A DNA stretch of 64,000 bases from Clostridia bacterium. GTDB lineage: Bacteria; Bacillota; Clostridia; Lachnospirales; Lachnospiraceae. This document shows, piece by piece, positions 1-64,000 of the stretch. Under the pieces are notes generated by a model, which saw nothing but the letters and a program-made list of their open reading frames with translations, made no database searches and had not been told where the DNA came from. Made by a program: the position numbers and the translations under genes. The stretch is taken from assembly GCA_910574835.1 (NCBI GenBank), contig CAJTDE010000006.1, positions 124,001 through 188,000 on the forward strand. The letters run 5' to 3'. Each line of letters opens with the position of its first letter. Position 1 is the first letter of the stretch.

Positions 1-1
1 A

Positions 2-532
2 AATTCAATGGATGATTACCAGATGGACATTGATGTGACCACCCTGGCGGAGCGGATGGCCCGGACTTTTCAGGGAACCGCCACGAGACTGTACGCACCC
101 ATGTACGTGAACAGCGATATTGTAAGAAAAGAGCTTTTAAAAGAGCCGATCATCCGAAAAACCATAGAGAAGATTCGAACTGTGGACTATGCGCTGACCG
201 GAATTGCCGACGTATCCTTAGAGCAGCCCAAAAGCACCTGGGCAGGCTATCTGACAGAGCGAAAAAAACGAGAGCTGGAGCGAAAGGGCGCCGTCGGTTA
301 TCTCTGCGGCTATTTTCTGGACAAGGACGGAAATAAGCTGCCCGATCCCATCAACGATAAAATCATCGGCATTTCCTTTGAGGACTTAAAAAGAGTGCCC
401 CATATTATTGCGGCGGCCGGAGGACTGGATAAAACCAACGCCATCCGGGCGGCTTTAAAGGGAAAATTGATTCATTGCTTAATCACAGACAGCCGGATAG
501 CGGAAAAGCTTCTGGCTATGAGGGACAGCTAA
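2..532 (+). CDS. SorC/DeoR-type sugar-binding transcriptional regulator, C-terminal part (5' truncated)
   Basis: The reading frame is open to the left edge of the window, so only the C-terminal ~176 residues are present. They resemble the effector-binding domain of SorC/CggR-type regulators, an NagB-like fold that binds a phosphorylated sugar. Matching features are a segment around IRTVDYALTGIADVSL, a Gly-rich turn GAVGYLCGYFLDKDG, and a terminal PHIIAAAGGLDKTNAIRAAL. The DNA-binding N-terminus lies outside the window. The gene ends 24 bases before the preferred start of the arylsulfotransferase and may be co-transcribed with it. A short inverted repeat (523-528 with 537-542) spans its stop codon. 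The effector is unknown; the family call is fairly secure. Confidence 0.75.
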   Translation, partial: NSMDDYQMDIDVTTLAERMARTFQGTATRLYAPMYVNSDIVRKELLKEPIIRKTIEKIRTVDYALTGIADVSLEQPKSTWAGYLTERKKRELERKGAVGYLCGYFLDKDGNKLPDPINDKIIGISFEDLKRVPHIIAAAGGLDKTNAIRAALKGKLIHCLITDSRIAEKLLAMRDS

Positions 533-556
533 ATGACTGTCCGGAGAGGAGCATCT

Positions 557-2425
557 ATGACAGAAGGGGTTTCCTACAGTTTTTGTGAAAGTCTGCGCTC
601 ACGGCAGGCAGAGGCGGAGCGCTCCATGCTGAAGGAATTTGCGCAGGGCGTTTATACGCCGGAAAAGCCGTATATCAAGCTGAATCCTTATTTGATCAAC
701 CCGCTGTCGGCCGTAGTTGCATTTTGCACCAAGGAAGAAACGGCAGTGACAGTTACTATATTCGGAAAAGAAAACAAAGGAAACATTGTACACACATTTC
801 CCAGGAAAAAAGAGCATATTCTTCCCATTCTGGGACTTTACGGAGGGTACGACAATCAGGTGGAGCTGCGCCTTTACGGGGGACGTTCCCACACCATAAC
901 CATTCGGACGGAAGAGTTAAGCGAACGGGTTCCAAAGCTTTTGTCCTTAAATACGGAGCCGGAATACATTTCGGAGGACCTCATCTTTGTCACTCCGTCC
1001 TTAAGCGCACTGGCCACAGCCTTTGATCGTTTCGGGGAAGTCCGCTGGCATCTGACCGTACCTGTGATTTTTGAAATGGCCCGTCTTAAGAACGGAAACT
1101 TCCTCATCGGAACCGAGCGCGTGATGCAGATGCCGTACTACATGTCCGGTCTTTATGAGATGACTATGATGGGAAAAATTGTAAAGGAATATTCCATTCC
1201 CGGCGGCTATCACCATGATCAGTGTGAGATGGAGGACGGAAATATCCTGGTTCTCACGGAAGGAGAGAGCTACGAGACAGTAGAGGATGTGATTGTCCTT
1301 CTTGACAGGGAAACGGGAGAAATCCGCAAAACCTGGGATTTGAAAGACTGCCTGATACCGGGAGAGGGACCCTCCGGCGGTTATACCCCCAGAGACTGGT
1401 TTCACAACAACGCCCTCTGGTACGATAAGCATACACATTCCATCACCCTTTCAGGCCGTCATGTAGATGCTATTATTAACATCGACTACGAGACAGGGGC
1501 ATTAAACTGGATCATCGGCGATCCGGAGACCTGGCCTGCGGATAAGCAGAAATATTTCTTTCAAATCAAGGGCGGCAAAGATTTTGACTGGCCCTATGAG
1601 CAGCACGGCTGCCTGGTAACGCCGAACGGCGGAATCATGTGCTTTGACAACGGTCATTATCGTTCCAAAATCCCTGAAAAATTTCTCCTGAACCGGGACA
1701 GCTTTTCCAGGGGCGTATTATATCAGATTGATCGGGAAACAATGACCATTGAGCAGCTCTGGCAGTACGGCAAGGAACGCGGCGAGGAATTTTTCTCCTC
1801 CTACATTGGAAATGTGGAATGGTATAAGGAAGATCATTACCTGGTGCACTCCGGCGGCATCCAGTATTACGGAGAGCACGCTTCGGAGAAGCCGGCGGCT
1901 CTCCTACAGGGAGATCCCAATGTGCGCTCCGAGAGCATTACGGTGGAAATCCTTCACGGAAAAGTGATTTTTGAGATGAAGATCGAGGGGAATTTCTACC
2001 GGGCAAAGAAAATGGCTCTCTACAAAGAAGGGGAAAATCTGCCCTTGGGAGAAGGGATTCTGGCAGGCCGGATGGGCGTGACGCCGGAATTTGACACACT
2101 TATTCCAATGGAATCCTGCGGAGAGCTGCTTCCCTACCGCTATGAAGCGAAGCTTACGGAAGAGGAGGACCGTTTTGTATTCAAGGCCATTTTTGAGGGT
2201 GGTCAGATGGTAATGCTGATGCTGGAAAATGAAGAAGAGGAGCACGGATACTTTATTTCCACCTCCAAGAACAAGTTCAACGCCCTCTGCTGCGGCACCT
2301 TTATCGAGAAGGACCCCAGAAATATCACCTTAAATGTGAACAAGGCAGGACTTACGGGGACCTTTGACGTGCGGGTAATTGTAGACGATAAGAAATATGA
2401 TACGGGGATACGGATTGCTTGTTAA
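557..2425 (+). CDS. assT: Arylsulfate sulfotransferase (AssT family), cytoplasmic-type
   Basis: AssT transfers a sulfo group from one phenolic sulfate ester to another phenol through a sulfated histidine, without PAPS. The 622-residue protein has an Ig-like N-terminal part (~residues 30-130) and then a beta-propeller. The propeller carries motifs resembling family active-site segments: RDWFHNN, SGRHVDAI, YEQHGCL and CFDNG. I chose the ATG at 557 because GGAGAGGAG lies just upstream of it; an ATG at 533 overlaps the previous stop codon but has no such site. No signal peptide is visible, whereas the enterobacterial enzyme is periplasmic. The gene is followed within ~12 bases by thioredoxin reductase and then thioredoxin, so it is probably the first of a three-gene redox-linked unit. 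The family call is strong; the physiological substrate is unknown. Confidence 0.85.
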   Translation: MTEGVSYSFCESLRSRQAEAERSMLKEFAQGVYTPEKPYIKLNPYLINPLSAVVAFCTKEETAVTVTIFGKENKGNIVHTFPRKKEHILPILGLYGGYDNQVELRLYGGRSHTITIRTEELSERVPKLLSLNTEPEYISEDLIFVTPSLSALATAFDRFGEVRWHLTVPVIFEMARLKNGNFLIGTERVMQMPYYMSGLYEMTMMGKIVKEYSIPGGYHHDQCEMEDGNILVLTEGESYETVEDVIVLLDRETGEIRKTWDLKDCLIPGEGPSGGYTPRDWFHNNALWYDKHTHSITLSGRHVDAIINIDYETGALNWIIGDPETWPADKQKYFFQIKGGKDFDWPYEQHGCLVTPNGGIMCFDNGHYRSKIPEKFLLNRDSFSRGVLYQIDRETMTIEQLWQYGKERGEEFFSSYIGNVEWYKEDHYLVHSGGIQYYGEHASEKPAALLQGDPNVRSESITVEILHGKVIFEMKIEGNFYRAKKMALYKEGENLPLGEGILAGRMGVTPEFDTLIPMESCGELLPYRYEAKLTEEEDRFVFKAIFEGGQMVMLMLENEEEEHGYFISTSKNKFNALCCGTFIEKDPRNITLNVNKAGLTGTFDVRVIVDDKKYDTGIRIAC

Positions 2426-2436
2426 TGGAGGGTAAA

Positions 2437-3357
2437 ATGGCAGATTATGATTTGATAATTATCGGCAGCGGCCCGGCCGGTATGACGGCGGCCATCTACG
2501 GGGCCAGAGCCAATCTTTCCGTGCTGATGCTGGACGAACTTGCCCCCGGCGGAAAGATGATTAACACCAGCGAAATCCAAAATTACACCGGCATGGGCAC
2601 GGTGGAGGGAGCCGATCTTGCTGTCCGTATGTTTCAGCACACCCAGGAGCTGAATGCGGCGTTTGATTATGGGACAGTTCTTGAGGTCCGGGACGACGGA
2701 GCAAAAAAGACGGTTATCTGCAAGGAGGAGGACCGTGTCTATACGGCCAAAACCGTAATTTTGTGCACCGGAACCACCCCGAGGCTTTTGGGAGCGCCGG
2801 GAGAGGAGCGCTTTACGGGAAACGGCATCAGCTGGTGCGCTGTCTGCGACGGCTCCGGCTGCCGGGGCAAGGACGTGATTGTGATTGGCGGAGGCAATTC
2901 CGCTGTGGAGGAAGCGATCTACCTGGCCGGATTTGCGAAGTCTGTCACCGTGGTCGTGCGCTCAAAGCTGTCCGCAGATCCTGTTGCCTGTGATAAGCTT
3001 TTTACTTTTGAGAATGTGAAGCTTTACGCCGGACACGATGTATTGGAGTTCTGCGGCAGGAATAAGCTGGAGGGCGTGCGTCTTCGTTCCAGGGAGACGG
3101 GAGAGGAATTTCAGGCAGACTGCGGACAGGTCTTTGAATATATTGGCCAGATACCGGCTACCAAGTGCTTTCTGGGGCTGGGGGTACTGGACGAAAGAGG
3201 CTATGTAAAGGTAAACGAACGAATGGAAACAACGGCGCCGGGCATCTTCGGAGCGGGAGACTGCGTGACCAAGAATCTGCGCCAGGTAATCACAGCCTGT
3301 GCGGACGGAGCCATTGCAGCACAAAACGCGGCCCGGTATATACAAAATCTGAACTAA
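2437..3357 (+). CDS. trxB: Thioredoxin-disulfide reductase
   Basis: This FAD/NAD(P)H flavoenzyme reduces thioredoxin. The 306-residue protein starts with the FAD-binding GSGPAGMTAAIYGAR motif (residues ~10-25). It carries the redox-active CAVCDG (CxxC) followed by the NAD(P)-binding GGGNSAVEEA, and ends with a GIFGAGD FAD motif. The start at 2437 gives the typical MADYDLIIIG beginning and has GGAGGG four bases upstream; earlier in-frame starts overlap assT. The stop of assT lies 11 bases before it, and thioredoxin follows 30 bases after its end. Being paired with assT rather than standing alone suggests a dedicated reductase, which is inference. Confidence 0.93.
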   Translation: MADYDLIIIGSGPAGMTAAIYGARANLSVLMLDELAPGGKMINTSEIQNYTGMGTVEGADLAVRMFQHTQELNAAFDYGTVLEVRDDGAKKTVICKEEDRVYTAKTVILCTGTTPRLLGAPGEERFTGNGISWCAVCDGSGCRGKDVIVIGGGNSAVEEAIYLAGFAKSVTVVVRSKLSADPVACDKLFTFENVKLYAGHDVLEFCGRNKLEGVRLRSRETGEEFQADCGQVFEYIGQIPATKCFLGLGVLDERGYVKVNERMETTAPGIFGAGDCVTKNLRQVITACADGAIAAQNAARYIQNLN

Positions 3358-3387
3358 AAAACAGCAATATTCATAGGAGATTGGACT

Positions 3388-3696
3388 ATGTTAAAAGAAG
3401 TAATGGAAGATGAATTTCGTCAGTCCTCCCAAAAAGGGCTGGTACTGGCAGATTTTTATTCAACTGCCTGCGGCCCATGCAAGATGCTTGCCTTTGTGCT
3501 GGCTGACGTGGACAAGGCCTGCGGTGATAAGGTAAGTATTATGAAGCTGGACTTTGACAAAAACAGAGCTTTGGCAGAGGAATTTGGGATCACCAGTTAT
3601 CCGACCTTAATTTTGTTAAAGGACGGAAAAGAAATCAAGCGGCTGACAGGCTTACAGCAGAAGCCGGCCATTGTTAAAATGATAGAAGAGGCATAA
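3388..3696 (+). CDS. trxA: Thioredoxin (CGPC)
   Basis: This is a small thioredoxin-fold protein of 102 residues that reduces disulfides with electrons from the adjacent reductase. The active site reads STACGPCK at about residues 27-34, with the usual cis-Pro region ITSYPTLILLKDG near residues 70-82. An AGGAGA ribosome site precedes the ATG. It ends the assT-trxB-trxA unit, and a hairpin terminator follows 15 bases later. The STACGPC context, in place of the more common WAxWCGPC, lacks the Trp before the active site, so it may be a specialised partner rather than the main cellular thioredoxin. Thioredoxin family membership is secure. Confidence 0.9.
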   Translation: MLKEVMEDEFRQSSQKGLVLADFYSTACGPCKMLAFVLADVDKACGDKVSIMKLDFDKNRALAEEFGITSYPTLILLKDGKEIKRLTGLQQKPAIVKMIEEA

Positions 3697-3710
3697 AAGA
3701 GTACAAAAAG

Positions 3711-3745
3711 AAAGGGCTGTCAGGGAATCCGGCAGCCCCTTTATA
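3711..3745. terminator. Hairpin terminator between convergent genes
   Basis: AAAGGGCTG pairs with CAGCCCCTTT with one bulged C. It sits between trxA (+) and the small acidic membrane protein (-). A-rich and T-rich flanks make it a plausible bidirectional terminator. Confidence 0.6.
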
Positions 3746-3762
3746 CTGCTTAAAGCAAATGA

Positions 3763-4029
3763 TTAGATTTCCGTCTCGGCAGCTTCTTCCCCGGAAACCT
3801 CTTCCGCCTTCTCGGAATCCAAAGTCTCCTCCTTTTCGCTTTCCTCAGAAGTCAGCGACACATATCCCCGTCCGGCTACGGCGTCATCCGTATCTGCGGA
3901 ATCCTCCGGAACATCAAAATCATCATCAAAGGGATCGGGGGCGAAAAACTTCTTGTAAGCAAAGACACCTCCGGCAACAGCTGCGCAGAGCAGGGTAACG
4001 GAACTTACAAATTTAAAAAATTTTTTCAT
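3763..4029 (-). CDS. Small membrane-anchored acidic protein of unknown function
   Basis: The 88-residue protein has a basic start (MKKFFKF) and one hydrophobic segment at residues ~8-24. A short KKFF follows, then an Asp/Glu/Ser-rich tail from about residue 32 to the end. The layout suggests a single membrane anchor with an acidic, probably disordered tail; which side of the membrane the tail faces is not certain. AGGAG stands 11 bases upstream of the ATG. It has its own transcription unit facing trxA. I recognise no family, so no function is assigned. The clean start, ribosome site and biased composition support a real gene. Confidence 0.6.
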   Translation of the reverse strand: MKKFFKFVSSVTLLCAAVAGGVFAYKKFFAPDPFDDDFDVPEDSADTDDAVAGRGYVSLTSEESEKEETLDSEKAEEVSGEEAAETEI

Positions 4030-4239
4030 ATCAGATAAAACTCCTTTCCTGAACTTTTAAAAGTGCTTATTTGCTTCCAAAGCGCAATCATAGTCTGTCC
4101 ACTATTTGGAAAGCGTTTTCTATATTGTAATACGAAACAGGCAAAAAGAAAAGTGAAAAAATTGAAAAATTTTATTGTCAACGGAAAAAATATATATTAC
4201 TCTATATAACATAGATAAAAACATATAAAAATATTGCCA

Positions 4240-4259
4240 GGATATTGCGGAACTGGAAT
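4240..4259 (+). repeat. Solo GATATTGCGGAACTGGAAT box next to a ribosome site
   Basis: This is one member of a dispersed box family also seen at 20611, 21613, 41143, 41250, 62930 and 63035, and in a weaker form at 13488. It ends three bases before the AAGGAG of the LiaF-like gene. Read from its TTG, the box would encode an in-frame MRNWN extension of that gene, which I regard as spurious. Confidence 0.6.
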
Positions 4260-4277
4260 AAAGGAGACAAACAAAAG

Positions 4278-4970
4278 ATGAAAAACAAAATTTCAAATGT
4301 GTTATGGGGCCTGGTTCTGATTCTCATTGGAATCGGCTATGCAGGCGGAAATCTTGGCTTCTGGGATTTTCATATATTCTTCAAGGGCTGGTGGACCTTA
4401 TTTATCCTGGTCCCCTGCGCCGTCAACCTTATGCAGCACGGACCCAACGGCGGCAATATAGCCGGCCTGTGCGTGGGAATCGCCCTTCTTCTTGCGGCTC
4501 AGGGCGTTCTGGAGTTTTCCATTATACGTAAGCTTCTGGTGCCGGCGATTCTGATTCTCATCGGTTTGAGTATTATGCTCAGCAATACCAAGCGGAAAAT
4601 CACCGATCAGCAGGGAAATCAAATTCCTTTTGAAAAGACCGGTCCCGGCGGTTCCGATGTGTCGGGGGTATTTGACGGGAGAAAGGCTCAGTATGACGGC
4701 CAGCTTTTTGAGGGCGCTACCGTAAGCGCCGTATTCGGCGGCGTGGAGATGGATCTTCGATCAGCCCGGATTGAACGGGATGTGCGGATTGACGCGACGG
4801 CCATCTTCGGCGGCATTGATATCTATGTTCCGGCCAATGTAGTAGTGAGAGTTATGTCGACCCCCATCCTGGGCGGCACATCCAATAAGGCGGCGCCTCC
4901 CACGGAGGTACCCTGCCACACCCTGTATATCAATGCAACCTGTGTATTCGGAGGCGTGGACATCAAATGA
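4278..4970 (+). CDS. LiaF-like membrane protein with C-terminal cell-wall-stress domain
   Basis: The 230-residue protein has about four membrane segments in its first ~110 residues (for example NVLWGLVLILIGIGYAGG and LLVPAILILIGLSIML). A soluble domain follows with repeated FGG turns (SAVFGGVEMDL, TAIFGGIDIYV, TCVFGGVDIK). That pattern is typical of the C-terminal domain of LiaF/VraT-like proteins and related predicted toastrack-like domains, which modulate envelope-stress signalling. The start at 4278 follows AAGGAG; the reading frame continues upstream from a TTG through the repeat box, which I reject as a start. The stop overlaps the start of the Maf-HAD gene (ATGA). No LiaRS-like two-component pair is adjacent, so the signalling partner is unknown. 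Confidence 0.7.
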   Translation: MKNKISNVLWGLVLILIGIGYAGGNLGFWDFHIFFKGWWTLFILVPCAVNLMQHGPNGGNIAGLCVGIALLLAAQGVLEFSIIRKLLVPAILILIGLSIMLSNTKRKITDQQGNQIPFEKTGPGGSDVSGVFDGRKAQYDGQLFEGATVSAVFGGVEMDLRSARIERDVRIDATAIFGGIDIYVPANVVVRVMSTPILGGTSNKAAPPTEVPCHTLYINATCVFGGVDIK

Positions 4971-6235
4971 CAAAAAAGTTAATTTTAGCCTCCGCCTCTC
5001 CCAGAAGGAAGGAGCTTCTCTCCCAGATGGGACTTGCTTTTTCCGTCTGTCCGGCCTGCGGTGAGGAGAAGAGCGGTTTCCAAAGGCCGGAGGATGTGGT
5101 AAAAGAGCTGGCTCTTCAGAAAGCCAGTGAGATTGCAAAAAAGACAGAAGAGGATGCTCTCGTGATTGGCTCGGATACGGTTGTGGCCTTTGAGGGCAGG
5201 ATTCTGGGAAAACCGGCGGACAAGGAGGACGCCTTCCGTATGCTGAATATGCTTCAGGGAGCCTCCCATATGGTCTACACAGGCGTTGCCGTGGTGGATG
5301 CAAAGACAGAAGAGATCCTTGTGCATTTTGTGGACGGAACGAAGGTTTCCATGTATTCCATGACAGAGGAGTGGATTCGCAGCTATATTGAGACGGGCGA
5401 GCCTATGGACAAGGCGGGAGCCTATGCCATTCAGGGAGGATGCTCTTTATGGATAAAAGGCATCGAAGGGGCATACTCTACAGTAGTAGGGTTTCCTGCG
5501 GCGCGGTTTTACCATGAGCTTTTAAAGGCCGGAGTGGACTTGCTTGAGCAGTTTGGCAAAAAACAGTATCAAGCCTGCATTTTTGACTTTGACGGCACTC
5601 TGTGCGACAGTGTGGAGTCCATTGCGGTCTGTGCGAATCATGCCCTTCGTGATCTGGGCTTGAAGGAGGTTTCTCCTGCGGACTATAAGCTGCTTGTGGG
5701 GGATGGGGTAGACATGCTGGTCCGGCGGCTTCTAAGCCGAAACAAAGCGGAATCCGGGGAGCTGTTTGACCGTCTTAAGGAAAAGTATATGGAATATTTC
5801 CGAGAGGGCTGCTGTTATCATGTAACGCCTTATCCGGGGATCCCGGAGCTTTTAAAGGAGCTGAAGGATATGGGAGCAAAGCTTGGAGTGATTTCCAATA
5901 AGCCCCATGCCAACACGGTAGATGTGATTCATCAAGTATTCCAAGAGGGCGTGTTTGACTGGGTACAGGGCCAGACAGAGGAGATTCCAAGAAAGCCGGA
6001 CCCGGCAGGAGCCTTATATACGGCAGAAAAGCTGGGAGTAGAACCGAAAAACTGTCTCTATATAGGAGATACGGGAACGGATATGAAAACCGGTACGGCG
6101 GCAGGGATGTATACGGTAGGCGTCCTGTGGGGCTTCCGGGATCAGAAAGAGCTGGAAGAGACAGGAGCTGCAAAGATTATCAGAGAGCCGTCCGCAATCG
6201 GAAAGATCTATCGGGGAGAGGAATATTATGATTAA
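4967..6235 (+). CDS. Fusion of Maf nucleotide pyrophosphatase and HAD phosphatase
   Basis: The 422-residue protein joins two enzymes usually encoded separately. Residues 1-~190 match Maf, a nucleoside triphosphate pyrophosphatase acting on dTTP/UTP or modified nucleotides: ASASPRRKELL at the N-terminus, GSDTVV near residue 66, and the QGGCSLWIKGIEG region. Residues ~197-422 match a phosphoglycolate-phosphatase-like HAD: FDFDGTLCDS (nucleophile Asp), VISNKP, and RKPDP with YIGDTGTDM. Both halves look catalytically intact. The start overlaps the previous stop by 4 bases, and the end overlaps the following Cof phosphatase by 8, indicating translational coupling. The second domain could finish dephosphorylating the Maf product; that is inference. 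Confidence 0.85.
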   Translation: MTKKLILASASPRRKELLSQMGLAFSVCPACGEEKSGFQRPEDVVKELALQKASEIAKKTEEDALVIGSDTVVAFEGRILGKPADKEDAFRMLNMLQGASHMVYTGVAVVDAKTEEILVHFVDGTKVSMYSMTEEWIRSYIETGEPMDKAGAYAIQGGCSLWIKGIEGAYSTVVGFPAARFYHELLKAGVDLLEQFGKKQYQACIFDFDGTLCDSVESIAVCANHALRDLGLKEVSPADYKLLVGDGVDMLVRRLLSRNKAESGELFDRLKEKYMEYFREGCCYHVTPYPGIPELLKELKDMGAKLGVISNKPHANTVDVIHQVFQEGVFDWVQGQTEEIPRKPDPAGALYTAEKLGVEPKNCLYIGDTGTDMKTGTAAGMYTVGVLWGFRDQKELEETGAAKIIREPSAIGKIYRGEEYYD

Positions 6236-7016
6236 ATTAGTTGCAAGCGATATTGACGGGACGCTTCTTCCGGAGGGAACGGATCAGCTCAATCCGGAGC
6301 TGCTTGAGGTGATACGGGAACTGAAAAAGAAGGATATTTTATTTGCGGCAGCCAGCGGACGGCATTATTCCGGTATGGTAAGGCTTTTTGAGCCAATAAA
6401 AAACGATATCATTTTTATCACGGAAAATGGAGCCTATGTAACCTGCCGGGGGTATACCATGTTGGATCAGACCCTGGACTGGGAGGATGTGAAGGACTGG
6501 GTAAAGGAGGTGCGCAGGATTCAGGGCGCCAGCTTTACGATGGATACCAAAGAGGGATTTTATTCGGAAAGCCGCGACCCGGAATTTTTGGATCTGGTAT
6601 TGAAGGGCTATAAGAGTGTGATGAATATTGAGGAGGATGTGCTGGCGACAGAGCGTTCGGTAAATAAGGTAGCCCTTTACCATAAGACGGATATTGCCCG
6701 TCTTGCTAAGGAGATGATTCCCAGATGGAGCGAACGTCTTCACTGTGCGATATCCGGCGAGATTTGGGTAGACTTTCTGAACAAGGAATCCAACAAGGGA
6801 AATGCAATCCGGAGTATTCAGAAGATCTTGGGAATACTTCCGGAGGAGACGATGGTGTTCGGGGATAACTTCAACGATATCGAGATGCTTCAAAGCGCAG
6901 GAGAAAGCTACGCGGTGGGCAATGCGGCGGAGGCTGTGAAGCGGGAAGCGAAGTATGTGGCAGATACGAACGTAAACGACGGAGTGCTTAAGGTTTTGCG
7001 GACTTTAATAAATTAG
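6228..7016 (+). CDS. Cof-type HAD-IIB phosphatase
   Basis: The 262-residue protein starts with VASDIDGTLLP, the HAD nucleophile motif. It continues with the Cof-family AASGRH segment and ends with NKGNAIRSIQ and VFGDNFNDIEML, the Lys and acidic metal motifs of Cof/YbiV-type sugar-phosphate or nucleotide phosphatases. The substrate cannot be read from the sequence. The start lies within the end of the Maf-HAD fusion in another frame, so two HAD phosphatases of different subfamilies are translated back to back. A small uncharacterised gene follows after 16 bases with an AGGAGG site. Confidence 0.85.
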   Translation: MIKLVASDIDGTLLPEGTDQLNPELLEVIRELKKKDILFAAASGRHYSGMVRLFEPIKNDIIFITENGAYVTCRGYTMLDQTLDWEDVKDWVKEVRRIQGASFTMDTKEGFYSESRDPEFLDLVLKGYKSVMNIEEDVLATERSVNKVALYHKTDIARLAKEMIPRWSERLHCAISGEIWVDFLNKESNKGNAIRSIQKILGILPEETMVFGDNFNDIEMLQSAGESYAVGNAAEAVKREAKYVADTNVNDGVLKVLRTLIN

Positions 7017-7032
7017 GAGGCGGATTATAATT

Positions 7033-7296
7033 ATGAACGAATATTCAGAAGAATGTCTTGAGATTTTTTTGAGGAAGCAGGGACAGCTTTTTGACGAGCC
7101 GGTGGCTGAGACACTTGAGGAAGCGGAGGAATTTCTGGATGACTGTATGGCTGTGGTAGTTAATTCCCTGCGGGAAGTTCAGGAGTATTTTGAAGAGAGC
7201 GGCATGGATGTATCCGGTTTGTCTTACGAGGAACTGGAGGAGATGGCAGAAGTTTTTTCCATTGGCGATGGAACTTATCTGATTGTAGAGGCATAG
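7033..7296 (+). CDS. Small acidic protein of unknown function
   Basis: The 87-residue protein is rich in Glu and Asp (for example ETLEEAEEFLDDC and YEELEEMAEVF) and appears all-helical apart from a short C-terminal strand-like DGTYLIVEA. AGGAGG sits upstream. It is separated by one base from the following foldase lipoprotein gene and follows the Cof phosphatase closely, so it belongs to the same operon. No membrane segment or known motif is visible, and I do not recognise a function. Confidence 0.65.
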   Translation: MNEYSEECLEIFLRKQGQLFDEPVAETLEEAEEFLDDCMAVVVNSLREVQEYFEESGMDVSGLSYEELEEMAEVFSIGDGTYLIVEA

Positions 7297-7297
7297 T

Positions 7298-8296
7298 ATG
7301 AAATTTATCGGAAAAAGAATATTGATCTTGTGTTTGGCGGTCGGCTTATTATCAGGCGGCCTTGTCGGGTGCGGTCATTTTGAAAATGCGGAATTTGTAT
7401 TTACTTCAGGACTTACGGAAAAGGAGCTTTTTAAAGTAGGCAGCAATGTATGTACTCTGCCGGAGGCTATGATTTACGTGGTAGATTACCAGACACAATA
7501 TGAAAGCGTCTACGGAGTCCGGATGTGGGAGCACGATTTCGGCGGCATTACGCTGGAGGAGTATGTGAAGAATATCATTGTGTCGCAGCTGGCTTCCATG
7601 AAGGCAGTGACGCTTTTGGCGAAGGATTATGAGGTGGAGCTGACAGAGGCCGAGAAGGATAAGGTGAAAAAGGCGGCAAGCGAGTACTATAAGAGCTTAA
7701 GCGAGGAAGCTGTGAAGTATATGGGGCTTGAGCAGGAGGATGCGGAGAAGCTCTATTACGATCATGTGCTGTCCGGAAAGGTGTACCGGGAGATTACGAG
7801 AGACGTCAATACCGAGGTCAGTGATGACGAGGCGCGTATTATTACGGTGCAGCAGATTAAAGTGGATTCCCAGGAGAGCGGGGAAGCGATTTTAGAGCAG
7901 CTTAATGAGGAAAAGGAATTTTTGACTTTGGCTTCTGTTTACAGTGAGGACAGCCAGCTTAGCTATACGTTCGGACGCGGGGAGAAGGAGGCGCTCTATG
8001 AGGAGGCGGCTTTTTCCCTGGAGAAGGATGAGGTCAGCGGCGTGATCGCGGCGGAGGATGGATTTTATATCCTGAAATGTGTGGACAATTTTGACCGTGA
8101 GGCCACGGAGGCGAATAAGGTTACTATGGTGGAGAGGCGCAGGGACGAGATTTTCAGCGGGGTTTATGAGGAATTGATTGCGAATACGCCTTCGGAGTTT
8201 AATAACCGGGTTTGGGAGCAGGTGCATTTTGAGGATTTGGGGGAGGAGCTGCCGGGGAGTTTTTTGGAGGTTTATGGGAGGTATTTTGAGGAGTAG
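7298..8296 (+). CDS. PrsA-like peptidyl-prolyl isomerase lipoprotein
   Basis: The 332-residue protein has a lipoprotein signal peptide with a lipobox ending LVGC near residue 25, so it should be anchored on the outer face of the membrane. A SurA/PrsA-like helical part (~residues 50-180) precedes a parvulin (PpiC-type) domain at ~185-270. That domain includes TVQQIKVDSQESGEAIL, ASVYSEDSQLSYTFGRGE and GVIAAEDGFYILKCVD. Such proteins assist folding of exported proteins. The last ~250 bases are markedly G+T-rich, leading into the foldback element that begins five bases after the stop. The gene family is secure; clients are unknown. Confidence 0.82.
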   Translation: MKFIGKRILILCLAVGLLSGGLVGCGHFENAEFVFTSGLTEKELFKVGSNVCTLPEAMIYVVDYQTQYESVYGVRMWEHDFGGITLEEYVKNIIVSQLASMKAVTLLAKDYEVELTEAEKDKVKKAASEYYKSLSEEAVKYMGLEQEDAEKLYYDHVLSGKVYREITRDVNTEVSDDEARIITVQQIKVDSQESGEAILEQLNEEKEFLTLASVYSEDSQLSYTFGRGEKEALYEEAAFSLEKDEVSGVIAAEDGFYILKCVDNFDREATEANKVTMVERRRDEIFSGVYEELIANTPSEFNNRVWEQVHFEDLGEELPGSFLEVYGRYFEE

Positions 8297-8300
8297 AGGG

Positions 8301-8531
8301 GGACGGGAGTTTCGAAAAACAGGCCGTCAGGTTTTTCCATATCTGTGTTCGGACGGTTCGCGCACACTATGTCTGCTCTTGGCGGACGAACGTTTTTAGG
8401 GGATGACAGGCTTCGCCTGCTTTGACTCTTTGTACGTTCGTTCGCCAAGAGCAGACATAGTGTGCGCGAACAGCCGGACACCTGATATCGGAAAAACCTG
8501 ACGGCCTGTTTTTCGAAACTCCCTGTCTTTG
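8301..8531 (+). repeat. Large foldback (long inverted repeat) element, copy 1, forward orientation
   Basis: A ~228-bp sequence that folds on itself almost completely. The left end begins GGACGGG and the right end finishes CCCTGTCTTTGGG. Outer arms at 8307-8338 and 8491-8521 are perfectly complementary. A conserved imperfect core follows (CCATATCTGTGTTCGGACGG on the left, CAGCCGGACACCTGATATCG on the right). Inner arms are 8363-8393 and 8434-8464, and the loop contains a small CAGGC/GCCTG hairpin. It lies between the convergent foldase and aminotransferase genes. Copies occur at 30344 and, inverted, at 51488. It could be a mobile foldback, a structured RNA or a DNA hairpin; no transposase is nearby. 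Confidence 0.85.
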
Positions 8532-8561
8532 GGGGTGTATGTTTGGAGGTGGATATTTTGG

Positions 8562-9656
8562 TTATAGTAGTTCTTTTAGGCAGGTTAGGAGGGCGGTGTT
8601 TTGGGCGGGGTGCATGAAGCAGAAGCGGATGTAGCGGTTGTCCAGGAAGGGGAAGGTGCAGCAGTTGCGGATCATCATTTTTCTTCGGATGGCGTGTTCG
8701 AAGAGATCTTCGGCTGTGACGCCTTCTTTTTCTATGCGGATTAGGACAAAATTGGCCTGGGGGTTGTAGACTTTTACGGTTTTCCAGGTGTTGAGTTCTT
8801 GGCAGATTCGGGTGCGTTCTTTGGCTGTCAGGGCTTTTGTTTGGGCGATGTAGTCTTTGTCGGAGAACATAAGCTCTCCGGCTATGGCAGCCAGGCTGTT
8901 GATGGTCCAGGGGTTTTTGACGGTGTTTATGCGTTTGATTAGATCGTCGTGGCCGGTTATGGCATAGCCTAGGCGCAGGCCGGGGGAGGCGAAAAATTTG
9001 GATACGCCTCTGAGGATTACAAGGTTGTTGTAGTAACGGGTGAGGGGGACGCAGGTGACGGCTTCGCAGTCGGGGGCAAATTCCACATAGGTTTCGTCTA
9101 CCAGGACGCAGATGTCATAGCGTTTGCAGTCGTCGAGTATTTTCCGCATGGTCTGCTGGGGGATGGCGGAAGAGGTGGGGTTGTTGGGGTTGCAGATGAC
9201 CAGAAGATCCAGGCTTTCGCTCAGGTGCTTTTGGAAATCTGTCAGATCCAAAATAAATCCGTTTTCCTCTTTCAGCGGGTAATAGAGAGAGGTTCCGCCG
9301 CCTAAGGAGATCTCCCGTTCGTATTCTGAGTAGGTGGGTCCCAGGATCAGGGCTTTTTTGGGATGCTCAAGCTGAATAAAAAGGGAGATTAGCTCGGTGG
9401 AGCCGTTGCCCACTACGATGTGCTCCAGGGGGGCGCCGGTATAGGCGCTGATCTGCTGCCGCAGGGAGGTATACTCCCGATCCGGGTAGGATGTGATGCA
9501 GTCGATTTGCTCGATGAGGGCGGAGCGCATCATGGGTGAAATTCCGAGGGGATTGACGTTGGCGCTGAAGCTTACGATCTCCTCTTTTTTGATGCCGTAT
9601 ACCTGCTCTATTTTTTCTAAGTCACTGCCGTGAAAATGATCTACATGTTTTAACAT
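8562..9656 (-). CDS. PLP-dependent aminotransferase/decarboxylase, CobD/HisC-like
   Basis: This is a fold-type I PLP enzyme of 364 residues. It begins MLKHVDHFHGSDLEKIEQVYG and continues FSANVNPLG, a pattern typical of threonine-phosphate decarboxylase (CobD) and related histidinol-phosphate aminotransferases. CNPNNPTS and the Schiff-base lysine segment GVSKFFASPGLRLGY are present, as is a conserved C-terminal Arg region. I chose the start at 9656 because AGAGGA lies five bases upstream; a longer frame adds 17 unsupported residues. No other cobalamin or histidine genes lie nearby, so CobD and HisC cannot be separated here. The coding strand is unusually A+C-rich at its 3' end, next to the foldback element. 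Confidence 0.7.
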   Translation of the reverse strand: MLKHVDHFHGSDLEKIEQVYGIKKEEIVSFSANVNPLGISPMMRSALIEQIDCITSYPDREYTSLRQQISAYTGAPLEHIVVGNGSTELISLFIQLEHPKKALILGPTYSEYEREISLGGGTSLYYPLKEENGFILDLTDFQKHLSESLDLLVICNPNNPTSSAIPQQTMRKILDDCKRYDICVLVDETYVEFAPDCEAVTCVPLTRYYNNLVILRGVSKFFASPGLRLGYAITGHDDLIKRINTVKNPWTINSLAAIAGELMFSDKDYIAQTKALTAKERTRICQELNTWKTVKVYNPQANFVLIRIEKEGVTAEDLFEHAIRRKMMIRNCCTFPFLDNRYIRFCFMHPAQNTALLTCLKELL

Positions 9657-9671
9657 TGGAGTCCTCTTTTC

Positions 9672-9709
9672 TTGTACTTTTGTTAAAAAAATGTTATACT
9701 GTAACAAAA
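9672..9709 (+). promoter_or_regulatory. Promoter flanked by an 8-bp inverted repeat
   Basis: TTGTAC at 9672 and TATACT at 9695 are separated by 17 bases, a good sigma-A promoter for the DUF5717-like operon. TTTTGTTA (9679-9686) and TAACAAAA (9702-9709) form an inverted repeat across the -10 region, a possible operator. The same stretch lies just upstream of the minus-strand aminotransferase. Confidence 0.55.
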
Positions 9710-9790
9710 TAATTATAATGTGATTTGGAGAAAATGCAATACATATATTTTATTTGCGAAGATACATATTGCGGGAAGGGATGAAGGCTT

Positions 9791-12343
9791 ATGAGGGCGA
9801 AGATTGAGCGGATTGCGGCAGGAAAGTTTGAATATGACAAGACCTCCGTGGCTTTGTCGGAGGCTTATATTCAGCTTCACTGCAGCCCGGGAGGCCGCCA
9901 GGAGGGGAGCTTTACGATTTCCTGCGGGCGCTCGGTGAAGGGGATTGTGTACAGCTCTTCCTATCGGATGCGTGTGGAGAACCGCAGCTTTCACGGCAGA
10001 AATGCACGGATTTCCTATGTGTTTGACAGCCGCGGCATGTGGGGCGGCGAAGAGGTTGAGGGGGAGTTCTGCATTGTGATGGAGGCGGGAGAGTTTCTTC
10101 TTCCGTATCGGATTCAGGTGGATGAGCACAGAGAGCCGGAGGAGGAGAGCTACGCCTATTTTATTTCGGCAGACCCAATTGAGCCGCTTGAAAAGGAGCA
10201 GGAAAAAGAGACAAATACGGTTGTGGAGATTGTTACGGACGAGCGGGATGAGGCGATGACGGGAGAGGAAGCCTTGCGCCTGACGGAACTGATTCTAAAA
10301 AGCCGCCAGCCCACCGCAGCCCAGCTTGAAAGGCTGAAAAACGCTTATCACAAGTTTGGCGGACAGGAGATGCTAAGCGGTATCTGTTCGATCCTGATCA
10401 AAAGCGGGCGTACCGATAAGGACAGCTTCTTCTGGTATCAAAGGGGCGTGCGCCTGGAGCTTAAGATCACCAATCTGTTTGAGTATTTTATGATGTCCAT
10501 TCCGGAGGATTATAAGGAACAGCTGCCGCGGAACCTGCTTTTATATTTCCGTATGGAGAATACCCTGAATAACCGGCAGAAGGCTTTTTTGTATGCGAAT
10601 ATTATCCGGTATCAGGACAGAGCCTCCGATATCTACCGCCAGTATGAGAAAGAAATAGAGTCCTTTATGTTGGAGCAGCTTTTGGAGCGGAAGCTGAGCG
10701 AGGATTTGGCTGTTATTTATGAGCGGTTTTTGGTGGAGGAGCTTTTAACCATTGATTTTGCCGAGGCTTTGGCGGATATTATGTTCCTTCGGCAGCTTAC
10801 CTGCGGGGACCCCAGGATACGTCAGGTTCAGGTGCTTTATGAGCCGCTCCAGAGGAGGATTACGGTTCCCTTAAGCGGAGGGAAGGCGCTGGTGCCTGTC
10901 TATACGCCGGGAGCGGTGATACTTTTGGTGGATGAGCGGGGAAATTGCTACACCTCCAGCGTACCCTACAATATGCAGAGGCTGCTGAAAGAACAGAGAT
11001 ATCTTGAGCGCTGCCGGGAACTGTTGCGTTACCATCAGGGGCTTTATCTTCATTTGTGTGACGGGACTTCCCGCTATCATGTGATTACAAGAGAAAATGT
11101 AGAGAATTACAAGCGGATACTTAAAATCAGCGGACTGACCGCCCGTTACAAGCAGGAGGTGCGTCAGGAGATTCTCCAGTTTTACTACGCAAACCATGAG
11201 CTTGAAGAGCTTGATCGGGAATTTTTTATTACGGAAACCACCTATATGATGCCTAAGGATCGGGCGCGGTTTACGGAGATTTTGATACTTCGGGGGCTTT
11301 ATGGAGAAGCCTGGGCTATGGTAAAAAAGCACGGCTATTCTATGGTGCGGGTAAAGCTTTTGATTAAGCTGGCGGCCTGGGCGATACGGGAAATGGAGTA
11401 CGAGGAGGATGAATTTCTTCTAAAGCTGTGTTTGTTCGTATTTCGTAATCATAAGTACAATGAAAGTATTCTGGAATATTTGGCGGGATATTATTTTGGC
11501 TCCTGTAAGGTGATGGAACAGATTTGGCGTGCAGGCGAGGAGTTTGAGCTGAATGTCTTTGATTTGGAGGAGCGGCTTTTAAGCCAGATGCTTTTTACGG
11601 GACAGTTTCTTGATTCGGCTTTTGAGATTTTCTGTAAGTATCATCAGCTTGGAGGAAAAGGGATTGTAAGTACGGCCTACTTGACATGGATTGCTTACCG
11701 GGATTTTGTGCTGGGTGAAAAGGTTCCGGAAAAAGCTTATGATTATATTGAGCAGGGCATTGCCTGGGAGGAAAATCTGGCGGATATCTGCGGCCTGGCT
11801 TACTTAAAGCATCTATCGGAAAAAGCTCAGCTTACGGAGCATCAGAGGATTCGGGCGGAGCAGATGGTGATGGGGTACATACAGCGGAGGCTTCGGTTTG
11901 GGTTTATGAAGGGACTTTTAGAGCAGCTTGGGAAGCCGCAGCTTTTGGAGGACAAGACCTTTGTGGAATATCGGACGAACCCGTCTCATAAGGTAGTCAT
12001 TCATTATGTCATTGAGACGCCCAGGGAAAAGCAGTGCAGCTATGTGGCGGAGCGGCTGTACCCCACGGAGACAGGCGTATTCGTAAAAGAATTTACACTC
12101 TTTTTCGGAGAACGGCTCACTTGGTTTGTGACGGAGGCTGCGGAGGACGGAACGGAGATCTCCACGCCGGATCGCAGCATTACGGAAGGCCGGGAGGATG
12201 CGCTGATCACGGGAACCAAGTATGCGGCTATCTACGAGATGGCCCGTTCCCTGGAGGAGAGGGATATTCCTCTTTTGGAACGGCAGCTTTGGCAGTATGG
12301 GCGCAGGCAGTTTTTGGTGGAAAGGTTCTTTTCATTGAAATAA
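9791..12343 (+). CDS. Large protein of unknown function, DUF5717-like
   Basis: The 850-residue protein resembles what I remember as the DUF5717 family of Lachnospiraceae. The N-terminal ~130 residues look like an immunoglobulin-like beta domain (FTISCGRSVKGIVYSSSYRM and the following strands). The remainder is mostly helical and looks like a long repeat solenoid. A late beta segment (VVIHYVIETPREKQCSY) may be a second Ig-like domain. There is no signal peptide and no obvious catalytic motif. It is the first gene of a compact operon with the Hsp70-like and TPR genes, behind a clear promoter. The composition suggests a scaffold of a cytoplasmic complex; function is unknown and the family name needs a profile search. 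Confidence 0.65.
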   Translation: MRAKIERIAAGKFEYDKTSVALSEAYIQLHCSPGGRQEGSFTISCGRSVKGIVYSSSYRMRVENRSFHGRNARISYVFDSRGMWGGEEVEGEFCIVMEAGEFLLPYRIQVDEHREPEEESYAYFISADPIEPLEKEQEKETNTVVEIVTDERDEAMTGEEALRLTELILKSRQPTAAQLERLKNAYHKFGGQEMLSGICSILIKSGRTDKDSFFWYQRGVRLELKITNLFEYFMMSIPEDYKEQLPRNLLLYFRMENTLNNRQKAFLYANIIRYQDRASDIYRQYEKEIESFMLEQLLERKLSEDLAVIYERFLVEELLTIDFAEALADIMFLRQLTCGDPRIRQVQVLYEPLQRRITVPLSGGKALVPVYTPGAVILLVDERGNCYTSSVPYNMQRLLKEQRYLERCRELLRYHQGLYLHLCDGTSRYHVITRENVENYKRILKISGLTARYKQEVRQEILQFYYANHELEELDREFFITETTYMMPKDRARFTEILILRGLYGEAWAMVKKHGYSMVRVKLLIKLAAWAIREMEYEEDEFLLKLCLFVFRNHKYNESILEYLAGYYFGSCKVMEQIWRAGEEFELNVFDLEERLLSQMLFTGQFLDSAFEIFCKYHQLGGKGIVSTAYLTWIAYRDFVLGEKVPEKAYDYIEQGIAWEENLADICGLAYLKHLSEKAQLTEHQRIRAEQMVMGYIQRRLRFGFMKGLLEQLGKPQLLEDKTFVEYRTNPSHKVVIHYVIETPREKQCSYVAERLYPTETGVFVKEFTLFFGERLTWFVTEAAEDGTEISTPDRSITEGREDALITGTKYAAIYEMARSLEERDIPLLERQLWQYGRRQFLVERFFSLK

Positions 12344-12391
12344 GAAATTACGGAATTTTGACGATAGAACGGTAAGTCAAAGAGGTAGAAG

Positions 12392-13486
12392 ATGGATCAA
12401 TTTGCAGTAGGTTTTGACTTGGGAAAGGATTACTCACAGATTTGCTGTTGGAATGGCGCCGCTGAAAGCCCGGTATCCGTGTCCGTGGTATCAGGGGCGG
12501 AGAAATACCGGATTCCCACGGAAAATCTGGAATTGTTTTTAAAAAAGGCTCTCCGGCTTCTTAAGCCCTACGGGAAGATTCACGATGCTTCGGCAGTCGT
12601 ATTCTCCGTGGAGACTTTGGAGGAGGGATTGGTAGAGAGGATCAAAAGGACGGCTATGCAGATGATAGGCGTTCCGGAAAGCCGGATTTATGTACAGACC
12701 CGGCAGGAGAGCTTTTGCGCCTATGTGCTGAATCAGCCAAAGGAAATCTGGCGTCATCAGGCGGTGCTTTTTGACTATGAGGGCGAGCTTCTTAAGGGAA
12801 TGATTTTAAATGTAAATCCGCGCACAATTCCTTTTCTGGCCAGAGTGGAATGTGACAAGCAATGGACCATCCCCCTTTCCGGTCTTTTGCAGCCGGAAAA
12901 AAACGAAGTCTTTCAGGAATTGATTCGTCAGATGTTTTCCAGCCGGCCCATATCGGCAGTTTTTCTGGTAGGGGAAGGCTTTGAAGAGAAGTGGTATGAG
13001 GATTCCCTAAAGCTCCTCTGCAACGGCCGGAGAGTCTTTGCCGGCAATAATCTGTACGCAAAAGGGTCCTGTTACCGGGCAATTCAGGCGGCGAAGCGGG
13101 GAGCGGCGGCTTCCTATGTGTTTTTCGGTGCGGATAAGATTTCCTATAATGTGTGTCTGCGGACGCCGGGGACAGGAAAGGGCGGCATATATACGCTCCT
13201 GAATGCCGGAGAGAGCTGGTACGAGGCCAGGGCCTGCTGCGAGGCTTTATTGTATGATGAACCGGTGGTGGAATTTTTGTTTCAGCCTATGCAGGGCACG
13301 GAAGGGTTTAAGGAAAGCATGCTTTTGGAGGGACTACCCGATCGCCCGTCCCGGGCTACGCGGCTCTATATTGAGGCGGAATTTCTCCAGGTGGATCGGC
13401 TGCGGCTTACGGTTCGCGATATGGGCTTTGGAGAGCTGTTCCCCTCCTCGGATTTGTGCTGGGTGGAGGAAGTGGAGTTAATATAG
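12392..13486 (+). CDS. Actin/Hsp70-like (ASKHA-fold) protein of unknown function, DUF5716-like
   Basis: The 364-residue protein begins AVGFDLGKDYSQICCW, which resembles the phosphate-1 loop of actin/Hsp70/sugar-kinase proteins. Downstream, VLFDYEG and VFLVGEGFEEKWYED resemble the phosphate-2 and adenosine loops of that fold. The last ~100 residues are predicted beta-rich and contain no known motif. I link it with the DUF5716 family from memory. It follows the DUF5717-like gene by 48 bases and precedes the TPR gene by 33, so the three are probably co-expressed. An ATP-dependent assembly role is possible but is inference; no partner chaperone genes are present. Confidence 0.6.
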   Translation: MDQFAVGFDLGKDYSQICCWNGAAESPVSVSVVSGAEKYRIPTENLELFLKKALRLLKPYGKIHDASAVVFSVETLEEGLVERIKRTAMQMIGVPESRIYVQTRQESFCAYVLNQPKEIWRHQAVLFDYEGELLKGMILNVNPRTIPFLARVECDKQWTIPLSGLLQPEKNEVFQELIRQMFSSRPISAVFLVGEGFEEKWYEDSLKLLCNGRRVFAGNNLYAKGSCYRAIQAAKRGAAASYVFFGADKISYNVCLRTPGTGKGGIYTLLNAGESWYEARACCEALLYDEPVVEFLFQPMQGTEGFKESMLLEGLPDRPSRATRLYIEAEFLQVDRLRLTVRDMGFGELFPSSDLCWVEEVELI

Positions 13487-13487
13487 G

Positions 13488-13506
13488 AATTATACGGAAC
13501 CGGAAT
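13488..13506 (+). repeat. Weak copy of the TTGCGGAACTGGAAT box before a ribosome site
   Basis: TATACGGAACCGGAAT matches the box consensus with a few changes and abuts the GGAGG (13507-13511) of the TPR gene. Included because of its position; the match is weaker than the others. Confidence 0.35.
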
Positions 13507-13519
13507 GGAGGCTGCTGGA

Positions 13520-14308
13520 ATGGGCGCTGTATTGATATGCAGGCAGGAACAGGCGAAAACGCCGTATTATATTGAGAGCATGGGAATCCGGCTTTACTCT
13601 ATGGAAGAGCTGGCTTATTTCCTGTACCAGAATATCTATCTGGTGGACAAGCGGATGCTCGGCGTGCGCCTGTGGGACTGGATACGGACGGAGATTGGCA
13701 ACGGAGAGCTGGCGGAACGTCTGAAAAAGGGAGCAGAGGCCGGAAGCAGTCTGCAGAATATGGTACTGACGATTCTCCGAAGCGTAGATTATTACACTCC
13801 GGATGAACTGGAGCAGCTGTCCTCCAAAATGAAGATTTTGAATACCTATCAGGAGCAGGAACGCTTAAAGCTGCGGGCGGACGAATATTTTATCAATGGC
13901 AACTATCAGGCTGCGGTGTATGAATATGAGAAAATTTTGAATATTCGGCAGAGCGAGCGCCTCGGTGTGGAATTTTATGCCCATGTATGGAACAATCTGG
14001 GCGTGTGCTGCTGCCGTCTGTTCCTCTTTGGCCGGGCGGCTAAGGCATTCCGGACTTCTTACCAGTATCAGCGTGATCCGGATGTGCTGAAGGAGTATGT
14101 ATGCGCGATGCGTCTGGGGCTTTCGGAGGAGGACTTTGAGGAAGCTATGGAGCTTCAGAATATCCGAGGGGAGCAGTTGGAAGCGCTGACAGAGGAATAT
14201 GATCGTTTGATGGAAGAGTCCGAAGAGCACCTTCGGGTGCCGCAGGAGCTTTCCGAGAGACTCTATGAGCTGGAGCGGGAATATTATAAAAATACAAGAT
14301 ATGCGTGA
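13520..14308 (+). CDS. Tetratricopeptide-repeat protein
   Basis: The 262-residue cytoplasmic protein is mostly helical. The segment from about residue 115 to 195 (ADEYFINGNYQAAVYEYEKI, then the HVWNNLGVCCCRLFLFGRAA region and ALRTSY-like helices) fits two TPR units. The tail is rich in Glu (EALTEEYDRLMEESEEHL) and may form a coiled coil. The ATG at 13520 has GGAGG eight bases upstream; an in-frame ATG at 13505 contains that ribosome site and is unlikely to be used. It is the third gene of the DUF5717/DUF5716-like operon and presumably mediates protein contacts in it. Confidence 0.65.
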   Translation: MGAVLICRQEQAKTPYYIESMGIRLYSMEELAYFLYQNIYLVDKRMLGVRLWDWIRTEIGNGELAERLKKGAEAGSSLQNMVLTILRSVDYYTPDELEQLSSKMKILNTYQEQERLKLRADEYFINGNYQAAVYEYEKILNIRQSERLGVEFYAHVWNNLGVCCCRLFLFGRAAKAFRTSYQYQRDPDVLKEYVCAMRLGLSEEDFEEAMELQNIRGEQLEALTEEYDRLMEESEEHLRVPQELSERLYELEREYYKNTRYA

Positions 14309-14388
14309 GGCAGTTTAGCTGGATAAAGCTCGCTCCGTATACCTTCCGGTAAGATAAAAAACAACAGACAGGGAGCATATACATAGTT

Positions 14389-15573
14389 ATGAAAAATGAA
14401 TACAACAAAACCATGACCGCCTGCTTCACAGGCTATATTGTTCAGGCAATTGTGAATAATTTTGCACCTCTGTTATTTTTGACCTTTCAACGCACTTACG
14501 AGATTCCCTTATCCCGGATTACCATGCTGGTCACCATCAATTTCGGCGTGCAGCTTTTGGTAGACATTCTGTCCGTAAGCTTCGTGGACAAAATCGGCTA
14601 TCGTGCATCTATGGTTACGGCCCATGTGTTCAGTACGCTTGGTCTGGCATCCCTGGCAGTGTTACCGGAGCTTTGTCCCAGTCCTTTTGCGGGAATCCTT
14701 ATCTCCGTTATCCTCTACGCAGTAGGAGGCGGGCTTCTGGAAGTTCTGGTAAGCCCGGTTGTGGAGGCATGCCCGTCGGACAATAAGGAAAAGGCTATGA
14801 GTATGCTTCATTCCTTTTACTGCTGGGGCCATGTGGGAGTAGTTGCGCTCTCAACTCTGTTTTTTCAGATATTCGGAATCACCGGCTGGAAGGCTCTGGC
14901 GCTTGTCTGGGCGCTGATTCCTTTATGCAACGGCTTTGTATTTATGAAGGTGCCGTTCGGCGCTCTGATGGAAGAGGGGGAGAAGGGGTTAAGCGTCCGG
15001 GAACTATTCTCTACCAAGCTCTTTTTTCTGTTGTTTATCATGATGATCTGCGCAGGGGCAAGCGAACAGTCCGTGAGTCAGTGGGCCTCCGCCTTTGCGG
15101 AGCAGGGGCTTGGAATCACAAAGACAGCCGGGGATCTGGCCGGCCCGATGGCCTTTGCGGTATTGATGGGCCTTTCCAGAGCATTTTATGGAAGATATGG
15201 AGACAAGATACGGTTAGAGCGCTTTATGATATACAGCAGTATGCTGTGCATTGCCGCTTATCTGTGTATCGCACTGGCGCCCAGTCCTGTGATCAGCCTC
15301 CTTGCCTGTGGGATCTGCGGCCTTTCCGTGGGAATTATGTGGCCGGGAACATTCAGCAAATCTGCTTCTGCCCTTCCCAAAGGCGGGACAGCCATGTTTG
15401 CCCTTCTGGCCCTGGGTGGTGATCTGGGCTGCTCCGGAGGGCCTACCCTGGTGGGAATGGTGTCAACTGCCTTAGACGATAATTTGAAAATGGGTATTCT
15501 GGCCGGCGTTATATTCCCCGTATTGCTTTTAGTTGGTATTATGCTTTGCGGAAATGTCCGCGAAAAAGCATAG
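14389..15573 (+). CDS. MFS transporter
   Basis: The 394-residue protein shows twelve likely membrane segments, beginning YIVQAIVNNFAPLLFLTF and ending FPVLLLVGIMLC. The short loop DKIGYRAS between helices 2 and 3 is a degenerate version of the MFS motif A. It resembles the sugar-type MFS proteins (FucP/NarK-like architecture), but the substrate cannot be assigned. It converges on the histidine kinase gene with only two bases between stops, and it lies next to a rhamnoside locus, so sugar or sugar-acid transport is plausible. GGGAG precedes the start at a rather long distance of 13 bases. Confidence 0.75.
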   Translation: MKNEYNKTMTACFTGYIVQAIVNNFAPLLFLTFQRTYEIPLSRITMLVTINFGVQLLVDILSVSFVDKIGYRASMVTAHVFSTLGLASLAVLPELCPSPFAGILISVILYAVGGGLLEVLVSPVVEACPSDNKEKAMSMLHSFYCWGHVGVVALSTLFFQIFGITGWKALALVWALIPLCNGFVFMKVPFGALMEEGEKGLSVRELFSTKLFFLLFIMMICAGASEQSVSQWASAFAEQGLGITKTAGDLAGPMAFAVLMGLSRAFYGRYGDKIRLERFMIYSSMLCIAAYLCIALAPSPVISLLACGICGLSVGIMWPGTFSKSASALPKGGTAMFALLALGGDLGCSGGPTLVGMVSTALDDNLKMGILAGVIFPVLLLVGIMLCGNVREKA

Positions 15574-15575
15574 GC

Positions 15576-17348
15576 TTATAGTTCTTCTATCCACTCAGTC
15601 GCCTTTTTCCGGGGAATTGAGATACTAAAGGTAGTGCCGAAACCCAGATGGCTGCTTAAGTCCAGAATAAAGTCCTCATGGTAAATATATTGAAGCCGTT
15701 CATAGACATTGGACAGACCGATATGGGTACGATCCTTGTCCGGTGTACGGAACTGATGGGCTTTCAGATAAGCGGCCTTTTCCTCGGAGATACCGGCTCC
15801 GTCGTCGCTGATTTCGATGGTAATGGTATCGCGGATGGAGTAGATGGTTATGTCAATCTGCCCCTGTATAATTCCGTTGTCCTTAGACAAGCCGTGATAA
15901 AAGGAATTTTCAATAATGGGAATCAAGAGGTTCTTCGGTATCTTTTCGTGCATCAGGGAGGTTTCCGCGTCAATATTGACCAGCACGTGATTTTGGTACC
16001 GGTATTTCATAATGATGTAATACTGCTCAATGGTATCCAGCTCATTTTCAATGGTTTCGAAAATAGATGCCTTTGTACTGAAGCGCTCTTTCAAAATCTT
16101 GCTCAATGCCGTATTCACGGCACAGATATCCTTTTGATCGTTCTGCCGTGCCAGAATATTAATCATATTCAGCGTATTGTAAATAAAATGAGGATCAATC
16201 TGGGTAGCCAGAAGAGAGTACTGTGTAATGCAATTTTGACGCTCATGTCTTTTGATATCTTCAATCTGGGTATTAATCTTTTCAATCATTTCGTTAATGG
16301 AAATGCTCAGCTGTTCGATCTCATCCCCCGTGTGAATCTCTGTCTTCATATCCTGTCCTGCGGAATACCGGGCAATCTGATGCGTTAGAACAGACAGAGG
16401 CTTGAGAAATTGGTTATTAATGGGAACAACGGTAAAGTAAAAAAGCAAGGGCGGAAGCAGGAAAAACAGGATAACCGTTCCAAGGACAGGGTATAATCCG
16501 GAAAAGAAATCCAGCCAGGAGGAAAAGGTGATGATAGTCCACCCGATGGAATTGATTTTTGCCATGCAATAGACGCCTTCCGCCGTATAACGGACATTTT
16601 GGGAAAATGCGCCCACAGTCTCCTGGGAGAGCGGAAGCTTCTCTGAGGAGGCGGAATAAATGGTATTGCCTGTCCGGGATAAAACCCAATAGGTGGAAAA
16701 GACGTCATTTCCCAGCCTTTGACTGTTAAAGATGCAGTCGTCAATATTATAAAACAAGGTAAAGATGTAAGCGCGGTTATTCAGCACAACCTTGCGGGAG
16801 GAAAAGATACTGTAACAGGGAAAAGATCCTTGGTTTTCAAACAGGTCATAGGGGAGAACGGCAGAATAATAGGAGTAATTGGCATTTTCCTTCAAGGCCT
16901 GATAGTAGGTATCTGCGCTGCAAAGCTCCATCGCTTTTGTAGAAGAATTGGAGAAGGAGCGCAGCAGTGTTTCATCCTCTGTCTCAATCATACAAAACTT
17001 GATTTTGGAAAAAGAGGAGAGGAAGGATTGAAGCGCCTGTTCCACAATGGCTTTATTGGAATCCGAGGGAGTATCCGCATAAACCTCAAGGAGAGACGAT
17101 ACATTGGTGCCGTAAATCATGGCGTCCATATTAGCCTGCATGGAGGACAGGGCCTGGTGATACTGGTCTGCCGTAAATTTTGCATATTCTTTTGACTTTT
17201 TCAAAGAGCTGCGAAAGAGCAGAGGGCAGAGAATAGACAGCAGCAGCCCGAAAAGCAGAAAAAAAGTCAGAAAATAGTAGGACACCACCCGGGAGGTGAG
17301 GCGCCTTGTCAGAATGTTAGAGCTTGAAAAGGTGTGGTAAAATCTCAT
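15576..17348 (-). CDS. YesM-type sensor histidine kinase
   Basis: The 590-residue membrane kinase has a first membrane segment near residues 22-45, an extracytoplasmic sensor region of ~230 residues, and a second segment near 275-300. HAMP-like and coiled-coil parts follow (QIARYSAGQDM onwards). The kinase core carries the His_kinase motif TQIDPHFIYNTLN (phospho-acceptor His), then IPIIENSFYHG and SDDGAGIS of the ATPase domain. Its start overlaps the stop of the response regulator by 4 bases, so the pair is co-translated. It is transcribed away from the sugar ABC operon and probably senses an extracellular sugar or a binding-protein complex. The signal is unknown. Confidence 0.88.
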   Translation of the reverse strand: MRFYHTFSSSNILTRRLTSRVVSYYFLTFFLLFGLLLSILCPLLFRSSLKKSKEYAKFTADQYHQALSSMQANMDAMIYGTNVSSLLEVYADTPSDSNKAIVEQALQSFLSSFSKIKFCMIETEDETLLRSFSNSSTKAMELCSADTYYQALKENANYSYYSAVLPYDLFENQGSFPCYSIFSSRKVVLNNRAYIFTLFYNIDDCIFNSQRLGNDVFSTYWVLSRTGNTIYSASSEKLPLSQETVGAFSQNVRYTAEGVYCMAKINSIGWTIITFSSWLDFFSGLYPVLGTVILFFLLPPLLFYFTVVPINNQFLKPLSVLTHQIARYSAGQDMKTEIHTGDEIEQLSISINEMIEKINTQIEDIKRHERQNCITQYSLLATQIDPHFIYNTLNMINILARQNDQKDICAVNTALSKILKERFSTKASIFETIENELDTIEQYYIIMKYRYQNHVLVNIDAETSLMHEKIPKNLLIPIIENSFYHGLSKDNGIIQGQIDITIYSIRDTITIEISDDGAGISEEKAAYLKAHQFRTPDKDRTHIGLSNVYERLQYIYHEDFILDLSSHLGFGTTFSISIPRKKATEWIEEL

Positions 17349-18865
17349 GGCTTTTCTCCTATTACAATGGTGGTGAGAGTGCTTTTCCGGTAATCCAGAG
17401 GCTTCTGTCCGGTATGCTGCAAAAAGATCTGACTGAAATACTGGGCGGAATGGTAGCCAACCTGATTGGCAATCTCATAGATTTTGTAATTGGAGTGCAG
17501 GAGAAGCCGGATCGCCATTTTCATCCGGTACTCGGTCAGATATTCCACAGGAGTCTTTCCAAGCTCTTTTTTAAAGAGAACGCTTAAACGTCCGCTGCTG
17601 ATGCCTGCTGCCTCCGCAATCTGTTCCACACTTAGGGAAGAATTTCCGTAATGGTTGGAGATGCAGAGTATGGCATTTTTAATATGGGCGGAATAGGCGT
17701 CGCTTTCCGCCGCCTTTGGCGTCCGCCAGAGATCAAAGCCGTCCAAAGCCCAGAGCTTAAAGGCTTGAAAGGTAGTAAGCCGGAAAATCGTATCATCCGG
17801 GTCCTGATGAAATAAGGTGCGCAGATAATTAAAGATTCGAATAAGCTCCGGAAGGCAGCAGGACATGTGAATCTGCGTCAGCCAGCGTTCCAATACTTCG
17901 CGGCCGTTTTCTTTCTGAAGCGCATCGGCAAATATTTCATAGGCGGGAAGAAGGCGGCCTGTCCGGGAGGACGTATCCAGGGAAGGACGAATCCGGACAT
18001 ATCGGGCCTCGGGGAAAAATAAGTGCCAGTCCATATGGCCTTTTTTCATCTCATACAGCTTTTTAAACTCAGAAATGGTACAAGGACCCGGATAGTGGAA
18101 AACGGCGGACTGGTATTCCAGAGATAAAAAATACCGGTTTATTTCCTCAAAAAGCAGAGGGGCAGCCTGGGGAATATTCTTGGCGTGTTCGCTTAGGCCA
18201 AGAAAAATATAGTGATCCGCCTGAAAGATCAAATCTTGATCCGTCAGCTTCATCTTTCCGGAGAAATCCGCCACAAGAGAAGGTGAAAAAAGCGCAAAGT
18301 CCTCTTGAAACAGACTTTTTTTATAAAGCGATGATACGGAACAGCAGTAAAAGGAAAATCTCTTTGTTCGGATAGCCTCCAAAAGAGAATCCGGAAGAAT
18401 CGCAGAACCATAGGAGCCTTCAAAATATTCCTGCAATTCCAGAGATTGATGCCTCCGGTACGTTTTTTTTGTGCTCTTGATGCCGGTGTAGATGGAACAG
18501 AGCTTGCGGGACAGGGTTTCCGCCGTAATTTCTGTCTTTAAAAGGTAATCCACGACCCCAAGCTGCAGTGCGGACTTTGCATAGTCAAATTCGTCATAAG
18601 AGGACAGGATTAAAAAGAAGGTTCCCGGTTCCATATCCTTTATGGCTTCAATCAGTTCAATCCCGTCTTTTAAGGGCATAACTACGTCGGTAATCACAAG
18701 CTGGGGGCGCAGGGCGCGGAATTGCTTGAGAGCCTGTTTTCCGTTTCTGGCAGTGCCTACGATTGTAAAGCCAAGATCCTCCCAGGGAATCAGGCGTTTT
18801 AAGTCTTCCAGCACCAGCGCGTCGTCATCTACAAGCAGGGTGTTAATGTTGTCTGTGTTTTTCAT
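17345..18865 (-). CDS. YesN-type response regulator with AraC DNA-binding domain
   Basis: The 506-residue protein begins with a receiver domain (LLVDDDALVLEDL, phospho-accepting Asp in VITDVVMPLKDG, Lys in DYLLKTE). A ~230-residue middle region has no clear motif. An AraC-type double helix-turn-helix follows at ~400-500 (EQIAEAAGISSGRLSVLFK and YEIANQVGYHSAQYFSQIF). It heads the two-gene unit with the histidine kinase and is divergent from the ABC operon across a 218-base region, so that operon is its most likely target. Confidence 0.88.
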   Translation of the reverse strand: MKNTDNINTLLVDDDALVLEDLKRLIPWEDLGFTIVGTARNGKQALKQFRALRPQLVITDVVMPLKDGIELIEAIKDMEPGTFFLILSSYDEFDYAKSALQLGVVDYLLKTEITAETLSRKLCSIYTGIKSTKKTYRRHQSLELQEYFEGSYGSAILPDSLLEAIRTKRFSFYCCSVSSLYKKSLFQEDFALFSPSLVADFSGKMKLTDQDLIFQADHYIFLGLSEHAKNIPQAAPLLFEEINRYFLSLEYQSAVFHYPGPCTISEFKKLYEMKKGHMDWHLFFPEARYVRIRPSLDTSSRTGRLLPAYEIFADALQKENGREVLERWLTQIHMSCCLPELIRIFNYLRTLFHQDPDDTIFRLTTFQAFKLWALDGFDLWRTPKAAESDAYSAHIKNAILCISNHYGNSSLSVEQIAEAAGISSGRLSVLFKKELGKTPVEYLTEYRMKMAIRLLLHSNYKIYEIANQVGYHSAQYFSQIFLQHTGQKPLDYRKSTLTTIVIGEKP

Positions 18866-18988
18866 ATTTATATACCTGTTTCACAAAATGAATGTTAAAA
18901 ACTAGGGATATTATAACAAAAACTATAAAAAAATCTACAATCTGAATGGAAAAAGAAGAATATTAAACAAAATATAGGAATCGTGACA

Positions 18989-19016
18989 TTGATTTCACAG
19001 TCCGGTCCGCTAAAAT
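18989..19016 (+). promoter_or_regulatory. Candidate promoter of the sugar ABC operon
   Basis: TTGATT at 18989 and TAAAAT at 19011 are separated by 16 bases, about 70 bases upstream of the ATPase gene. The AT-rich stretch between 18900 and 18980 would be the natural place for response-regulator sites; I see no clear direct repeat in it. Confidence 0.4.
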
Positions 19017-19083
19017 TAAAATCAGAAAAAAGAAGGGCTGCGGAAAAACAGGACCTTCAAAAAAACAAAAGGGAGGGCATGGG

Positions 19084-20583
19084 ATGGAACAGACGGAATA
19101 TATGCTGTGTGCGAAAGGCATGACAAAGTCCTTCGGAATCACAAGAGCGCTGAAAGGCGTAGAGCTGTATCTGAAAAAGGGGGAAGTTCTGGGACTGATT
19201 GGAGAGAACGGTTCCGGAAAGTCAACGCTTACCTCCATTATCGCAGGGATACAGCCGGCGGACAGCGGCGAGGTGACGCTTTGCGGCGAAGCCTACTCGG
19301 TGAAAAACAGCGTAGAGGCAAATCAAAAAGGCATCTGCATGATTTTGCAGGAAAAAGCCACCTTTGATCAACTGTCAGTTGCCCACAATATTTTCATCGG
19401 AAATGAGACAGCCTTTCAAAAGGGAGGTATCTTAGACAACGAGCGCATGTATCAAGAGGCGGAAAAGATTCTGGCAGAACTCGGTGTGGATGGAATCAAT
19501 CCAAGGGATAAGATACGGGACAGAAGCTTTGAGGACGGAAAGCTGGTAGAGCTGGCCCGGGCAGCCTTTTTAAAGCCCCGAATCCTGATTGTGGATGAGA
19601 CAACCACAGCCTTAAGTCAGAACGGAAGAGCCATTCTCTACGCCATGATGGAAAAGATCAAGAAAAACGGGGGAGGCGTCATCTTCATTTCCCACGATAT
19701 CCAGGAGATGATGGAAAAATGTGACCGGCTGACCGTCTTAAGAGACGGGGACTATGTGGACACCATAGACAAGCCGGAATTTTCCGAAGGGAAAATCAAG
19801 AAGCTTATGGTGGGCCGGGAGATTGCGGACAATTACTACCGTGGGGATCATGTATGCAGCTACGAAAAAGAAGTGGTGCTGCGGTTTGAAAAGGTGACGA
19901 CGAAGCATTTAAAGGAGGTAAGCCTTGAGCTTCACAAGGGAGAGATCCTCGGATTCGGCGGCTTGGCGGACAGCGGTATGCATGACATAGGAAAGGCTTC
20001 CTTTGGGGCAATCCCCATTTTGGAGGGGCAGGTGGCGGATAAGAGCGGAGAGCCAATCTCAAATCCCAGAGAGTCCATGCAAAAACGGATCGCCTACATT
20101 GGAAAAAACAGGGATCAGGAATCATTGTTCCCCAATTCCCCTATCCGGGACAACATTGCCATTGCCTCCTATAAGAAGCTGGCTAAGAGCACCTTTATAG
20201 CTCCGGGCAAGGAGACGGCTTTTGTGCAGGAGTGGGCGGAAAAGCTGGATGTGAAAATGCAGAACATTGATCAGTATGTGATGGAGCTTTCCGGCGGTAA
20301 TAAGCAGAAGGTAGCTCTGGCGAAATGGCTGGGCTTCGGAGCGGATATTTTTGTGCTGGACTGCCCCACCCGGGGAATTGATATCGGCGTAAAAGCCAGT
20401 ATTTACCGTCTGATGGAAGAGCTGAAAGCAGAGGGAAAGAGCATAATTCTGATATCGGAGGAGCTTCCGGAGGTGATTGGAATGAGCGACCGCATTGTGA
20501 TTCTGAAAGACGGCAGCGTCAGCGGGGAATTTGAGCGCAGCGAGCTGCTCACGGAGCATACCTTGATCAATTATATGGTATAG
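19084..20583 (+). CDS. Sugar ABC transporter, double ATPase subunit (RbsA/MglA type)
   Basis: The 499-residue cytoplasmic subunit has two ATPase domains. The first (~residues 5-240) has an intact Walker A GENGSGKST and an ILIVDETTTALS Walker B, but its signature region (SFEDGKLVELARA) has lost the usual LSGGQ-like sequence. The second (~255-499) has a degenerate Walker A (GFGGLADSGMHDIGK) but a good signature LSGGNKQKVALAK and Walker B VLDCPTRGIDIG. Asymmetric second domains are normal in this family; a degenerate first signature is less usual. It leads the operon ATPase, permease, binding protein, permease, rhamnosidase. Confidence 0.9.
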   Translation: MEQTEYMLCAKGMTKSFGITRALKGVELYLKKGEVLGLIGENGSGKSTLTSIIAGIQPADSGEVTLCGEAYSVKNSVEANQKGICMILQEKATFDQLSVAHNIFIGNETAFQKGGILDNERMYQEAEKILAELGVDGINPRDKIRDRSFEDGKLVELARAAFLKPRILIVDETTTALSQNGRAILYAMMEKIKKNGGGVIFISHDIQEMMEKCDRLTVLRDGDYVDTIDKPEFSEGKIKKLMVGREIADNYYRGDHVCSYEKEVVLRFEKVTTKHLKEVSLELHKGEILGFGGLADSGMHDIGKASFGAIPILEGQVADKSGEPISNPRESMQKRIAYIGKNRDQESLFPNSPIRDNIAIASYKKLAKSTFIAPGKETAFVQEWAEKLDVKMQNIDQYVMELSGGNKQKVALAKWLGFGADIFVLDCPTRGIDIGVKASIYRLMEELKAEGKSIILISEELPEVIGMSDRIVILKDGSVSGEFERSELLTEHTLINYMV

Positions 20584-20610
20584 GCATAAAACAGGCAGGT
20601 ATACTGAAAG

Positions 20611-20629
20611 AATATTACGAAACTGGAAT
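20611..20629 (+). repeat. TTGCGGAACTGGAAT-type box before a ribosome site
   Basis: AATATTACGAAACTGGAAT abuts the AGGAG of the first permease gene. The first codon position is TTA here, so it cannot act as a start, which argues that the box is not a coding N-terminus. Confidence 0.55.
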
Positions 20630-20641
20630 AGGAGTGGGATA

Positions 20642-21580
20642 ATGGATAAAATAGCAAAGGGAAAAAGGATAGATCTAAAAACCGTATTCCCGTTTCTCGG
20701 TCTGATTGCCGTTATGATTTTTTTCCAGGCAGTCAGCGGGGGGAGAGTTTTTACACCCAAGAATCTGAAAGCCATTTTGAATGACAGCTTTTTTATTCTC
20801 ATTGCAACGGTGGCATTCTCTTTTGTGATGGCTGTGGGAAATCTGGATCTGTCTATGGGAACGGTTATGGCCGTAAGCTGCACCTGCGCGGCTGTGGCTG
20901 CCAAAGCTTCGCCCATGCTGGCCATTCCGGCGGCAATCATATCCGGCGGGTTGCTGGGGTGGTTTAACGGATTTGTGCATGTACATATGAGGCTGGGTTC
21001 ACTCATCGGAACTATGGCGACGCAGTCAATCTTTACCGGGATTCTGGTGCTGCTTTTGGACGGCGGAACGCTTTCGGCGCCCATCTCCATGCTGAGGTGG
21101 GGGACGATGGGGCTGAAACTCACGGTAATGCTTCTTGTGGTGCTTTTGGGCGGATACTTCTTTAACTTTACGGCCTACGGTAAGTCCTGCAAGGCCATCG
21201 GCTCCAGCGCGGAGGCGGCCAGACTGTCGGGGGTTGCCGTGGGAAGAGTGAAATCAATGACCTTTATCGTTCTGGGCGCCGCAGTGGGGCTTTTGGGATT
21301 GTTCAGTCTGATTCGGACAGGCACGGCTTCGGCCACCACAGGCAGCGATTTGATGATGAATGTATGGTGCGCGGCTCTGCTGGGAGGACTGCCCCTGTCA
21401 GGGGGCGCGGCGTCAAAATTCCGGGCGCCGATTGTGGGGAGCTTTACGATGTCTTTTCTATCCAACGGAATGACGCTGATGGGACTCAGCACCCATGATA
21501 AGCAGCTGATACAGGGAATTATCTTTCTGCTGACCATAGCGATTTCCTTTGACAGAAAGAATATGACGGTTATTAAGTAA
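20642..21580 (+). CDS. Sugar ABC transporter permease 1 (RbsC type)
   Basis: The 312-residue integral membrane protein has roughly eight to ten hydrophobic segments. It carries the BPD_transp_2 family features of a small polar cytoplasmic segment (GSSAEAARLSGVAVGRVKSM) before a helix and the Gly-rich LGGLPLSGGAAS loop. AGGAG precedes the ATG. A second, dissimilar permease lies after the binding-protein gene, so the channel is probably a heterodimer. Confidence 0.88.
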   Translation: MDKIAKGKRIDLKTVFPFLGLIAVMIFFQAVSGGRVFTPKNLKAILNDSFFILIATVAFSFVMAVGNLDLSMGTVMAVSCTCAAVAAKASPMLAIPAAIISGGLLGWFNGFVHVHMRLGSLIGTMATQSIFTGILVLLLDGGTLSAPISMLRWGTMGLKLTVMLLVVLLGGYFFNFTAYGKSCKAIGSSAEAARLSGVAVGRVKSMTFIVLGAAVGLLGLFSLIRTGTASATTGSDLMMNVWCAALLGGLPLSGGAASKFRAPIVGSFTMSFLSNGMTLMGLSTHDKQLIQGIIFLLTIAISFDRKNMTVIK

Positions 21581-21612
21581 ACAGGGCAATAACAAATTAC
21601 ACATTTTTCTAT

Positions 21613-21630
21613 ATATTGCAAAACCGGAAT
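21613..21630 (+). repeat. TTGCGGAACTGGAAT-type box before a ribosome site
   Basis: ATATTGCAAAACCGGAAT abuts the GGAGG of the binding-protein gene. Translation from its TTG would stop after a few codons, out of frame with the gene. Confidence 0.55.
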
Positions 21631-21641
21631 GGAGGACGAGT

Positions 21642-22838
21642 ATGAAAAACAAAACTATGAAAAAGTTATTGGCAGGGATGCTTTCGGCAGTATTGGTGCT
21701 GGGATGTCTGGCAGGCTGCGGGAAGTCGGGAGAAGAGAGCGCGGACACGCCGAATGCCGATGCGTCCGAAGAAGCAGAGGAGCCTAAAGAAGCGCCGGCT
21801 TCCAAAGCAGACGGCTTTAAGATTGCGGTAGGACTGCCGGACAGCGGAGCAACCATGTTCAGCTTAATGTCAAATAACATTATCGCTATGGCAGAGGCAA
21901 TGGGAGGAACAGTTGTATTTCAGGGCGGCGTAGGAGCTTCCGCAGATGCAACCATCCAGTTTGTAGAAGATCAGATTGCGGCAGGAGTGAATGGTCTGAC
22001 CATAAGCCCGCCTTCTGATTCTGTGCTTACTACCGTTACAACTCTGTGCGAGGAAGCGGAGGTTTACTGGGGAATTACCTTCCGCAGTATTCAGGATGAT
22101 GAGGTAAGGGAATTTGTGGAGTCCTCTCCCTACTATGTAGGCCGCTGCTATGAGGATGAGGAGGATACGGGATACCGTGTTATGGCCAATATGAACAAGT
22201 CCGGAGTAAAGAATGTAGCAATTATCTCTATGGCAAAGGGGAACAACACCACGGACTTAAGAGAGCAGGGAGCACAAAGAGCCTGTGAGGAATTTGGAAT
22301 GCAGATCGTAGCTGAGGCGCGTGATTTGACTCAGGCGTCCGACGCCACAAATGCGGCGGAAAGCTTCCTGACGGCTTACGGTGATTTGGATGCAATCTTC
22401 GTGGTAGGCACCACGGGAGCGGGCATGCATGAGGCGGTAGCTAAAGCGATCTCCGACGCCGGCAAGAGCGATACGGTGAAGCTTGCAACCATTGATTTTC
22501 CGGATTCTATGGGAGAGCTGTTTGAGCAGGGCGCATTGATCACCTGCTCCGGAGCGCCCAGCTGGGGCTTTGATCCCTTTATTATTTCATCAGTGCTTAT
22601 GAATACTTGCAAGGGAACGCCTATCTCGGATAAGCCGGTAAATATTGCGATTCCTATGTTTGATATCAATGAGGTTGATACGGCCAATAAGTGGCTTGAG
22701 AAGTACGGAGACGCAAGCAATCTGTATTTTGAGACAGATTATATCAGCCAGACCTTAGACAAAGCAAACAACGGGGATCTGACGGAAGAATCGCTGACCG
22801 GGATCGTAGAGCAGTTTGTAAAGGATACGGTAAATTAA
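21642..22838 (+). CDS. Sugar-binding lipoprotein of the ABC transporter
   Basis: The 398-residue extracytoplasmic lipoprotein has a signal peptide and lipobox LAGC near residue 25. An acidic linker (~30-55) precedes a type 1 periplasmic-binding fold: FKIAVGLPDSGATMFSLM, then VEDQIAAGVNGLTISPPSDS and DLDAIFVVGTTGAG. It resembles RbsB/RhaS-type sugar-binding proteins. Flanked by the two permease genes, it should deliver the sugar taken up for the downstream rhamnosidase; rhamnose or a rhamnoside is the likely ligand, by context only. Confidence 0.88.
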   Translation: MKNKTMKKLLAGMLSAVLVLGCLAGCGKSGEESADTPNADASEEAEEPKEAPASKADGFKIAVGLPDSGATMFSLMSNNIIAMAEAMGGTVVFQGGVGASADATIQFVEDQIAAGVNGLTISPPSDSVLTTVTTLCEEAEVYWGITFRSIQDDEVREFVESSPYYVGRCYEDEEDTGYRVMANMNKSGVKNVAIISMAKGNNTTDLREQGAQRACEEFGMQIVAEARDLTQASDATNAAESFLTAYGDLDAIFVVGTTGAGMHEAVAKAISDAGKSDTVKLATIDFPDSMGELFEQGALITCSGAPSWGFDPFIISSVLMNTCKGTPISDKPVNIAIPMFDINEVDTANKWLEKYGDASNLYFETDYISQTLDKANNGDLTEESLTGIVEQFVKDTVN

Positions 22839-22853
22839 AGGGGAATCCGAACT

Positions 22854-23795
22854 ATGAAGAAAAATGTGTGGAATGTTATTCGTTTATTGGGAATGCCAGT
22901 GATATTATATGGGATTTTCTGTCTGCTGGCAAAGGGCTTCGGCCTTCACAGCCTGCCTGTAGTCATCAGCCAGAGTATGATACCTACTATGATGGGGCTT
23001 GGACTGTATCAGGTAATGAATGCGGATCTGATGGATCTCAGTATGGGAGCAAGAACAATGTTTGCCGCTATCATAGGAGGGCTTTTAGCCCAGAACGGAG
23101 GAGTGGCCGGACTGATTGCCGGCTGCTTCCTGGGGGGCTTTCTTGTGTCAGTTGTTATGGCGGTTTTATATCGTTATCTGAGAATACCGGCAATGGTAAT
23201 CTCTCTTGGCATTATACTGATTTTTGAGGTGGCAGGAGCGAAAATGGTAGGATCCTCCGGGTATCTGCGCATAGCGCCGGAGGAATACTTCATTGCTTCC
23301 TATCCGCTTAATGTTGTGATTGTGGCTGCCGCTGCTGCGTTTGCGTATTTTCTGAATTACCGGACACGTATCGGGACCTATATTACAGCGGTGGGAAATG
23401 ATGAAAAGATGTGCAAAAATGTGGGCATCAATCCGGAACGGGTAAAGTTTCAGGCGATTACATTGATGGGAATTTTTTGTTCCCTGGCGGCCCTTTTGTA
23501 TATCTGCTATTCCGGCTCTATCACGGCTGCTACGGAAATGGCGTCTATGAGTATGGTGTTCCGGCCGATCATGTGCGTCATACTGGGAAGGTATATGAGA
23601 AAATACTTGGACTGCATGCCGCTTCTGATTTTTATTGGAGGACTGTCTATCACCATTATCTTTAACGGCTTTATCGCGATGGGATTTTCAGAGGCGATAC
23701 AGGACATTGTATTGGGAGTATTCTTAATAGCTATTCTGGGTTCCGATGCGGTAATGGGCAGCTTTCATAGTAAAAAGGCCGCAGCAAAGGCATAA
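22854..23795 (+). CDS. Sugar ABC transporter permease 2 (RbsC type)
   Basis: The 313-residue integral membrane protein is of the same family as permease 1 but clearly divergent from it. It shows the AVGNDEKMCKNVGINPERVKFQ cytoplasmic segment before a membrane helix and about eight hydrophobic segments. It starts 15 bases after the binding-protein stop. A terminator-like hairpin follows at 23818, separating the transport genes from the rhamnosidase. Confidence 0.87.
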   Translation: MKKNVWNVIRLLGMPVILYGIFCLLAKGFGLHSLPVVISQSMIPTMMGLGLYQVMNADLMDLSMGARTMFAAIIGGLLAQNGGVAGLIAGCFLGGFLVSVVMAVLYRYLRIPAMVISLGIILIFEVAGAKMVGSSGYLRIAPEEYFIASYPLNVVIVAAAAAFAYFLNYRTRIGTYITAVGNDEKMCKNVGINPERVKFQAITLMGIFCSLAALLYICYSGSITAATEMASMSMVFRPIMCVILGRYMRKYLDCMPLLIFIGGLSITIIFNGFIAMGFSEAIQDIVLGVFLIAILGSDAVMGSFHSKKAAAKA

Positions 23796-23817
23796 GAATT
23801 TTGGTAATTGTCTTGGA

Positions 23818-23855
23818 GGGATAAGGGCGTTGGAGACAGCGCTCTTATCCCTTTT
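23818..23855 (+). terminator. Terminator or attenuator between permease and rhamnosidase genes
   Basis: GGGATAAG pairs with CTTATCCC, with additional GCG/CGC pairing inside and a CTTTT tail. Partial termination would give less rhamnosidase than transporter; no second promoter is obvious before 23913. Confidence 0.6.
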
Positions 23856-23912
23856 ATACACAGCCGTCCGCATCATAAACGGTACGGCAAAAACAGGAAG
23901 GATGAAAATAAG

Positions 23913-26249
23913 ATGGAACAGAAAAGGCAATTGGTATTAAAACAAAACTGGTTTGAGCCAAAGCAGGAGAAGGTTACGGCCAAAAGCTACACACCGGTTC
24001 CGGATTTGACCATTTATCCGGTGCGGGAAGAACACGAAAAACAGATGCATCCGGGGGAGCTGATCCGTATTCCCTTTTGGGTTGAGAAAGCAGTTTCCGA
24101 AGCATGGGTATCCGTAACGGCTCACGGCGTTTATGAGCTTCGGTTAAACGGCGGGAAAGTTGGAAAAGATGAGCTGGCTCCGGGCGTTACTCCCTATGAC
24201 AAGCTTTTGTATGTGCAGACCTTTGATATCGGCAAAGAATTGAGCATGGGTGAAAATGTATTCGGTCTTTTGCTGGCTGACGGCTGGTGGAGAGGCCATA
24301 CGGGACTGTTCGGGGCGGACTGTCAGTATGGTACAAGGCTGGGATACTGGCTGGAGTGCCATATCTGCTATGAGGACGGGGAGGAGGTTGTGATTGGAGG
24401 CGAAAAGGGAGAATCCTATGACAGACACATTCTATTCTCCGATTTGTTTCTGGGGGAGGTTTTTGATGCGTCGGCAGAACCTGCGGGATGGGATCAGCCC
24501 GGGTTTTCCGGAGACGGCGGCTGGCTTAAGGTTCGGCCGGGCGTTTATGACGAGAAGCTTCTGCGTCCCCAGAAAGGGCCGGGGATTCAGGTGGTGGAAC
24601 GAATTTCACCCTGTAAAATCTTCCGGACGCCCTCCAAAGACTTGATTCTGGACGTAGGAAAGGTGATAGCGGGCCGGATAGAGCTTCGCATTTGTACGGA
24701 GAAAGGGCGCAGGATTGTGCTGGATCACAGTGAGGTTTTGGATGAGAACGGAGAATATATCCATTCGGTGGCAGGACCGGATAAGGATCAGCGGGATGTC
24801 TATGTGACAAAGGACGGAGAACAGGTGTGGCATCCTTGCTTTACCTATCACGGATTCCGCTATGTGAAAATTACGGGATGGCCGGGGGAGGCGGATGCAG
24901 GTTCCTTTACGGCACATGTGCTGTCTACTCCGATAGAGTGGACGGGGAGCTTTCACTGCAGCGACGAGCGTTTGAACCGGCTTCATGAGAATATCCAAAA
25001 CAGCCAGACGTCCAATACGGTATCCATTCCCACAGACTGCCCCCAGAGGGAAAAGGCCGGCTGGACGGGAGATGTGCTTGTGTATGCGCCTGCCATGCTT
25101 CGGTTATCTGACGGAGCGGATTTCCTTCGCCGGTGGCTGGAATATTGCCGTATGGAACAATTGCCGGACGGACAGATCCCGGTGGTGGTGCCCTATTGGG
25201 ACTGCTATCGGAAATTTATGGAAAAGAGAGGCTCCCATTCCTCCAGCGGCTGGGGGGACGCTGTGGTAAGAATCCCCTGGGATATTTATGAGGCTACGGG
25301 GGAAGTGAAAGTTCTGGAAGAAAATTATGAGGCTATGAAGCGGTGGGTTTCCTATATTGAAAGACAGGTGGGAGAGGGACAGCTTTGGAACTTTGGTTTT
25401 CATTTCGGCGACTGGCTGCTTCCCAGCATTATGAAAAGAGAAGGGGCCGTTCCGATGGACAGCGCACGGGCCACGGCTTTTCCGGTGGCGACGGCTTATT
25501 ATGCACAAAGCGTGAACGTTTTGGCGAAGACAGCAGACATCCTTGGAAAGAAGGAGGACTTCTCCTATTATCATGAGCTTCATGGACGTATCCGGCAGGC
25601 ATTTGTGAAAGCTTATCTGAAGGAGGATGGAAGCTCGGATTGGGATTATCAGGGCGTCTATGTGCTGGCCCTTGCTCATCATCTGGTACCGAAGGAATTG
25701 GAGGGGAAATGCGCAAAGCGTCTGGCGGATAAAATCAGGGAAAACAAAGGATGTCCGGATACCGGCTTTCTTTCTGTGGGAAAGCTTTTGGAAGTGCTGG
25801 CGGAGCACGGGTATGAAAGCCTGGCCTATGAGGTGCTGCTTCAGGAAAAAAGCCCCGGCTGGCTGTATATGGTGGAGCATGGAGCGACGGGAATGTGGGA
25901 GAGCTGGCACTGCATTGATGAGGAGGGAAGGCCCGGACGGTTTTCTTACAATCATTTTGCATTCGGCTGTGTGGGAGAGTTTTTCTACCGCTATCTTGCA
26001 GGAATCCGGATTTTAGAGCCTGGCTACCGCCGGGTGGGCATATGTCCTGGTACGGCTTCGCCTCTTAAGTATGTGAAGGCTTCCCAGAGAACGCCCTTTG
26101 GCGAGCTTGCGGTATCCTGGAAGAAAGAAGGGGATGCGGTAAAGATATCTTTAAAGGTGCCGGAAGGGGTAACGGCGGTATTGTCAGGGAAGGATGGGAA
26201 GGAGATTGTGGTAGAAGGCTTTTGGGAATGTGTGGATAGAGAATTTTAA
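23913..26249 (+). CDS. Alpha-L-rhamnosidase (GH78)
   Basis: The 778-residue glycoside hydrolase removes terminal alpha-L-rhamnose. The N-terminal ~330 residues are beta-rich (for example AHGVYELRLNGGKVG and FGLLLADGWWRGHTG). The catalytic (alpha/alpha)6 barrel follows, with the family motif TDCPQREKAGWTGD and GSHSSSGWGDAVV. A C-terminal beta domain closes it (GYRRVGICPG and WKKEGDAVKISLKV). There is no signal peptide, so it acts in the cytoplasm on imported rhamnosides, consistent with the upstream ABC transporter. The ATG at 23913 has GGAAGGA upstream; a longer frame from 23808 would run through the hairpin and is rejected. Confidence 0.88.
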   Translation: MEQKRQLVLKQNWFEPKQEKVTAKSYTPVPDLTIYPVREEHEKQMHPGELIRIPFWVEKAVSEAWVSVTAHGVYELRLNGGKVGKDELAPGVTPYDKLLYVQTFDIGKELSMGENVFGLLLADGWWRGHTGLFGADCQYGTRLGYWLECHICYEDGEEVVIGGEKGESYDRHILFSDLFLGEVFDASAEPAGWDQPGFSGDGGWLKVRPGVYDEKLLRPQKGPGIQVVERISPCKIFRTPSKDLILDVGKVIAGRIELRICTEKGRRIVLDHSEVLDENGEYIHSVAGPDKDQRDVYVTKDGEQVWHPCFTYHGFRYVKITGWPGEADAGSFTAHVLSTPIEWTGSFHCSDERLNRLHENIQNSQTSNTVSIPTDCPQREKAGWTGDVLVYAPAMLRLSDGADFLRRWLEYCRMEQLPDGQIPVVVPYWDCYRKFMEKRGSHSSSGWGDAVVRIPWDIYEATGEVKVLEENYEAMKRWVSYIERQVGEGQLWNFGFHFGDWLLPSIMKREGAVPMDSARATAFPVATAYYAQSVNVLAKTADILGKKEDFSYYHELHGRIRQAFVKAYLKEDGSSDWDYQGVYVLALAHHLVPKELEGKCAKRLADKIRENKGCPDTGFLSVGKLLEVLAEHGYESLAYEVLLQEKSPGWLYMVEHGATGMWESWHCIDEEGRPGRFSYNHFAFGCVGEFFYRYLAGIRILEPGYRRVGICPGTASPLKYVKASQRTPFGELAVSWKKEGDAVKISLKVPEGVTAVLSGKDGKEIVVEGFWECVDREF

Positions 26250-26375
26250 GTAAAAATGCCAAATGTCCTTTTCTTGTCTGCGAATTTATGGTATATATTG
26301 CTTATAGGGATTTAAATATGGGAAATGGCTGACAAACAAAATGCCAAAAGACCTGTTTTAAGAAAGGAGACGGAT

Positions 26376-27152
26376 ATGAATTATTCAGAGGATGCAAGCA
26401 AGCAGTATCACATTCAGGTAGGAGAGGGCGATATTGGAAAGTATGTGATTCTCCCCGGAGATCCCAAGCGGTGCGCTAAGATTGCCAAATATTTTGACAA
26501 CGCCGAGCTTGTGGCAGACAGCCGGGAGTATGTTACCTACACGGGATATTTGGAGGGAGTGAAAGTCAGCGTGACCTCTACCGGAATCGGTGGCCCGTCG
26601 GCTTCTATCGCTATGGAAGAGCTGGTGAAAGCGGGAGCGGACACCTTTATCCGTGTGGGCACCTGCGGAGGAATGCAGCTGGATGTAAAGAGCGGAGATT
26701 TGATTATTGCTACCGGAGCTATCCGTATGGAAGGCACCAGCAAGGAATATGCGCCCATTGAATTTCCGGCCGTAGCGGACATTGAGATTGTAAATGCGCT
26801 TATCGCGTCGGCAAAGGAAATGGGAAATCCCTACCACGCAGGCGTAGTGCAGTGTAAGGATGCCTTTTACGGGCAGCACTCCCCGGAGGCAATGCCCGTA
26901 AGCTATGAGCTGCTCAACAAATGGGAGGCATGGAAGCGTCTGGGCTGCCTTGCTTCGGAGATGGAGTCCGCGGCGCTGTTCATTGCGGCGAGCGCTCTTC
27001 ATGTGCGTGTAGGTTCCATTTTCCTGGCAATTGCAAACCAGGAGCGTGAGCGCGAGGGCCTGCCCAACCCCGTTGTGCATGATACGGATATGGCGATCCG
27101 CACGGCCGTGGAAGCCCTTCGCCGTCTGATAAAAGAAGAACAGGGGGTTTAA
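26376..27152 (+). CDS. udp: Uridine phosphorylase
   Basis: The enzyme cleaves uridine with phosphate to uracil and ribose-1-phosphate. The 258-residue NP-I family protein carries VILPGDPKR near the N-terminus, the phosphate-site segment RVGTCGGMQ, and SEMESAALF with the catalytic-site Glu/Met region. FYGQHSPE and the C-terminal HDTD also fit uridine phosphorylase better than purine phosphorylase. The ATG at 26376 has AAAGGAG six bases upstream; the frame extends upstream to 26325 without support. It heads the nucleoside salvage operon. Confidence 0.9.
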
Positions 27153-27154
27153 GG

Positions 27155-27583
27155 ATGATGGAAAAAGCAAAGATCCAAGAGCTGATCGAGACAGCCATAA
27201 AGCAGCTTGATTATTCCTATGTTCCTTATTCCCATTTCCATGTGGGAGCGGCTCTTCTGGCGAAAAACGGGACTGTCTACGGCGGCTGCAACATTGAGAA
27301 CGCGGCCTATGGACCGACCAACTGTGCGGAACGAACGGCATTTTTTAAGGCGGTCAGTGAGGGCGTTAAGGAATTTTCGGCTATCTGCGTGGTAGGCGGC
27401 ATGAACAAAGAGCTTACGGAGTATGCGCCTCCCTGTGGCGTATGCCGTCAGGTGATGATGGAATTTTGCAGCCCCAAGGAGTTTGAGATTATCCTTGCGG
27501 TTGATAAGGAGCATTACGAGGTATTTCTTTTAAAGGATCTGCTTCCCCTGGGCTTCGGTCCGGGGAATCTGGAAGAAAAGTAA
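27155..27583 (+). CDS. cdd: Cytidine deaminase
   Basis: This is the zinc enzyme that converts cytidine or deoxycytidine to uridine or deoxyuridine. The 142-residue protein is of typical length for the homotetrameric type. It carries NCAERTAFF (zinc Cys and catalytic Glu) and PPCGVCRQV (two further zinc Cys). It starts two bases after the udp stop, so it feeds its product directly to the phosphorylase encoded upstream. Confidence 0.94.
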
Positions 27584-27608
27584 AAAATATGAAAGGAGTA
27601 TCAGTCCT

Positions 27609-28799
27609 ATGCAGAAATATAACCGCATATTCGTAGTGGTTATGGACTCTCTCGGCGTGGGAGAGATGGCGGATTCCGGAGAATACGGGGATGTGGGAGT
27701 TAATACGCTGGAGCATATCTCAGAGTCCGTAGAGCATTTTGAGATTCCCAATTTAAGAAGGCTTGGAATTGCCAACCTGTGTACCTTAAAGCAGGTGGAA
27801 CCGGTGGAGCGCCCGCTGGCTTATTTTACAAAAATGAATGAAAAGAGCTGCAGTAAGGATACAATGACCGGCCATTGGGAGATTATGGGCCTGGAGGGAA
27901 AGCAGCCCTTTAAGACCTTTACGGATACGGGATTTCCGCCGGAGCTGATTGAAGAGCTGGAGAAGCGGACCGGACACAAGGTGATTGGCAACAAGAGCGC
28001 CAGCGGAACAGCTATTCTGGAAGAGCTGGCGGAGGAGGAGATTGCCACCGGTCATATGATTGTCTATACTTCCGCGGATTCCGTGCTGCAGATCTGCGGC
28101 AATGAGGAGACCTTTGACTTGAAGGAGCTTTACCGCTGCTGTGAGATTGCCCGGGAAATCACCATGAAGGACGAGTGGAAGGTGGGCCGTGTCATTGCAA
28201 GACCCTATGTGGGGAAGAAGCGCGGAGAATTTAAGCGGACCAGCAACCGCCATGATTATGCCTTGAAGCCCTTTGGAAAAACAGCCCTGGACGTCTTGAA
28301 GGATGCGGGACTGGACGTGATTTCCATTGGCAAAATCAAGGATATCTTTGACGGCGAGGGCATTACCCGTGCTTTAAAATCAAAAAGCTCCGTTCATGGC
28401 ATGGAGCAGACGATTGAGGTGGCAAAGGAGGCGTTTCACGGGCTTTGCTTTGTGAATCTGGTTGATTTTGATGCCCTGTGGGGACACCGGAGAAACCCGG
28501 AAGGCTATGCTCAGGAGATTGAGCGGTTTGATGTGAACCTGGGAGTGCTTTTAGAGCTTTTGAAGGAGGATGATTTGCTGATTATCACGGCGGATCACGG
28601 CAATGATCCCACTTATTCCGGCACGGATCACACGAGAGAAAAGGTACCGTTCCTGGCTTATTCTCCCTCTATGAGCGGTTCGGGAAGGCTTCCGGAGACA
28701 GATACCTTTGCGGCCATCGGTGCAACTGTGGTGGACAATTTCGGAATGTCCATGCCGGAGGGAACGATTGGAGTTTCACTTTTGAAGGAGCTTATTTAG
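27609..28799 (+). CDS. deoB: Phosphopentomutase
   Basis: This enzyme interconverts ribose-1-phosphate and ribose-5-phosphate (and the deoxy forms), linking nucleoside breakdown to the pentose phosphate pathway. The 396-residue protein is of the alkaline-phosphatase superfamily. It has the metal-binding start [14 protein letters not shown], the phospho-acceptor Thr in MTGHWEIMG, and C-terminal ADHGNDPT and DHTREKVPF. It sits in the udp-cdd-deoB order expected for pyrimidine nucleoside salvage, with AAAGGAG upstream. Confidence 0.95.
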
Positions 28800-28824
28800 C
28801 CTTACCAAGAGCAGGTGTCCGGCG

Positions 28825-29544
28825 ATGAATGAAGCAATCAGACAGATTAAAAAATTGGGGACAGAGGAAAGGGCTTATCTGGAAACGTATTTTGCAGATG
28901 CGCCCTTCTGGCTTATGGATGCATTCCAGGTGGTGTGGATGCCGAAAAACAGGACCTTTATCACAGAGGGTGAGGCGGCGGAGGATATTTATATTCTTCT
29001 TAAGGGTGATGTGGTAGCCGAAGAGCACCGGGTAAAGGATATGACCTATGGCTTTATTCGATTTCATCCCATTGAGGTATTCGGCGTAATGGAGCTTATG
29101 CTTGAGAAGGACGAGTATCAGACGACGCTGGTGACCACGGCGGAGAGTGTTTTTCTAAAGACGGCCCGCAAGACGTTTCAGAGATGGTTTGAACATGATT
29201 TTCAGGCATACCGGATGGAGTGCAAGAAGGTGGGAAGGTATCTTTTGAAGCAGGCCAGAAAGGATCGGCTGTATGTGCTGCTTCAGGGAGTGGAGCGGAT
29301 TTATCTGGTGCTTTATAAAATGTACCAGGCTTATGCCGTCAACGGAACATGCAGTCTCTATATCAGCCGGAAGGATTTTACGGAGACGGCCGGGGTGTCG
29401 GAGCGGACGGTGACCCGAACCTTAAAGGCTTTGGAGGAGAAGGGGTGCATTACCAGAGACGGATGGCGGATTTTGCTCACCGGGGAGCAGTATGAGATGA
29501 TTCGCGGACTGCTGGAAGATAAGATGTATGAATTTGAAGAATAG
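28825..29544 (+). CDS. Crp/Fnr-family transcriptional regulator
   Basis: The 239-residue protein has a cyclic-nucleotide-binding-like beta domain (~residues 25-125, including FITEGEAAEDIYILLKGDV) followed by a winged helix near 165-235 (ISRKDFTETAGVSERTVTRT). No cysteine cluster typical of Fnr is visible in the N-terminus, so an iron-sulfur sensor is unlikely. It lies inside the nucleoside operon between deoB and deoD and may regulate it; the effector is unknown. Confidence 0.82.
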   Translation: MNEAIRQIKKLGTEERAYLETYFADAPFWLMDAFQVVWMPKNRTFITEGEAAEDIYILLKGDVVAEEHRVKDMTYGFIRFHPIEVFGVMELMLEKDEYQTTLVTTAESVFLKTARKTFQRWFEHDFQAYRMECKKVGRYLLKQARKDRLYVLLQGVERIYLVLYKMYQAYAVNGTCSLYISRKDFTETAGVSERTVTRTLKALEEKGCITRDGWRILLTGEQYEMIRGLLEDKMYEFEE

Positions 29545-29624
29545 ATTTTCAGTTTTGGTATAGGAAGCAGGGAGAGCTATTTGGACTGCGGCGTGAGAAT
29601 GAAAAAACGAAAGGAGTGACATGT

Positions 29625-30335
29625 ATGTCTCAGACACCAACACCTCATAATGGAGGGAAAAAGGGCGATTTTGCCAAAACAGTTTTGATGCCGGGGGACC
29701 CCCTTCGGGCGAAGTATATTGCGGAGACGTATCTTGAGGATTACCGGCAGGTGACGGCTGTGCGGAATATGTTTGGCTACACGGGGACTTATCATGGGAA
29801 GGAAATCTCGGTGATGGGGGCCGGTATGGGGATGCCTTCGATGGGGATTTATTCTTATGAGTTGTTTCATTTTTATGATGTGGATAATATTATTCGTATT
29901 GGGTCGGCGGGAGCGCTGCAGGATCATGTGAAGGTGATGGATGTGGTTGTCGGTATGGGGGCTTGTACGGATTCGAATTATGCTTATCAGTACGGACTTC
30001 CGGGGACTTTTGCGCCTACTGCGGATTATGGGCTTATGAGCCAGGCGATTGCTGTGGCGGAAAAGCAGGGGACGCATGTGGTTGTGGGAAATGTGCTGTC
30101 TTCGGATGTGTTTTATAATGCGAAGGGTGATGTGAATGATCTGTGGAGGAGTATGGGAGTGCTGGCTGTGGAGATGGAGGCGGCGGCTCTTTATATGAAT
30201 GCGGCGAAGGCCGGGAAGAAGGCGCTTTGTCTTTTGACGATTTCGGATCACCTTTATACGGGGGAGGCTTTGAGTGCTGAGGAACGGCAGGTCGGCTTTG
30301 GGAAGATGATGGAGATTGCGTTGGAACTTGGGTGA
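29625..30335 (+). CDS. deoD: Purine-nucleoside phosphorylase, DeoD type
   Basis: The enzyme cleaves purine nucleosides with phosphate. The 236-residue protein is of the hexameric bacterial type, with VLMPGDPLRAKYIAE, GMGMPSMGIYSYEL, IRIGSAGALQ and VEMEAAALY, and the catalytic Asp region TISDHLYTGE. The ATG at 29625 has AAGGAGTG upstream; a GTG at 29616 overlaps that site. It closes the nucleoside operon. Codons become strongly G- and T-ending toward the 3' end, next to the second foldback element nine bases after the stop. Confidence 0.93.
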   Translation: MSQTPTPHNGGKKGDFAKTVLMPGDPLRAKYIAETYLEDYRQVTAVRNMFGYTGTYHGKEISVMGAGMGMPSMGIYSYELFHFYDVDNIIRIGSAGALQDHVKVMDVVVGMGACTDSNYAYQYGLPGTFAPTADYGLMSQAIAVAEKQGTHVVVGNVLSSDVFYNAKGDVNDLWRSMGVLAVEMEAAALYMNAAKAGKKALCLLTISDHLYTGEALSAEERQVGFGKMMEIALELG

Positions 30336-30343
30336 TTGGGGGC

Positions 30344-30565
30344 GGACGGGTCAGCCGCAATAGAAGGCCTCAGGCTTTTCCATATCTGTGTTCGGACGGT
30401 TCGCGTACACGCTGTCTGCTCTGTACGTACATTACCTTGTTGTTGTGTTTATGACGTTTGGTTTTTTGGTAATGTACGTCCATATCAGACAGTGTGTTCG
30501 CGAACAGCCGGACACCTGATATCGGAAAAGCCTGAGGCCTTCTATTGCGGCTGACCCTGACTTTG
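30344..30565 (+). repeat. Large foldback element, copy 2, forward orientation
   Basis: Left end GGACGGG and right end CCCTGACTTTGGG match copy 1. The outer arms at 30350-30379 and 30524-30555 are perfectly complementary to each other, but their sequence differs from that of copy 1. The imperfect core is the same (CCATATCTGTGTTCGGACGG and CAGCCGGACACCTGATATCG). Apical arms carry ACATTACC/GGTAATGT around a ~30-base T-rich loop. It lies between the convergent deoD and YCII genes. Confidence 0.85.
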
Positions 30566-30609
30566 GGTGTGGAATAGTCCACGTGCTTCTTGGGGGAGCT
30601 TTGTATGGT

Positions 30610-30909
30610 TTACAGTAGGTAGTTATTGGTTTTGTCCGCTACTTGCAGGGAGGCTAATTGATAGGTGGCGAAGCCTTCGGCTACGAGGGGTTCTTGTTTA
30701 CATAGTTCTTCGGCTTCTTCGTAGGTTGCGGTTTTGAAGATGACCATGCCGGCGACTCCGGGGTAGCCCTTGAAAGGGCCGCAAAGCTCTAGTTTTCCTT
30801 CGGCGTCTAGTTTGCGTAGGTTTTCGACGTGTCTTGTGATTACGGCTTTTGTAACTTTGTTAAAGGTTTTTCCTTTTTTGATTGTCATGACGTATAGCCA
30901 TTTTTCCAT
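30610..30909 (-). CDS. YCII-family small protein
   Basis: The 99-residue protein fits the YCII ferredoxin-like fold, with RHVENLRKLDAEGKLELCGP and the terminal LVAEGFATYQLASL region. Members may be small hydrolase- or dehydrogenase-like enzymes but few have known functions. The start at 30909 is supported by GGAGG; a longer frame is not. Its 3' end is next to the second foldback element and shows the same strand skew, here A+C-rich on the coding strand. Confidence 0.7.
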   Translation of the reverse strand: MEKWLYVMTIKKGKTFNKVTKAVITRHVENLRKLDAEGKLELCGPFKGYPGVAGMVIFKTATYEEAEELCKQEPLVAEGFATYQLASLQVADKTNNYLL

Positions 30910-31047
30910 GTTGTTTCCTCCGATTTTGATTTTTTGTGTTGAATTTGATTTGAGTGGCTCCGGTGCTTGGTTAAGCGGCAAATAGTAGATGTGGTTATTG
31001 GTTTGCCGGCAGATTTGGGTGTTTTTTGATTTTTGGATGAGTGTGCA

Positions 31048-31956
31048 TTAGGTGTAGAGATTCATAATCTCGGCTGCGTGTTCTTTCAGTGTGGTACGGG
31101 CTGCTTCGGGTTCGAGGATTTCTACGTATTTGCCAAAGGATAGCAGATAGTGAATGGTCCAGTGATTCAGCTCAAAAGGTACGGCGGCATAATAATTTCC
31201 GTCTTGGCCCAATGAGAGTTGTTCTTCTTGAAATTCGTCGTAGAGGCGGTGGGCGATTTTGGGTGAAAATTTTAGCTTTAACAGGGGGAGCGGGGGTTCT
31301 TCTTTGCACTCTGGTGTAAGGGAGTAGTTTGGGGGCAGTTCCCGATCAAATTGCTCCGGCATGACCTGGAGGCGCCTGATTCTGGACAGGCGGAAGATTC
31401 TGATTTCCTGCTTGTACCGGCAGTGGCCTGCAATATACCAGGCGTGTGATTTGAACATCAGCCGCAGGGGTTCGATGGCTCGTTCCGATTGCTTTAGCTC
31501 TGTGTTGCGGTATAGGAAAGTGATGACGTGTTTATTCAGGATGGCGTATTGCAGATCGGAGAGTTTTATTTTTTCCTTTTCAGTGCTTCCCCAATGGGTA
31601 AAGTCAATATCGAGCCAGTTGGATTTTAGTGCATTTTGGAAAATGGCGCTGATTTTGCTTAGGGCCATTTCTGCGCTTGGGTATTTGGCGGCCTGCAGTA
31701 TTTGCAGTCCCTGGTAAATGCTTTGCTGTTCCTCCTTGGATAAAATGGATTTGTCGATGGTGTATCCGTCTATGAGGGAGATGCCTCCGCCGGTTCCTTT
31801 TGTGGATGTGACTGGGATTCCGGCAATGCTTAAGGTGTTGATGTCCCGGTAGATTGTTCTTGCGGATACTTGAAAGTGATTGGACAATTCCTTTGCTGTT
31901 ACTTGTTTGTGGCTGGCGATGTAAAATACCATTTGTACCAGACGGTCTATCTGCAT
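31048..31956 (-). CDS. WYL-domain transcriptional regulator (YafY-like)
   Basis: The 302-residue protein has an N-terminal HTH (~residues 5-60, with VTAKELSNHFQVSARTIYRD) and a WYL domain from ~140 (AWYIAGHCRYKQEIRIFRLS), followed by a C-terminal extension. WYL domains bind small ligands or nucleic acid and control expression. A perfect inverted repeat lies 38 bases upstream of the start and probably forms its own operator. AAGGAG precedes the ATG. Targets may include the genes at 32122-33444, by position only. Confidence 0.83.
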   Translation of the reverse strand: MQIDRLVQMVFYIASHKQVTAKELSNHFQVSARTIYRDINTLSIAGIPVTSTKGTGGGISLIDGYTIDKSILSKEEQQSIYQGLQILQAAKYPSAEMALSKISAIFQNALKSNWLDIDFTHWGSTEKEKIKLSDLQYAILNKHVITFLYRNTELKQSERAIEPLRLMFKSHAWYIAGHCRYKQEIRIFRLSRIRRLQVMPEQFDRELPPNYSLTPECKEEPPLPLLKLKFSPKIAHRLYDEFQEEQLSLGQDGNYYAAVPFELNHWTIHYLLSFGKYVEILEPEAARTTLKEHAAEIMNLYT

Positions 31957-31993
31957 GGCGGCCGCTCCTTATGCTGTGAGTTTACTATAGCAC

Positions 31994-32025
31994 ATCAAAT
32001 ATGACATATAGCTGTCATATTTGAT
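31994..32025. promoter_or_regulatory. Perfect 13-bp inverted repeat, probable operator of the WYL regulator
   Basis: ATCAAATATGACA and TGTCATATTTGAT are separated by the six bases TATAGC. The TGACA/TGTCA half-sites fit a dimeric HTH regulator. It lies directly upstream of the WYL gene. Confidence 0.65.
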
Positions 32026-32121
32026 GATTATTTTTTTAATATAGCGTATTTTATGAGGATTTTCAATTCTATATCGTATATTTTATTGGGCGAAGTCCGT
32101 CTGTCTTTAAGGGGGATGTTT

Positions 32122-32586
32122 TTACATCAGCTCATTTTGTAAAAATTTTTTGATGTAAGGTGTGCTTTCTTCGGTTATGGATAACAGGAATGCCATGTAT
32201 CTGCATTTTTGATAGTGTTCTTTATCCATGATAAAGTCATATCCCATAGCGCATTTCGGATTGCAGTCATTGGGATTGATGAGCCGCTTGCAGACGGAGG
32301 CTTTTGTAATTTCTTTTTTCATCTTTGCCGGAAGGGTATCTAAAAAATCCGCGTACTCGTTAAGACGCTGCGGGAATATTCTGATTTTTATTCCTGTTTT
32401 TCTGCAAACGAAAGTGGCTAATGTCTTTTTGGTATCCTGGAAAAGATAGGAGACCGTAAATCCGCTTTTGGCTGTTTTGATTTCACGTTTGCAGCTGCCG
32501 TTTAGAAGAAGGTCGTTGATATCTTCTGTAAGATTTCTGTCTGCGCCTGTGATTTCTAAAAATTCATTATAGTTTTTATCTGTCAT
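32122..32586 (-). CDS. Cys-containing protein of unknown function
   Basis: The 154-residue cytoplasmic protein has six cysteines, two of them close together in the C-terminal NPNDCNPKCAMGY segment and another in a following YQKCRYMAF. These could bind a metal. I do not recognise the family. Its start lies nine bases after the stop of the AraC-GyrI gene on the same strand, so the two are very probably co-transcribed. Confidence 0.6.
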   Translation of the reverse strand: MTDKNYNEFLEITGADRNLTEDINDLLLNGSCKREIKTAKSGFTVSYLFQDTKKTLATFVCRKTGIKIRIFPQRLNEYADFLDTLPAKMKKEITKASVCKRLINPNDCNPKCAMGYDFIMDKEHYQKCRYMAFLLSITEESTPYIKKFLQNELM

Positions 32587-32595
32587 GGGGTAACC

Positions 32596-33444
32596 TCATA
32601 CCTTTCTGATTGGCAGCCAGACTTCATATTGCATATGGTTGGGGTCCGGGCTTAGATAGACTTCTATATCGGGGGCGTCAGCAAATTCGAAGCCGGATGT
32701 CGGAAGCCATTCCGTTACGATGCGCTGTTCTAATTCTTGAATTGATATTCCTGTGCCGTTTCCGCTGAAAATAGCCCATGTACAGGCGGGAACTATGGAA
32801 TCCTCTAAGGAATGATCGATATCGGCAGAAGAAGCTACGGCTATGAAATAACGCCACTCCTCTTTGGCATTGCAGACGCTTACACCTAAGACGCCCATAG
32901 GATTCAGATTCATCAGAGGTGTGAGCTTTTCAAAGGTGCCGTTGATAGCTGCATTTTGCCACATCTGCGGTACGGCTGTGAAATTATTTTCTATTTCCTT
33001 GTCCAAGGGGTGAGATATGCCTACGATGCGGAAGGCCGCTTTTTCTTCGATGCGGTAATTTAATTCCTTTACGCCTTTTATGGTTATTTTGAAACTGATG
33101 GGAGGAAAAGATTTTATAGGCGTTCCCGTTTTTTTCGCCGCAGAGGGAGCTATGCCATGCACGCTTTGAAATGCTCTGTTGAATGCGGTGGGGGAGGAGT
33201 AGCCATATTTCATGCCGATATCAATGATTTTCTCGTCTCCGCTTTGCAAATCAACGGCGGCTAAAGACATGCGCCTCCGACGGATATATTCCGAAAGCGG
33301 GATGCCTGCCATGTATGCGAACATTCTTTGATAGTGGTATGGGGAGCAGCAAGCGATGTGTGCAAGCTGTTCATAGCTTATTTCTTCCGTAAGATGTTCT
33401 TCGATGTAAATAATTGTTTTATTTAGCCGTTCTATCCATTCCAT
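32596..33444 (-). CDS. AraC-family regulator with GyrI-like effector domain
   Basis: The 282-residue protein has a double helix-turn-helix at residues ~8-105 (YEQLAHIACCSPYHYQRMF and IIDIGMKYGYSSPTAFNRAF). A GyrI/SbmC-like ligand-binding domain runs from ~125 to the end (AFRIVGISHPLD and MQYEVWLPIRK), as in the Rob/BmrR-type drug or small-molecule sensors. I start it at 33444, where AAGGAG sits upstream. The annotated longer frame adds ~126 residues with no resemblance to any domain, and I reject it. Confidence 0.82.
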   Translation of the reverse strand: MEWIERLNKTIIYIEEHLTEEISYEQLAHIACCSPYHYQRMFAYMAGIPLSEYIRRRRMSLAAVDLQSGDEKIIDIGMKYGYSSPTAFNRAFQSVHGIAPSAAKKTGTPIKSFPPISFKITIKGVKELNYRIEEKAAFRIVGISHPLDKEIENNFTAVPQMWQNAAINGTFEKLTPLMNLNPMGVLGVSVCNAKEEWRYFIAVASSADIDHSLEDSIVPACTWAIFSGNGTGISIQELEQRIVTEWLPTSGFEFADAPDIEVYLSPDPNHMQYEVWLPIRKV

Positions 33445-33678
33445 TTTTCTTACTCCTTTTTTGTATTGATTATACTTATCCGGGGTGCTTCTGGCCTCTC
33501 TTTTTATGCACGGAAAAGAGAGTATTAGAAAATTGTTTAAAATTATTTGGATTGCTGAATGTGAAAGAGAGTATGAATTTTCTTTGGTTCGAAAGTATGT
33601 TTGGATAATTATATCATGGAATATCTTCAAAATGAAGAGGTGTTTTTGTTCGAAAAGCAATTTTCCGGGGATGGTGGA

Positions 33679-33707
33679 TTGTGATGTGAGTTTTTTTCTG
33701 CTATAAT
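33679..33707 (+). promoter_or_regulatory. Sigma-A promoter upstream of the YcxB-like gene
   Basis: TTGTGA at 33679 and TATAAT at 33702 are 17 bases apart. The 369-base gap 33445-33813 otherwise holds only two imperfect repeats of ATATTGCAG-AGGAT near 33770-33800, just before the ribosome site. Confidence 0.6.
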
Positions 33708-33813
33708 ACACGGAATAAGGACGGTCAAATATATATTGCAGGCGGTGGGCAGATATTTTATAATCAAAGATATTGCAGCAGGATATATTGCAGTAGGATA
33801 TGGAGGAAATAAT

Positions 33814-34299
33814 ATGCCGCATTTTGTCAATGAGTATGAGTACACACCGGATATCCTCGAGGAAAGTGTAGGAGCATGGTGGGATTGTAAGTTTAGAGAT
33901 GGATACCGCTCTATGCTGGTAGGATTTATTCTGATTGCAGCGCTGGCAATTGTTATGAAACGTCCTGTCCTTTTGCTGGCTGAACTCGCCCCTCTTTTCG
34001 TTATAGCGTTATTCAAGTTTAAGAAAAAGAAAGCGATTCAAATAGAACGGGAGCGAGTTGATATTCTGTTTCGCAGTTCCGGTTTGTCTTATCGTGTGGA
34101 GGTGGGCGGGGATATTTCCGTTACTTCTTCAAAGGGGAGCAATCACATTCGGTTTTCGGATGTTGAAAATTATATTGAAACCAAGAATCTGATTATTCTT
34201 TTTGTAAAAGGAAGTATGACGCTGGCTTTTGACAAAAACGGATTTCGGGAGGGGACTAAGGAGGACTTTTTGTCTCTGCTGGCAGATAAGATGAAATAA
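33814..34299 (+). CDS. YcxB-like membrane protein
   Basis: The 161-residue protein has a helical hairpin of two membrane segments at ~35-68 (MLVGFILIAALAIVM, VLLLAELAPLFVIALF). A soluble beta-rich C-terminal domain follows (VEVGGDISVTSSKGSNHIRF), an arrangement seen in YcxB-like proteins of unknown function. I chose 33814 for its GGAGG; longer in-frame starts are unsupported. It is the first gene of a short + strand run with the next two genes. Confidence 0.55.
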   Translation: MPHFVNEYEYTPDILEESVGAWWDCKFRDGYRSMLVGFILIAALAIVMKRPVLLLAELAPLFVIALFKFKKKKAIQIERERVDILFRSSGLSYRVEVGGDISVTSSKGSNHIRFSDVENYIETKNLIILFVKGSMTLAFDKNGFREGTKEDFLSLLADKMK

Positions 34300-34343
34300 A
34301 CTGTCAACTTCGGGTTTTAAGAGGAAGGAGGAGTATTCAAATA

Positions 34344-34727
34344 ATGGAATCAAGAGTAGAAACAGCAAAAAATATGCATGCAGGCAGATATACTTGTTCC
34401 CAGGCGGTTTACTGCGCATTTTGCGATCTGGTGGGAATGACAGTGGAACAGGCGAAGAAAGAGGCTGCACCCTATGCAGGCGGTGCAAGGGGAAAGTGCG
34501 GCGCTGTGATGGCGGCGGAATTGGTTCTTTCGGCAAAGGCAAAGGAGCAGGGGATTGATGAAACTTCTCTGATTGAAGATCTGGAAAGCCGTTTTCAGGA
34601 GAAAAACACTACGGTAGTCTGCCGGGAACTCCGGGGTGGTATGGGGAAACCCCGCCTGCGCACCTGCAGAGGCTGTGTAGAGGATGCTTCCGGAATTTTG
34701 GAAGAGATCCTAAAGGAAATTTGCTGA
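34344..34727 (+). CDS. C_GCAxxG_C_C-family cysteine-rich protein
   Basis: The 127-residue protein carries the pattern of this small family of predicted redox or metal-binding proteins: an early Cys (YTCSQAVYCAF), the central GKCGAVMAAE segment in place of GCA-x-x-G, and late cysteines (VVCREL, RTCRGCVED). The function is not known in detail; membership in an iron-sulfur or redox context is inference. AAGGAGGAG lies upstream. It is short and cytoplasmic, with no membrane segment. Confidence 0.65.
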   Translation: MESRVETAKNMHAGRYTCSQAVYCAFCDLVGMTVEQAKKEAAPYAGGARGKCGAVMAAELVLSAKAKEQGIDETSLIEDLESRFQEKNTTVVCRELRGGMGKPRLRTCRGCVEDASGILEEILKEIC

Positions 34728-34775
34728 GAAAAATGTATTTGTAAAAATATTTGAAGAAAAGGGATATGATGTATT

Positions 34776-35552
34776 ATGATAAAAAATATCATTCGGCTGG
34801 GAAAGCCTGCATGTGCGGCAGAATTGTTTGCGGGATGGGAGGAAACTCCTATCTGGTCCTGCCTGCAGGGAGTGATGGGAGAGATCTATGGAGATCATCC
34901 GGAGCATCCGGCTTCGGCCGCCGCTATTCTTGGGGACTTCTGTTTTCTTGCCGGAGAGCCAAGTCAGGCGCTTATTGCTTTTAAGCCGGAGGGAAGTAAA
35001 AAGGAATTTATCATAATGATTCCGCAAAATGGCGTCTGGGGGCAGATGATTGAAGAACACTGGGGCCATCAGGCGAAGAAGGTTACACGCTATGCAGTGA
35101 AGAAAGATCCGAGCGTCTTTGATAAAGCGAAGCTTCAAAAAATGGCTGGTAATCTGCCTGAGGGATATAAAATAAAGCCTGTTGACAAGGAACTGTTTCA
35201 ACAATGCCAGGCTATGGAATGGAGCCGGGATCAGGTAGGTCAGTATAATGGGTTTGAGGAATATGAGAGATCAGGGCTTGGATTTGTGATTGTAAAGGAT
35301 GGCGAGGCAGTATCCGGGGCATCCTCCTATTCTTCTTATCAAGGCGGGATCGAAATCCAGATTGACACGAGAAAGGATCACCGAAGAAAAGGTCTTGCCC
35401 GCGTCTGCGGAGCCGCATTGATTCTGGAATGTCTGGAGCGAGACCTGTATCCAAGCTGGGATGCCCAGAATCAGGAATCAATTTACCTGGCGGAGCAGTT
35501 GGGATATCAGCTTGATCATCCTTATACGGCATATGAGATAAACGGTTATTAG
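34776..35552 (+). CDS. GNAT-family N-acetyltransferase
   Basis: The 258-residue protein has a C-terminal GNAT core: GLGFVIVKDGEAVSGASSY, then IQIDTRKDHRRKGLARVCG with the acetyl-CoA-binding R-x-x-G/A-like loop, and YLAEQLGYQ. The N-terminal ~130 residues form a second domain, as in the zwittermicin-resistance-like GNAT group. The acceptor is unknown. It precedes the FAD-dependent oxidoreductase by 16 bases. Confidence 0.7.
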   Translation: MIKNIIRLGKPACAAELFAGWEETPIWSCLQGVMGEIYGDHPEHPASAAAILGDFCFLAGEPSQALIAFKPEGSKKEFIIMIPQNGVWGQMIEEHWGHQAKKVTRYAVKKDPSVFDKAKLQKMAGNLPEGYKIKPVDKELFQQCQAMEWSRDQVGQYNGFEEYERSGLGFVIVKDGEAVSGASSYSSYQGGIEIQIDTRKDHRRKGLARVCGAALILECLERDLYPSWDAQNQESIYLAEQLGYQLDHPYTAYEINGY

Positions 35553-35568
35553 GCAAAAGGAAAATTAT

Positions 35569-36795
35569 ATGAGTAAAGTTCTAATCATCGGCGGCGGCGC
35601 CGCCGGTATGATGGCCTCGGTGTTTGCCGCAAGGAACGGTCATGAGGTCCATATCTTTGAAAAAAATGAAAAAACAGGAAAAAAGCTATACATTACCGGC
35701 AAGGGACGGTGCAACCTCACCAATGCCTGCGAGATGGATACGCTGTTCGCAAGCGTGCGTACCAATGAAAAGTTTCTCTACAGCGCGTTTTACGGCTTTA
35801 CAAATCAGGATGCGATGAATTTTTTTGAGGAAGCGGGTGTGGAGCTTAAGGTGGAGCGGGGGAACCGGGTATTTCCAAAGTCGGATCGCTCCGCGGATGT
35901 ATTGGACGGGCTGCGCCGGCAGATGAAGCAGGCGGGGGTTCAGGTGCATCTACATACGGAAGCGGCTGATGTGATAACAGAAGAGGGACGGGCTGCCGGC
36001 GTCTGCCTGTCTGACGGAAGACATATTATGGGGGATGCCGTTATTGTAGCAACCGGCGGCATTTCCTATGCAAGCACCGGCTCTACCGGGGACGGTTACC
36101 GTTTTGCCGAAAAGCTGGGGCATAAGGTCACGCAGCGGCGGCCGGCCTTGGTTCCTTTTAATATCCGTGAGCATTTTGTAAAGGAGCTTCAGGGCCTTTC
36201 CCTGAAAAATGTGGAAATCTCCGTTCGAAATGGCAAAAAGGAGCTTTACCGGGAATTTGGAGAGATGCTGTTCACTCATTTCGGCGTCAGCGGTCCTCTG
36301 ATTCTGACGGCCAGCAGCTTTGTGGGAGGGCTTGCGGCAAAGCAGGAATTAACCCTGGTTCTGGATTTGAAGCCGGCTTTGACTTTGGATCAGCTCGATC
36401 AGAGGATTCTGCGGGATTTTGAGGAGCATAAAAACAAAGCCTTTAAAAATGCGGTATCCGGGCTTTTCCCGGCCAAGCTGATTCCGGTTATGATTTCACT
36501 GAGCGGAATCAGTCCGGATAAAAAGATACATGAGATCTCCCGGGGGGAGCGGCAGCATTTTGCATATCAGATCAAGAATCTGGAAATGACCATTACCGGA
36601 CTTCGGGGATTTGAGGAGGCTATTATCACGCGGGGAGGGGTGTCCGTTAAGGAGATCCATCCTTCTACAATGGAATCCAAGCTGATTCCGGGGTTGTATT
36701 TTATCGGTGAGGTTTTGGATCTGGATGCGGTTACCGGGGGCTTCAATCTGCAGATTGCCTGGTCTACTGCTTATGCGGCAGGAAATGCGGTTTGA
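35569..36795 (+). CDS. FAD-dependent oxidoreductase, HI0933/BaiN-like
   Basis: The 408-residue flavoprotein begins VLIIGGGAAGMMASVFAAR, continues GKKLYITGKGRCNLTNA, and ends with FIGEVLDLDAVTGGFNLQIA. These are features of the HI0933-type family, which includes predicted aminoacetone oxidases and the bile-acid gene BaiN. FAD binding is clear; the substrate is not. It is separated from cmk by ~170 bases containing a hairpin. Confidence 0.85.
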   Translation: MSKVLIIGGGAAGMMASVFAARNGHEVHIFEKNEKTGKKLYITGKGRCNLTNACEMDTLFASVRTNEKFLYSAFYGFTNQDAMNFFEEAGVELKVERGNRVFPKSDRSADVLDGLRRQMKQAGVQVHLHTEAADVITEEGRAAGVCLSDGRHIMGDAVIVATGGISYASTGSTGDGYRFAEKLGHKVTQRRPALVPFNIREHFVKELQGLSLKNVEISVRNGKKELYREFGEMLFTHFGVSGPLILTASSFVGGLAAKQELTLVLDLKPALTLDQLDQRILRDFEEHKNKAFKNAVSGLFPAKLIPVMISLSGISPDKKIHEISRGERQHFAYQIKNLEMTITGLRGFEEAIITRGGVSVKEIHPSTMESKLIPGLYFIGEVLDLDAVTGGFNLQIAWSTAYAAGNAV

Positions 36796-36836
36796 TGTCT
36801 TTTCTTTGAAGATAAAGTTATTATATATAGAAGATA

Positions 36837-36888
36837 CTAGTAGCCCGTACCGGAAATATGCACAAGAATTTCCGATACGGATTACTAG
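36837..36888. repeat. Stem-loop in the gap before cmk
   Basis: CTAGTA, CCGTA and CGGAAAT on the left pair in order with ATTTCCG, TACGG and TACTAG on the right, with short internal mismatches and a ~10-base loop. There is no T-run after it, so it is not a typical terminator. Confidence 0.5.
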
Positions 36889-36965
36889 CACAAAGATTGA
36901 GGATTGGGTTTCTGAGATGAAGGTTATGTTTTAAAAATGAAAAAAGAAGGATAGGTGTGGATGTT

Positions 36966-37625
36966 ATGAGTTATCAGATTGCCATTGACGGTCCGGCTGG
37001 GGCCGGGAAGAGTACGATTGCCAAGGAGCTTGCCAAGCGGCTTGGATTTATTTATGTGGATACGGGGGCGATGTATCGGGCTATGGCTTTGTATTTGCTG
37101 CGGGAGGGGGTTCCGATGGACGATTCCGGAAAAATCAGCGCGGCAAGCCAGAGGGCGGATATTACAATTGCTTATAAGGACGGGCTTCAGCAGGTGCTGC
37201 TTGACGGGGAGAATGTGACGACTTTTCTGCGGACGGAGGAAGTGGGAAATATGGCTTCTGTTTCTTCTGCTAATCCGGATGTGAGGAAAAAGCTGGTGGA
37301 ATTGCAGCAAAATTTGGCAAACAGGGAAAATGTGGTGATGGATGGCCGGGATATTGGAACCTGTGTGCTTCCGAATGCGGATGTGAAGGTTTATTTGACG
37401 GCTTCCGCGTCTTGCCGGGCGAAACGGCGGTATGAGGAATTGACGGCTAAGGGGGAAACGTGTGATCTTGGTGTGATTGAGGCGGATATTGAGAAGCGGG
37501 ATCATCAGGATATGACGCGGGAACATTCGCCGCTTAGACAGGCGGAGGATGCGGTGTTTTTGGATTCTTCAAAGATGACGATTCGGGAGGTTGTGGAGAG
37601 GATTCTTGTGCTTGTTGAAAGGTAA
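36966..37625 (+). CDS. cmk: Cytidylate kinase
   Basis: This enzyme phosphorylates CMP and dCMP with ATP. The 219-residue protein has the P-loop IDGPAGAGKST, the nucleotide-monophosphate segment YVDTGAMYRAMA, and RDIGTCVLPNADVKVYLTAS. Its length is normal for the family. I prefer the ATG at 36966, giving MSYQIAIDGP, over a GTG at 36957. It is the first of the cmk / ispH / rpsA group common in Firmicutes, with one extra gene inserted after it. Confidence 0.94.
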   Translation: MSYQIAIDGPAGAGKSTIAKELAKRLGFIYVDTGAMYRAMALYLLREGVPMDDSGKISAASQRADITIAYKDGLQQVLLDGENVTTFLRTEEVGNMASVSSANPDVRKKLVELQQNLANRENVVMDGRDIGTCVLPNADVKVYLTASASCRAKRRYEELTAKGETCDLGVIEADIEKRDHQDMTREHSPLRQAEDAVFLDSSKMTIREVVERILVLVER

Positions 37626-37659
37626 GTGTTTTTGGCATTTGTGGAGGAGAAAAGATTTT

Positions 37660-38976
37660 ATGGGGATTCGGTATGATCTGAGTGTTTCGGAATTGATGGA
37701 TTTCTTTTGTGTGGGGGAGCATTGTGGGTTTTCTGAGAGAGAGATTGAGGCGGCGGAGAAGAGGGTGGGAGTTTCTTTTCCTGATTGTTATCGTAGGTTT
37801 CTTTTGGAGTATGGGAAGGATAATGTGAATACGAGGTATAATCAGATGAATACGCCGGAGGAGATTTTTACTTCTTATGAGGCGATTCGTGAGACTTTGG
37901 AGGAGTGGGAAGAGGAGTTTGAGGATGCGAAAAGGAATGGGGGGCAGGCGGATTATGCGGATAATGAGTATTTTACTCTGTGGCAGCTTTCGGAAGAGGA
38001 GTGGGGAAGTGTTACGGAGAATTATTTGCTGATCTGGGCGGAAAATCAAGGGGTTTGGAATGCGGGATATTTGGTTAAGGACTTGCAGGATGGGGTGGCG
38101 GACCCTCCGGTTTATATGAGTACGGAGGATGATTTTGTTACTTTTAAGAGGTGTGCGGACAGTACGGATGTGTTTTTGAAAGGGATGCTTGGGGAGGCGG
38201 CTTATGGGTATCATAGCAAGGAGCGGTATACGAAGCTTCCGGAGATTGAGATGGAGCTTGCGAAGAGGGGGATTGATACGGGGCGCCTTGAGAAGGCCGG
38301 GAACTGCCTGGATACTGAGATGGAACGGCTGTATTTTTATGCGGTCAATGGTGATTATCGTGATTTGATTATTGCTAATCGAAGAGAGCCGGACAAGGAA
38401 GAGCTGATGCGGCAGGTGTTTCAGGCCGTGCAGGCGATTCCGAAGCCAAGGTATCATCCGTATCATTTGCGGCTTACGGATAATCAGGAAAAGGATTTGG
38501 GAATGAAGCGTCCGCGTAAGCCCGGGGGAATTGCGGTTCATCCTATTGTGGCTTTTGCAATGAAGGAGTATTTTAACCGACTTCCACTGACTGCTTATGA
38601 CTGGGGGAAGGATTTGGGACGGATGAAGACTTTGAAGCTGGAACCGAGTGGCAGAACGGAGGGGACGGATGTTGTTTATATTTATCCGCCTTCAGAGTAT
38701 TTTCCGCCGGAGCCTTATTATTATGATCTTCATGACTGGTCTATAATTGGGAAGATGGCTGGATTGCGGACGCTTGCTATAGAGAATATTTTTGTGGATG
38801 ATTTTAGCTTTTTAAGATATTGTAAAAATGTACGCAGGCTGTCTTTATATGGTACGAATTTTTCTGATTGCAGACTTTTGCTGGAAATGCCGAATCTGAA
38901 GGAAGCGGATCTTCATCTGTGTCCCTTGGAGCATGAAGAAATTTTGGATGCCCTGCCTGTCAGCTGCCGCAGATAA
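37660..38976 (+). CDS. SUKH (SMI1/KNR4-like) protein with leucine-rich tail
   Basis: The 438-residue protein has a SUKH-like N-terminal domain (~residues 15-165: FSEREIEAAEKRVGVSFPDC, then YRRFLLEYG and WQLSEEEWG). A ~150-residue middle region is not recognised. A short leucine-rich-type stretch lies near the C-terminus (LRTLAIENIFVDDFSFLRY, VRRLSLYGTNFSDCRLLLE). SUKH domains are common in immunity proteins against contact-dependent toxins and in regulatory proteins. No toxin is adjacent; it lies between cmk and ispH. Its coding sequence is notably G+T-rich at the start. The function is unknown. Confidence 0.65.
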   Translation: MGIRYDLSVSELMDFFCVGEHCGFSEREIEAAEKRVGVSFPDCYRRFLLEYGKDNVNTRYNQMNTPEEIFTSYEAIRETLEEWEEEFEDAKRNGGQADYADNEYFTLWQLSEEEWGSVTENYLLIWAENQGVWNAGYLVKDLQDGVADPPVYMSTEDDFVTFKRCADSTDVFLKGMLGEAAYGYHSKERYTKLPEIEMELAKRGIDTGRLEKAGNCLDTEMERLYFYAVNGDYRDLIIANRREPDKEELMRQVFQAVQAIPKPRYHPYHLRLTDNQEKDLGMKRPRKPGGIAVHPIVAFAMKEYFNRLPLTAYDWGKDLGRMKTLKLEPSGRTEGTDVVYIYPPSEYFPPEPYYYDLHDWSIIGKMAGLRTLAIENIFVDDFSFLRYCKNVRRLSLYGTNFSDCRLLLEMPNLKEADLHLCPLEHEEILDALPVSCRR

Positions 38977-39078
38977 AATATGGAATGTTTTTATATGATA
39001 TAATTTATTGGATGGGGCTGATTTGAATTATCAAAAGCTTTAATGTCAAATATAGGTAATAAAGGAAAGGATCTGCTC

Positions 39079-39930
39079 GTGAAAGTAAAACTTGCCAAAA
39101 CTGCCGGCTTTTGCTTCGGCGTACAAAGGGCCGTTGATACGGTTTATACCCAGATAGAAGAAGGGACCTCTCCTATTTATACTTATGGACCTATTGTTCA
39201 TAATGAAAATGTTGTCCAGGAGCTGGAAGAGAAGGGCGTTCGTGTTCTGAATACGGAAGAAGATCTGGTTAATTTGGAAGAGGGCACTGTTATTATCCGC
39301 GCTCACGGCGTGGGAAAGCATATTTATGATCTTTTGGAGGAGAAAGGCATCCGCCTGGTAGATGCAACCTGTCCTTTTGTACGGAAGATACACCGGATTG
39401 TTCAAAAGGAGGGGGCAAAAGGCAGGAAAATTCTTATTATCGGCAATGCCAGGCATCCGGAGGTGGAAGGTATACGCGGGTGGTGCGGGACTCCTTCTTA
39501 TGTGGCAGAATCTGTAGAAGAAGCCCAGGATTTTACAATTGAGTCCGGGGAAAAATTATGCGTTGTATCCCAAACGACATTTAACTACAAGAAATTTAAA
39601 GATATGGTTGAAATTATTTCAAAAAAGGGGTATGATATAATTGTTTTAAATACGATCTGTAGTGCCACAGAGGAGCGGCAGACGGAAGCCAGGCAGATTG
39701 CGTCCCAGGCGGACGCCATGATTGTCATAGGCGGAAGGCACAGTTCCAACACGCAGAAGCTATTTGAAATATGTAAGAAAGAATGTGAAAATACTTACTA
39801 TATACAGGAACTAGAGGATTTGGATTTAAAGACATCGCAATCCATTCGTTGCGTAGGTATTACCGCAGGGGCTTCCACCCCAAAGAAAATTATTGAGGAG
39901 GTTCAAAAACATGTCGGAATTAAGTTTTGA
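39079..39930 (+). CDS. ispH: 4-hydroxy-3-methylbut-2-enyl diphosphate reductase (LytB)
   Basis: The last enzyme of the MEP isoprenoid pathway, it carries a [4Fe-4S] cluster and converts HMBPP to IPP and DMAPP. The 283-residue protein has the three cluster cysteines at AGFCFGV, DATCPFV and NTICSAT, plus the conserved RAHGVGK. I start it at the GTG at 39079, which has AAAGGAAAGG upstream; an ATG at 39043 lacks a site. Its 3' end overlaps the start of rpsA by 20 bases in another frame, in contrast to species where IspH and S1 are fused. Confidence 0.93.
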   Translation: MKVKLAKTAGFCFGVQRAVDTVYTQIEEGTSPIYTYGPIVHNENVVQELEEKGVRVLNTEEDLVNLEEGTVIIRAHGVGKHIYDLLEEKGIRLVDATCPFVRKIHRIVQKEGAKGRKILIIGNARHPEVEGIRGWCGTPSYVAESVEEAQDFTIESGEKLCVVSQTTFNYKKFKDMVEIISKKGYDIIVLNTICSATEERQTEARQIASQADAMIVIGGRHSSNTQKLFEICKKECENTYYIQELEDLDLKTSQSIRCVGITAGASTPKKIIEEVQKHVGIKF

Positions 39931-41038
39931 ACAAATGCTGGAAGATTCATTAAAAACAATACGGAATGGAGAGGTTGTCGAAGGCACTGTTATTGATGTC
40001 AAAGAAGATGAGATCATCTTAAACATAGGCTATAAGTCAGACGGTATTCTTACCAAGAGCGAATACAGCAACACTCCGGTGGATCTGACCACCTGCGTAT
40101 CCGTTGGGGATACTATGGAAGTAAAAGTACTGAAGGTTAACGATGGGGAAGGACAAGTACTCCTTACCTATAAGAGACTGGCCGCAGAGCGCGGAAGCAA
40201 GCGCCTGAAGGAAGCCTTTGAAAATGAAGAAGTAATCACCGCTACCGTAACTCAGGTTTTGGACGGCGGCTTAAGCGTTGTGGTGGACGAGTCCCGTGTA
40301 TTCATTCCCGCAAGTCTGGTATCTGATACTTATGAGCGGAACCTGGGCAAGTATGAGGGCCAGGAGATCAGCTTTATCATCACGGAGTTCAATCCGAGAA
40401 GAGGCCGCATTATCGGTAACCGCAAGCAGCTTGTGGTGGCTGAGAAGGCGGAGCTTCAAAGAGCGCTCTTTGAGCGGATTCAGGTAGGCGACGTGGTAGA
40501 CGGTGTTGTCAAGAATGTAACGGACTTCGGCGCTTTCGTGGATTTGGGCGGAGCGGACGGTCTGCTTCATATTTCCGAGATGTCCTGGGGACGTGTGGAG
40601 AATCCGAAGAAGGTATTTAAGGTGGGTCAGGAGATTACGGTCTTGATTAAGGATATCAATGACACTAAGATCGCCTTAAGCCTGAAGTTTGAGGATCAGA
40701 ATCCGTGGCTGGATGCGGCGGTGAAGTACGCACCGGGCAACATTGTAGCGGGAAAAGTGGCTAGAATGACTGATTTCGGCGCTTTTGTGGAGCTGGAGCC
40801 GGGTGTGGACGCTCTTCTGCATGTGTCCCAGATTTCCAGAGAGCATGTTGAGAAGCCGGCGGATATTCTGGCGATTGGCCAGGAGATCGAGGCAAAGGTA
40901 GTAGACTTCAACGAAGAGGATCGGAAGATCAGCTTGAGTATGAAGGCTTTGCAGGCGCCTCAGAATGAGCCGATGATGGAATATGACGAGGACGTGGCGG
41001 ATGTAGACATTGACGCAGTTGCCGCAGAAGAAGAGTAA
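39911..41038 (+). CDS. rpsA: Ribosomal protein S1
   Basis: This RNA-binding translation factor is associated with the 30S subunit. The 375-residue protein has four S1 (OB-fold) domains: near residues 18-85, 105-165, 185-255 (VVDGVVKNVTDFGAFVDLGG) and 270-340 (IVAGKVARMTDFGAFVELEP). An acidic tail ends it. Four domains is the short Firmicute form. The ATG at 39911 follows GAGGAGG, inside the end of ispH. Confidence 0.93.
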   Translation: MSELSFEQMLEDSLKTIRNGEVVEGTVIDVKEDEIILNIGYKSDGILTKSEYSNTPVDLTTCVSVGDTMEVKVLKVNDGEGQVLLTYKRLAAERGSKRLKEAFENEEVITATVTQVLDGGLSVVVDESRVFIPASLVSDTYERNLGKYEGQEISFIITEFNPRRGRIIGNRKQLVVAEKAELQRALFERIQVGDVVDGVVKNVTDFGAFVDLGGADGLLHISEMSWGRVENPKKVFKVGQEITVLIKDINDTKIALSLKFEDQNPWLDAAVKYAPGNIVAGKVARMTDFGAFVELEPGVDALLHVSQISREHVEKPADILAIGQEIEAKVVDFNEEDRKISLSMKALQAPQNEPMMEYDEDVADVDIDAVAAEEE

Positions 41039-41120
41039 AACTAAAAATTTAAAAATGATATAAGCAGACGGGAGGACAGGCACTGGCGTGCGTGTCCTCG
41101 TGCCTTGTAGAGAGATATTG

Positions 41121-41268
41121 CGGCTAGGGTGTACTGCGAAGGATATTGCGGAACTGGAATCAGCAATATCCTTTGCAGTACACAAATCGATTTGCAGACA
41201 CATGTGTTTGTGGCTGGAAATTGATTTAGGCTAGGGTGTACTGCGAAGGATATTGCGAAACTGGAATC
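41121..41268 (+). repeat. Arm/anti-arm/arm structured repeat, copy 1
   Basis: GTGTACTGCGAAGGATATTG (41129-41148, then C) is followed by the loop GGAACTGGAATCA, its reverse complement (41163-41183), a central hairpin (41184-41227), and a second identical copy of the first arm (41236-41256) ending in the box that abuts the ribosome site of the next gene. The anti-arm can pair with either flanking copy. A second element with different arm sequence but the same design lies at 62915. Confidence 0.8.
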
Positions 41269-41282
41269 GGAGGCTTACTTCT

Positions 41283-42203
41283 ATGTGGGATATTCAGATT
41301 AGGGGTGTGGATCTCTATCATATTTTAAATTGGTTTTTCATCTACAGCTTTTTGGGCTGGGTATGGGAGAGTAGCTATGTGTCGGTAAAGGAAAAAAGAT
41401 TGGTAAACCGCGGCTTTGTGACAGGCCCGGTGTGTACCATCTACGGCTTTGGAGCAGTGAGCGTCTATCTGATTTTAAAGCCTGTTTCCGGTAATTTGCT
41501 GTGGCTGTATTTGGGAGGCGTAATAGTCCCGACAATTTTGGAGTATTTTACAGCGGCTTTGATGGAGAATATTTTCCATACAAGCTGGTGGGATTACAGT
41601 AAAAATAAGCTGAACTTTCAGGGAAGAATTTGTCTGGGCGCTTCTCTGGGGTGGGGTATTTTTTCCATTATCCTGTTCTATGGCTTTCAGCCGGCAGTAG
41701 AGCGGATTGTGGCTGTCTATTCGGTATCTGTGGGGAAGATTCTTGTTGGAGCCGCCTCTTTTGTTTATGCGGCAGACTTTGGCCTGTCCTTTATGAACGC
41801 CATGCAGATTGGCGAGAAGCTTAGGAATATGGATGCGGTTATCGATGAGCTTTATGAGTATATGCAGTCTACCCGTCTCTTTCATTCTACGGAGGAGCTT
41901 AGGGAACGGTTGGAGAGTTATCGGGGATTTGAGCATGGCACAGAGCTGAGAAGGCGTCTGGAAGCCCGATTTGATGCATTTGTCGCCTTTGGCAAAGAGC
42001 AGCCATTGGCGGAGAGAAGGGAACGGCAGGAAGAACTGCGGGTACAGCTTGAAGAACGTATTGCAGGGCTTCGAAGCCGGTTTGAGCAGGTGCAGAGCCG
42101 CGGAGGCTGGTTTGCCAACCGAGCTATCAATGCGTATCCTCACATGAAGTCCAGAGCACAGGCGCTGCGTGACCGAAAGAAAAATGCAAAAACAGACAAG
42201 TAA
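41283..42203 (+). CDS. CmpB-like putative ABC transporter permease
   Basis: The 306-residue protein has about five membrane segments in its first ~185 residues (for example IYSFLGWVWESSYVSV and LGASLGWGIFSIILFYGF) and a long charged helical tail (ELRERLESYRGFEHG and EELRVQLEERIAGLRSRFEQ). The N-terminal half resembles the CmpB family of putative permeases common in Clostridia; no ATPase gene is adjacent. The start at 41283 has CGGAGG upstream; the frame from the TTG of the repeat is rejected. Confidence 0.65.
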   Translation: MWDIQIRGVDLYHILNWFFIYSFLGWVWESSYVSVKEKRLVNRGFVTGPVCTIYGFGAVSVYLILKPVSGNLLWLYLGGVIVPTILEYFTAALMENIFHTSWWDYSKNKLNFQGRICLGASLGWGIFSIILFYGFQPAVERIVAVYSVSVGKILVGAASFVYAADFGLSFMNAMQIGEKLRNMDAVIDELYEYMQSTRLFHSTEELRERLESYRGFEHGTELRRRLEARFDAFVAFGKEQPLAERRERQEELRVQLEERIAGLRSRFEQVQSRGGWFANRAINAYPHMKSRAQALRDRKKNAKTDK

Positions 42204-42231
42204 CTGCAAAGGCAGAAATTGAGAGGAAGCT

Positions 42232-43548
42232 ATGGCACATTCAACTTTTAAAGGGGGAATCCATCCCCATAAGCGGAAACGATTTACAAGAGAAAAACCC
42301 ATTCGGGAATATTATCCGAAGGGAGAGTTGGTTTATCCGGTGTCCCAGCATATCGGAGGTCCGGCCGTCCCTGTTGTAAAGGTGGGAGATCGGGTTCTGA
42401 AGGGACAGGTGATTGCAAAGGCGGACGGCTACATTTCCGTTCCGATTCACGCTTCGGTATCGGGAACGGTAAAGGCTATTGAGCCGCGTTTGACAGTTTC
42501 CGGAAATAAGGTTTTATCCATTGTAGTAGAAAATGACAATCAGTATGAGCGTATGCCCATTGAACCGTTTCAGCCCTGGCAGGAACTGGAGCCTGGCGAA
42601 CGAATCCTGCAGATTCAAAAAGCAGGAGTAGTAGGGATGGGCGGCGCCGGCTTTCCCACCCATGTTAAGCTGGCTGTGAAAAATCCCAAAAAGATACGCG
42701 CCGTGATAGTAAACTGCTCCGAATGTGAGCCGTATCTGACTTCCGATTATCGCCGCATGGTGGAAAATCCGGAATGGCTGGTGATGGGCCTGAAAATGAT
42801 CTTAAGCCTCTTTGAACGGGCCGTAGGCATATTTGCCATTGAGGACAGCAAGCGGGACGCTATAACGGCGCTGCAGCTCGCTTCCGGCAAGGAAAGCCGG
42901 ATGGAGGTAAAGGTACTTGAGACAAAATATCCCCAAGGCTCCGAGCGGATGTTGATTTACGCCTGCACCGGAAAGGAGATCAATTCCTCTATGCTTCCGG
43001 CGGACGCCGGCTGCATTGTCCATAATGTAGATACGGTTTGCGCGATTTATCAGGCGCTGGCATTTCGCAGGCCCTTGACGGAGCGTGTGGTGACGGTGAC
43101 GGGAAAGGCGCTGGTGAATCCCTGCAACTTTAATGTCCCTATCGGAACGAGCTTTGCGGAGCTGATTGACGCGGCAGGCGGTTATTTGGTGGAACCGAAG
43201 AAATATGTATCAGGCGGCCCGATGATGGGGATCAGCCTCTTTGATTTGAATGTGCCTGTTGTAAAGACCTCCTCGGCACTGCTTTGTATGACAAAGGATG
43301 ACGCGGCCCGCTTTCGGCCATGCGCCTGTATTCGCTGCGGTTCTTGCGTGGAGGCATGTCCGGAAGGACTTATTCCCGCAAAGCTGGCGGATTTGGCGGA
43401 GCATTTTCAGGAAGAGCAATTCCGGGATCTGTATGGAATGGAATGTCTGGAGTGCGGGAGCTGCAGCTTTGTATGCCCGGCCAGGCGTCACCTGACCCAA
43501 TCAATCCGGGCAATGCGCCGAAGCCTTTTGGCAAAGGGAAAAAGGTAA
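42232..43548 (+). CDS. rnfC: Rnf complex subunit C
   Basis: This peripheral subunit of the Rnf ion-translocating ferredoxin:NAD+ oxidoreductase binds NADH and passes electrons through iron-sulfur clusters. The 438-residue protein has KGGIHPHKRKRF at the start, the NADH-binding loop VVGMGGAGFPTHVKL, and two C-terminal [4Fe-4S] motifs (CIRCGSCVEACPEGLI and ECGSCSFVCPARRH). It lies 40 bases before rnfD. The remaining subunits usually following rnfC and rnfD are not present here. Confidence 0.93.
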   Translation: MAHSTFKGGIHPHKRKRFTREKPIREYYPKGELVYPVSQHIGGPAVPVVKVGDRVLKGQVIAKADGYISVPIHASVSGTVKAIEPRLTVSGNKVLSIVVENDNQYERMPIEPFQPWQELEPGERILQIQKAGVVGMGGAGFPTHVKLAVKNPKKIRAVIVNCSECEPYLTSDYRRMVENPEWLVMGLKMILSLFERAVGIFAIEDSKRDAITALQLASGKESRMEVKVLETKYPQGSERMLIYACTGKEINSSMLPADAGCIVHNVDTVCAIYQALAFRRPLTERVVTVTGKALVNPCNFNVPIGTSFAELIDAAGGYLVEPKKYVSGGPMMGISLFDLNVPVVKTSSALLCMTKDDAARFRPCACIRCGSCVEACPEGLIPAKLADLAEHFQEEQFRDLYGMECLECGSCSFVCPARRHLTQSIRAMRRSLLAKGKR

Positions 43549-43588
43549 TCGGTCAATCAATATGCAAATTACTTAGGGAGAAGTTCAG

Positions 43589-44512
43589 ATGGAAAATAGA
43601 ATGAATGTATCGGTATCGCCTCACATAAGGGGGACGATGTCTACCTCCAATATTATGCGGCTTGTGGTTTTAGCCCTGCTGCCGGCGGCCGGTTTTGGAA
43701 TTTATAATTTTGGCATACGGGCGCTGTACCACATGCTGGTGTGTATTGTGACCTGCGTACTTACGGAATTTACTTTTGAAGCTTTTGCGGACAGGCCCGT
43801 TGCGGCAGGGGATTTCAGCTCTGTGGTGACAGGACTTCTGCTGGCGATGTCGCTTCCGGTAAACGCTCCCTTGTGGATTGGATTTGCCGGCAGTTTATTT
43901 GCTGTTTTAGTTGTGAAGATGTTTTTCGGGGGGATTGGACAGAACATTGTGAATCCGGCGCTGGCCGGCCGCTGCTTTCTTTTGATTTCCTTTGCAAAGC
44001 ATATGACGAATTTTACCTGCGACGCTTACACCGGCCCCACGCCCCTGGAGGCTTTAAAGCTTGGGGAGGAGGTAGATCCGTTATTTCTGATTATGGGAAG
44101 TACGGGAGGCTCTATCGGTGAAACCTCTGCCGTCGCTATTCTGATTGGGGCCATCCTGCTGCTGGCTTTTGGGATTATCAATCTGCGGATACCGGCTTCC
44201 TGTTTTCTGGTATTTACGGGAATGCTCATCTTTTTGGGGGGCAGAGGCTTTGATGATATTTATCTTGTTCAGGAGCTTTGCAGCGGAGGCTTAATGCTTG
44301 CCTTCTGGTTTATGGCTACGGATTATACAACCTCTCCCATTACAAAGCGGGGACAAGTCCTTTACGGAGCGCTGATCGGAGTGCTGGCCGCCTTGTTCCG
44401 GCTTTATGGAAGCGCTTCGGAGGGCGTGTCGTATGCCATTCTTTTAGCAAATCTGCTGACGCCGATTATCGAAAAGATGACGATCCCCAGGGCCTTTGGA
44501 AGAAGGCGCTAA
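43589..44512 (+). CDS. rnfD: Rnf complex subunit D
   Basis: This integral membrane subunit of Rnf carries covalently attached FMN in characterised complexes. The 307-residue protein has about nine hydrophobic segments and the family segments FADRPVAAGDFSSVVTGLLL and GGIGQNIVNPALAGR. The segment DAYTGPTPLEAL lies where the flavinylation site is expected, with Pro in place of the usual Ala of the (S/T)GAT motif. Its end overlaps the convergent apbE by four bases. Confidence 0.93.
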   Translation: MENRMNVSVSPHIRGTMSTSNIMRLVVLALLPAAGFGIYNFGIRALYHMLVCIVTCVLTEFTFEAFADRPVAAGDFSSVVTGLLLAMSLPVNAPLWIGFAGSLFAVLVVKMFFGGIGQNIVNPALAGRCFLLISFAKHMTNFTCDAYTGPTPLEALKLGEEVDPLFLIMGSTGGSIGETSAVAILIGAILLLAFGIINLRIPASCFLVFTGMLIFLGGRGFDDIYLVQELCSGGLMLAFWFMATDYTTSPITKRGQVLYGALIGVLAALFRLYGSASEGVSYAILLANLLTPIIEKMTIPRAFGRRR

Positions 44513-45486
44513 TGAGGGAAGCCGTCGGAGTAGAGCAGATCTCCTTCCCGGGTGATGAATACGGCCTGAACATCCGTAAGGCTGTTGATAAGCTTCATCC
44601 CCTGCTCCGTGCCCATCAGGAAACAGCAGGTGCTTAAAGCATCCCCGTCTACGGAGTGATCGGAGACAATCGTCACGGAAGCTAATTCGTTGTCGCAGGG
44701 GTAGCCGGTTTTGGGGTTCAAAAGATGATGATAGAGAACATCATCCTGAGTAAAACAGCGCTCATAGATACCGGAGGTAACTACGGACCGATCGGTGACA
44801 GAGAGTGCTGCGGCTGCCGCAGAGGTATCTTCAAAGGGCTGCCGGATACCGATCTGAAAGGGCGTGCCGTCAGGGCGGCTTCCGATACAAAGCACATTGC
44901 CGCCCAGATCAATGATCGCGCTTTTTACGCCCTGCTCTACAAGATATTCCTTGATACGGTCAGCGATATAGCCTTTGGAAATGGCGCCGAGATCAAGCAT
45001 CATACCGTTTTCTAACTCTATGGTGTGATTGGAAATATGAATTTTGTCACTGTTGATAAGCGGGAGCGCCTCTTTGATCTCGCTGTCCGCCGGCACCCTG
45101 GGTGTTTCTGCGTGGAAGTCCCACAGGCTTGAGACGGGTCCTATACTTGGATCAAAAAGGCCCCCCGACATGCGGCCGTAGGAGAGAGCGATGTTCAGGA
45201 GTTCTTCTGTTTCCGGAGAAAGCGCTGTTTTTTCCCCTTGGTTAATTTGGTAAAGCTCGCTTGTTTCACGGGTACGGCTGAAAAGATTCTCATAATCATC
45301 GCATAGCTCAAGGGCATGATCCAAAAGTGATACGTCAGAGGAATCATAGATAGTAATCGTTACAACGGTATTCAGCTTAAAGCTTGTTTTTGTAATAGGC
45401 CCGGAAGTCTGGCTGCAGCTTCCAAGAGGCAGACACAAAAGCAGTAAGGCGCTGATAACGGAAAATAAATGAATGTAATGCTTCAC
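44509..45486 (-). CDS. apbE: FAD:protein FMN transferase lipoprotein
   Basis: ApbE attaches FMN to a Ser/Thr of target proteins such as Rnf and Nqr subunits on the extracytoplasmic side. The 325-residue protein starts at a GTG with GGGGG upstream, has a lipobox LGSC, and shows FDPSIGPVSSLW, LDLGAISKGYIADR, IDLGGNVLCIG and the C-terminal HHLLNPKTGYP and SVDGDALST motifs. Its placement beside rnfCD fits flavinylation of RnfD (and RnfG, if encoded elsewhere). It is convergent with rnfD, so it needs its own promoter. Confidence 0.92.
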   Translation of the reverse strand: MKHYIHLFSVISALLLLCLPLGSCSQTSGPITKTSFKLNTVVTITIYDSSDVSLLDHALELCDDYENLFSRTRETSELYQINQGEKTALSPETEELLNIALSYGRMSGGLFDPSIGPVSSLWDFHAETPRVPADSEIKEALPLINSDKIHISNHTIELENGMMLDLGAISKGYIADRIKEYLVEQGVKSAIIDLGGNVLCIGSRPDGTPFQIGIRQPFEDTSAAAAALSVTDRSVVTSGIYERCFTQDDVLYHHLLNPKTGYPCDNELASVTIVSDHSVDGDALSTCCFLMGTEQGMKLINSLTDVQAVFITREGDLLYSDGFPH

Positions 45487-45593
45487 AGGAAGGCCCCCTT
45501 TCGTTCCTTATATTGTATCGGATAGGCGAAACGAGTGTCAAGGGGGAGGGCCGGTATGGGCGGATGCATAATCATATATGGAGGGGATTTTTT

Positions 45594-47720
45594 ATGGAGA
45601 AAAGCAGAACAGAACATATGACGCCGAGAAAAGCGGAACCGGTACGGGAGGTTGTCCTTCCGCGCACAATCCATCTGGTACCCCTGAATGTGGTGGACGG
45701 CTTTGAGGTCCGTCCCGGTTTTTATGAGATTAACGGGGCTACGGCGATTCCCGGCGGCGTGAACTTTACGGTACATTCTCATGGCGCCACTTCTATTGAA
45801 CTTCTGTTGTTTCACCGAGAGGAGGAGAAGCCTTTTGCCGTGCTTCCTTTTCCGCAGCATTACCGTATCGGCAATGTGTATTCCATGATTGTTTTTAAAC
45901 TAAATATTGAGGAATTTGAATATGCTTATCGTGTAGACGGACCATATATACCGGAAAAAGGGCTTATATTTGATAAAAACCGTTATCTTCTGGACCCTTA
46001 TGCAAAAGCCGTTACAGGGCAGAGCAGATGGGGAATCTCCGCCTCAACAGAAAAGCACTATAAGGCCCGGGTTGTGAAGGATGATTTTGACTGGGGAGAT
46101 TTGGAGGCGCCTCTTCTTCCGATGGAGGATTTGATTATTTATGAGCTTCATGTGCGGGGCTTTACAAAGCATGAATCCTCCGGTGTGGATGAGCCGGGTA
46201 CCTTTGCAGGGCTTCGACAAAAGCTGCCCTACCTAAAAGAGCTTGGGGTTAATGTGGTAGAGCTGATGCCGATTTTTGAGTTTGATGAGATGCAGGATTA
46301 TCGTCAGGTGGACGGGGAAGAACTCTATAACTATTGGGGCTACAATACGGTGAGCTTTTTTTCACCGAATACCAGCTATACTGCCAGCACGGAGTACAAT
46401 CGGGAGGGCAATGAATTAAAAAGCCTGATACGTGATTTTAACCAAAACGGAATAGAGGTTTACCTGGACGTTGTATTTAACCACACGGCGGAAGGCAACG
46501 AGCATGGACCTTTCTTTTCCTTTAAGGGCTTTGACAACAATATTTACTATATGCTGACCCCCGACGGAAAGTATTATAATTTCAGCGGATGCGGCAATGC
46601 CCTTAACTGCAACCATCCCATAGTGCGGCAGATGATCCTGGACTGCCTGCGCTACTGGGTAACTACCTATCGGGTAGACGGCTTTCGCTTTGATTTGGCC
46701 TCGATTTTGGCACGGAATGAGGATGGAACGCCTATGAGCAATCCGCCGCTTTTGCAGTCTCTTGCCTTTGACCCGATTTTGGGGGATGTGAAGCTGATAG
46801 CGGAGGCGTGGGATGCAGGAGGACTCTATCAGGTTGGAAGCTTTCCTTCCTGGAACCGGTGGGCGGAGTGGAACGGACGTTATCGGGATGATTTGCGGCG
46901 GTATCTGAAGGGCGACGCAGGTATGGCGCAGGCGGCTGTTCAGCGGATTAGCGGGTCCCAGGATATCTATGGAGCCTTATCCAGAGAAAATGCCTCCGTG
47001 AATTTTATTACCTGTCACGACGGCTTTACACTGAACGATTTATTTTCTTATAACAGGAAACACAATGAAAAGAACGGATGGAATAATACGGACGGAGCCA
47101 ATGACAATAATAGCTGGAATTGCGGCGTAGAAGGAGAGACAGATGATCCAAAGATACTTGACCTGCGCTACCGGCTGATGCGCAATGCCTTTGCCCTCCT
47201 TATGTGCAGCCGCGGGATTCCTATGTTCCTTGCCGGGGATGAATTTTGCAATTCCCAGCTTGGCAATAACAATGCTTACTGTCAGGACAATCTGATCTCC
47301 TGGCTGGATTGGGGACAGCTCTCGAAGCATGAGGGGATGTTTCGGTTTTTCCAGCACATGATTCGTTTTCGGAAAGAGCATCGGGTACTGCGGACAAATA
47401 TCAGTAACGGAGCCTTGGGATTTCCGGATGTAAGCTTTCATGGTGTGAAGCCCTGGAAGGAGCATTTTGAGGAATATGATCGATATGTCGGCGTGATGTT
47501 CGCCGGCCAGGAAAAAGGGACAAGACCGGAGGTGGTTTATCTTGCTTCCAATGCCTTCTGGGAGGAGCTTGAGGTATCGCTTCCCCTTTTGCCGGGAGAA
47601 ATGCACTGGGAGATTGGAGCAGATACATGGGAAGAGCTGCAAAAGCCCGGGAAAATCATAGGCGGCAGCCTTACGATAAAGCCCAGAAGCGTAGTGGCGC
47701 TGGTAGGGAAAACAGGGTAA
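45594..47720 (+). CDS. glgX: Glycogen debranching enzyme (GlgX/isoamylase type, GH13)
   Basis: The enzyme hydrolyses alpha-1,6 branches of glycogen or limit dextrins. The 708-residue protein has a CBM48-like N-terminal domain (~40-130), then the GH13 barrel: YELHVRGFTKHESSG, LDVVFNHTAEG, VDGFRFDLASIL (nucleophile Asp), LIAEAWDAGG (acid Glu) and FITCHDGFTLND. A C-terminal beta domain ends it. I start it at 45594 behind GGAGGGG; earlier in-frame starts are weak. It stands as a single gene, with no glg operon around it. Confidence 0.88.
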   Translation: MEKSRTEHMTPRKAEPVREVVLPRTIHLVPLNVVDGFEVRPGFYEINGATAIPGGVNFTVHSHGATSIELLLFHREEEKPFAVLPFPQHYRIGNVYSMIVFKLNIEEFEYAYRVDGPYIPEKGLIFDKNRYLLDPYAKAVTGQSRWGISASTEKHYKARVVKDDFDWGDLEAPLLPMEDLIIYELHVRGFTKHESSGVDEPGTFAGLRQKLPYLKELGVNVVELMPIFEFDEMQDYRQVDGEELYNYWGYNTVSFFSPNTSYTASTEYNREGNELKSLIRDFNQNGIEVYLDVVFNHTAEGNEHGPFFSFKGFDNNIYYMLTPDGKYYNFSGCGNALNCNHPIVRQMILDCLRYWVTTYRVDGFRFDLASILARNEDGTPMSNPPLLQSLAFDPILGDVKLIAEAWDAGGLYQVGSFPSWNRWAEWNGRYRDDLRRYLKGDAGMAQAAVQRISGSQDIYGALSRENASVNFITCHDGFTLNDLFSYNRKHNEKNGWNNTDGANDNNSWNCGVEGETDDPKILDLRYRLMRNAFALLMCSRGIPMFLAGDEFCNSQLGNNNAYCQDNLISWLDWGQLSKHEGMFRFFQHMIRFRKEHRVLRTNISNGALGFPDVSFHGVKPWKEHFEEYDRYVGVMFAGQEKGTRPEVVYLASNAFWEELEVSLPLLPGEMHWEIGADTWEELQKPGKIIGGSLTIKPRSVVALVGKTG

Positions 47721-47769
47721 AAGGTTACTGGTTACTGTTCACTCCGTTACCGGTAACGTAAAAGCTGCA

Positions 47770-47799
47770 TTGCGTCCGCCCCTGTACATGTGGTATACT
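47770..47799 (+). promoter_or_regulatory. Sigma-A promoter of hemB
   Basis: TTGCGT at 47770 and TATACT at 47794 are 18 bases apart. The ~140-base leader to 47945 contains a GC-rich hairpin at 47813-47835 and a second stem pairing 47854-47865 with 47891-47903. Confidence 0.6.
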
Positions 47800-47945
47800 C
47801 TTAGCAGATTAAGGAAGCGCCTGCGGGCGCCTTCCGTGTTGCAAAAAAGCCGACACATCAAAATAAAATAGGATTCCTTCAACATACTGGTATTTTGGAT
47901 GTGCCGTAAGCTCAAAGAAAGACAAGGAAAAGAGGTTTTTCAAAT

Positions 47946-48929
47946 ATGGAAATGAACAAAAGGCCCCGCCGCCTGCGCACCGGCGCAGGCTTACGAAAAA
48001 TGGTCCGGGAAACCCGCATGGACAAAAGCTCTCTCATTTACCCCATGTTTATTAAAGAAGGCGCCGGGATAGAAGAAGAGATCCCCACCATGCCGGGCCA
48101 GTACCGCTACAGCATCGACCGGATGCCCTATGCTCTGGAGAAGCTTCAAAAAGCAGGCGTGGGAAGCGTTATGCTTTTCGGGATCCCGGAGCACAAGGAT
48201 GCCTGCGGCAGCGGCGCTTTCGCAGAGGACGGCATTATACAGAGGGCCTTCCGGGAAGCCAAAAAGCAGTTCCCGGATCTCTACTGCATCGGTGACGTGT
48301 GCATGTGCGAGTACACCTCCCACGGTCACTGCGGCATTTTAAAAGGCGAGTATGTAGACAACGATAAAACTCTGGATTACCTTGCAAAAATCGCGCTTTC
48401 CCAGGTACAGGCCGGCGCGGACATGGTAGCGCCCTCCGATATGATGGACGGCCGCGTGGGAGCCATCCGTACCATACTGGACGCAAACGGATATGCGGAA
48501 ACCCCCATTATGTCCTACGCCGTAAAATACGCCTCCGCCTTCTACGGTCCTTTCCGGGATGCGGCAGGCAGCGCCCCGGCCTTCGGCGACCGCAAATCCT
48601 ATCAGATGGACTACCACAACAGCCGTGAGGCCGTGAAAGAAGCGCTCCTGGACGTAGAAGAGGGCGCCGATATCATTATGGTAAAGCCGGCCATGAGCTA
48701 TCTTGACATTCTTACCAAGGTAAAAGACGAGATACATCTGCCCGTAGCCGCCTACAGCGTAAGCGGAGAATACGCCATGATAAAAGCGGCCGCCTCCTTA
48801 GGCTATATAGACGAGGCCGCAATCATCTGCGAGACAGCCGCAAGCGCTTACCGGGCGGGCGTGGATCTGTATCTGACCTATTTTGCACCGGAAATCGCAG
48901 AATTTATGGACGAGGGGAGAATCGGATAA
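47946..48929 (+). CDS. hemB: Porphobilinogen synthase
   Basis: The enzyme condenses two 5-aminolevulinate molecules in tetrapyrrole synthesis. The 327-residue protein has the zinc-type cysteine site DVCMCEYTSHGHCG, the first active-site Lys in SYAVKYASAFYGPF and the second in IMVKPAMSYLD. It overlaps hemL by one base (TAATG), so the two are translationally coupled. Codons are rich in C- and A-ending forms, unlike most + strand genes in the window. Confidence 0.94.
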   Translation: MEMNKRPRRLRTGAGLRKMVRETRMDKSSLIYPMFIKEGAGIEEEIPTMPGQYRYSIDRMPYALEKLQKAGVGSVMLFGIPEHKDACGSGAFAEDGIIQRAFREAKKQFPDLYCIGDVCMCEYTSHGHCGILKGEYVDNDKTLDYLAKIALSQVQAGADMVAPSDMMDGRVGAIRTILDANGYAETPIMSYAVKYASAFYGPFRDAAGSAPAFGDRKSYQMDYHNSREAVKEALLDVEEGADIIMVKPAMSYLDILTKVKDEIHLPVAAYSVSGEYAMIKAAASLGYIDEAAIICETAASAYRAGVDLYLTYFAPEIAEFMDEGRIG

Positions 48930-50209
48930 TGACAAAATCAGAAAAGCTTTTTGAGCGTGCGGTAAAGCACATCCCCGGCGGCGTCAATTCCCCGGTTCGG
49001 GCCTTTGGCTCCGTAGGAGAGACCCCCCGGTTTATCGCCGGCGCACAGGGTTCCCATCTGACCGATGCGGACGGAAGGACCTACCTTGACTATGTAGGCT
49101 CCTGGGGGCCTATGATTCTTGGCCACAGCCACCCGGCAGTTCTGGACGCCGTAGAGCAGGCATGTAAAAAAGGCTTAAGCTTCGGCGCAGCTACCGAGGC
49201 GGAGGTGGAGATGGCCGATCTGATCTGCAGCATCGTGCCTTCCGTCGAAATGGTACGCATGGTAAACTCCGGAACCGAAGCCGTAATGAGCGCAGTCCGG
49301 GCAGCCAGAGGCTACACAGGGAGAAACAAGATCGTAAAATTCGCCGGCTGCTATCACGGACATTCCGACGCCATGCTGGTCAAGGCCGGCTCCGGCATCA
49401 TGACAGCAGGCGTACCTGACAGCGCAGGCGTTCCCTCCGGCTGTACCGCAGATACCCTGACGGCCGTCTACAATGATTTGGAGAGCGTTGAGAAGCTATT
49501 TGACGCCTGCAAAAACGAGATAGCCGCCGTCATCGTAGAACCGGTAGGCGCCAACATGGGCGTCGTCCTTCCGGAAACCGGCTTTTTGGAGGGCCTGCGC
49601 CGCATCTGTACGGAACAGGGAAGCCTCCTGATATTCGACGAGGTAATAACCGGATTTCGTCTGAGCCTCTCCGGCGCACAGGGCTATTACAATATAGAAC
49701 CGGATCTCACCACCTTCGGCAAGATCATCGGCGGCGGAATGCCGGTAGGCGCCTACGGCGGGCGTAAGGAAGTCATGGAGATGATAGCGCCGGCGGGACC
49801 AGTCTACCAGGCGGGAACCCTAAGCGGCAATCCGGTAGCTATGGCAGCCGGCCTGGCCCAGATACGTCTGCTTAGAGACACCCCCGGCTTTTACGAGGAG
49901 CTTCACAGAAAGTCCGGCCTCTTATTTGCCGGAATGGAAGAAATCCTGAAAGAAGCAGACAGCCCCTATCAGCTGAATCACATAGGCTCCCTTGGCTGTC
50001 TGTTCTTCACAAAGCAGCCGGTACATGACTATGCATCCGCCAAGACCTCGGATACAGAAGCCTTCGCCCGGTACTTTTCCCATATGCTGCAAGAAGGCAT
50101 CTACCTTGCGCCCTCACAGTTTGAGGCGATGTTCGTATCTGCGGCTATTACGGAAGAAGAGATTGACGAGACATTGACAGCAGTTCGCAAATTTTTCTTA
50201 ATACAATGA
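48929..50209 (+). CDS. hemL: Glutamate-1-semialdehyde 2,1-aminomutase
   Basis: This PLP enzyme makes 5-aminolevulinate, the substrate of HemB. The 426-residue protein has HIPGGVNSPVRAFG at the start, VNSGTEAVMSAVRAAR, the FDEVITGFR metal/PLP region, and the Schiff-base Lys in TTFGKIIGGGMPVGAYGG. The order hemB-hemL with no other hem gene implies that the rest of the pathway is elsewhere or that only early steps (for cobalamin-type products) are needed. Confidence 0.94.
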   Translation: MTKSEKLFERAVKHIPGGVNSPVRAFGSVGETPRFIAGAQGSHLTDADGRTYLDYVGSWGPMILGHSHPAVLDAVEQACKKGLSFGAATEAEVEMADLICSIVPSVEMVRMVNSGTEAVMSAVRAARGYTGRNKIVKFAGCYHGHSDAMLVKAGSGIMTAGVPDSAGVPSGCTADTLTAVYNDLESVEKLFDACKNEIAAVIVEPVGANMGVVLPETGFLEGLRRICTEQGSLLIFDEVITGFRLSLSGAQGYYNIEPDLTTFGKIIGGGMPVGAYGGRKEVMEMIAPAGPVYQAGTLSGNPVAMAAGLAQIRLLRDTPGFYEELHRKSGLLFAGMEEILKEADSPYQLNHIGSLGCLFFTKQPVHDYASAKTSDTEAFARYFSHMLQEGIYLAPSQFEAMFVSAAITEEEIDETLTAVRKFFLIQ

Positions 50210-50290
50210 GCAAAATAGGTCCGGAAAGTCAGTCTTATCACAATGTGTAAAAGATTTTGCGTGAAAAATTATCATATGGAGGAGAAAAAG

Positions 50291-51340
50291 ATGGAAAAGA
50301 AAAAATACGTAGCCTATGTAGGAACCTACACCCACGGCAGCAGCGAGGGAATCCATCTGTTCGATCTGGATGTAGAGGAAGGAACCATGATCGAGCGAAA
50401 GGTCATCCCCATCAACAACCCATCCTACATCAAGCTGTCCCACAACGGCAAGCACCTGTATTCCATATCCGACGAAGGCGTGCGCTCCTTTATCATACAA
50501 CCGGACGGCGATCTGGAGCCGTTAAACTGCGCCAGCGTAGACGGCATGCGGGGCTGCTATCTTTCCACCGATCAGGAAGACAAATACCTATTCGTAGGCG
50601 GCTGGCACGACGGAAAAGTCACCGTACTGCGCCTGAATGAAGACGGAAGCGTAGGCGAAATCACCGACGGCATTTTCCACAAAGGCTTAGGCAGCGTAGC
50701 CGAACGGAACTTCCGCCCCCACGTAAACTGTGTCAATCTAACCCCGGACGGCAAATACCTCTGCGCCGTAGACCTGGGAACCGACCAGATTAAAATCTAC
50801 AAATTCGACTACCGAACCGGAAAAATCACCCTGGTAGATCTCCTGATGTGCGAGCTAAACTCCGCCCCCCGAATCATCAAATTCAGCCGCGACGGAAAGT
50901 TCGCCTACGCAATCAGCGAGCTGAAAAACTACATCACCGTATACAAATATGACGGAAGCGGAAAAAATCCCTCCTTCGAGCTGATTCAAACCGTTTCCAC
51001 CTTAAACGACTACCATTCCGCCACCAGCGCCGCAAGCGCTCTGCGCTTCTCCAAAGACGGAACCAAAGTACTATGCACCAACGCCGGCGACAACACCGCC
51101 GGAATCTTCCACGTAGACAAAGAAACCGGCCTATTAGAGAAGATCTGCATCCTCCCCATCAGCGGCGACTACCCCAAAGCCGGCGACTTCTTCCCCGACA
51201 ACCGCCGCATCATATCCTTAAACCACGAAAGCAACAGCATCACCATATTCGACATCAACTACGAAAAAAAATACTTCACCATGAAAGGCAAACCCATCCC
51301 CATCGAGACCCCCAACTGCATCCTAGTATCCGAAATCTAA
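50291..51340 (+). CDS. Beta-propeller lactonase-family protein
   Basis: The 349-residue protein has the seven-bladed propeller repeats of the 6-phosphogluconolactonase (Pgl) family: YVGTYTHGSSEGI at the start, RPHVNCVNLTPDGKYLCAVD, FSRDGKFAYAISEL, and NHESNSITIFDI. Whether it is a genuine lactonase cannot be told. GGAGGAG lies upstream of 50291. The last ~300 bases are extremely A+C-rich on the + strand, leading to the third foldback. Confidence 0.75.
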   Translation: MEKKKYVAYVGTYTHGSSEGIHLFDLDVEEGTMIERKVIPINNPSYIKLSHNGKHLYSISDEGVRSFIIQPDGDLEPLNCASVDGMRGCYLSTDQEDKYLFVGGWHDGKVTVLRLNEDGSVGEITDGIFHKGLGSVAERNFRPHVNCVNLTPDGKYLCAVDLGTDQIKIYKFDYRTGKITLVDLLMCELNSAPRIIKFSRDGKFAYAISELKNYITVYKYDGSGKNPSFELIQTVSTLNDYHSATSAASALRFSKDGTKVLCTNAGDNTAGIFHVDKETGLLEKICILPISGDYPKAGDFFPDNRRIISLNHESNSITIFDINYEKKYFTMKGKPIPIETPNCILVSEI

Positions 51341-51384
51341 TTCTGAAAGGGACAGCCGAAAATACCGGCTGTCCCTTTCAGAAT
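51340..51384. terminator. Perfect 19-bp hairpin terminator after the lactonase gene
   Basis: ATTCTGAAAGGGACAGCCG pairs with its exact reverse complement ending at 51384 with a ~7-base loop. No T-run follows on the + strand, so it may act as a stabiliser or terminate poorly. Confidence 0.7.
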
Positions 51385-51487
51385 TATCCCCCCCCGACCT
51401 ACACCAATATCCCCTAACCTACACATTAATTTCCTAAACAAACCAACCATATTTTTGCCCCCAAAATTCCCCCAAACAACCGCCTTC

Positions 51488-51710
51488 AAAGTCAGGTGAT
51501 GCGGAAAAAGGGGGCGGCAGGCTTTTCCGATATCAAGTGTCCGGCTGTTCGCGTACACGGCGTCTGATCCGGACGAACATTACCAAGAAATCTAAATCCC
51601 ACAAACAACCTTTCAAGGTAATGTACGTCCGGAGCAGACGCCGTGTACGAGAACCGTCCGAACACAGATATGGAAAAGTCTGCCGCCCCCTTTTTCCGCA
51701 TCACCGTCCC
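51488..51710 (-). repeat. Large foldback element, copy 3, inverted orientation
   Basis: On the minus strand this has the same ends (GGACGG and CCTGACTTTG) and core as copies 1 and 2. The outer arms (51496-51529 and 51674-51705) are complementary to each other and different from those of the other copies. Inner arms at 51553-51584 and 51616-51647 pair with only two mismatches around a ~31-base A-rich loop. It lies in the 535-base gap 51341-51875, which also holds the hairpin terminator and the pduL promoter. Confidence 0.85.
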
Positions 51711-51758
51711 CCCACCCACTTTGTACCACGAAAAATACAAATATTTCCCCAACACCAC

Positions 51759-51787
51759 TTGAAAAATACCCACAAAACGCATAAAAT
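51759..51787 (+). promoter_or_regulatory. Sigma-A promoter of pduL-ackA
   Basis: TTGAAA at 51759 and TAAAAT at 51782 are separated by 17 bases. The leader has a hairpin pairing GATGAAAC (51819-51826) with GTTTCATC (51832-51839). Confidence 0.55.
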
Positions 51788-51875
51788 AGACATTAGAATC
51801 GCGCACTGCGATATGGGCGATGAAACTCTATGTTTCATCCCTGCGACATCCCACAATAGAAAAGGAGAATGGATT

Positions 51876-52442
51876 ATGAATTTCGTAGTTGAAACATCCG
51901 CACGCCACGTGCACGTAACACAGGAGGATCTGGAAACCTTATTCGGCAAAGGCTATGAGCTGACCAAGAAAAAAGATCTCTCCCAGCCGGGCCAGTTCGC
52001 CTGCAACGAAAAAGTAACCATCGTAGGACCCAAAAAAGAAATGTCAGCCTCCATCTTAGGACCCGTAAGACCCGAGACCCAGATCGAGCTGTCCCTCACA
52101 GACGCCCGTTCCATCGGTGTAACGGCCCCTGTCCGTGAGTCCGGCGACATAGCAGGAAGCGGCGCCTGCAAGCTGGTAGGACCTGCAGGAGAAGTAGAGC
52201 TTAAGGAAGGCGTAATTGCAGCAAAGCGTCACATCCATGCAACTCCCGAGGATGCCGAGAAGCTTGGCGTAAAAGACAAAGACGTAGTATCCGTAAAAGT
52301 AGACACCTACGGCAGAAGCCTGGTATTCGGTGACGTAATTGTCCGCGTAAGTCCCAAATACGCACTGGCCATGCACATTGACACCGACGAGTCCAACGCG
52401 GCAGGCTGCGCAGGAACCGTATACGGTGAGATTGTAAAATAA
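51876..52442 (+). CDS. pduL: Phosphate acetyl/propanoyltransferase, PduL type
   Basis: PduL is an alternative, zinc-dependent phosphotransacylase unrelated to Pta. The 188-residue protein has two His-rich metal segments (SARHVHVTQED and AAKRHIHATPEDA) and the two pseudo-symmetric beta-barrel halves of the family. No encapsulation peptide is visible at the N-terminus, so it is cytoplasmic and not targeted to a microcompartment. It is followed after 84 bases by acetate kinase, so the pair makes acetate and ATP from acetyl-CoA. AAAGGAG supports the start; the long upstream frame through the foldback is rejected. Confidence 0.9.
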   Translation: MNFVVETSARHVHVTQEDLETLFGKGYELTKKKDLSQPGQFACNEKVTIVGPKKEMSASILGPVRPETQIELSLTDARSIGVTAPVRESGDIAGSGACKLVGPAGEVELKEGVIAAKRHIHATPEDAEKLGVKDKDVVSVKVDTYGRSLVFGDVIVRVSPKYALAMHIDTDESNAAGCAGTVYGEIVK

Positions 52443-52526
52443 TTGTGAAAGCAATGAACAGTGCCGTAAGCAATCTGAACGCACTGTAAATAGCAGCAGA
52501 ACAAAAATAAGGGAGAATACATAATC

Positions 52527-53720
52527 ATGAAAATCTTAGTATTAAACTGCGGAAGCTCATCCTTAAAATATCAGCTCATCGATATGGAAAACGAGAGCGT
52601 AATGGCCAAGGGGCTCTGCGAGAGAATCGGAATCGACGGTTCCAAGCTTACCCACAAGGCAAATGACAAAGAAATGGTCGTAGAGCAGCCCATGCCCAAG
52701 CACACCGAAGCCATTTCCTTAGTAATGAAAGCACTGGTAGATCCCGAGTACGGCGTATTAAAGGATACCGGCGAGATCTCCGCAGTCGGACATCGCGTCC
52801 TCCACGGCGGCATGAAGTTCACCGAGTCCATCGTTGTAAATGAGGACGTAAAGAACGTAATCCGCGAGTGCTTTGACTTAGGACCTCTCCACAATCCCGC
52901 AAACCTTATGGGAATCGAAGCCTGCGAAGAGGCAATGCCCGGCGTACCTAACGTAGCGGTATTCGACACCACCTTCGGTATGGCAATGGAAGAGAAGGCA
53001 TATCTCTACGCTATTCCCCATGAGTACTTTGAAAAATACAGCATCCGCCGTTACGGCTTCCACGGAACCAGCCACATGTTTGTATCCGGCGAGGCCATCA
53101 AGTTCGCAGGTCTTGATCCCGAGAAGGGCAAAGTAATTGTATGTCACTTAGGCAACGGCGCCAGCATTTCCGCATCTATCGGCGGAAAATGTGTGGATAC
53201 CTCTATGGGTCTGACCCCATTGGAGGGCCTTATCATGGGAACCAGAAGCGGCGACGTAGACCCGGCCGTACTTCAGTTCATCTGCAACAAAGAGGGCAAG
53301 GACGTCAACGAACTGCTGAACATTCTCAACAAGAAGTCCGGCGTTCTGGGCATGAGCGGCGGCGTATCCAGTGACTTCCGTGATATCGAAAAGGCAAAAT
53401 CCGAGGGAAATCACTTGGCAGAGGTAGCTCTGGAAGCATTTGTATACCGCGTAGTAAAATACATCGGAGCATATACGGCAGCCATGAACGGTGTGGACGC
53501 CATCGCATTCACCGCAGGCGTAGGCGAGAACGATATGAAGACACGCAAGGCCATCTGCAGCTACTTAGGCTATCTGGGCGTAGAGATTGACGACGAGGCC
53601 AACAACTGCCGCGGAAAGAATCAGATGATCTCCACCGCAGATTCCAAGGTAAAGGTTATGATTCTGCCCACCAACGAAGAACTGGCAATTGCAAGAGAAA
53701 CCCTCCGCCTTACAAAATAA
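52527..53720 (+). CDS. ackA: Acetate kinase
   Basis: The enzyme makes ATP from acetyl phosphate. The 397-residue ASKHA-fold protein starts ILVLNCGSSSLKYQL and contains RVLHGGMKF, RRYGFHGTSHMFV and CHLGNGAS, the phosphate and substrate motifs of the family. Codon choice is that of a highly expressed gene. Paired with pduL it forms the acetate branch of fermentation. Confidence 0.96.
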   Translation: MKILVLNCGSSSLKYQLIDMENESVMAKGLCERIGIDGSKLTHKANDKEMVVEQPMPKHTEAISLVMKALVDPEYGVLKDTGEISAVGHRVLHGGMKFTESIVVNEDVKNVIRECFDLGPLHNPANLMGIEACEEAMPGVPNVAVFDTTFGMAMEEKAYLYAIPHEYFEKYSIRRYGFHGTSHMFVSGEAIKFAGLDPEKGKVIVCHLGNGASISASIGGKCVDTSMGLTPLEGLIMGTRSGDVDPAVLQFICNKEGKDVNELLNILNKKSGVLGMSGGVSSDFRDIEKAKSEGNHLAEVALEAFVYRVVKYIGAYTAAMNGVDAIAFTAGVGENDMKTRKAICSYLGYLGVEIDDEANNCRGKNQMISTADSKVKVMILPTNEELAIARETLRLTK

Positions 53721-53860
53721 GAATCGTTCGGTATAAAATCATTCCATATAAAGATTTATACAAAACACAAAGTGATTCATACCAAATGGTTTTACACAAA
53801 ACGGTTCACAAAATCAGTTTGGAAAAACGTTTCGGAAAAAACGGTTTGGAAAAAATAGGC

Positions 53861-53889
53861 TTGACAAACCCCTTTGTAAAGGCTATACT
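53861..53889 (+). promoter_or_regulatory. Strong sigma-A promoter of yceD-rpmF
   Basis: A consensus TTGACA at 53861 and TATACT at 53884 are 17 bases apart, 27 bases before the ATG of the YceD gene. The preceding ~140 bases contain several AAAACGGTTT-like repeats. Confidence 0.8.
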
Positions 53890-53915
53890 ATCCTAGTATG
53901 TGTTAGGAGAGTACT

Positions 53916-54437
53916 ATGCTCATTCATTTAAACGAAGTTTTATCCTGTGAAGAGAAGACGGTTGCGAAGAATGTGGATTTGGAGATGAACTCCTTTGATT
54001 CCGGCCTTGGAAGCTTTCCCTTCTTAGAGAAGGAGCCCGTAGCGCTTACCATCACCAATTTGGGCGAGGATAAGCTGAAGATTACGGGCAGTGTAAGGCT
54101 TACGGCCGCAATTCCCTGTGACCGCTGTCTGGAGGAGGTTTCGACCCCTCTGGAGCTTGTTATCAGCAAGGAAGTCGATATGAAGCAGACGGCTGAGGGC
54201 AGGATCAAAGACCTGGATGAAACGGATTTTGTCATTGGATACAACCTGGATGTAGACAAGCTTGTCTACGGTGAGATTTTGGTGAACTGGCCCATGAAGA
54301 CCCTGTGCAGGGAAGACTGCAAGGGGATCTGCAGGAAATGCGGAACCAATCTCAACCACGGCTCCTGCAGCTGTGATACAGTGGAACTGGATCCAAGAAT
54401 GGCCGTAATAGCCGAGATTTTTAAGAACAGTAATTAG
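53916..54437 (+). CDS. yceD: YceD/DUF177-family protein
   Basis: The 173-residue protein of the DUF177 family is almost always located before rpmF and linked to 23S rRNA accumulation in other organisms. Features are the CDRCLEEVSTPLEL segment and the late cysteines CREDCKGICRKCGTN with a following CSC. It is separated by 14 bases from rpmF. Confidence 0.88.
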   Translation: MLIHLNEVLSCEEKTVAKNVDLEMNSFDSGLGSFPFLEKEPVALTITNLGEDKLKITGSVRLTAAIPCDRCLEEVSTPLELVISKEVDMKQTAEGRIKDLDETDFVIGYNLDVDKLVYGEILVNWPMKTLCREDCKGICRKCGTNLNHGSCSCDTVELDPRMAVIAEIFKNSN

Positions 54438-54451
54438 AGGAGGTGTAACCG

Positions 54452-54631
54452 ATGTCTATTTGTCCCAAGAATAAATCTTCCAAAGGAAGAAGAGATAAGA
54501 GAAGAGCAAACTGGAAGATGAGCGCAGTCAATCTGGTAAAATGCAGCAAATGCGGCGCCCTGATGATGCCTCACAGAGTTTGCAAGTCTTGCGGCTCTTA
54601 CAACAAGAAAGAGATCGTATCCGTAGATTAA
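54452..54631 (+). CDS. rpmF: Ribosomal protein L32
   Basis: The 59-residue protein starts MSICPKNKSSKGRRDKRRA and has the zinc-binding pairs KCSKCG and CKSCG. GAGGAGGTG precedes the ATG. Too short for ordinary ORF cut-offs but unmistakable. A terminator follows, so the usual link rpmF-plsX is broken here by a chemoreceptor gene. Confidence 0.95.
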   Translation: MSICPKNKSSKGRRDKRRANWKMSAVNLVKCSKCGALMMPHRVCKSCGSYNKKEIVSVD

Positions 54632-54642
54632 TCAGGATGCAC

Positions 54643-54677
54643 AAAAAGGCTTTCCGGCTTGACCGGGAAGCCTTTTT
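54643..54677 (+). terminator. Rho-independent terminator after rpmF
   Basis: AAAAAGGCTTTCCGG pairs with CCGGGAAGCCTTTTT, with a T-run on the + strand. Confidence 0.85.
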
Positions 54678-54761
54678 AAGACAGAATTTTCAAGAGAATT
54701 ATTCATTATGAAAAAACACAAAGCTTTTTCATATTTTGCAACAATTTATGGTAAGAACATA

Positions 54762-54791
54762 TTGAAAAGCCATGCGGTTTTATGTTAAACT
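54762..54791 (+). promoter_or_regulatory. Promoter of the chemoreceptor gene
   Basis: TTGAAA at 54762 and TAAACT at 54786 are 18 bases apart. The 333-base gap 54632-54964 holds the rpmF terminator, this promoter and a ~170-base leader in which I see no known riboswitch. Confidence 0.5.
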
Positions 54792-54964
54792 ATATCATGT
54801 TAGATGAAGCAGATATATCTATCTCAAAAGGATATACATTTGCGGGTGCCATCAGGGGGGATGCTTGTATAGACAGGAATCAAAAGAGAACGGATGTTTT
54901 TTGTCAAATGACAGCGCTATTTAATAAGAATCATAATAAAAAACAAAAAGGAAGGTAGATAGTC

Positions 54965-56620
54965 ATGCATAAAAGCATCAAAAAAATGGTTGGAATCCGG
55001 GTTGCGGTAGCCCTTTTCGCAGTGATCCTGTTCAGTGTGATGATGACCATTAACATTCTGCGAGTGGATCGCACACAAACAGCCAGCATTCAGGCGAACT
55101 CTTTGCTGGACAAAGCACAGAGAGCGGAGGCGGCTCATTATAAATGGTCCGGCAATTTAAGCAACGCGCTCTATGCGGGAACAGAATTTACGGGAAGCAT
55201 TGATCCGACCACCTGTGTTCTGGGACAGTGGCTTTACGGAGAGGCAGGCACAGACGACGCCCAGATCCTTTCCCTTCGGTCTCAGCTTGAGCCTTTACAT
55301 AAAGAGCTGCACGAATCAGCAACGGAGGCTCTTGATATGCTGAGTGTCAATCCGCAGCAGGCACAGGCTTTTTACCAGGAGACCATTCAGACCAATCTCA
55401 ATACATTGGTAGGGCTTTTGGAGAATGTTGTGGAGCGCGGAACAGTCCTGAACGATGAGACAAAAGAAGAGATGGAACAGACGCTTGTGATGATGCACAT
55501 CACTTCGATTGTAGGACTTTCCCTATCTCTGATTGCGCTGATTAGTCTGGTATTCTATGTATTAGGCAAGATTGTAAAGCCCTTGATTCTGATTACCAAG
55601 AAGAGCAAGCCGCTTCAGGACGGACATTTGGAGCTTGAGATTAATTATCATGCAAGAGATGAGCTTGGAGAGCTGGCGGAGACACTGGAGCTTTCTATGG
55701 AGCGCATCGGCGGCTATGTGAATGACATTAACCGGATGATGGGCCAGTTATCCGCAGGAAACTTTGACGTTCAGGTTTCCGAGCCTTATATCGGAGACTT
55801 CCGTACCATCGAAGAATCCCTGACAAGCTTTACGAGAACTATGTCCTCAGCCCTTGCCAATATCAATGGAGCACAGCAGAAGGTATCCGGCGGCGCAGCC
55901 CAGCTTTCAAGCGGCGCCCAGGCGCTGGCGCAGGGAGCTACGGAGCAGGCGAGTGCGGTGGAAGAGCTTTATGCTACCCTGGATGAGCTTTCCAAGAGCG
56001 CGGCTCAGAACGTAAAAGTAGCTTTAGATGCACAGGAGGACGCGCGTCTTACGGGCGAGCAGGTAACCTTGAGCAGTCAGCAGATGGAAGAGATGGTAGC
56101 CGCTATGCATGATATTTCCGTATCCTCCCAGGAGATCGGCAAGATCATCGCTACCATTGAAAATATTGCTTTCCAGACAAATATTCTGGCGCTGAATGCG
56201 GCTGTAGAAGCTGCCAGAGCAGGAACGGCAGGAAAGGGCTTTGCAGTTGTATCCAGTGAGGTACGAAGCCTGGCAACCCAGTCCGATCAGGCGGCAAAGG
56301 CCACCAAGGAGCTGATTGAAAATTCCGTTCAGGCTGTGGAACGCGGAAGCCGTATCGTAGGAGAGGTATCTCAGACATTAAATAAGACCCTGGAGCTTGT
56401 AATGCAGTCCGGTGAAACGATTGGAGACATTGCAAAGGCTGTGGAGCGTGAGGCAGATTCCATTTCACAGGTAACCGACGGAATCAGTCAGATTTCCTCT
56501 GTTGTACAGACCAACTCCGCAAGCAGCGAGGAGTCCGCAGCAGTCAGCAATGAACTGTTTGAGCAGGTACGCTTCCTGCAAGAGCAGACAAAGAAATTCC
56601 GCTTAAAGTCTGCCCGTTAA
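54965..56620 (+). CDS. Methyl-accepting chemotaxis protein with CZB-like sensor domain
   Basis: The 551-residue chemoreceptor has a first membrane segment at ~10-33 and an extracytoplasmic region at ~40-175. That region contains [24 protein letters not shown] and [11 protein letters not shown], the His/Cys pattern of the chemoreceptor zinc-binding (CZB) domain. The second segment is at ~178-203, then HAMP (~205-260), and the cytoplasmic signalling domain with [20 protein letters not shown] near 400. CZB domains are more often cytoplasmic. It is a single gene, with its own promoter and terminator. Confidence 0.85.
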
Positions 56621-56675
56621 GTACAGCGGCTTCGTTTGCGAATGATAGCAGAGATAAATCGATAAAAAGAAGAAA

Positions 56676-56714
56676 AAGCGGCTGCCGCAGGAGCAATTCA
56701 GCGGCAGCTTTTCT
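56676..56714 (+). terminator. Rho-independent terminator after the chemoreceptor gene
   Basis: GCTGCCGC pairs with GCGGCAGC, followed by TTTTCTT. The gap 56621-57060 (440 bases) holds this terminator, a promoter and structured repeat B copy 1. Confidence 0.65.
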
Positions 56715-56816
56715 TATGAAAGAAAAGAAGATTAATTCTTTATATTCCAAAGAAGTGTGCTGCAGGCTGATGAAAGCGGCTGCAAGAAACAAAAAAGAAG
56801 CTATGAAAATATTAGG

Positions 56817-56845
56817 TTGATTTCTCAATCAATATTTAGTATGAT
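56817..56845 (+). promoter_or_regulatory. Sigma-A promoter of the plsX cluster
   Basis: TTGATT at 56817 and TATGAT at 56840 are 17 bases apart. The ~210-base leader contains the structured repeat. Confidence 0.55.
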
Positions 56846-56921
56846 GATAGAGGATTGGCATAGAGAGTGCGGAAGACGCTGGGGGATAAGTCAAGTATTT
56901 ATAAGAAATACTTTTGGCTGG

Positions 56922-57043
56922 CTGGTAAAGTCGCAAAGGCGCACAAGAGGAACTTTTATGAGTGCCCTTTCGAATAAAAGTTTCTCTCATTACAGGTGTG
57001 TCGAAGCGGCTTTACCCTTTAGTGCCGTCGCGCAGCGACTTTA
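56922..57043 (+). repeat. Structured leader repeat B, copy 1 (before plsX)
   Basis: GGTAAAGTCGC (56924-56934) pairs with GCGGCTTTACC (57006-57016). A hairpin between pairs GGAACTTTTAT with ATAAAAGTTTC, and GTCGC-GCA-GCGAC (57027-57039) forms a terminal hairpin. A second copy lies at 59180. It sits three bases before the AGGAGG of plsX. Confidence 0.75.
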
Positions 57044-57060
57044 AACAGGAGGAAATTTAT

Positions 57061-58074
57061 ATGCAGGAAATGATTCGCGTTGCGGTGGACGCAATGGGAG
57101 GCGACAACGCGCCGGACGAGATTGTCAAGGGCGTGGTGGAGGCCGTGGGCCTGCGGGATGATATTAAGGTATTTCTTGTGGGAAAGGAAGAACTGGTCAA
57201 AGAAAAGCTAAAGGCTTATTCCTATAGAGAAGATCAGATTGAGGTGGTCAATGCCGCAGAGGTAATTGAGATGGCGGAGCCTCCCGTTCTGGCGATTCGC
57301 AGGAAGAAGGATTCTTCCATTGTGGTGGCTCTTAAGATGGTAAAGGAAGGAAAGGCCGATGCGTTTGTATCAGCCGGCAGCTCCGGTGCGGTTCTGGCAG
57401 GGGGACAGCTTCTGGTGGGACGTATCAAAGGCGTGGAACGGCCGCCTTTGGCTCCTCTGATTCCCACAAAAAAAGGTGTTTCCCTTCTGATTGACTGCGG
57501 AGCCAATGTAGATGCACGTTCCTCTCACCTGGTGCAGTTTGCCAAGATGGGTTCCATCTATATGGAGCATGTGGTGGGAATAAAGAAGCCCAGAGTTGCC
57601 ATTGTGAATATTGGGGCGGAGGAAGAGAAGGGCAATGCCCTGGTGAAAGAGACTTTTCCTCTTTTGAAGGAATGTAAGGATATCAATTTTATCGGAAGTA
57701 TTGAAGCCCGGGATATCCCTGCAGGCGGGGCGGATGTGATTGTCTGCGAGGCGTTTGTGGGAAATGTGATTTTAAAGCTTTACGAGGGAATGGGTTCTGT
57801 TCTCATCGGGAAGATAAAAGAGGGCATGATGACCAGTTTGCGCAGTAAGATCGGCGCGCTTCTGGTGAAGCCGGCCTTGAAGGAGACCTTAAAGTCCTTT
57901 GATGCGTCGGAATACGGCGGAGCGCCGCTGTTGGGGTTGAATGGTCTTGTTGTGAAGACGCACGGAAGCTCAAAAGCGCAGGAGGTGAAAAACTCCATTA
58001 TTCAGTGCGTTACATTTAAGGAGCAGCAAATTAATGATAAGATCAGAGACAATATTATAAGAGAGGAAGGATAA
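57061..58074 (+). CDS. plsX: Phosphate acyltransferase PlsX
   Basis: The enzyme makes acyl-phosphate from acyl-ACP for phospholipid synthesis. The 337-residue protein has [19 protein letters not shown] at the start, [15 protein letters not shown] and [19 protein letters not shown]. The ATG at 57061 has CAGGAGG upstream; a longer frame through the structured repeat is rejected. acpP follows after five bases. Confidence 0.94.
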
Positions 58075-58079
58075 GACGT

Positions 58080-58310
58080 ATGGAATTTGAGAAACTGAAA
58101 GGAATCATTGCAGATGTTCTGAACGTGGATGAGGAAGAGATTACGATGGATACGACGTTTACGGACGATCTGGGTGCGGACTCTTTGGATGTGTATCAGA
58201 TTATCATGGGACTTGAAGAGGAATTTGATATTGAGATTCCTCAGGAAGAGGCAGAAAAGATCGTTTCCGTGGGTGATGCGGTTGAGCAGATTAAGAAAGT
58301 TACTGCCTAG
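58080..58310 (+). CDS. acpP: Acyl carrier protein
   Basis: The 76-residue acidic helical protein has the phosphopantetheine site [20 protein letters not shown] (Ser of the DSL motif, residue ~37). It carries acyl chains in fatty acid synthesis and for PlsX. It lies between plsX and rnc as in many Firmicutes. Confidence 0.97.
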
Positions 58311-58361
58311 TACATCATTATATTAATTTTTGAAGTAAATACTAGGTTTATAGAAGGATGG

Positions 58362-58412
58362 GCTGCCACAAGGAATGGACTGATGATCGGTGGGTTACTT
58401 GTGGTAGCTTAT
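58362..58412 (+). terminator. Possible terminator hairpin after acpP
   Basis: GCTGCCACAAG pairs with CTTGTGGTAGC around a ~25-base loop, followed by TTATTTC. The surrounding sequence up to the rnc start is strongly G+T-rich. Confidence 0.4.
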
Positions 58413-58479
58413 TTCGTGTGTGTGCGGATTTTTGTTGGGATTTGGGCAGTGGTTGGAGTTTTTTTGATAGGAGGTTTTG

Positions 58480-59172
58480 ATGAAGTTAGAGGAGTTGGAG
58501 GAGAAGATTGGGTATCGGTTTCAGGAGCCGAAGCTGCTTAGGCAGGCGATGTGTCATAGTTCGTTTGCGAATGAACGGCATATGGACAGGCTGCTTAATA
58601 ATGAGCGGCTGGAGTTTTTGGGGGATGCGGTTCTGGAGTTGATTACGAGTGAGTTTTTGTTTAGGAATTATCCGAAGATGCCGGAGGGGGAAGCGACCCG
58701 GACCAGGGCTAGTATTGTGTGTGAGCAGACCTTGGCTCTTTGTGCGAGGGAGCTGGGACTTGGGGAGTTTTTGCTTTTGGGGAAAGGGGAGGCTCTTACC
58801 GGGGGGAGAGACCGGGATTCGGTTACTTCGGATGCTTTGGAGGCCCTTTTGGGGGCGATTTATTTGGATGGTGGTTTTGCTAGTGCAAAAGATTTTGTGT
58901 ATGGCTTTATTTTGAATGATATTGAGCATAAGAAACTCTTTTTTGATAGCAAGACTATCCTCCAGGAAGAGATTCAGGGGGAGACTGCGGAGCTTCTTCA
59001 TTATGTGCTGATTGGGGAGGAGGGACCGGATCATAATAAGCGGTTTATGGTCCATGCCTGCCTGGGAGACACGGTAATTGGTGCGGGAAGCGGACGGACG
59101 AAGAAGGCGGCGGAGCAGGAGGCGGCTTATCGGGCTTTGATTGAGCGGCATAAGGCGGCGGACCGCGATTGA
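58480..59172 (+). CDS. rnc: Ribonuclease III
   Basis: This double-strand-specific endonuclease processes rRNA and mRNA hairpins. The 230-residue protein has the catalytic NERLEFLGDAVLEL and DALEALLGAIYLDGG segments (~residues 40-55 and 115-130) and a C-terminal dsRNA-binding domain (GAGSGRTKKAAEQEAAYRA). ATG at 58480 follows AGGAGG. Early codons are extremely G+T-rich. It is followed by structured repeat B copy 2 and smc. Confidence 0.95.
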   Translation: MKLEELEEKIGYRFQEPKLLRQAMCHSSFANERHMDRLLNNERLEFLGDAVLELITSEFLFRNYPKMPEGEATRTRASIVCEQTLALCARELGLGEFLLLGKGEALTGGRDRDSVTSDALEALLGAIYLDGGFASAKDFVYGFILNDIEHKKLFFDSKTILQEEIQGETAELLHYVLIGEEGPDHNKRFMVHACLGDTVIGAGSGRTKKAAEQEAAYRALIERHKAADRD

Positions 59173-59179
59173 ATGTACT

Positions 59180-59300
59180 GGTTAAAGTCGCAAAGGCGCA
59201 CGAGAGGAACTTTTATGAGTGCCTTTCCGAATAAAAGTTTCTCTCATTACAGGTGTGTCAAAGCGACTTTACCCTTTAGTGCTGTCGCACAGCGACTATA
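59180..59300 (+). repeat. Structured leader repeat B, copy 2 (before smc)
   Basis: The same layout as at 56922: GTTAAAGTCGC (59181-59191) against GCGACTTTACC (59263-59273), a central hairpin with the same AACTTTTAT/ATAAAAGTT stem, and GTCGC-ACA-GCGAC (59284-59296). It occupies most of the rnc-smc gap. Confidence 0.75.
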
Positions 59301-59322
59301 AATAGAACGAACGGAGCGATGT

Positions 59323-62300
59323 ATGTATTTAAAGAGTATTGAGGTTCAGGGCTTTAAGTCCTTTGCAAATAAGATTGTATTTGATTTTCATAATGGCATT
59401 ACGGGCATCGTGGGGCCGAATGGCAGCGGTAAGAGCAATGTAGCAGATGCGGTGCGCTGGGTGCTTGGAGAGCAGAGGGTGAAGCAGCTTCGGGGCGGAA
59501 GTATGCAGGATGTGATTTTTTCCGGGACGGAGAGCCGCAGGCCCTTAAGCTATGCTTATGTTGCGATTACTTTGGATAACGGGGATCATCAGCTTGCGAT
59601 TGATTATGAGGAGGTGACGGTTTCACGGCGGCTTTACCGGTCCGGGGAAAGTGAGTATCTGATTAATGGGACTGCCTGCCGGCTTAAGGATATCAATGAG
59701 CTTTTTTATGATACGGGTATTGGTAAAGAAGGATATTCGATTATCGGGCAGGGGCAGATTGACCGGATCTTGAGTTCTAAGCCGGAGGAATCCCGGGAGC
59801 TTTTTGATGAGGCTACGGGGATTGTGAAGTTTAAGCGGCGGAAGAATACGGCGCAGAAGAAGCTGGAGGATGAGAAGCAGAATATTCTGCGTATCAACGA
59901 TATTCTTGCGGAGCTTGAGAAGCAGCTGGGGCCTTTGGAGAGGCAGTCGGAGACGGCCAAGGTTTATCTTAAGAAAAAAGAGACATTAAAGATTTATGAT
60001 GTGAATATGTTTCTTTTAGAGACGGCCCGTCTTCAGGAGCAGCTTTCGGAGGTGGAGAAGAAGTCGGAGACGGCCCAGGCGGAGCTTGAGGAGACTACCC
60101 GGGCTTATGAGAGCATTAAGCTTGAGCATGCTAAGATTGAGGAGGAGCTTGAGCAGTTAAATACGGATCTGGATCAGACGAAGGAGTCTTTTTCCCAGGC
60201 CGGCATGAGCCGTCAGCAGTTGGAGGGACAGATTGAGCTTTTGAAGGAGCAGATCAATTCGGTCCGGGCCAATGATGAGCATCTTCAGGGGCGTCTGGCT
60301 GCCATTGGCACGGATGTTCTGGAGAAGAAAGAGGCCAGGAAGAAGCTGACGGAGGAGCAAAGACAGCTTGATGCACAGCTTAAGGAGATTTCCGGCCGTT
60401 CCAGGGAGGCTACGGAGCGGTTAAATGCCGTCCGCAGGAAAATGGAGGCTCTGAACAGCCGGGTGGAGCAGCGGAAAAATGCGATTATCAGTCTTTTGAA
60501 TGAGCGTGCTTCCACAAAGGGAAGGCTGCAGCGGTATGACGCCATGCAGGAGCAGGCCCAGATCCGAAGGGCGGAGCTGAATAAGAAGCTTCTGGAGGCC
60601 CGGAGCGGCGAGGCGGAGCAAAAGGCGCTTTATGAGGAGTACCAAAGAAAGCTTGGGGAGATTGAGGCCGGAATCCTGGAGCTGACGGCTGCTCAGAGGG
60701 AGAAGGAGGAGGAGGCCGAGAGCTGCCGCCGTACTCTTGGCAAGCTCAATGAGCAGTTGGAGATTGGACAGACCGCATTTCACAGGGAATCCTCCAAGCT
60801 TGAGTCTCTTCGGAATCTGGCGGAGCGGTATGACGGCTACGGCAACAGTATCCGCAAAGTAATGGAGCGCAAGGAGCGGACGCCTGGGATTCTCGGCGTT
60901 GTGGCGGATATTATCAAGGTGGATCAGAAGTATGAGACAGCCATCGAGACGGCTCTTGGAGGCAATATTCAAAATATTGTCACGGACAATGAGGAGACGG
61001 CCAAGGAGCTTATCGGCTATTTGAAAAAGAATAAGCTGGGGCGGGCCACCTTTCTTCCACTGACCAGCGTAGGGGGACGTGATAATTTTCCCAGGAAGGA
61101 AGCCTTGAAAGAGCCTGGTGCTTTGGGTCTTGCGAGTACCTTGGTTAAGGCGGAGAAGCAATACGAGGGCGTTGTGCAGTATCTTCTGGGAAGAGTTCTG
61201 GTGGTGAGCGAGATTGACGCCGCTATAAAAATTGCCCGGAAATACAGTCATTCTTTACATATTGTTACTTTGGAGGGTGAATACTTAAGTCCGGGAGGCT
61301 CCATGACAGGAGGCGCCTTCCGCAATTCCAGCAATCTTCTTGGACGCCGCCGGGAGCTTGAAGAGCTTGAGGAAAATGTAAAGCGTCTGGAGGAGGAGAT
61401 GAACGCCGCCAGGCTTCGCATCGAGGAGGTTAAGGATCGCCGCCGTACCTTCCGGCAGGCGGCGGAAGCGCTGAATACCCGTCTCCAGGAGCAGTATCTG
61501 CAGCAAAATACGGTTTCTTTGAATGCAAATCAGGCCAAGGAAAAGCTTGCGGAGCTGGCTTCCGGTTACGAAGGGCTGAATGTGGAGCTTGGCCAGTTAG
61601 AGGAGCAGCTTAAGGATATCGGTGAGAGCCGGGTGGCTATCGGCCTGGAGCTTCAGGCTTCGGAGGAGCAGGAAAAGGAGCACGAGACGGATACCCTGGA
61701 GGCTCAGAAGGAACTGGAGGAGATCCGGGGGCAGGAAGAGGGCAGCGTGAAGGAGTGCGAGAGTATTCACCTGGAGGTTGCCGCTATTACCCAGAAGGCG
61801 GAATTTGTCAATGAAAATGTGGCCCGTATTGACCGGGAGCTGGAGCGGTTCCGCATGGAGGAAGAAGAGCTGAAGGCCGGCGTGGTACAGGGAAGTCATG
61901 ATATTAAGGCAAAGGAGGAGGGGATCTTAGCCCTCACCGGACAGATAGAGCAGCTGAACCTAAGAAGCCGGACTTTGGAGCAGAGGACCGTTACGCTGAC
62001 GGAGAAACGGGATGCGCTTTTGAGCGGTCAAAAGGAGTTTTTTTCCAGGAGGGAGGAGCTTTCCGAACACAGGAGCCGTCTGGATAAGGAGGCGTTTCGT
62101 CTGAACAGCCAGAGGGAGAGATTGGAGGAAAGCGCTGAGTCTCAGGCTAATTATATGTGGGAGGAATATGAGCTGACTTACAATTCGGCTCTGCCTCTTC
62201 GGGATGAGGCTTATGAGGAGCTTGGGGATCTGAAAAAGCAGATTTCGGCTCTGAAGGATGAGATTCGCAGGCTTGGGGATGTGAATGTCAATGCCATTGA

Positions 62301-62880
62301 GGATTTTAAGAATCTTTCCGAGCGTTATACGTTTATGAATAATCAGAGAAATGATCTGGTGAAGGCGGAGGAGACGCTTCTTGGTATTATTCAGGAGCTT
62401 GATTCCGGTATGCGTAAGCAGTTCAGGGAGCAGTTTGAGCGGATTCGTGTGGAGTTTGACAAAGCGTTTAAGGAGCTGTTCGGCGGCGGTAAGGGAACTC
62501 TGGAGCTGAATGAGGAGGAGGATATTCTGGAGGCAGGTATTCGCATTATTGCGCAGCCGCCGGGAAAGAAGCTGCAGAATATGATGCAGCTTTCCGGCGG
62601 GGAGAAGGCGCTGACGGCGATTTCTCTGTTGTTTGCCATTCAGAATTTGAAGCCTTCGCCTTTCTGTCTGCTGGATGAGATTGAGGCGGCCCTGGATGAT
62701 TCCAATGTAGGACGCTTTGCGAAATATCTTCATAAGTTGACAAAAAATACACAGTTTATTATTATTACACATAGGAAGGGAACAATGGAGTCCGCTGACC
62801 GGCTGTATGGTATTACCATGCAGGAGAAAGGGGTTTCAGCTCTTGTTTCCGTGAATTTGATTGAAGAGGATTTGACGTAA
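59323..62880 (+). CDS. smc: Chromosome partition protein SMC
   Basis: This ATPase organises and compacts the chromosome. The 1185-residue protein has the Walker [18 protein letters not shown] near residue 28-44, coiled coils at ~170-500 and ~675-1000, a hinge at ~515-665 ([17 protein letters not shown] onward), the signature [17 protein letters not shown] and Walker [13 protein letters not shown] near residues 1090-1125. Length and order match the family. The usual partner scpA/scpB genes are not here. Confidence 0.96.
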
Positions 62881-62914
62881 AATGACAAAACTGCATTCCT
62901 CAAATATTGTAAAA

Positions 62915-63050
62915 GTGTACGGGAAGGGGATTGCGGTACTGGAATCAGCAATACCCTTCCTGTACACAGAACAGTTTACAGACGGATGGACCTGCGGCTG
63001 GAAACTGTTCTTAGTACAGGTGTACGGGAAGGGGATTGCGGTACTGGAAT
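62915..63050 (+). repeat. Arm/anti-arm/arm structured repeat, copy 2
   Basis: GTGTACGGGAAGGGGATTGC (62915-62934), loop GGTACTGGAATCA, anti-arm 62948-62967, central hairpin 62968-63011 (AGAACAGTTT with AAACTGTTCT) and a second copy of the arm 63020-63039 ending in the box before the ftsY ribosome site. The arm sequence differs from that at 41121 but is repeated the same way. Confidence 0.8.
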
Positions 63051-63068
63051 AGAATAGGGGGTATCGAA

Positions 63069-63998
63069 GTGTCAGAGGAGAAAAAGGGATTTTTTGGAAG
63101 ACTGGTGTCGGGACTGGCGAAGACGCGGGCGAATATTGTGGCAGGGATGGACAATATTTTCAGCGGATTTTCGGCTATTGATGATGAATTTTATGAGGAG
63201 ATTGAAGAAACTCTGATTTTGGGGGATATTGGGATCAATGCCACCAATGCGATTATTCAGGATCTGAAGGCGAAGGTGAAGGAGCAGAGACTTAAGGAGC
63301 CGTCTCAGTGTAAGGATCTTTTGATTGCAAGTATCCGGGCGCAGATGGAGGTGGGCGAGGTGGCCTACCGGTTTGAGGAGGAGAAGTCTGTGGTTCTGGT
63401 GATCGGGGTCAATGGGGTTGGTAAGACGACTTCGGTTGGGAAGCTGGCAGGGAAGCTTAAGGATCAGGGGAAGAAGGTGATTCTGGCAGCGGCGGATACG
63501 TTTCGGGCGGCGGCAGGTGAGCAGCTTACAGAGTGGGCGTCAAGGGCCGGGGTGGATATTATCAGCGGATGTGAGGGGGCTGATCCGGCTTCTGTGGTTT
63601 ATGACGCGGTTTGCGCGGCGAAGGCCAGGAATGCGGATGTGCTGCTTTGTGATACGGCAGGGAGGCTTCATAATAAGAAGAATCTGATGGAGGAATTGCG
63701 TAAGATTAACCGCATTATAGACAGGGAGTATCCGGATGCTTATCGGGAGACGCTTGTGGTGCTTGACGGGACTACGGGGCAGAATGCGCTGGAGCAGGCG
63801 AGGCAGTTTAAGAGTGTGGCGGATGTTACGGGGATTATTTTGACGAAGCTGGATGGGACGGCTAAAGGGGGAATTGCGGTGGCTATTCAGTCGGAGATGG
63901 GGATTCCGGTGAAGTATGTGGGAGTTGGGGAGAGTATTGATGATTTGCAGAAGTTTAAGGCGGATGAGTTTGTGAATGCGTTGTTTCATCAAGGGTAG
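63069..63998 (+). CDS. ftsY: Signal recognition particle receptor FtsY
   Basis: This GTPase receptor of the SRP directs nascent membrane proteins to the translocon. The 309-residue protein lacks the long acidic A-domain and has the N domain followed by the G domain: GVNGVGKTTSVGKLAG, ADTFRAAAGEQL, DTAGRLHNK and TKLDGTAKGG. I use the GTG at 63069 with AGGGGG upstream; the frame from the TTG in the repeat is rejected. The 3' end is G+T-rich toward the window edge. Confidence 0.94.
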   Translation: MSEEKKGFFGRLVSGLAKTRANIVAGMDNIFSGFSAIDDEFYEEIEETLILGDIGINATNAIIQDLKAKVKEQRLKEPSQCKDLLIASIRAQMEVGEVAYRFEEEKSVVLVIGVNGVGKTTSVGKLAGKLKDQGKKVILAAADTFRAAAGEQLTEWASRAGVDIISGCEGADPASVVYDAVCAAKARNADVLLCDTAGRLHNKKNLMEELRKINRIIDREYPDAYRETLVVLDGTTGQNALEQARQFKSVADVTGIILTKLDGTAKGGIAVAIQSEMGIPVKYVGVGESIDDLQKFKADEFVNALFHQG

Positions 63999-64000
63999 GT

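Follow-up and report, generated by a model that had tools for sequence, protein, structure and literature searches.

Three large foldbacks lie in the 64,000-nt stretch of Clostridia DNA analysed here (the window), and they raise the question of what kind of element changes the sequence of its outer arms from copy to copy yet keeps those arms complementary within each copy. A preliminary description had located all three, and their positions are confirmed in the sequence: copy 1 (8301..8531, + strand) starts 5 nt past the stop codon of a gene at 7298-8296 with a PPIC-type rotamase domain, copy 2 (30344..30565, + strand) starts 9 nt past the stop codon of a phosphorylase-superfamily gene (29616-30335), and copy 3 (51488..51710, − strand) is inverted. 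A fourth copy, found by profile search at C6:188001-188242, starts at about the first base past the window end (position ~64001). Throughout, G000 denotes the window's own genome (5.01 Mb), the other G-numbers the genomes compared with it, and L-numbers individual loci.

The element is about 220 nt long with about 80 pairs. Its 5′ part consists of a foot, GGACGG(ACGG), an outer arm (most often 29 nt), TTTTCCATATC-GTGTTCGGACGGTTC, an inner stem and a G/T-rich loop; after the loop come the inner stem again, GAACAGCCGGACAC-GATATCGGAAAA, the second outer arm, and a 3′ foot, CCTGG-TTTGG, past which both the window copies and the flank profile have a TG-CTTTGGGGG-like sequence. In copy 1 the outer 5′ arm (8305..8338, +), which varies between copies and runs into a conserved TTTTTCC, is 100% complementary to its inverted-repeat partner, the outer 3′ arm (8490..8523, +), and the imperfect core (8333..8495, +) has conserved bulges and an apical loop. 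Within a 10-nt window at the feet of 122 copies, GACG is present in 85/122, TGG in 80/122 and both in 62/122, with 1 and 27 in control windows placed farther out.

The count of three copies holds for the window, but the family is far larger. A 61-nt query identified at least 40 places in G000 (40 scored of 72 candidates), a profile search of 1.18 Mb of that genome returned 22 full copies (bits > 85) and 3 fragments, and 131 distinct copies were collected over six genomes, 122 of them with arms of at least 20 nt (20-54 nt) and the collection having cores of 113-163 nt, mostly 150-157 nt. In the search of related genomes that had been proposed, the 61-nt query matched 11 of 61 genomes (its own and 60 relatives), all from one genus, with G000, G002, G005, G007, G012 and G013 being rich in matches; among the genomes searched, the foldback family is confined to one genus of Clostridia, probably one of the Lachnospiraceae of the mouse gut. 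A pattern scan of named genomes gave at least 90 stretches, and among the matches listed all are in five assemblies: B90_2, C56_79_FC_BP and A46_38.BP.DSS ('Clostridia bacterium'), 'Bacterium 1XD21-13', and 'Lachnoclostridium sp. S30_Bin3'. Window copy 2 had zero matches in phages and plasmids, and one core pattern had zero in viral contigs.

At the locus of gene P0007, different species have copies in opposite orientation and three genomes (G013, G006 and G004) have none, and these opposite orientations and empty sites show that the element has moved. Flanks of filled and empty sites, inspected by eye for a target-site duplication, have diverged too strongly for one to be read. A gene inserted within a copy was sought in loci L001-L161, and none was present among 12 unpaired core matches, which are half-copies, internal deletions, contig or locus ends, one near-complete copy and one reversed match. 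Two diverged relatives of the element with short matched arms (L054 in G015 and L062 in G011) occupy one orthologous locus in other species of the genus, and perhaps represent an older form.

The core and the arms behave differently. Folded as single-stranded DNA, copy 1 has a free energy of -109.4 kcal/mol compared to a shuffle mean of -32.6 (sd 3.5, n=200; z -22), and folded as RNA it has a z of -23. Mismatched core positions had been described as common to the copies, and across 18 aligned copies from G000 the unpaired and wobble positions are indeed largely the same, with many core pairs and unpaired positions invariant. A T.G pair at columns 53/176 is present in 18/18 copies, with the wobble on the top strand only, and when this invariant pair is left out the inner stem has 19 top-strand G.U cells and 6 A.C (counted from the pair table). 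The core looks, from its alignment, to be kept by selection and the arms to be free, and the constancy of bulges and wobbles across the 18 copies agrees with the earlier suggestion that the core is conserved as if recognised. An Rfam search of the window yielded 0 matches at the gathering score.

The arms of the three window copies are complementary at 100%, 100% and 97% over 34 nt. Between copies the arms are not wholly unrelated, as had been claimed: among 22 G000 copies with 28-30-nt arms, the 5′ and 3′ arms match at 22.7/23 positions within a copy and 11.8/23 between copies, which is above the chance quarter and shows that they diverged from a common arm. The proposed search for covariation gave a strong signal, in that 46 of 81 pairs changed on both sides across 18 copies, and the covariation score was 0.386 compared to 0.111 for shuffled alignments (0/500 as high) and 0.062-0.071 for slid ones.

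Orthologous copies provide a more direct view of arm evolution. Grouping by flanks gave 36 groups (one group of 9 being partly chained via shared downstream sequence) and 54 pairs whose arms reach 20 nt and differ in length by no more than 3 nt, of which 4 were dropped with more than half of the arm changed. In the 33 pairs other than G000-G007 – which are not independent within a group, and include a within-genome pair from the chained group, L019-L022, with 5 changes – changes on both arms that preserve pairing account for 181 of 806 positions, changes on one arm for 23, and a change on both that breaks it for 1. The 17 G000-G007 pairs (452 positions) have 9 changes on both arms, 7 of them from a single locus, 6 on one arm and 0 unpaired. 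Window copy 3 and its G012 orthologue have flanks that are 91-95% identical, yet 7/24 arm positions are changed on both sides. In some orthologues arm length has also changed on both sides, with arms of 44 and 45 nt at L151/L080, 54 and 34 nt at L142/L115, and 29 and 32 nt at window copy 2/L134. Simple copying of one sequence is inadequate to account for arms that change and stay complementary, as had been argued.

The same changes bear on whether pairing is selected in RNA or arises at the DNA level. With each change taken a single time per group, position and type, transversions make up 84 of 128 paired arm changes. Past the first four positions, where 3273 pairs were inspected over all copies, the mismatches (one count per group) are 26 A.C, 16 G.T and 12 other; G.T is not commoner than A.C (16 vs 26; p 0.16), and accounts for 23 of 3761 arm pairs. 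In an RNA evolving by compensatory changes, transitions and G.U intermediates should be favoured; transversions pass through no wobble intermediate. Because two-thirds of the changes are transversions and some lengths change on both arms, DNA-level arm-to-arm copying is favoured over RNA selection, and the arm pattern favours repeated copying of one arm into the other, from which such an outcome would be expected. Internally deleted copies at L203 and L122 still have matched arms, which suggests that slippage of a DNA hairpin may have produced them, and L205 has a GGACGG foot and a perfect 22-bp palindrome with the core missing. The preliminary description left the choice between selection for pairing and homogenisation open; the second, acting on DNA, is the better supported here and RNA selection the less so, and its interpretation overall is supported in part.

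A further property, absent from that description, is a strand asymmetry of the flanking DNA: the orientation of the element predicts which strand of the genes within about 1 kb is rich in G and T. To our knowledge, no known repeat has been reported to do so. The top strand of the flanks has a composition of G 0.31-0.34, C 0.11, T 0.32-0.36 and A 0.22-0.23. Over 124 copies, mean oriented GC skew starts at 0.50 on one side and 0.49 on the other within 100 nt of the element, where 122-123 copies contribute, and falls to 0.11-0.14 at 2 kb, where 58-67 do. At four-fold sites, top-strand G+T in same-strand genes is 0.88 at 0-100 nt and declines to 0.52 at 3-4 kb, and in opposite-strand genes it declines from 0.69-0.72 (first 300 nt) to 0.54, in a profile that includes orthologous, non-independent copies. 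The trend is present on both sides of the element, with two lower nearest bins, 0.57 for opposite-strand genes on the 5′ side (69 sites) and 0.65 for same-strand genes on the 3′ side (77 sites).

All 22 full copies in the 1.18 Mb of G000 have positive oriented skew (minimum 0.17). The oriented residual over a 30-kb background has a mean of 0.256 and a minimum of 0.073 (null sd 0.105; p 4.5e-14), with 16/22 residuals above the 95th percentile of the null and 7/22 above the 99th; the five copies that face their local background have residuals of 0.28-0.62 (5/5), and 20 other inverted repeats have no residual skew as a group (0.075 against 0.079). Of the window copies, 1 and 2 stand in positive skew and the inverted copy 3 stands in negative skew. 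In 600-nt windows GC skew is 0.28-0.39 in the G-rich flanks of copy 1 (6900..9100) and 0.20-0.43 in those of copy 2 (29100..31500), and the C/A-rich (+ strand) flanks of copy 3 (50700..51900) have skews of -0.14 to -0.37 despite + strand neighbours, P0001 and P0006. The rise at the right end of the window (62900..64000; 0.30-0.47) is matched by the fourth copy just beyond. Flanks of half-copies are mixed, with GC skew of 0.33, 0.36 and 0.47 in three of five and -0.01 and 0.14 in the other two.

Orthologous genes with and without a neighbouring copy were compared by their keto (G+T) content at third positions in the last half of the gene at five loci in the genus, which are not a random sample, three being those of the window copies and two being picked because their copies face the contig background. 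P0007 has a keto content of 0.86 (G000) and 0.82 (G007) where the element is in + orientation, 0.16 (G002) and 0.32 (G012) where it is in − orientation, 0.54 (G013), 0.48 (G006) and 0.51 (G004) where it is absent, and 0.54 in G005, which has half a copy. P0001, next to copy 3, has values of 0.12, 0.10, 0.20 and 0.22 in four carriers, 0.55 in the copy-less G006, whose protein is 95% identical, 0.31 in G005, which has no copy now, and 0.40-0.63 in nine others. At P0008 the carriers have 0.18, 0.17 and 0.28, and the copy-less G006 and G004 have 0.61. Two loci have the right sign and a weaker effect: P0003 has 0.70-0.92 with a copy at 2-882 nt and 0.64 in the copy-less G013 (six of eight loci, with a contig-end fragment from G006 and the second of two G012 matches set aside), including 0.71 in G005 with an adjacent copy, 0.70 in G002 (copy 882 nt off) and 0.73 in G012 (733 nt off), and P0002 has 0.74-0.78 with copies or derivatives compared to 0.52-0.68 without. 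Since P0007 is near neutral without a copy and its sign follows orientation, with P0001 and P0008 in agreement, these comparisons speak for the element being the cause of the skew rather than a skewed target having been chosen.

A second family of hairpins, family B, is represented by five hairpins in G005, G012 and G013 (L309, L310, L311, L241 and L168), and has a GGACG foot, variable complementary arms and a different short core, TCCCTGCTCCGC...CTAACACGC. One more was seen by eye in G000 at C7:54810, among the 20 'other' repeats, with a residual of 0.19. At P0008, family B has the same skew sign as the main element, the keto content being 0.36 in G005, 0.35 in G012 and 0.36 in G013; these intermediate values were considered as a leftover of lost copies, a reading set aside because a family-B hairpin is present in each. 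At P0001 in G013 a family-B hairpin is present and keto content is 0.49.

Not all strong skew has an element at its centre. Of 35 places with an absolute GC skew of at least 0.38, 14 are within 1.2 kb of a copy and 21 are farther away. Twenty of the latter were examined, leaving out C6:21600, which is 1.6 kb from a copy; they contain one weak inverted repeat in all and no 16-mer common to three or more, and 18/20, distributed on contigs C1, C2, C5, C6 and C7, share the sign of the contig mean skew. Elements were therefore rejected as the source of all skew peaks, as 20 strong ones have neither an element nor a strong hairpin. The window's strongest GC skew (0.59) is at 37500-38300, at the start of P0004, a SUKH-domain gene matched in only 3/16 genus genomes, with no copy or hairpin; three loci checked for the 37.9-kb peak (L240-L242) contain no copy. 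A peak at 58.5 kb, at the rnc locus, has no copy in the loci of any of 16 genomes. Just upstream of rnc a degraded arm-like hairpin, GGCTGCCACAAG / CTTGTGGTAGCT, can be seen by eye at 58361-58411, and is perhaps a relic of a lost copy; the profile search has no match there. Two other repeats were observed in the window: a dispersed 129-nt repeat, 91% identical between 56926-57054 and 59183-59311 and also matched in loci of relatives (e.g. L134, L075, L124, L070 and L152), and short repeat pairs 105-107 nt apart with inverted parts at 41117-41268 and 62909-63050, the first of which has a GGATATTGCGGAACTGGAAT-like sequence and also matches L151 and L116.

Substitutions near copies were compared between G000 and G007 at four-fold sites of 33 locus pairs, with equilibrium assumed and the far bin being itself skewed. 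The C to T rate is 0.080 within 300 nt and 0.025 beyond 1.3 kb (27 and 20 differences) and the C to G rate is 0.033 and 0.001 (11 and 1 differences), and near and far rates hardly differ for A to G (0.065, 0.068) and G to A (0.013, 0.018). Total four-fold divergence does not rise near copies (0.043 vs 0.039; 0.28 vs 0.40 for distant pairs). A polarised count at seven loci has C to T at 11/411 sites near and 11/1302 far (26.8 vs 8.5 per thousand). When all sites are polarised (40 of 118 loci), C to T is not raised (0.022 near and far) and G to T is in excess near copies, with G to T at 44/2865 sites and C to A at 8/1254 within 200 nt; this all-site count is blurred by codon-position selection, and four-fold sites were used in its place. 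The spectrum resembles cytosine loss from an exposed strand, with small counts.

Our best explanation, to which we assign a probability of roughly 0.55, is a REPIN/MITE-like DNA foldback, non-autonomous, that exposes one strand, skews its neighbourhood and has its arms recopied, where the exposure, the enzyme and the function are what we infer. The top strand, which has the fixed T.G wobble, would fold as single-stranded DNA, and a strand-specific step, in which a nick or gap arises across from the hairpin and is widened both ways, would leave it single-stranded over about 1 kb. The exposed strand would then lose its cytosines (to T and to G) more rapidly than its partner, and we propose that the neighbourhood becomes G/T-rich on the top strand as a result. 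Resynthesis across the hairpin may copy one arm into the other, which we propose is how the arms stay complementary. A nick or gap opposite the hairpin is preferred because the signal is symmetric and strand-specific; with resection from a double-strand break the sign would flip from one side to the other, and a polymerase stalled at the hairpin would produce a one-sided gap. That a dispersed DNA hairpin is a strand-specific mutator, writing its orientation into synonymous sites within about 1 kb while its arms are continually recopied, we put at slightly short of even chances. Against the explanation stand the A to G rate and total divergence, neither of which is raised, the all-site count, flat for C to T and with its excess of G to T, the 20 orphan peaks, the weak effects at P0003 and P0002, the keto content of 0.49 at P0001 in G013 beside a family-B hairpin, and the mixed half-copies.

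Two alternatives involve transcription. The element could be a structured RNA (a 3′-UTR hairpin, a terminator or an RNase III substrate, RNA roles that have been suggested for REP, NEMIS or ERIC repeats), with its arms held complementary by selection for pairing and the skew a separate matter. The strong covariation (0.386 vs 0.111) and the tolerance of top-strand G.U in the inner stem fit such a role, as does placement: of 37 G000 copies, 23 have a same-strand gene next upstream and 17 have the 5′ foot at -22 to +12 nt around a same-strand stop codon (a count using uncurated ORFs and a single arm length for all copies), and several copy-less relatives carry, as judged by eye, a terminator-like hairpin at the site of copy 1. 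The role is nonetheless unlikely, for the arms have no G.U preference and 84/128 of their paired changes are transversions, none of the three window copies is followed by the T run of an intrinsic terminator, 14/37 copies have no same-strand gene next upstream, and the skew is left unexplained. Transcription could account for the skew itself if an R-loop exposed the non-template top strand, and the effect is stronger in top-strand genes (0.88) than in opposite-strand ones (~0.70). But the skew is on both sides and includes opposite-strand genes on both sides, for which one promoter or flanking gene is insufficient, and we think an R-loop origin still less likely than a structured RNA.

The other two alternatives take the skew as given or as selected. 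If G/T-rich flanks were selected, for example because they spare the hairpin's surroundings from secondary structure or suit a DNA-binding protein, the frequency of G to T relative to C to A within 200 nt (44/2865 vs 8/1254) would be accommodated, and a strand of G and T alone is incapable of Watson-Crick self-pairing; the signal, though, is still seen at four-fold sites 1-2 kb away, in unrelated genes of both strands, and selection of this kind appears improbable, a shade more so than the R-loop. Lowest of all we place preferential insertion into regions already skewed, with polarity matched. Element orientation agrees with the sign of the contig mean skew in 17/22 copies, and 21/35 of the strongest peaks are more than 1.2 kb from any copy, as insertion into skewed regions could give; yet P0007 is near neutral without a copy and differs in sign with orientation, P0001 and P0008 agree, and all five counter-oriented copies (5/5) are skewed against their background.

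NEMIS, ERIC and RUP are MITE-like bacterial repeats, intergenic foldbacks of 100-200 nt without genes, and the terminal repeats of MITEs are conserved in sequence. The element shares with the former that it is an intergenic foldback without genes; unlike in MITEs, its arms are free in sequence yet complementary, and no transposase-bearing parent was found (12 unpaired core matches, L001-L161). REPINs (or BIMEs) are pairs of REP sequences moved by RAYT transposases, described, in the part of the source available, as dispersed, extragenic and non-coding inverted doublets that can form one large hairpin in single-stranded DNA or mRNA (PMC3116915). By its folding and pair table the element is such a doublet with a large hairpin, and it departs from the REPINs described there in having about 220 nt and about 80 pairs, hypervariable arms and a flank strand asymmetry (PMC3116915). 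The GTAG tetranucleotide at the foot of REPIN/RAYT sequences is absent, the feet being GGACG and TGG. Neither of two candidate enzyme families tested tracked the carriers: the Y1 transposase family (PF01797) is in 8/16 genus genomes and absent from the copy-rich G007 (97% complete), the reverse transcriptase family (PF00078) has zero matches in the carrier G012 (92% complete), and both were rejected.

The feet resemble those of CGTC-tagged REPs, which have stems of 8-9 bp and loops of 4-5 nt and, as far as the available part of that report goes, come from five phyla, Firmicutes not among them (PMC3733652). Shared features are a CGTC-type tag and a CCA-type tail near the feet, a location downstream of genes and the lack of a dedicated transposase; the arms of 20-54 nt and core of about 150 nt differ from an 8-9 bp stem with a 4-5 nt loop (PMC3733652). 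Template switching at quasipalindromes homogenises inverted-repeat arms (PMC8604942), and compared to the yeast genes and E. coli mutational hotspots treated in the available portions of those studies (PMC8604942, PMC7202029), here a whole dispersed family would be affected over species time, with the core spared. The element works like a REPIN or MITE hairpin and has CGTC-REP-like feet, but the defining features of each fail. The literature searched, with subscription papers largely outside it, describes neither this family nor any skew that has dispersed hairpins at its centre.

Should the asymmetry prove mutational, a small repeat would set the local polarity of mutation, and codon usage and GC skew nearby would report the site and orientation of a hairpin instead of reflecting replication direction or expression alone. 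Hairpin-induced single-strandedness can be put to the test at the P0007 locus, where related species have either orientation or an empty site, and the arms would be a record of inverted-repeat homogenisation over species time.
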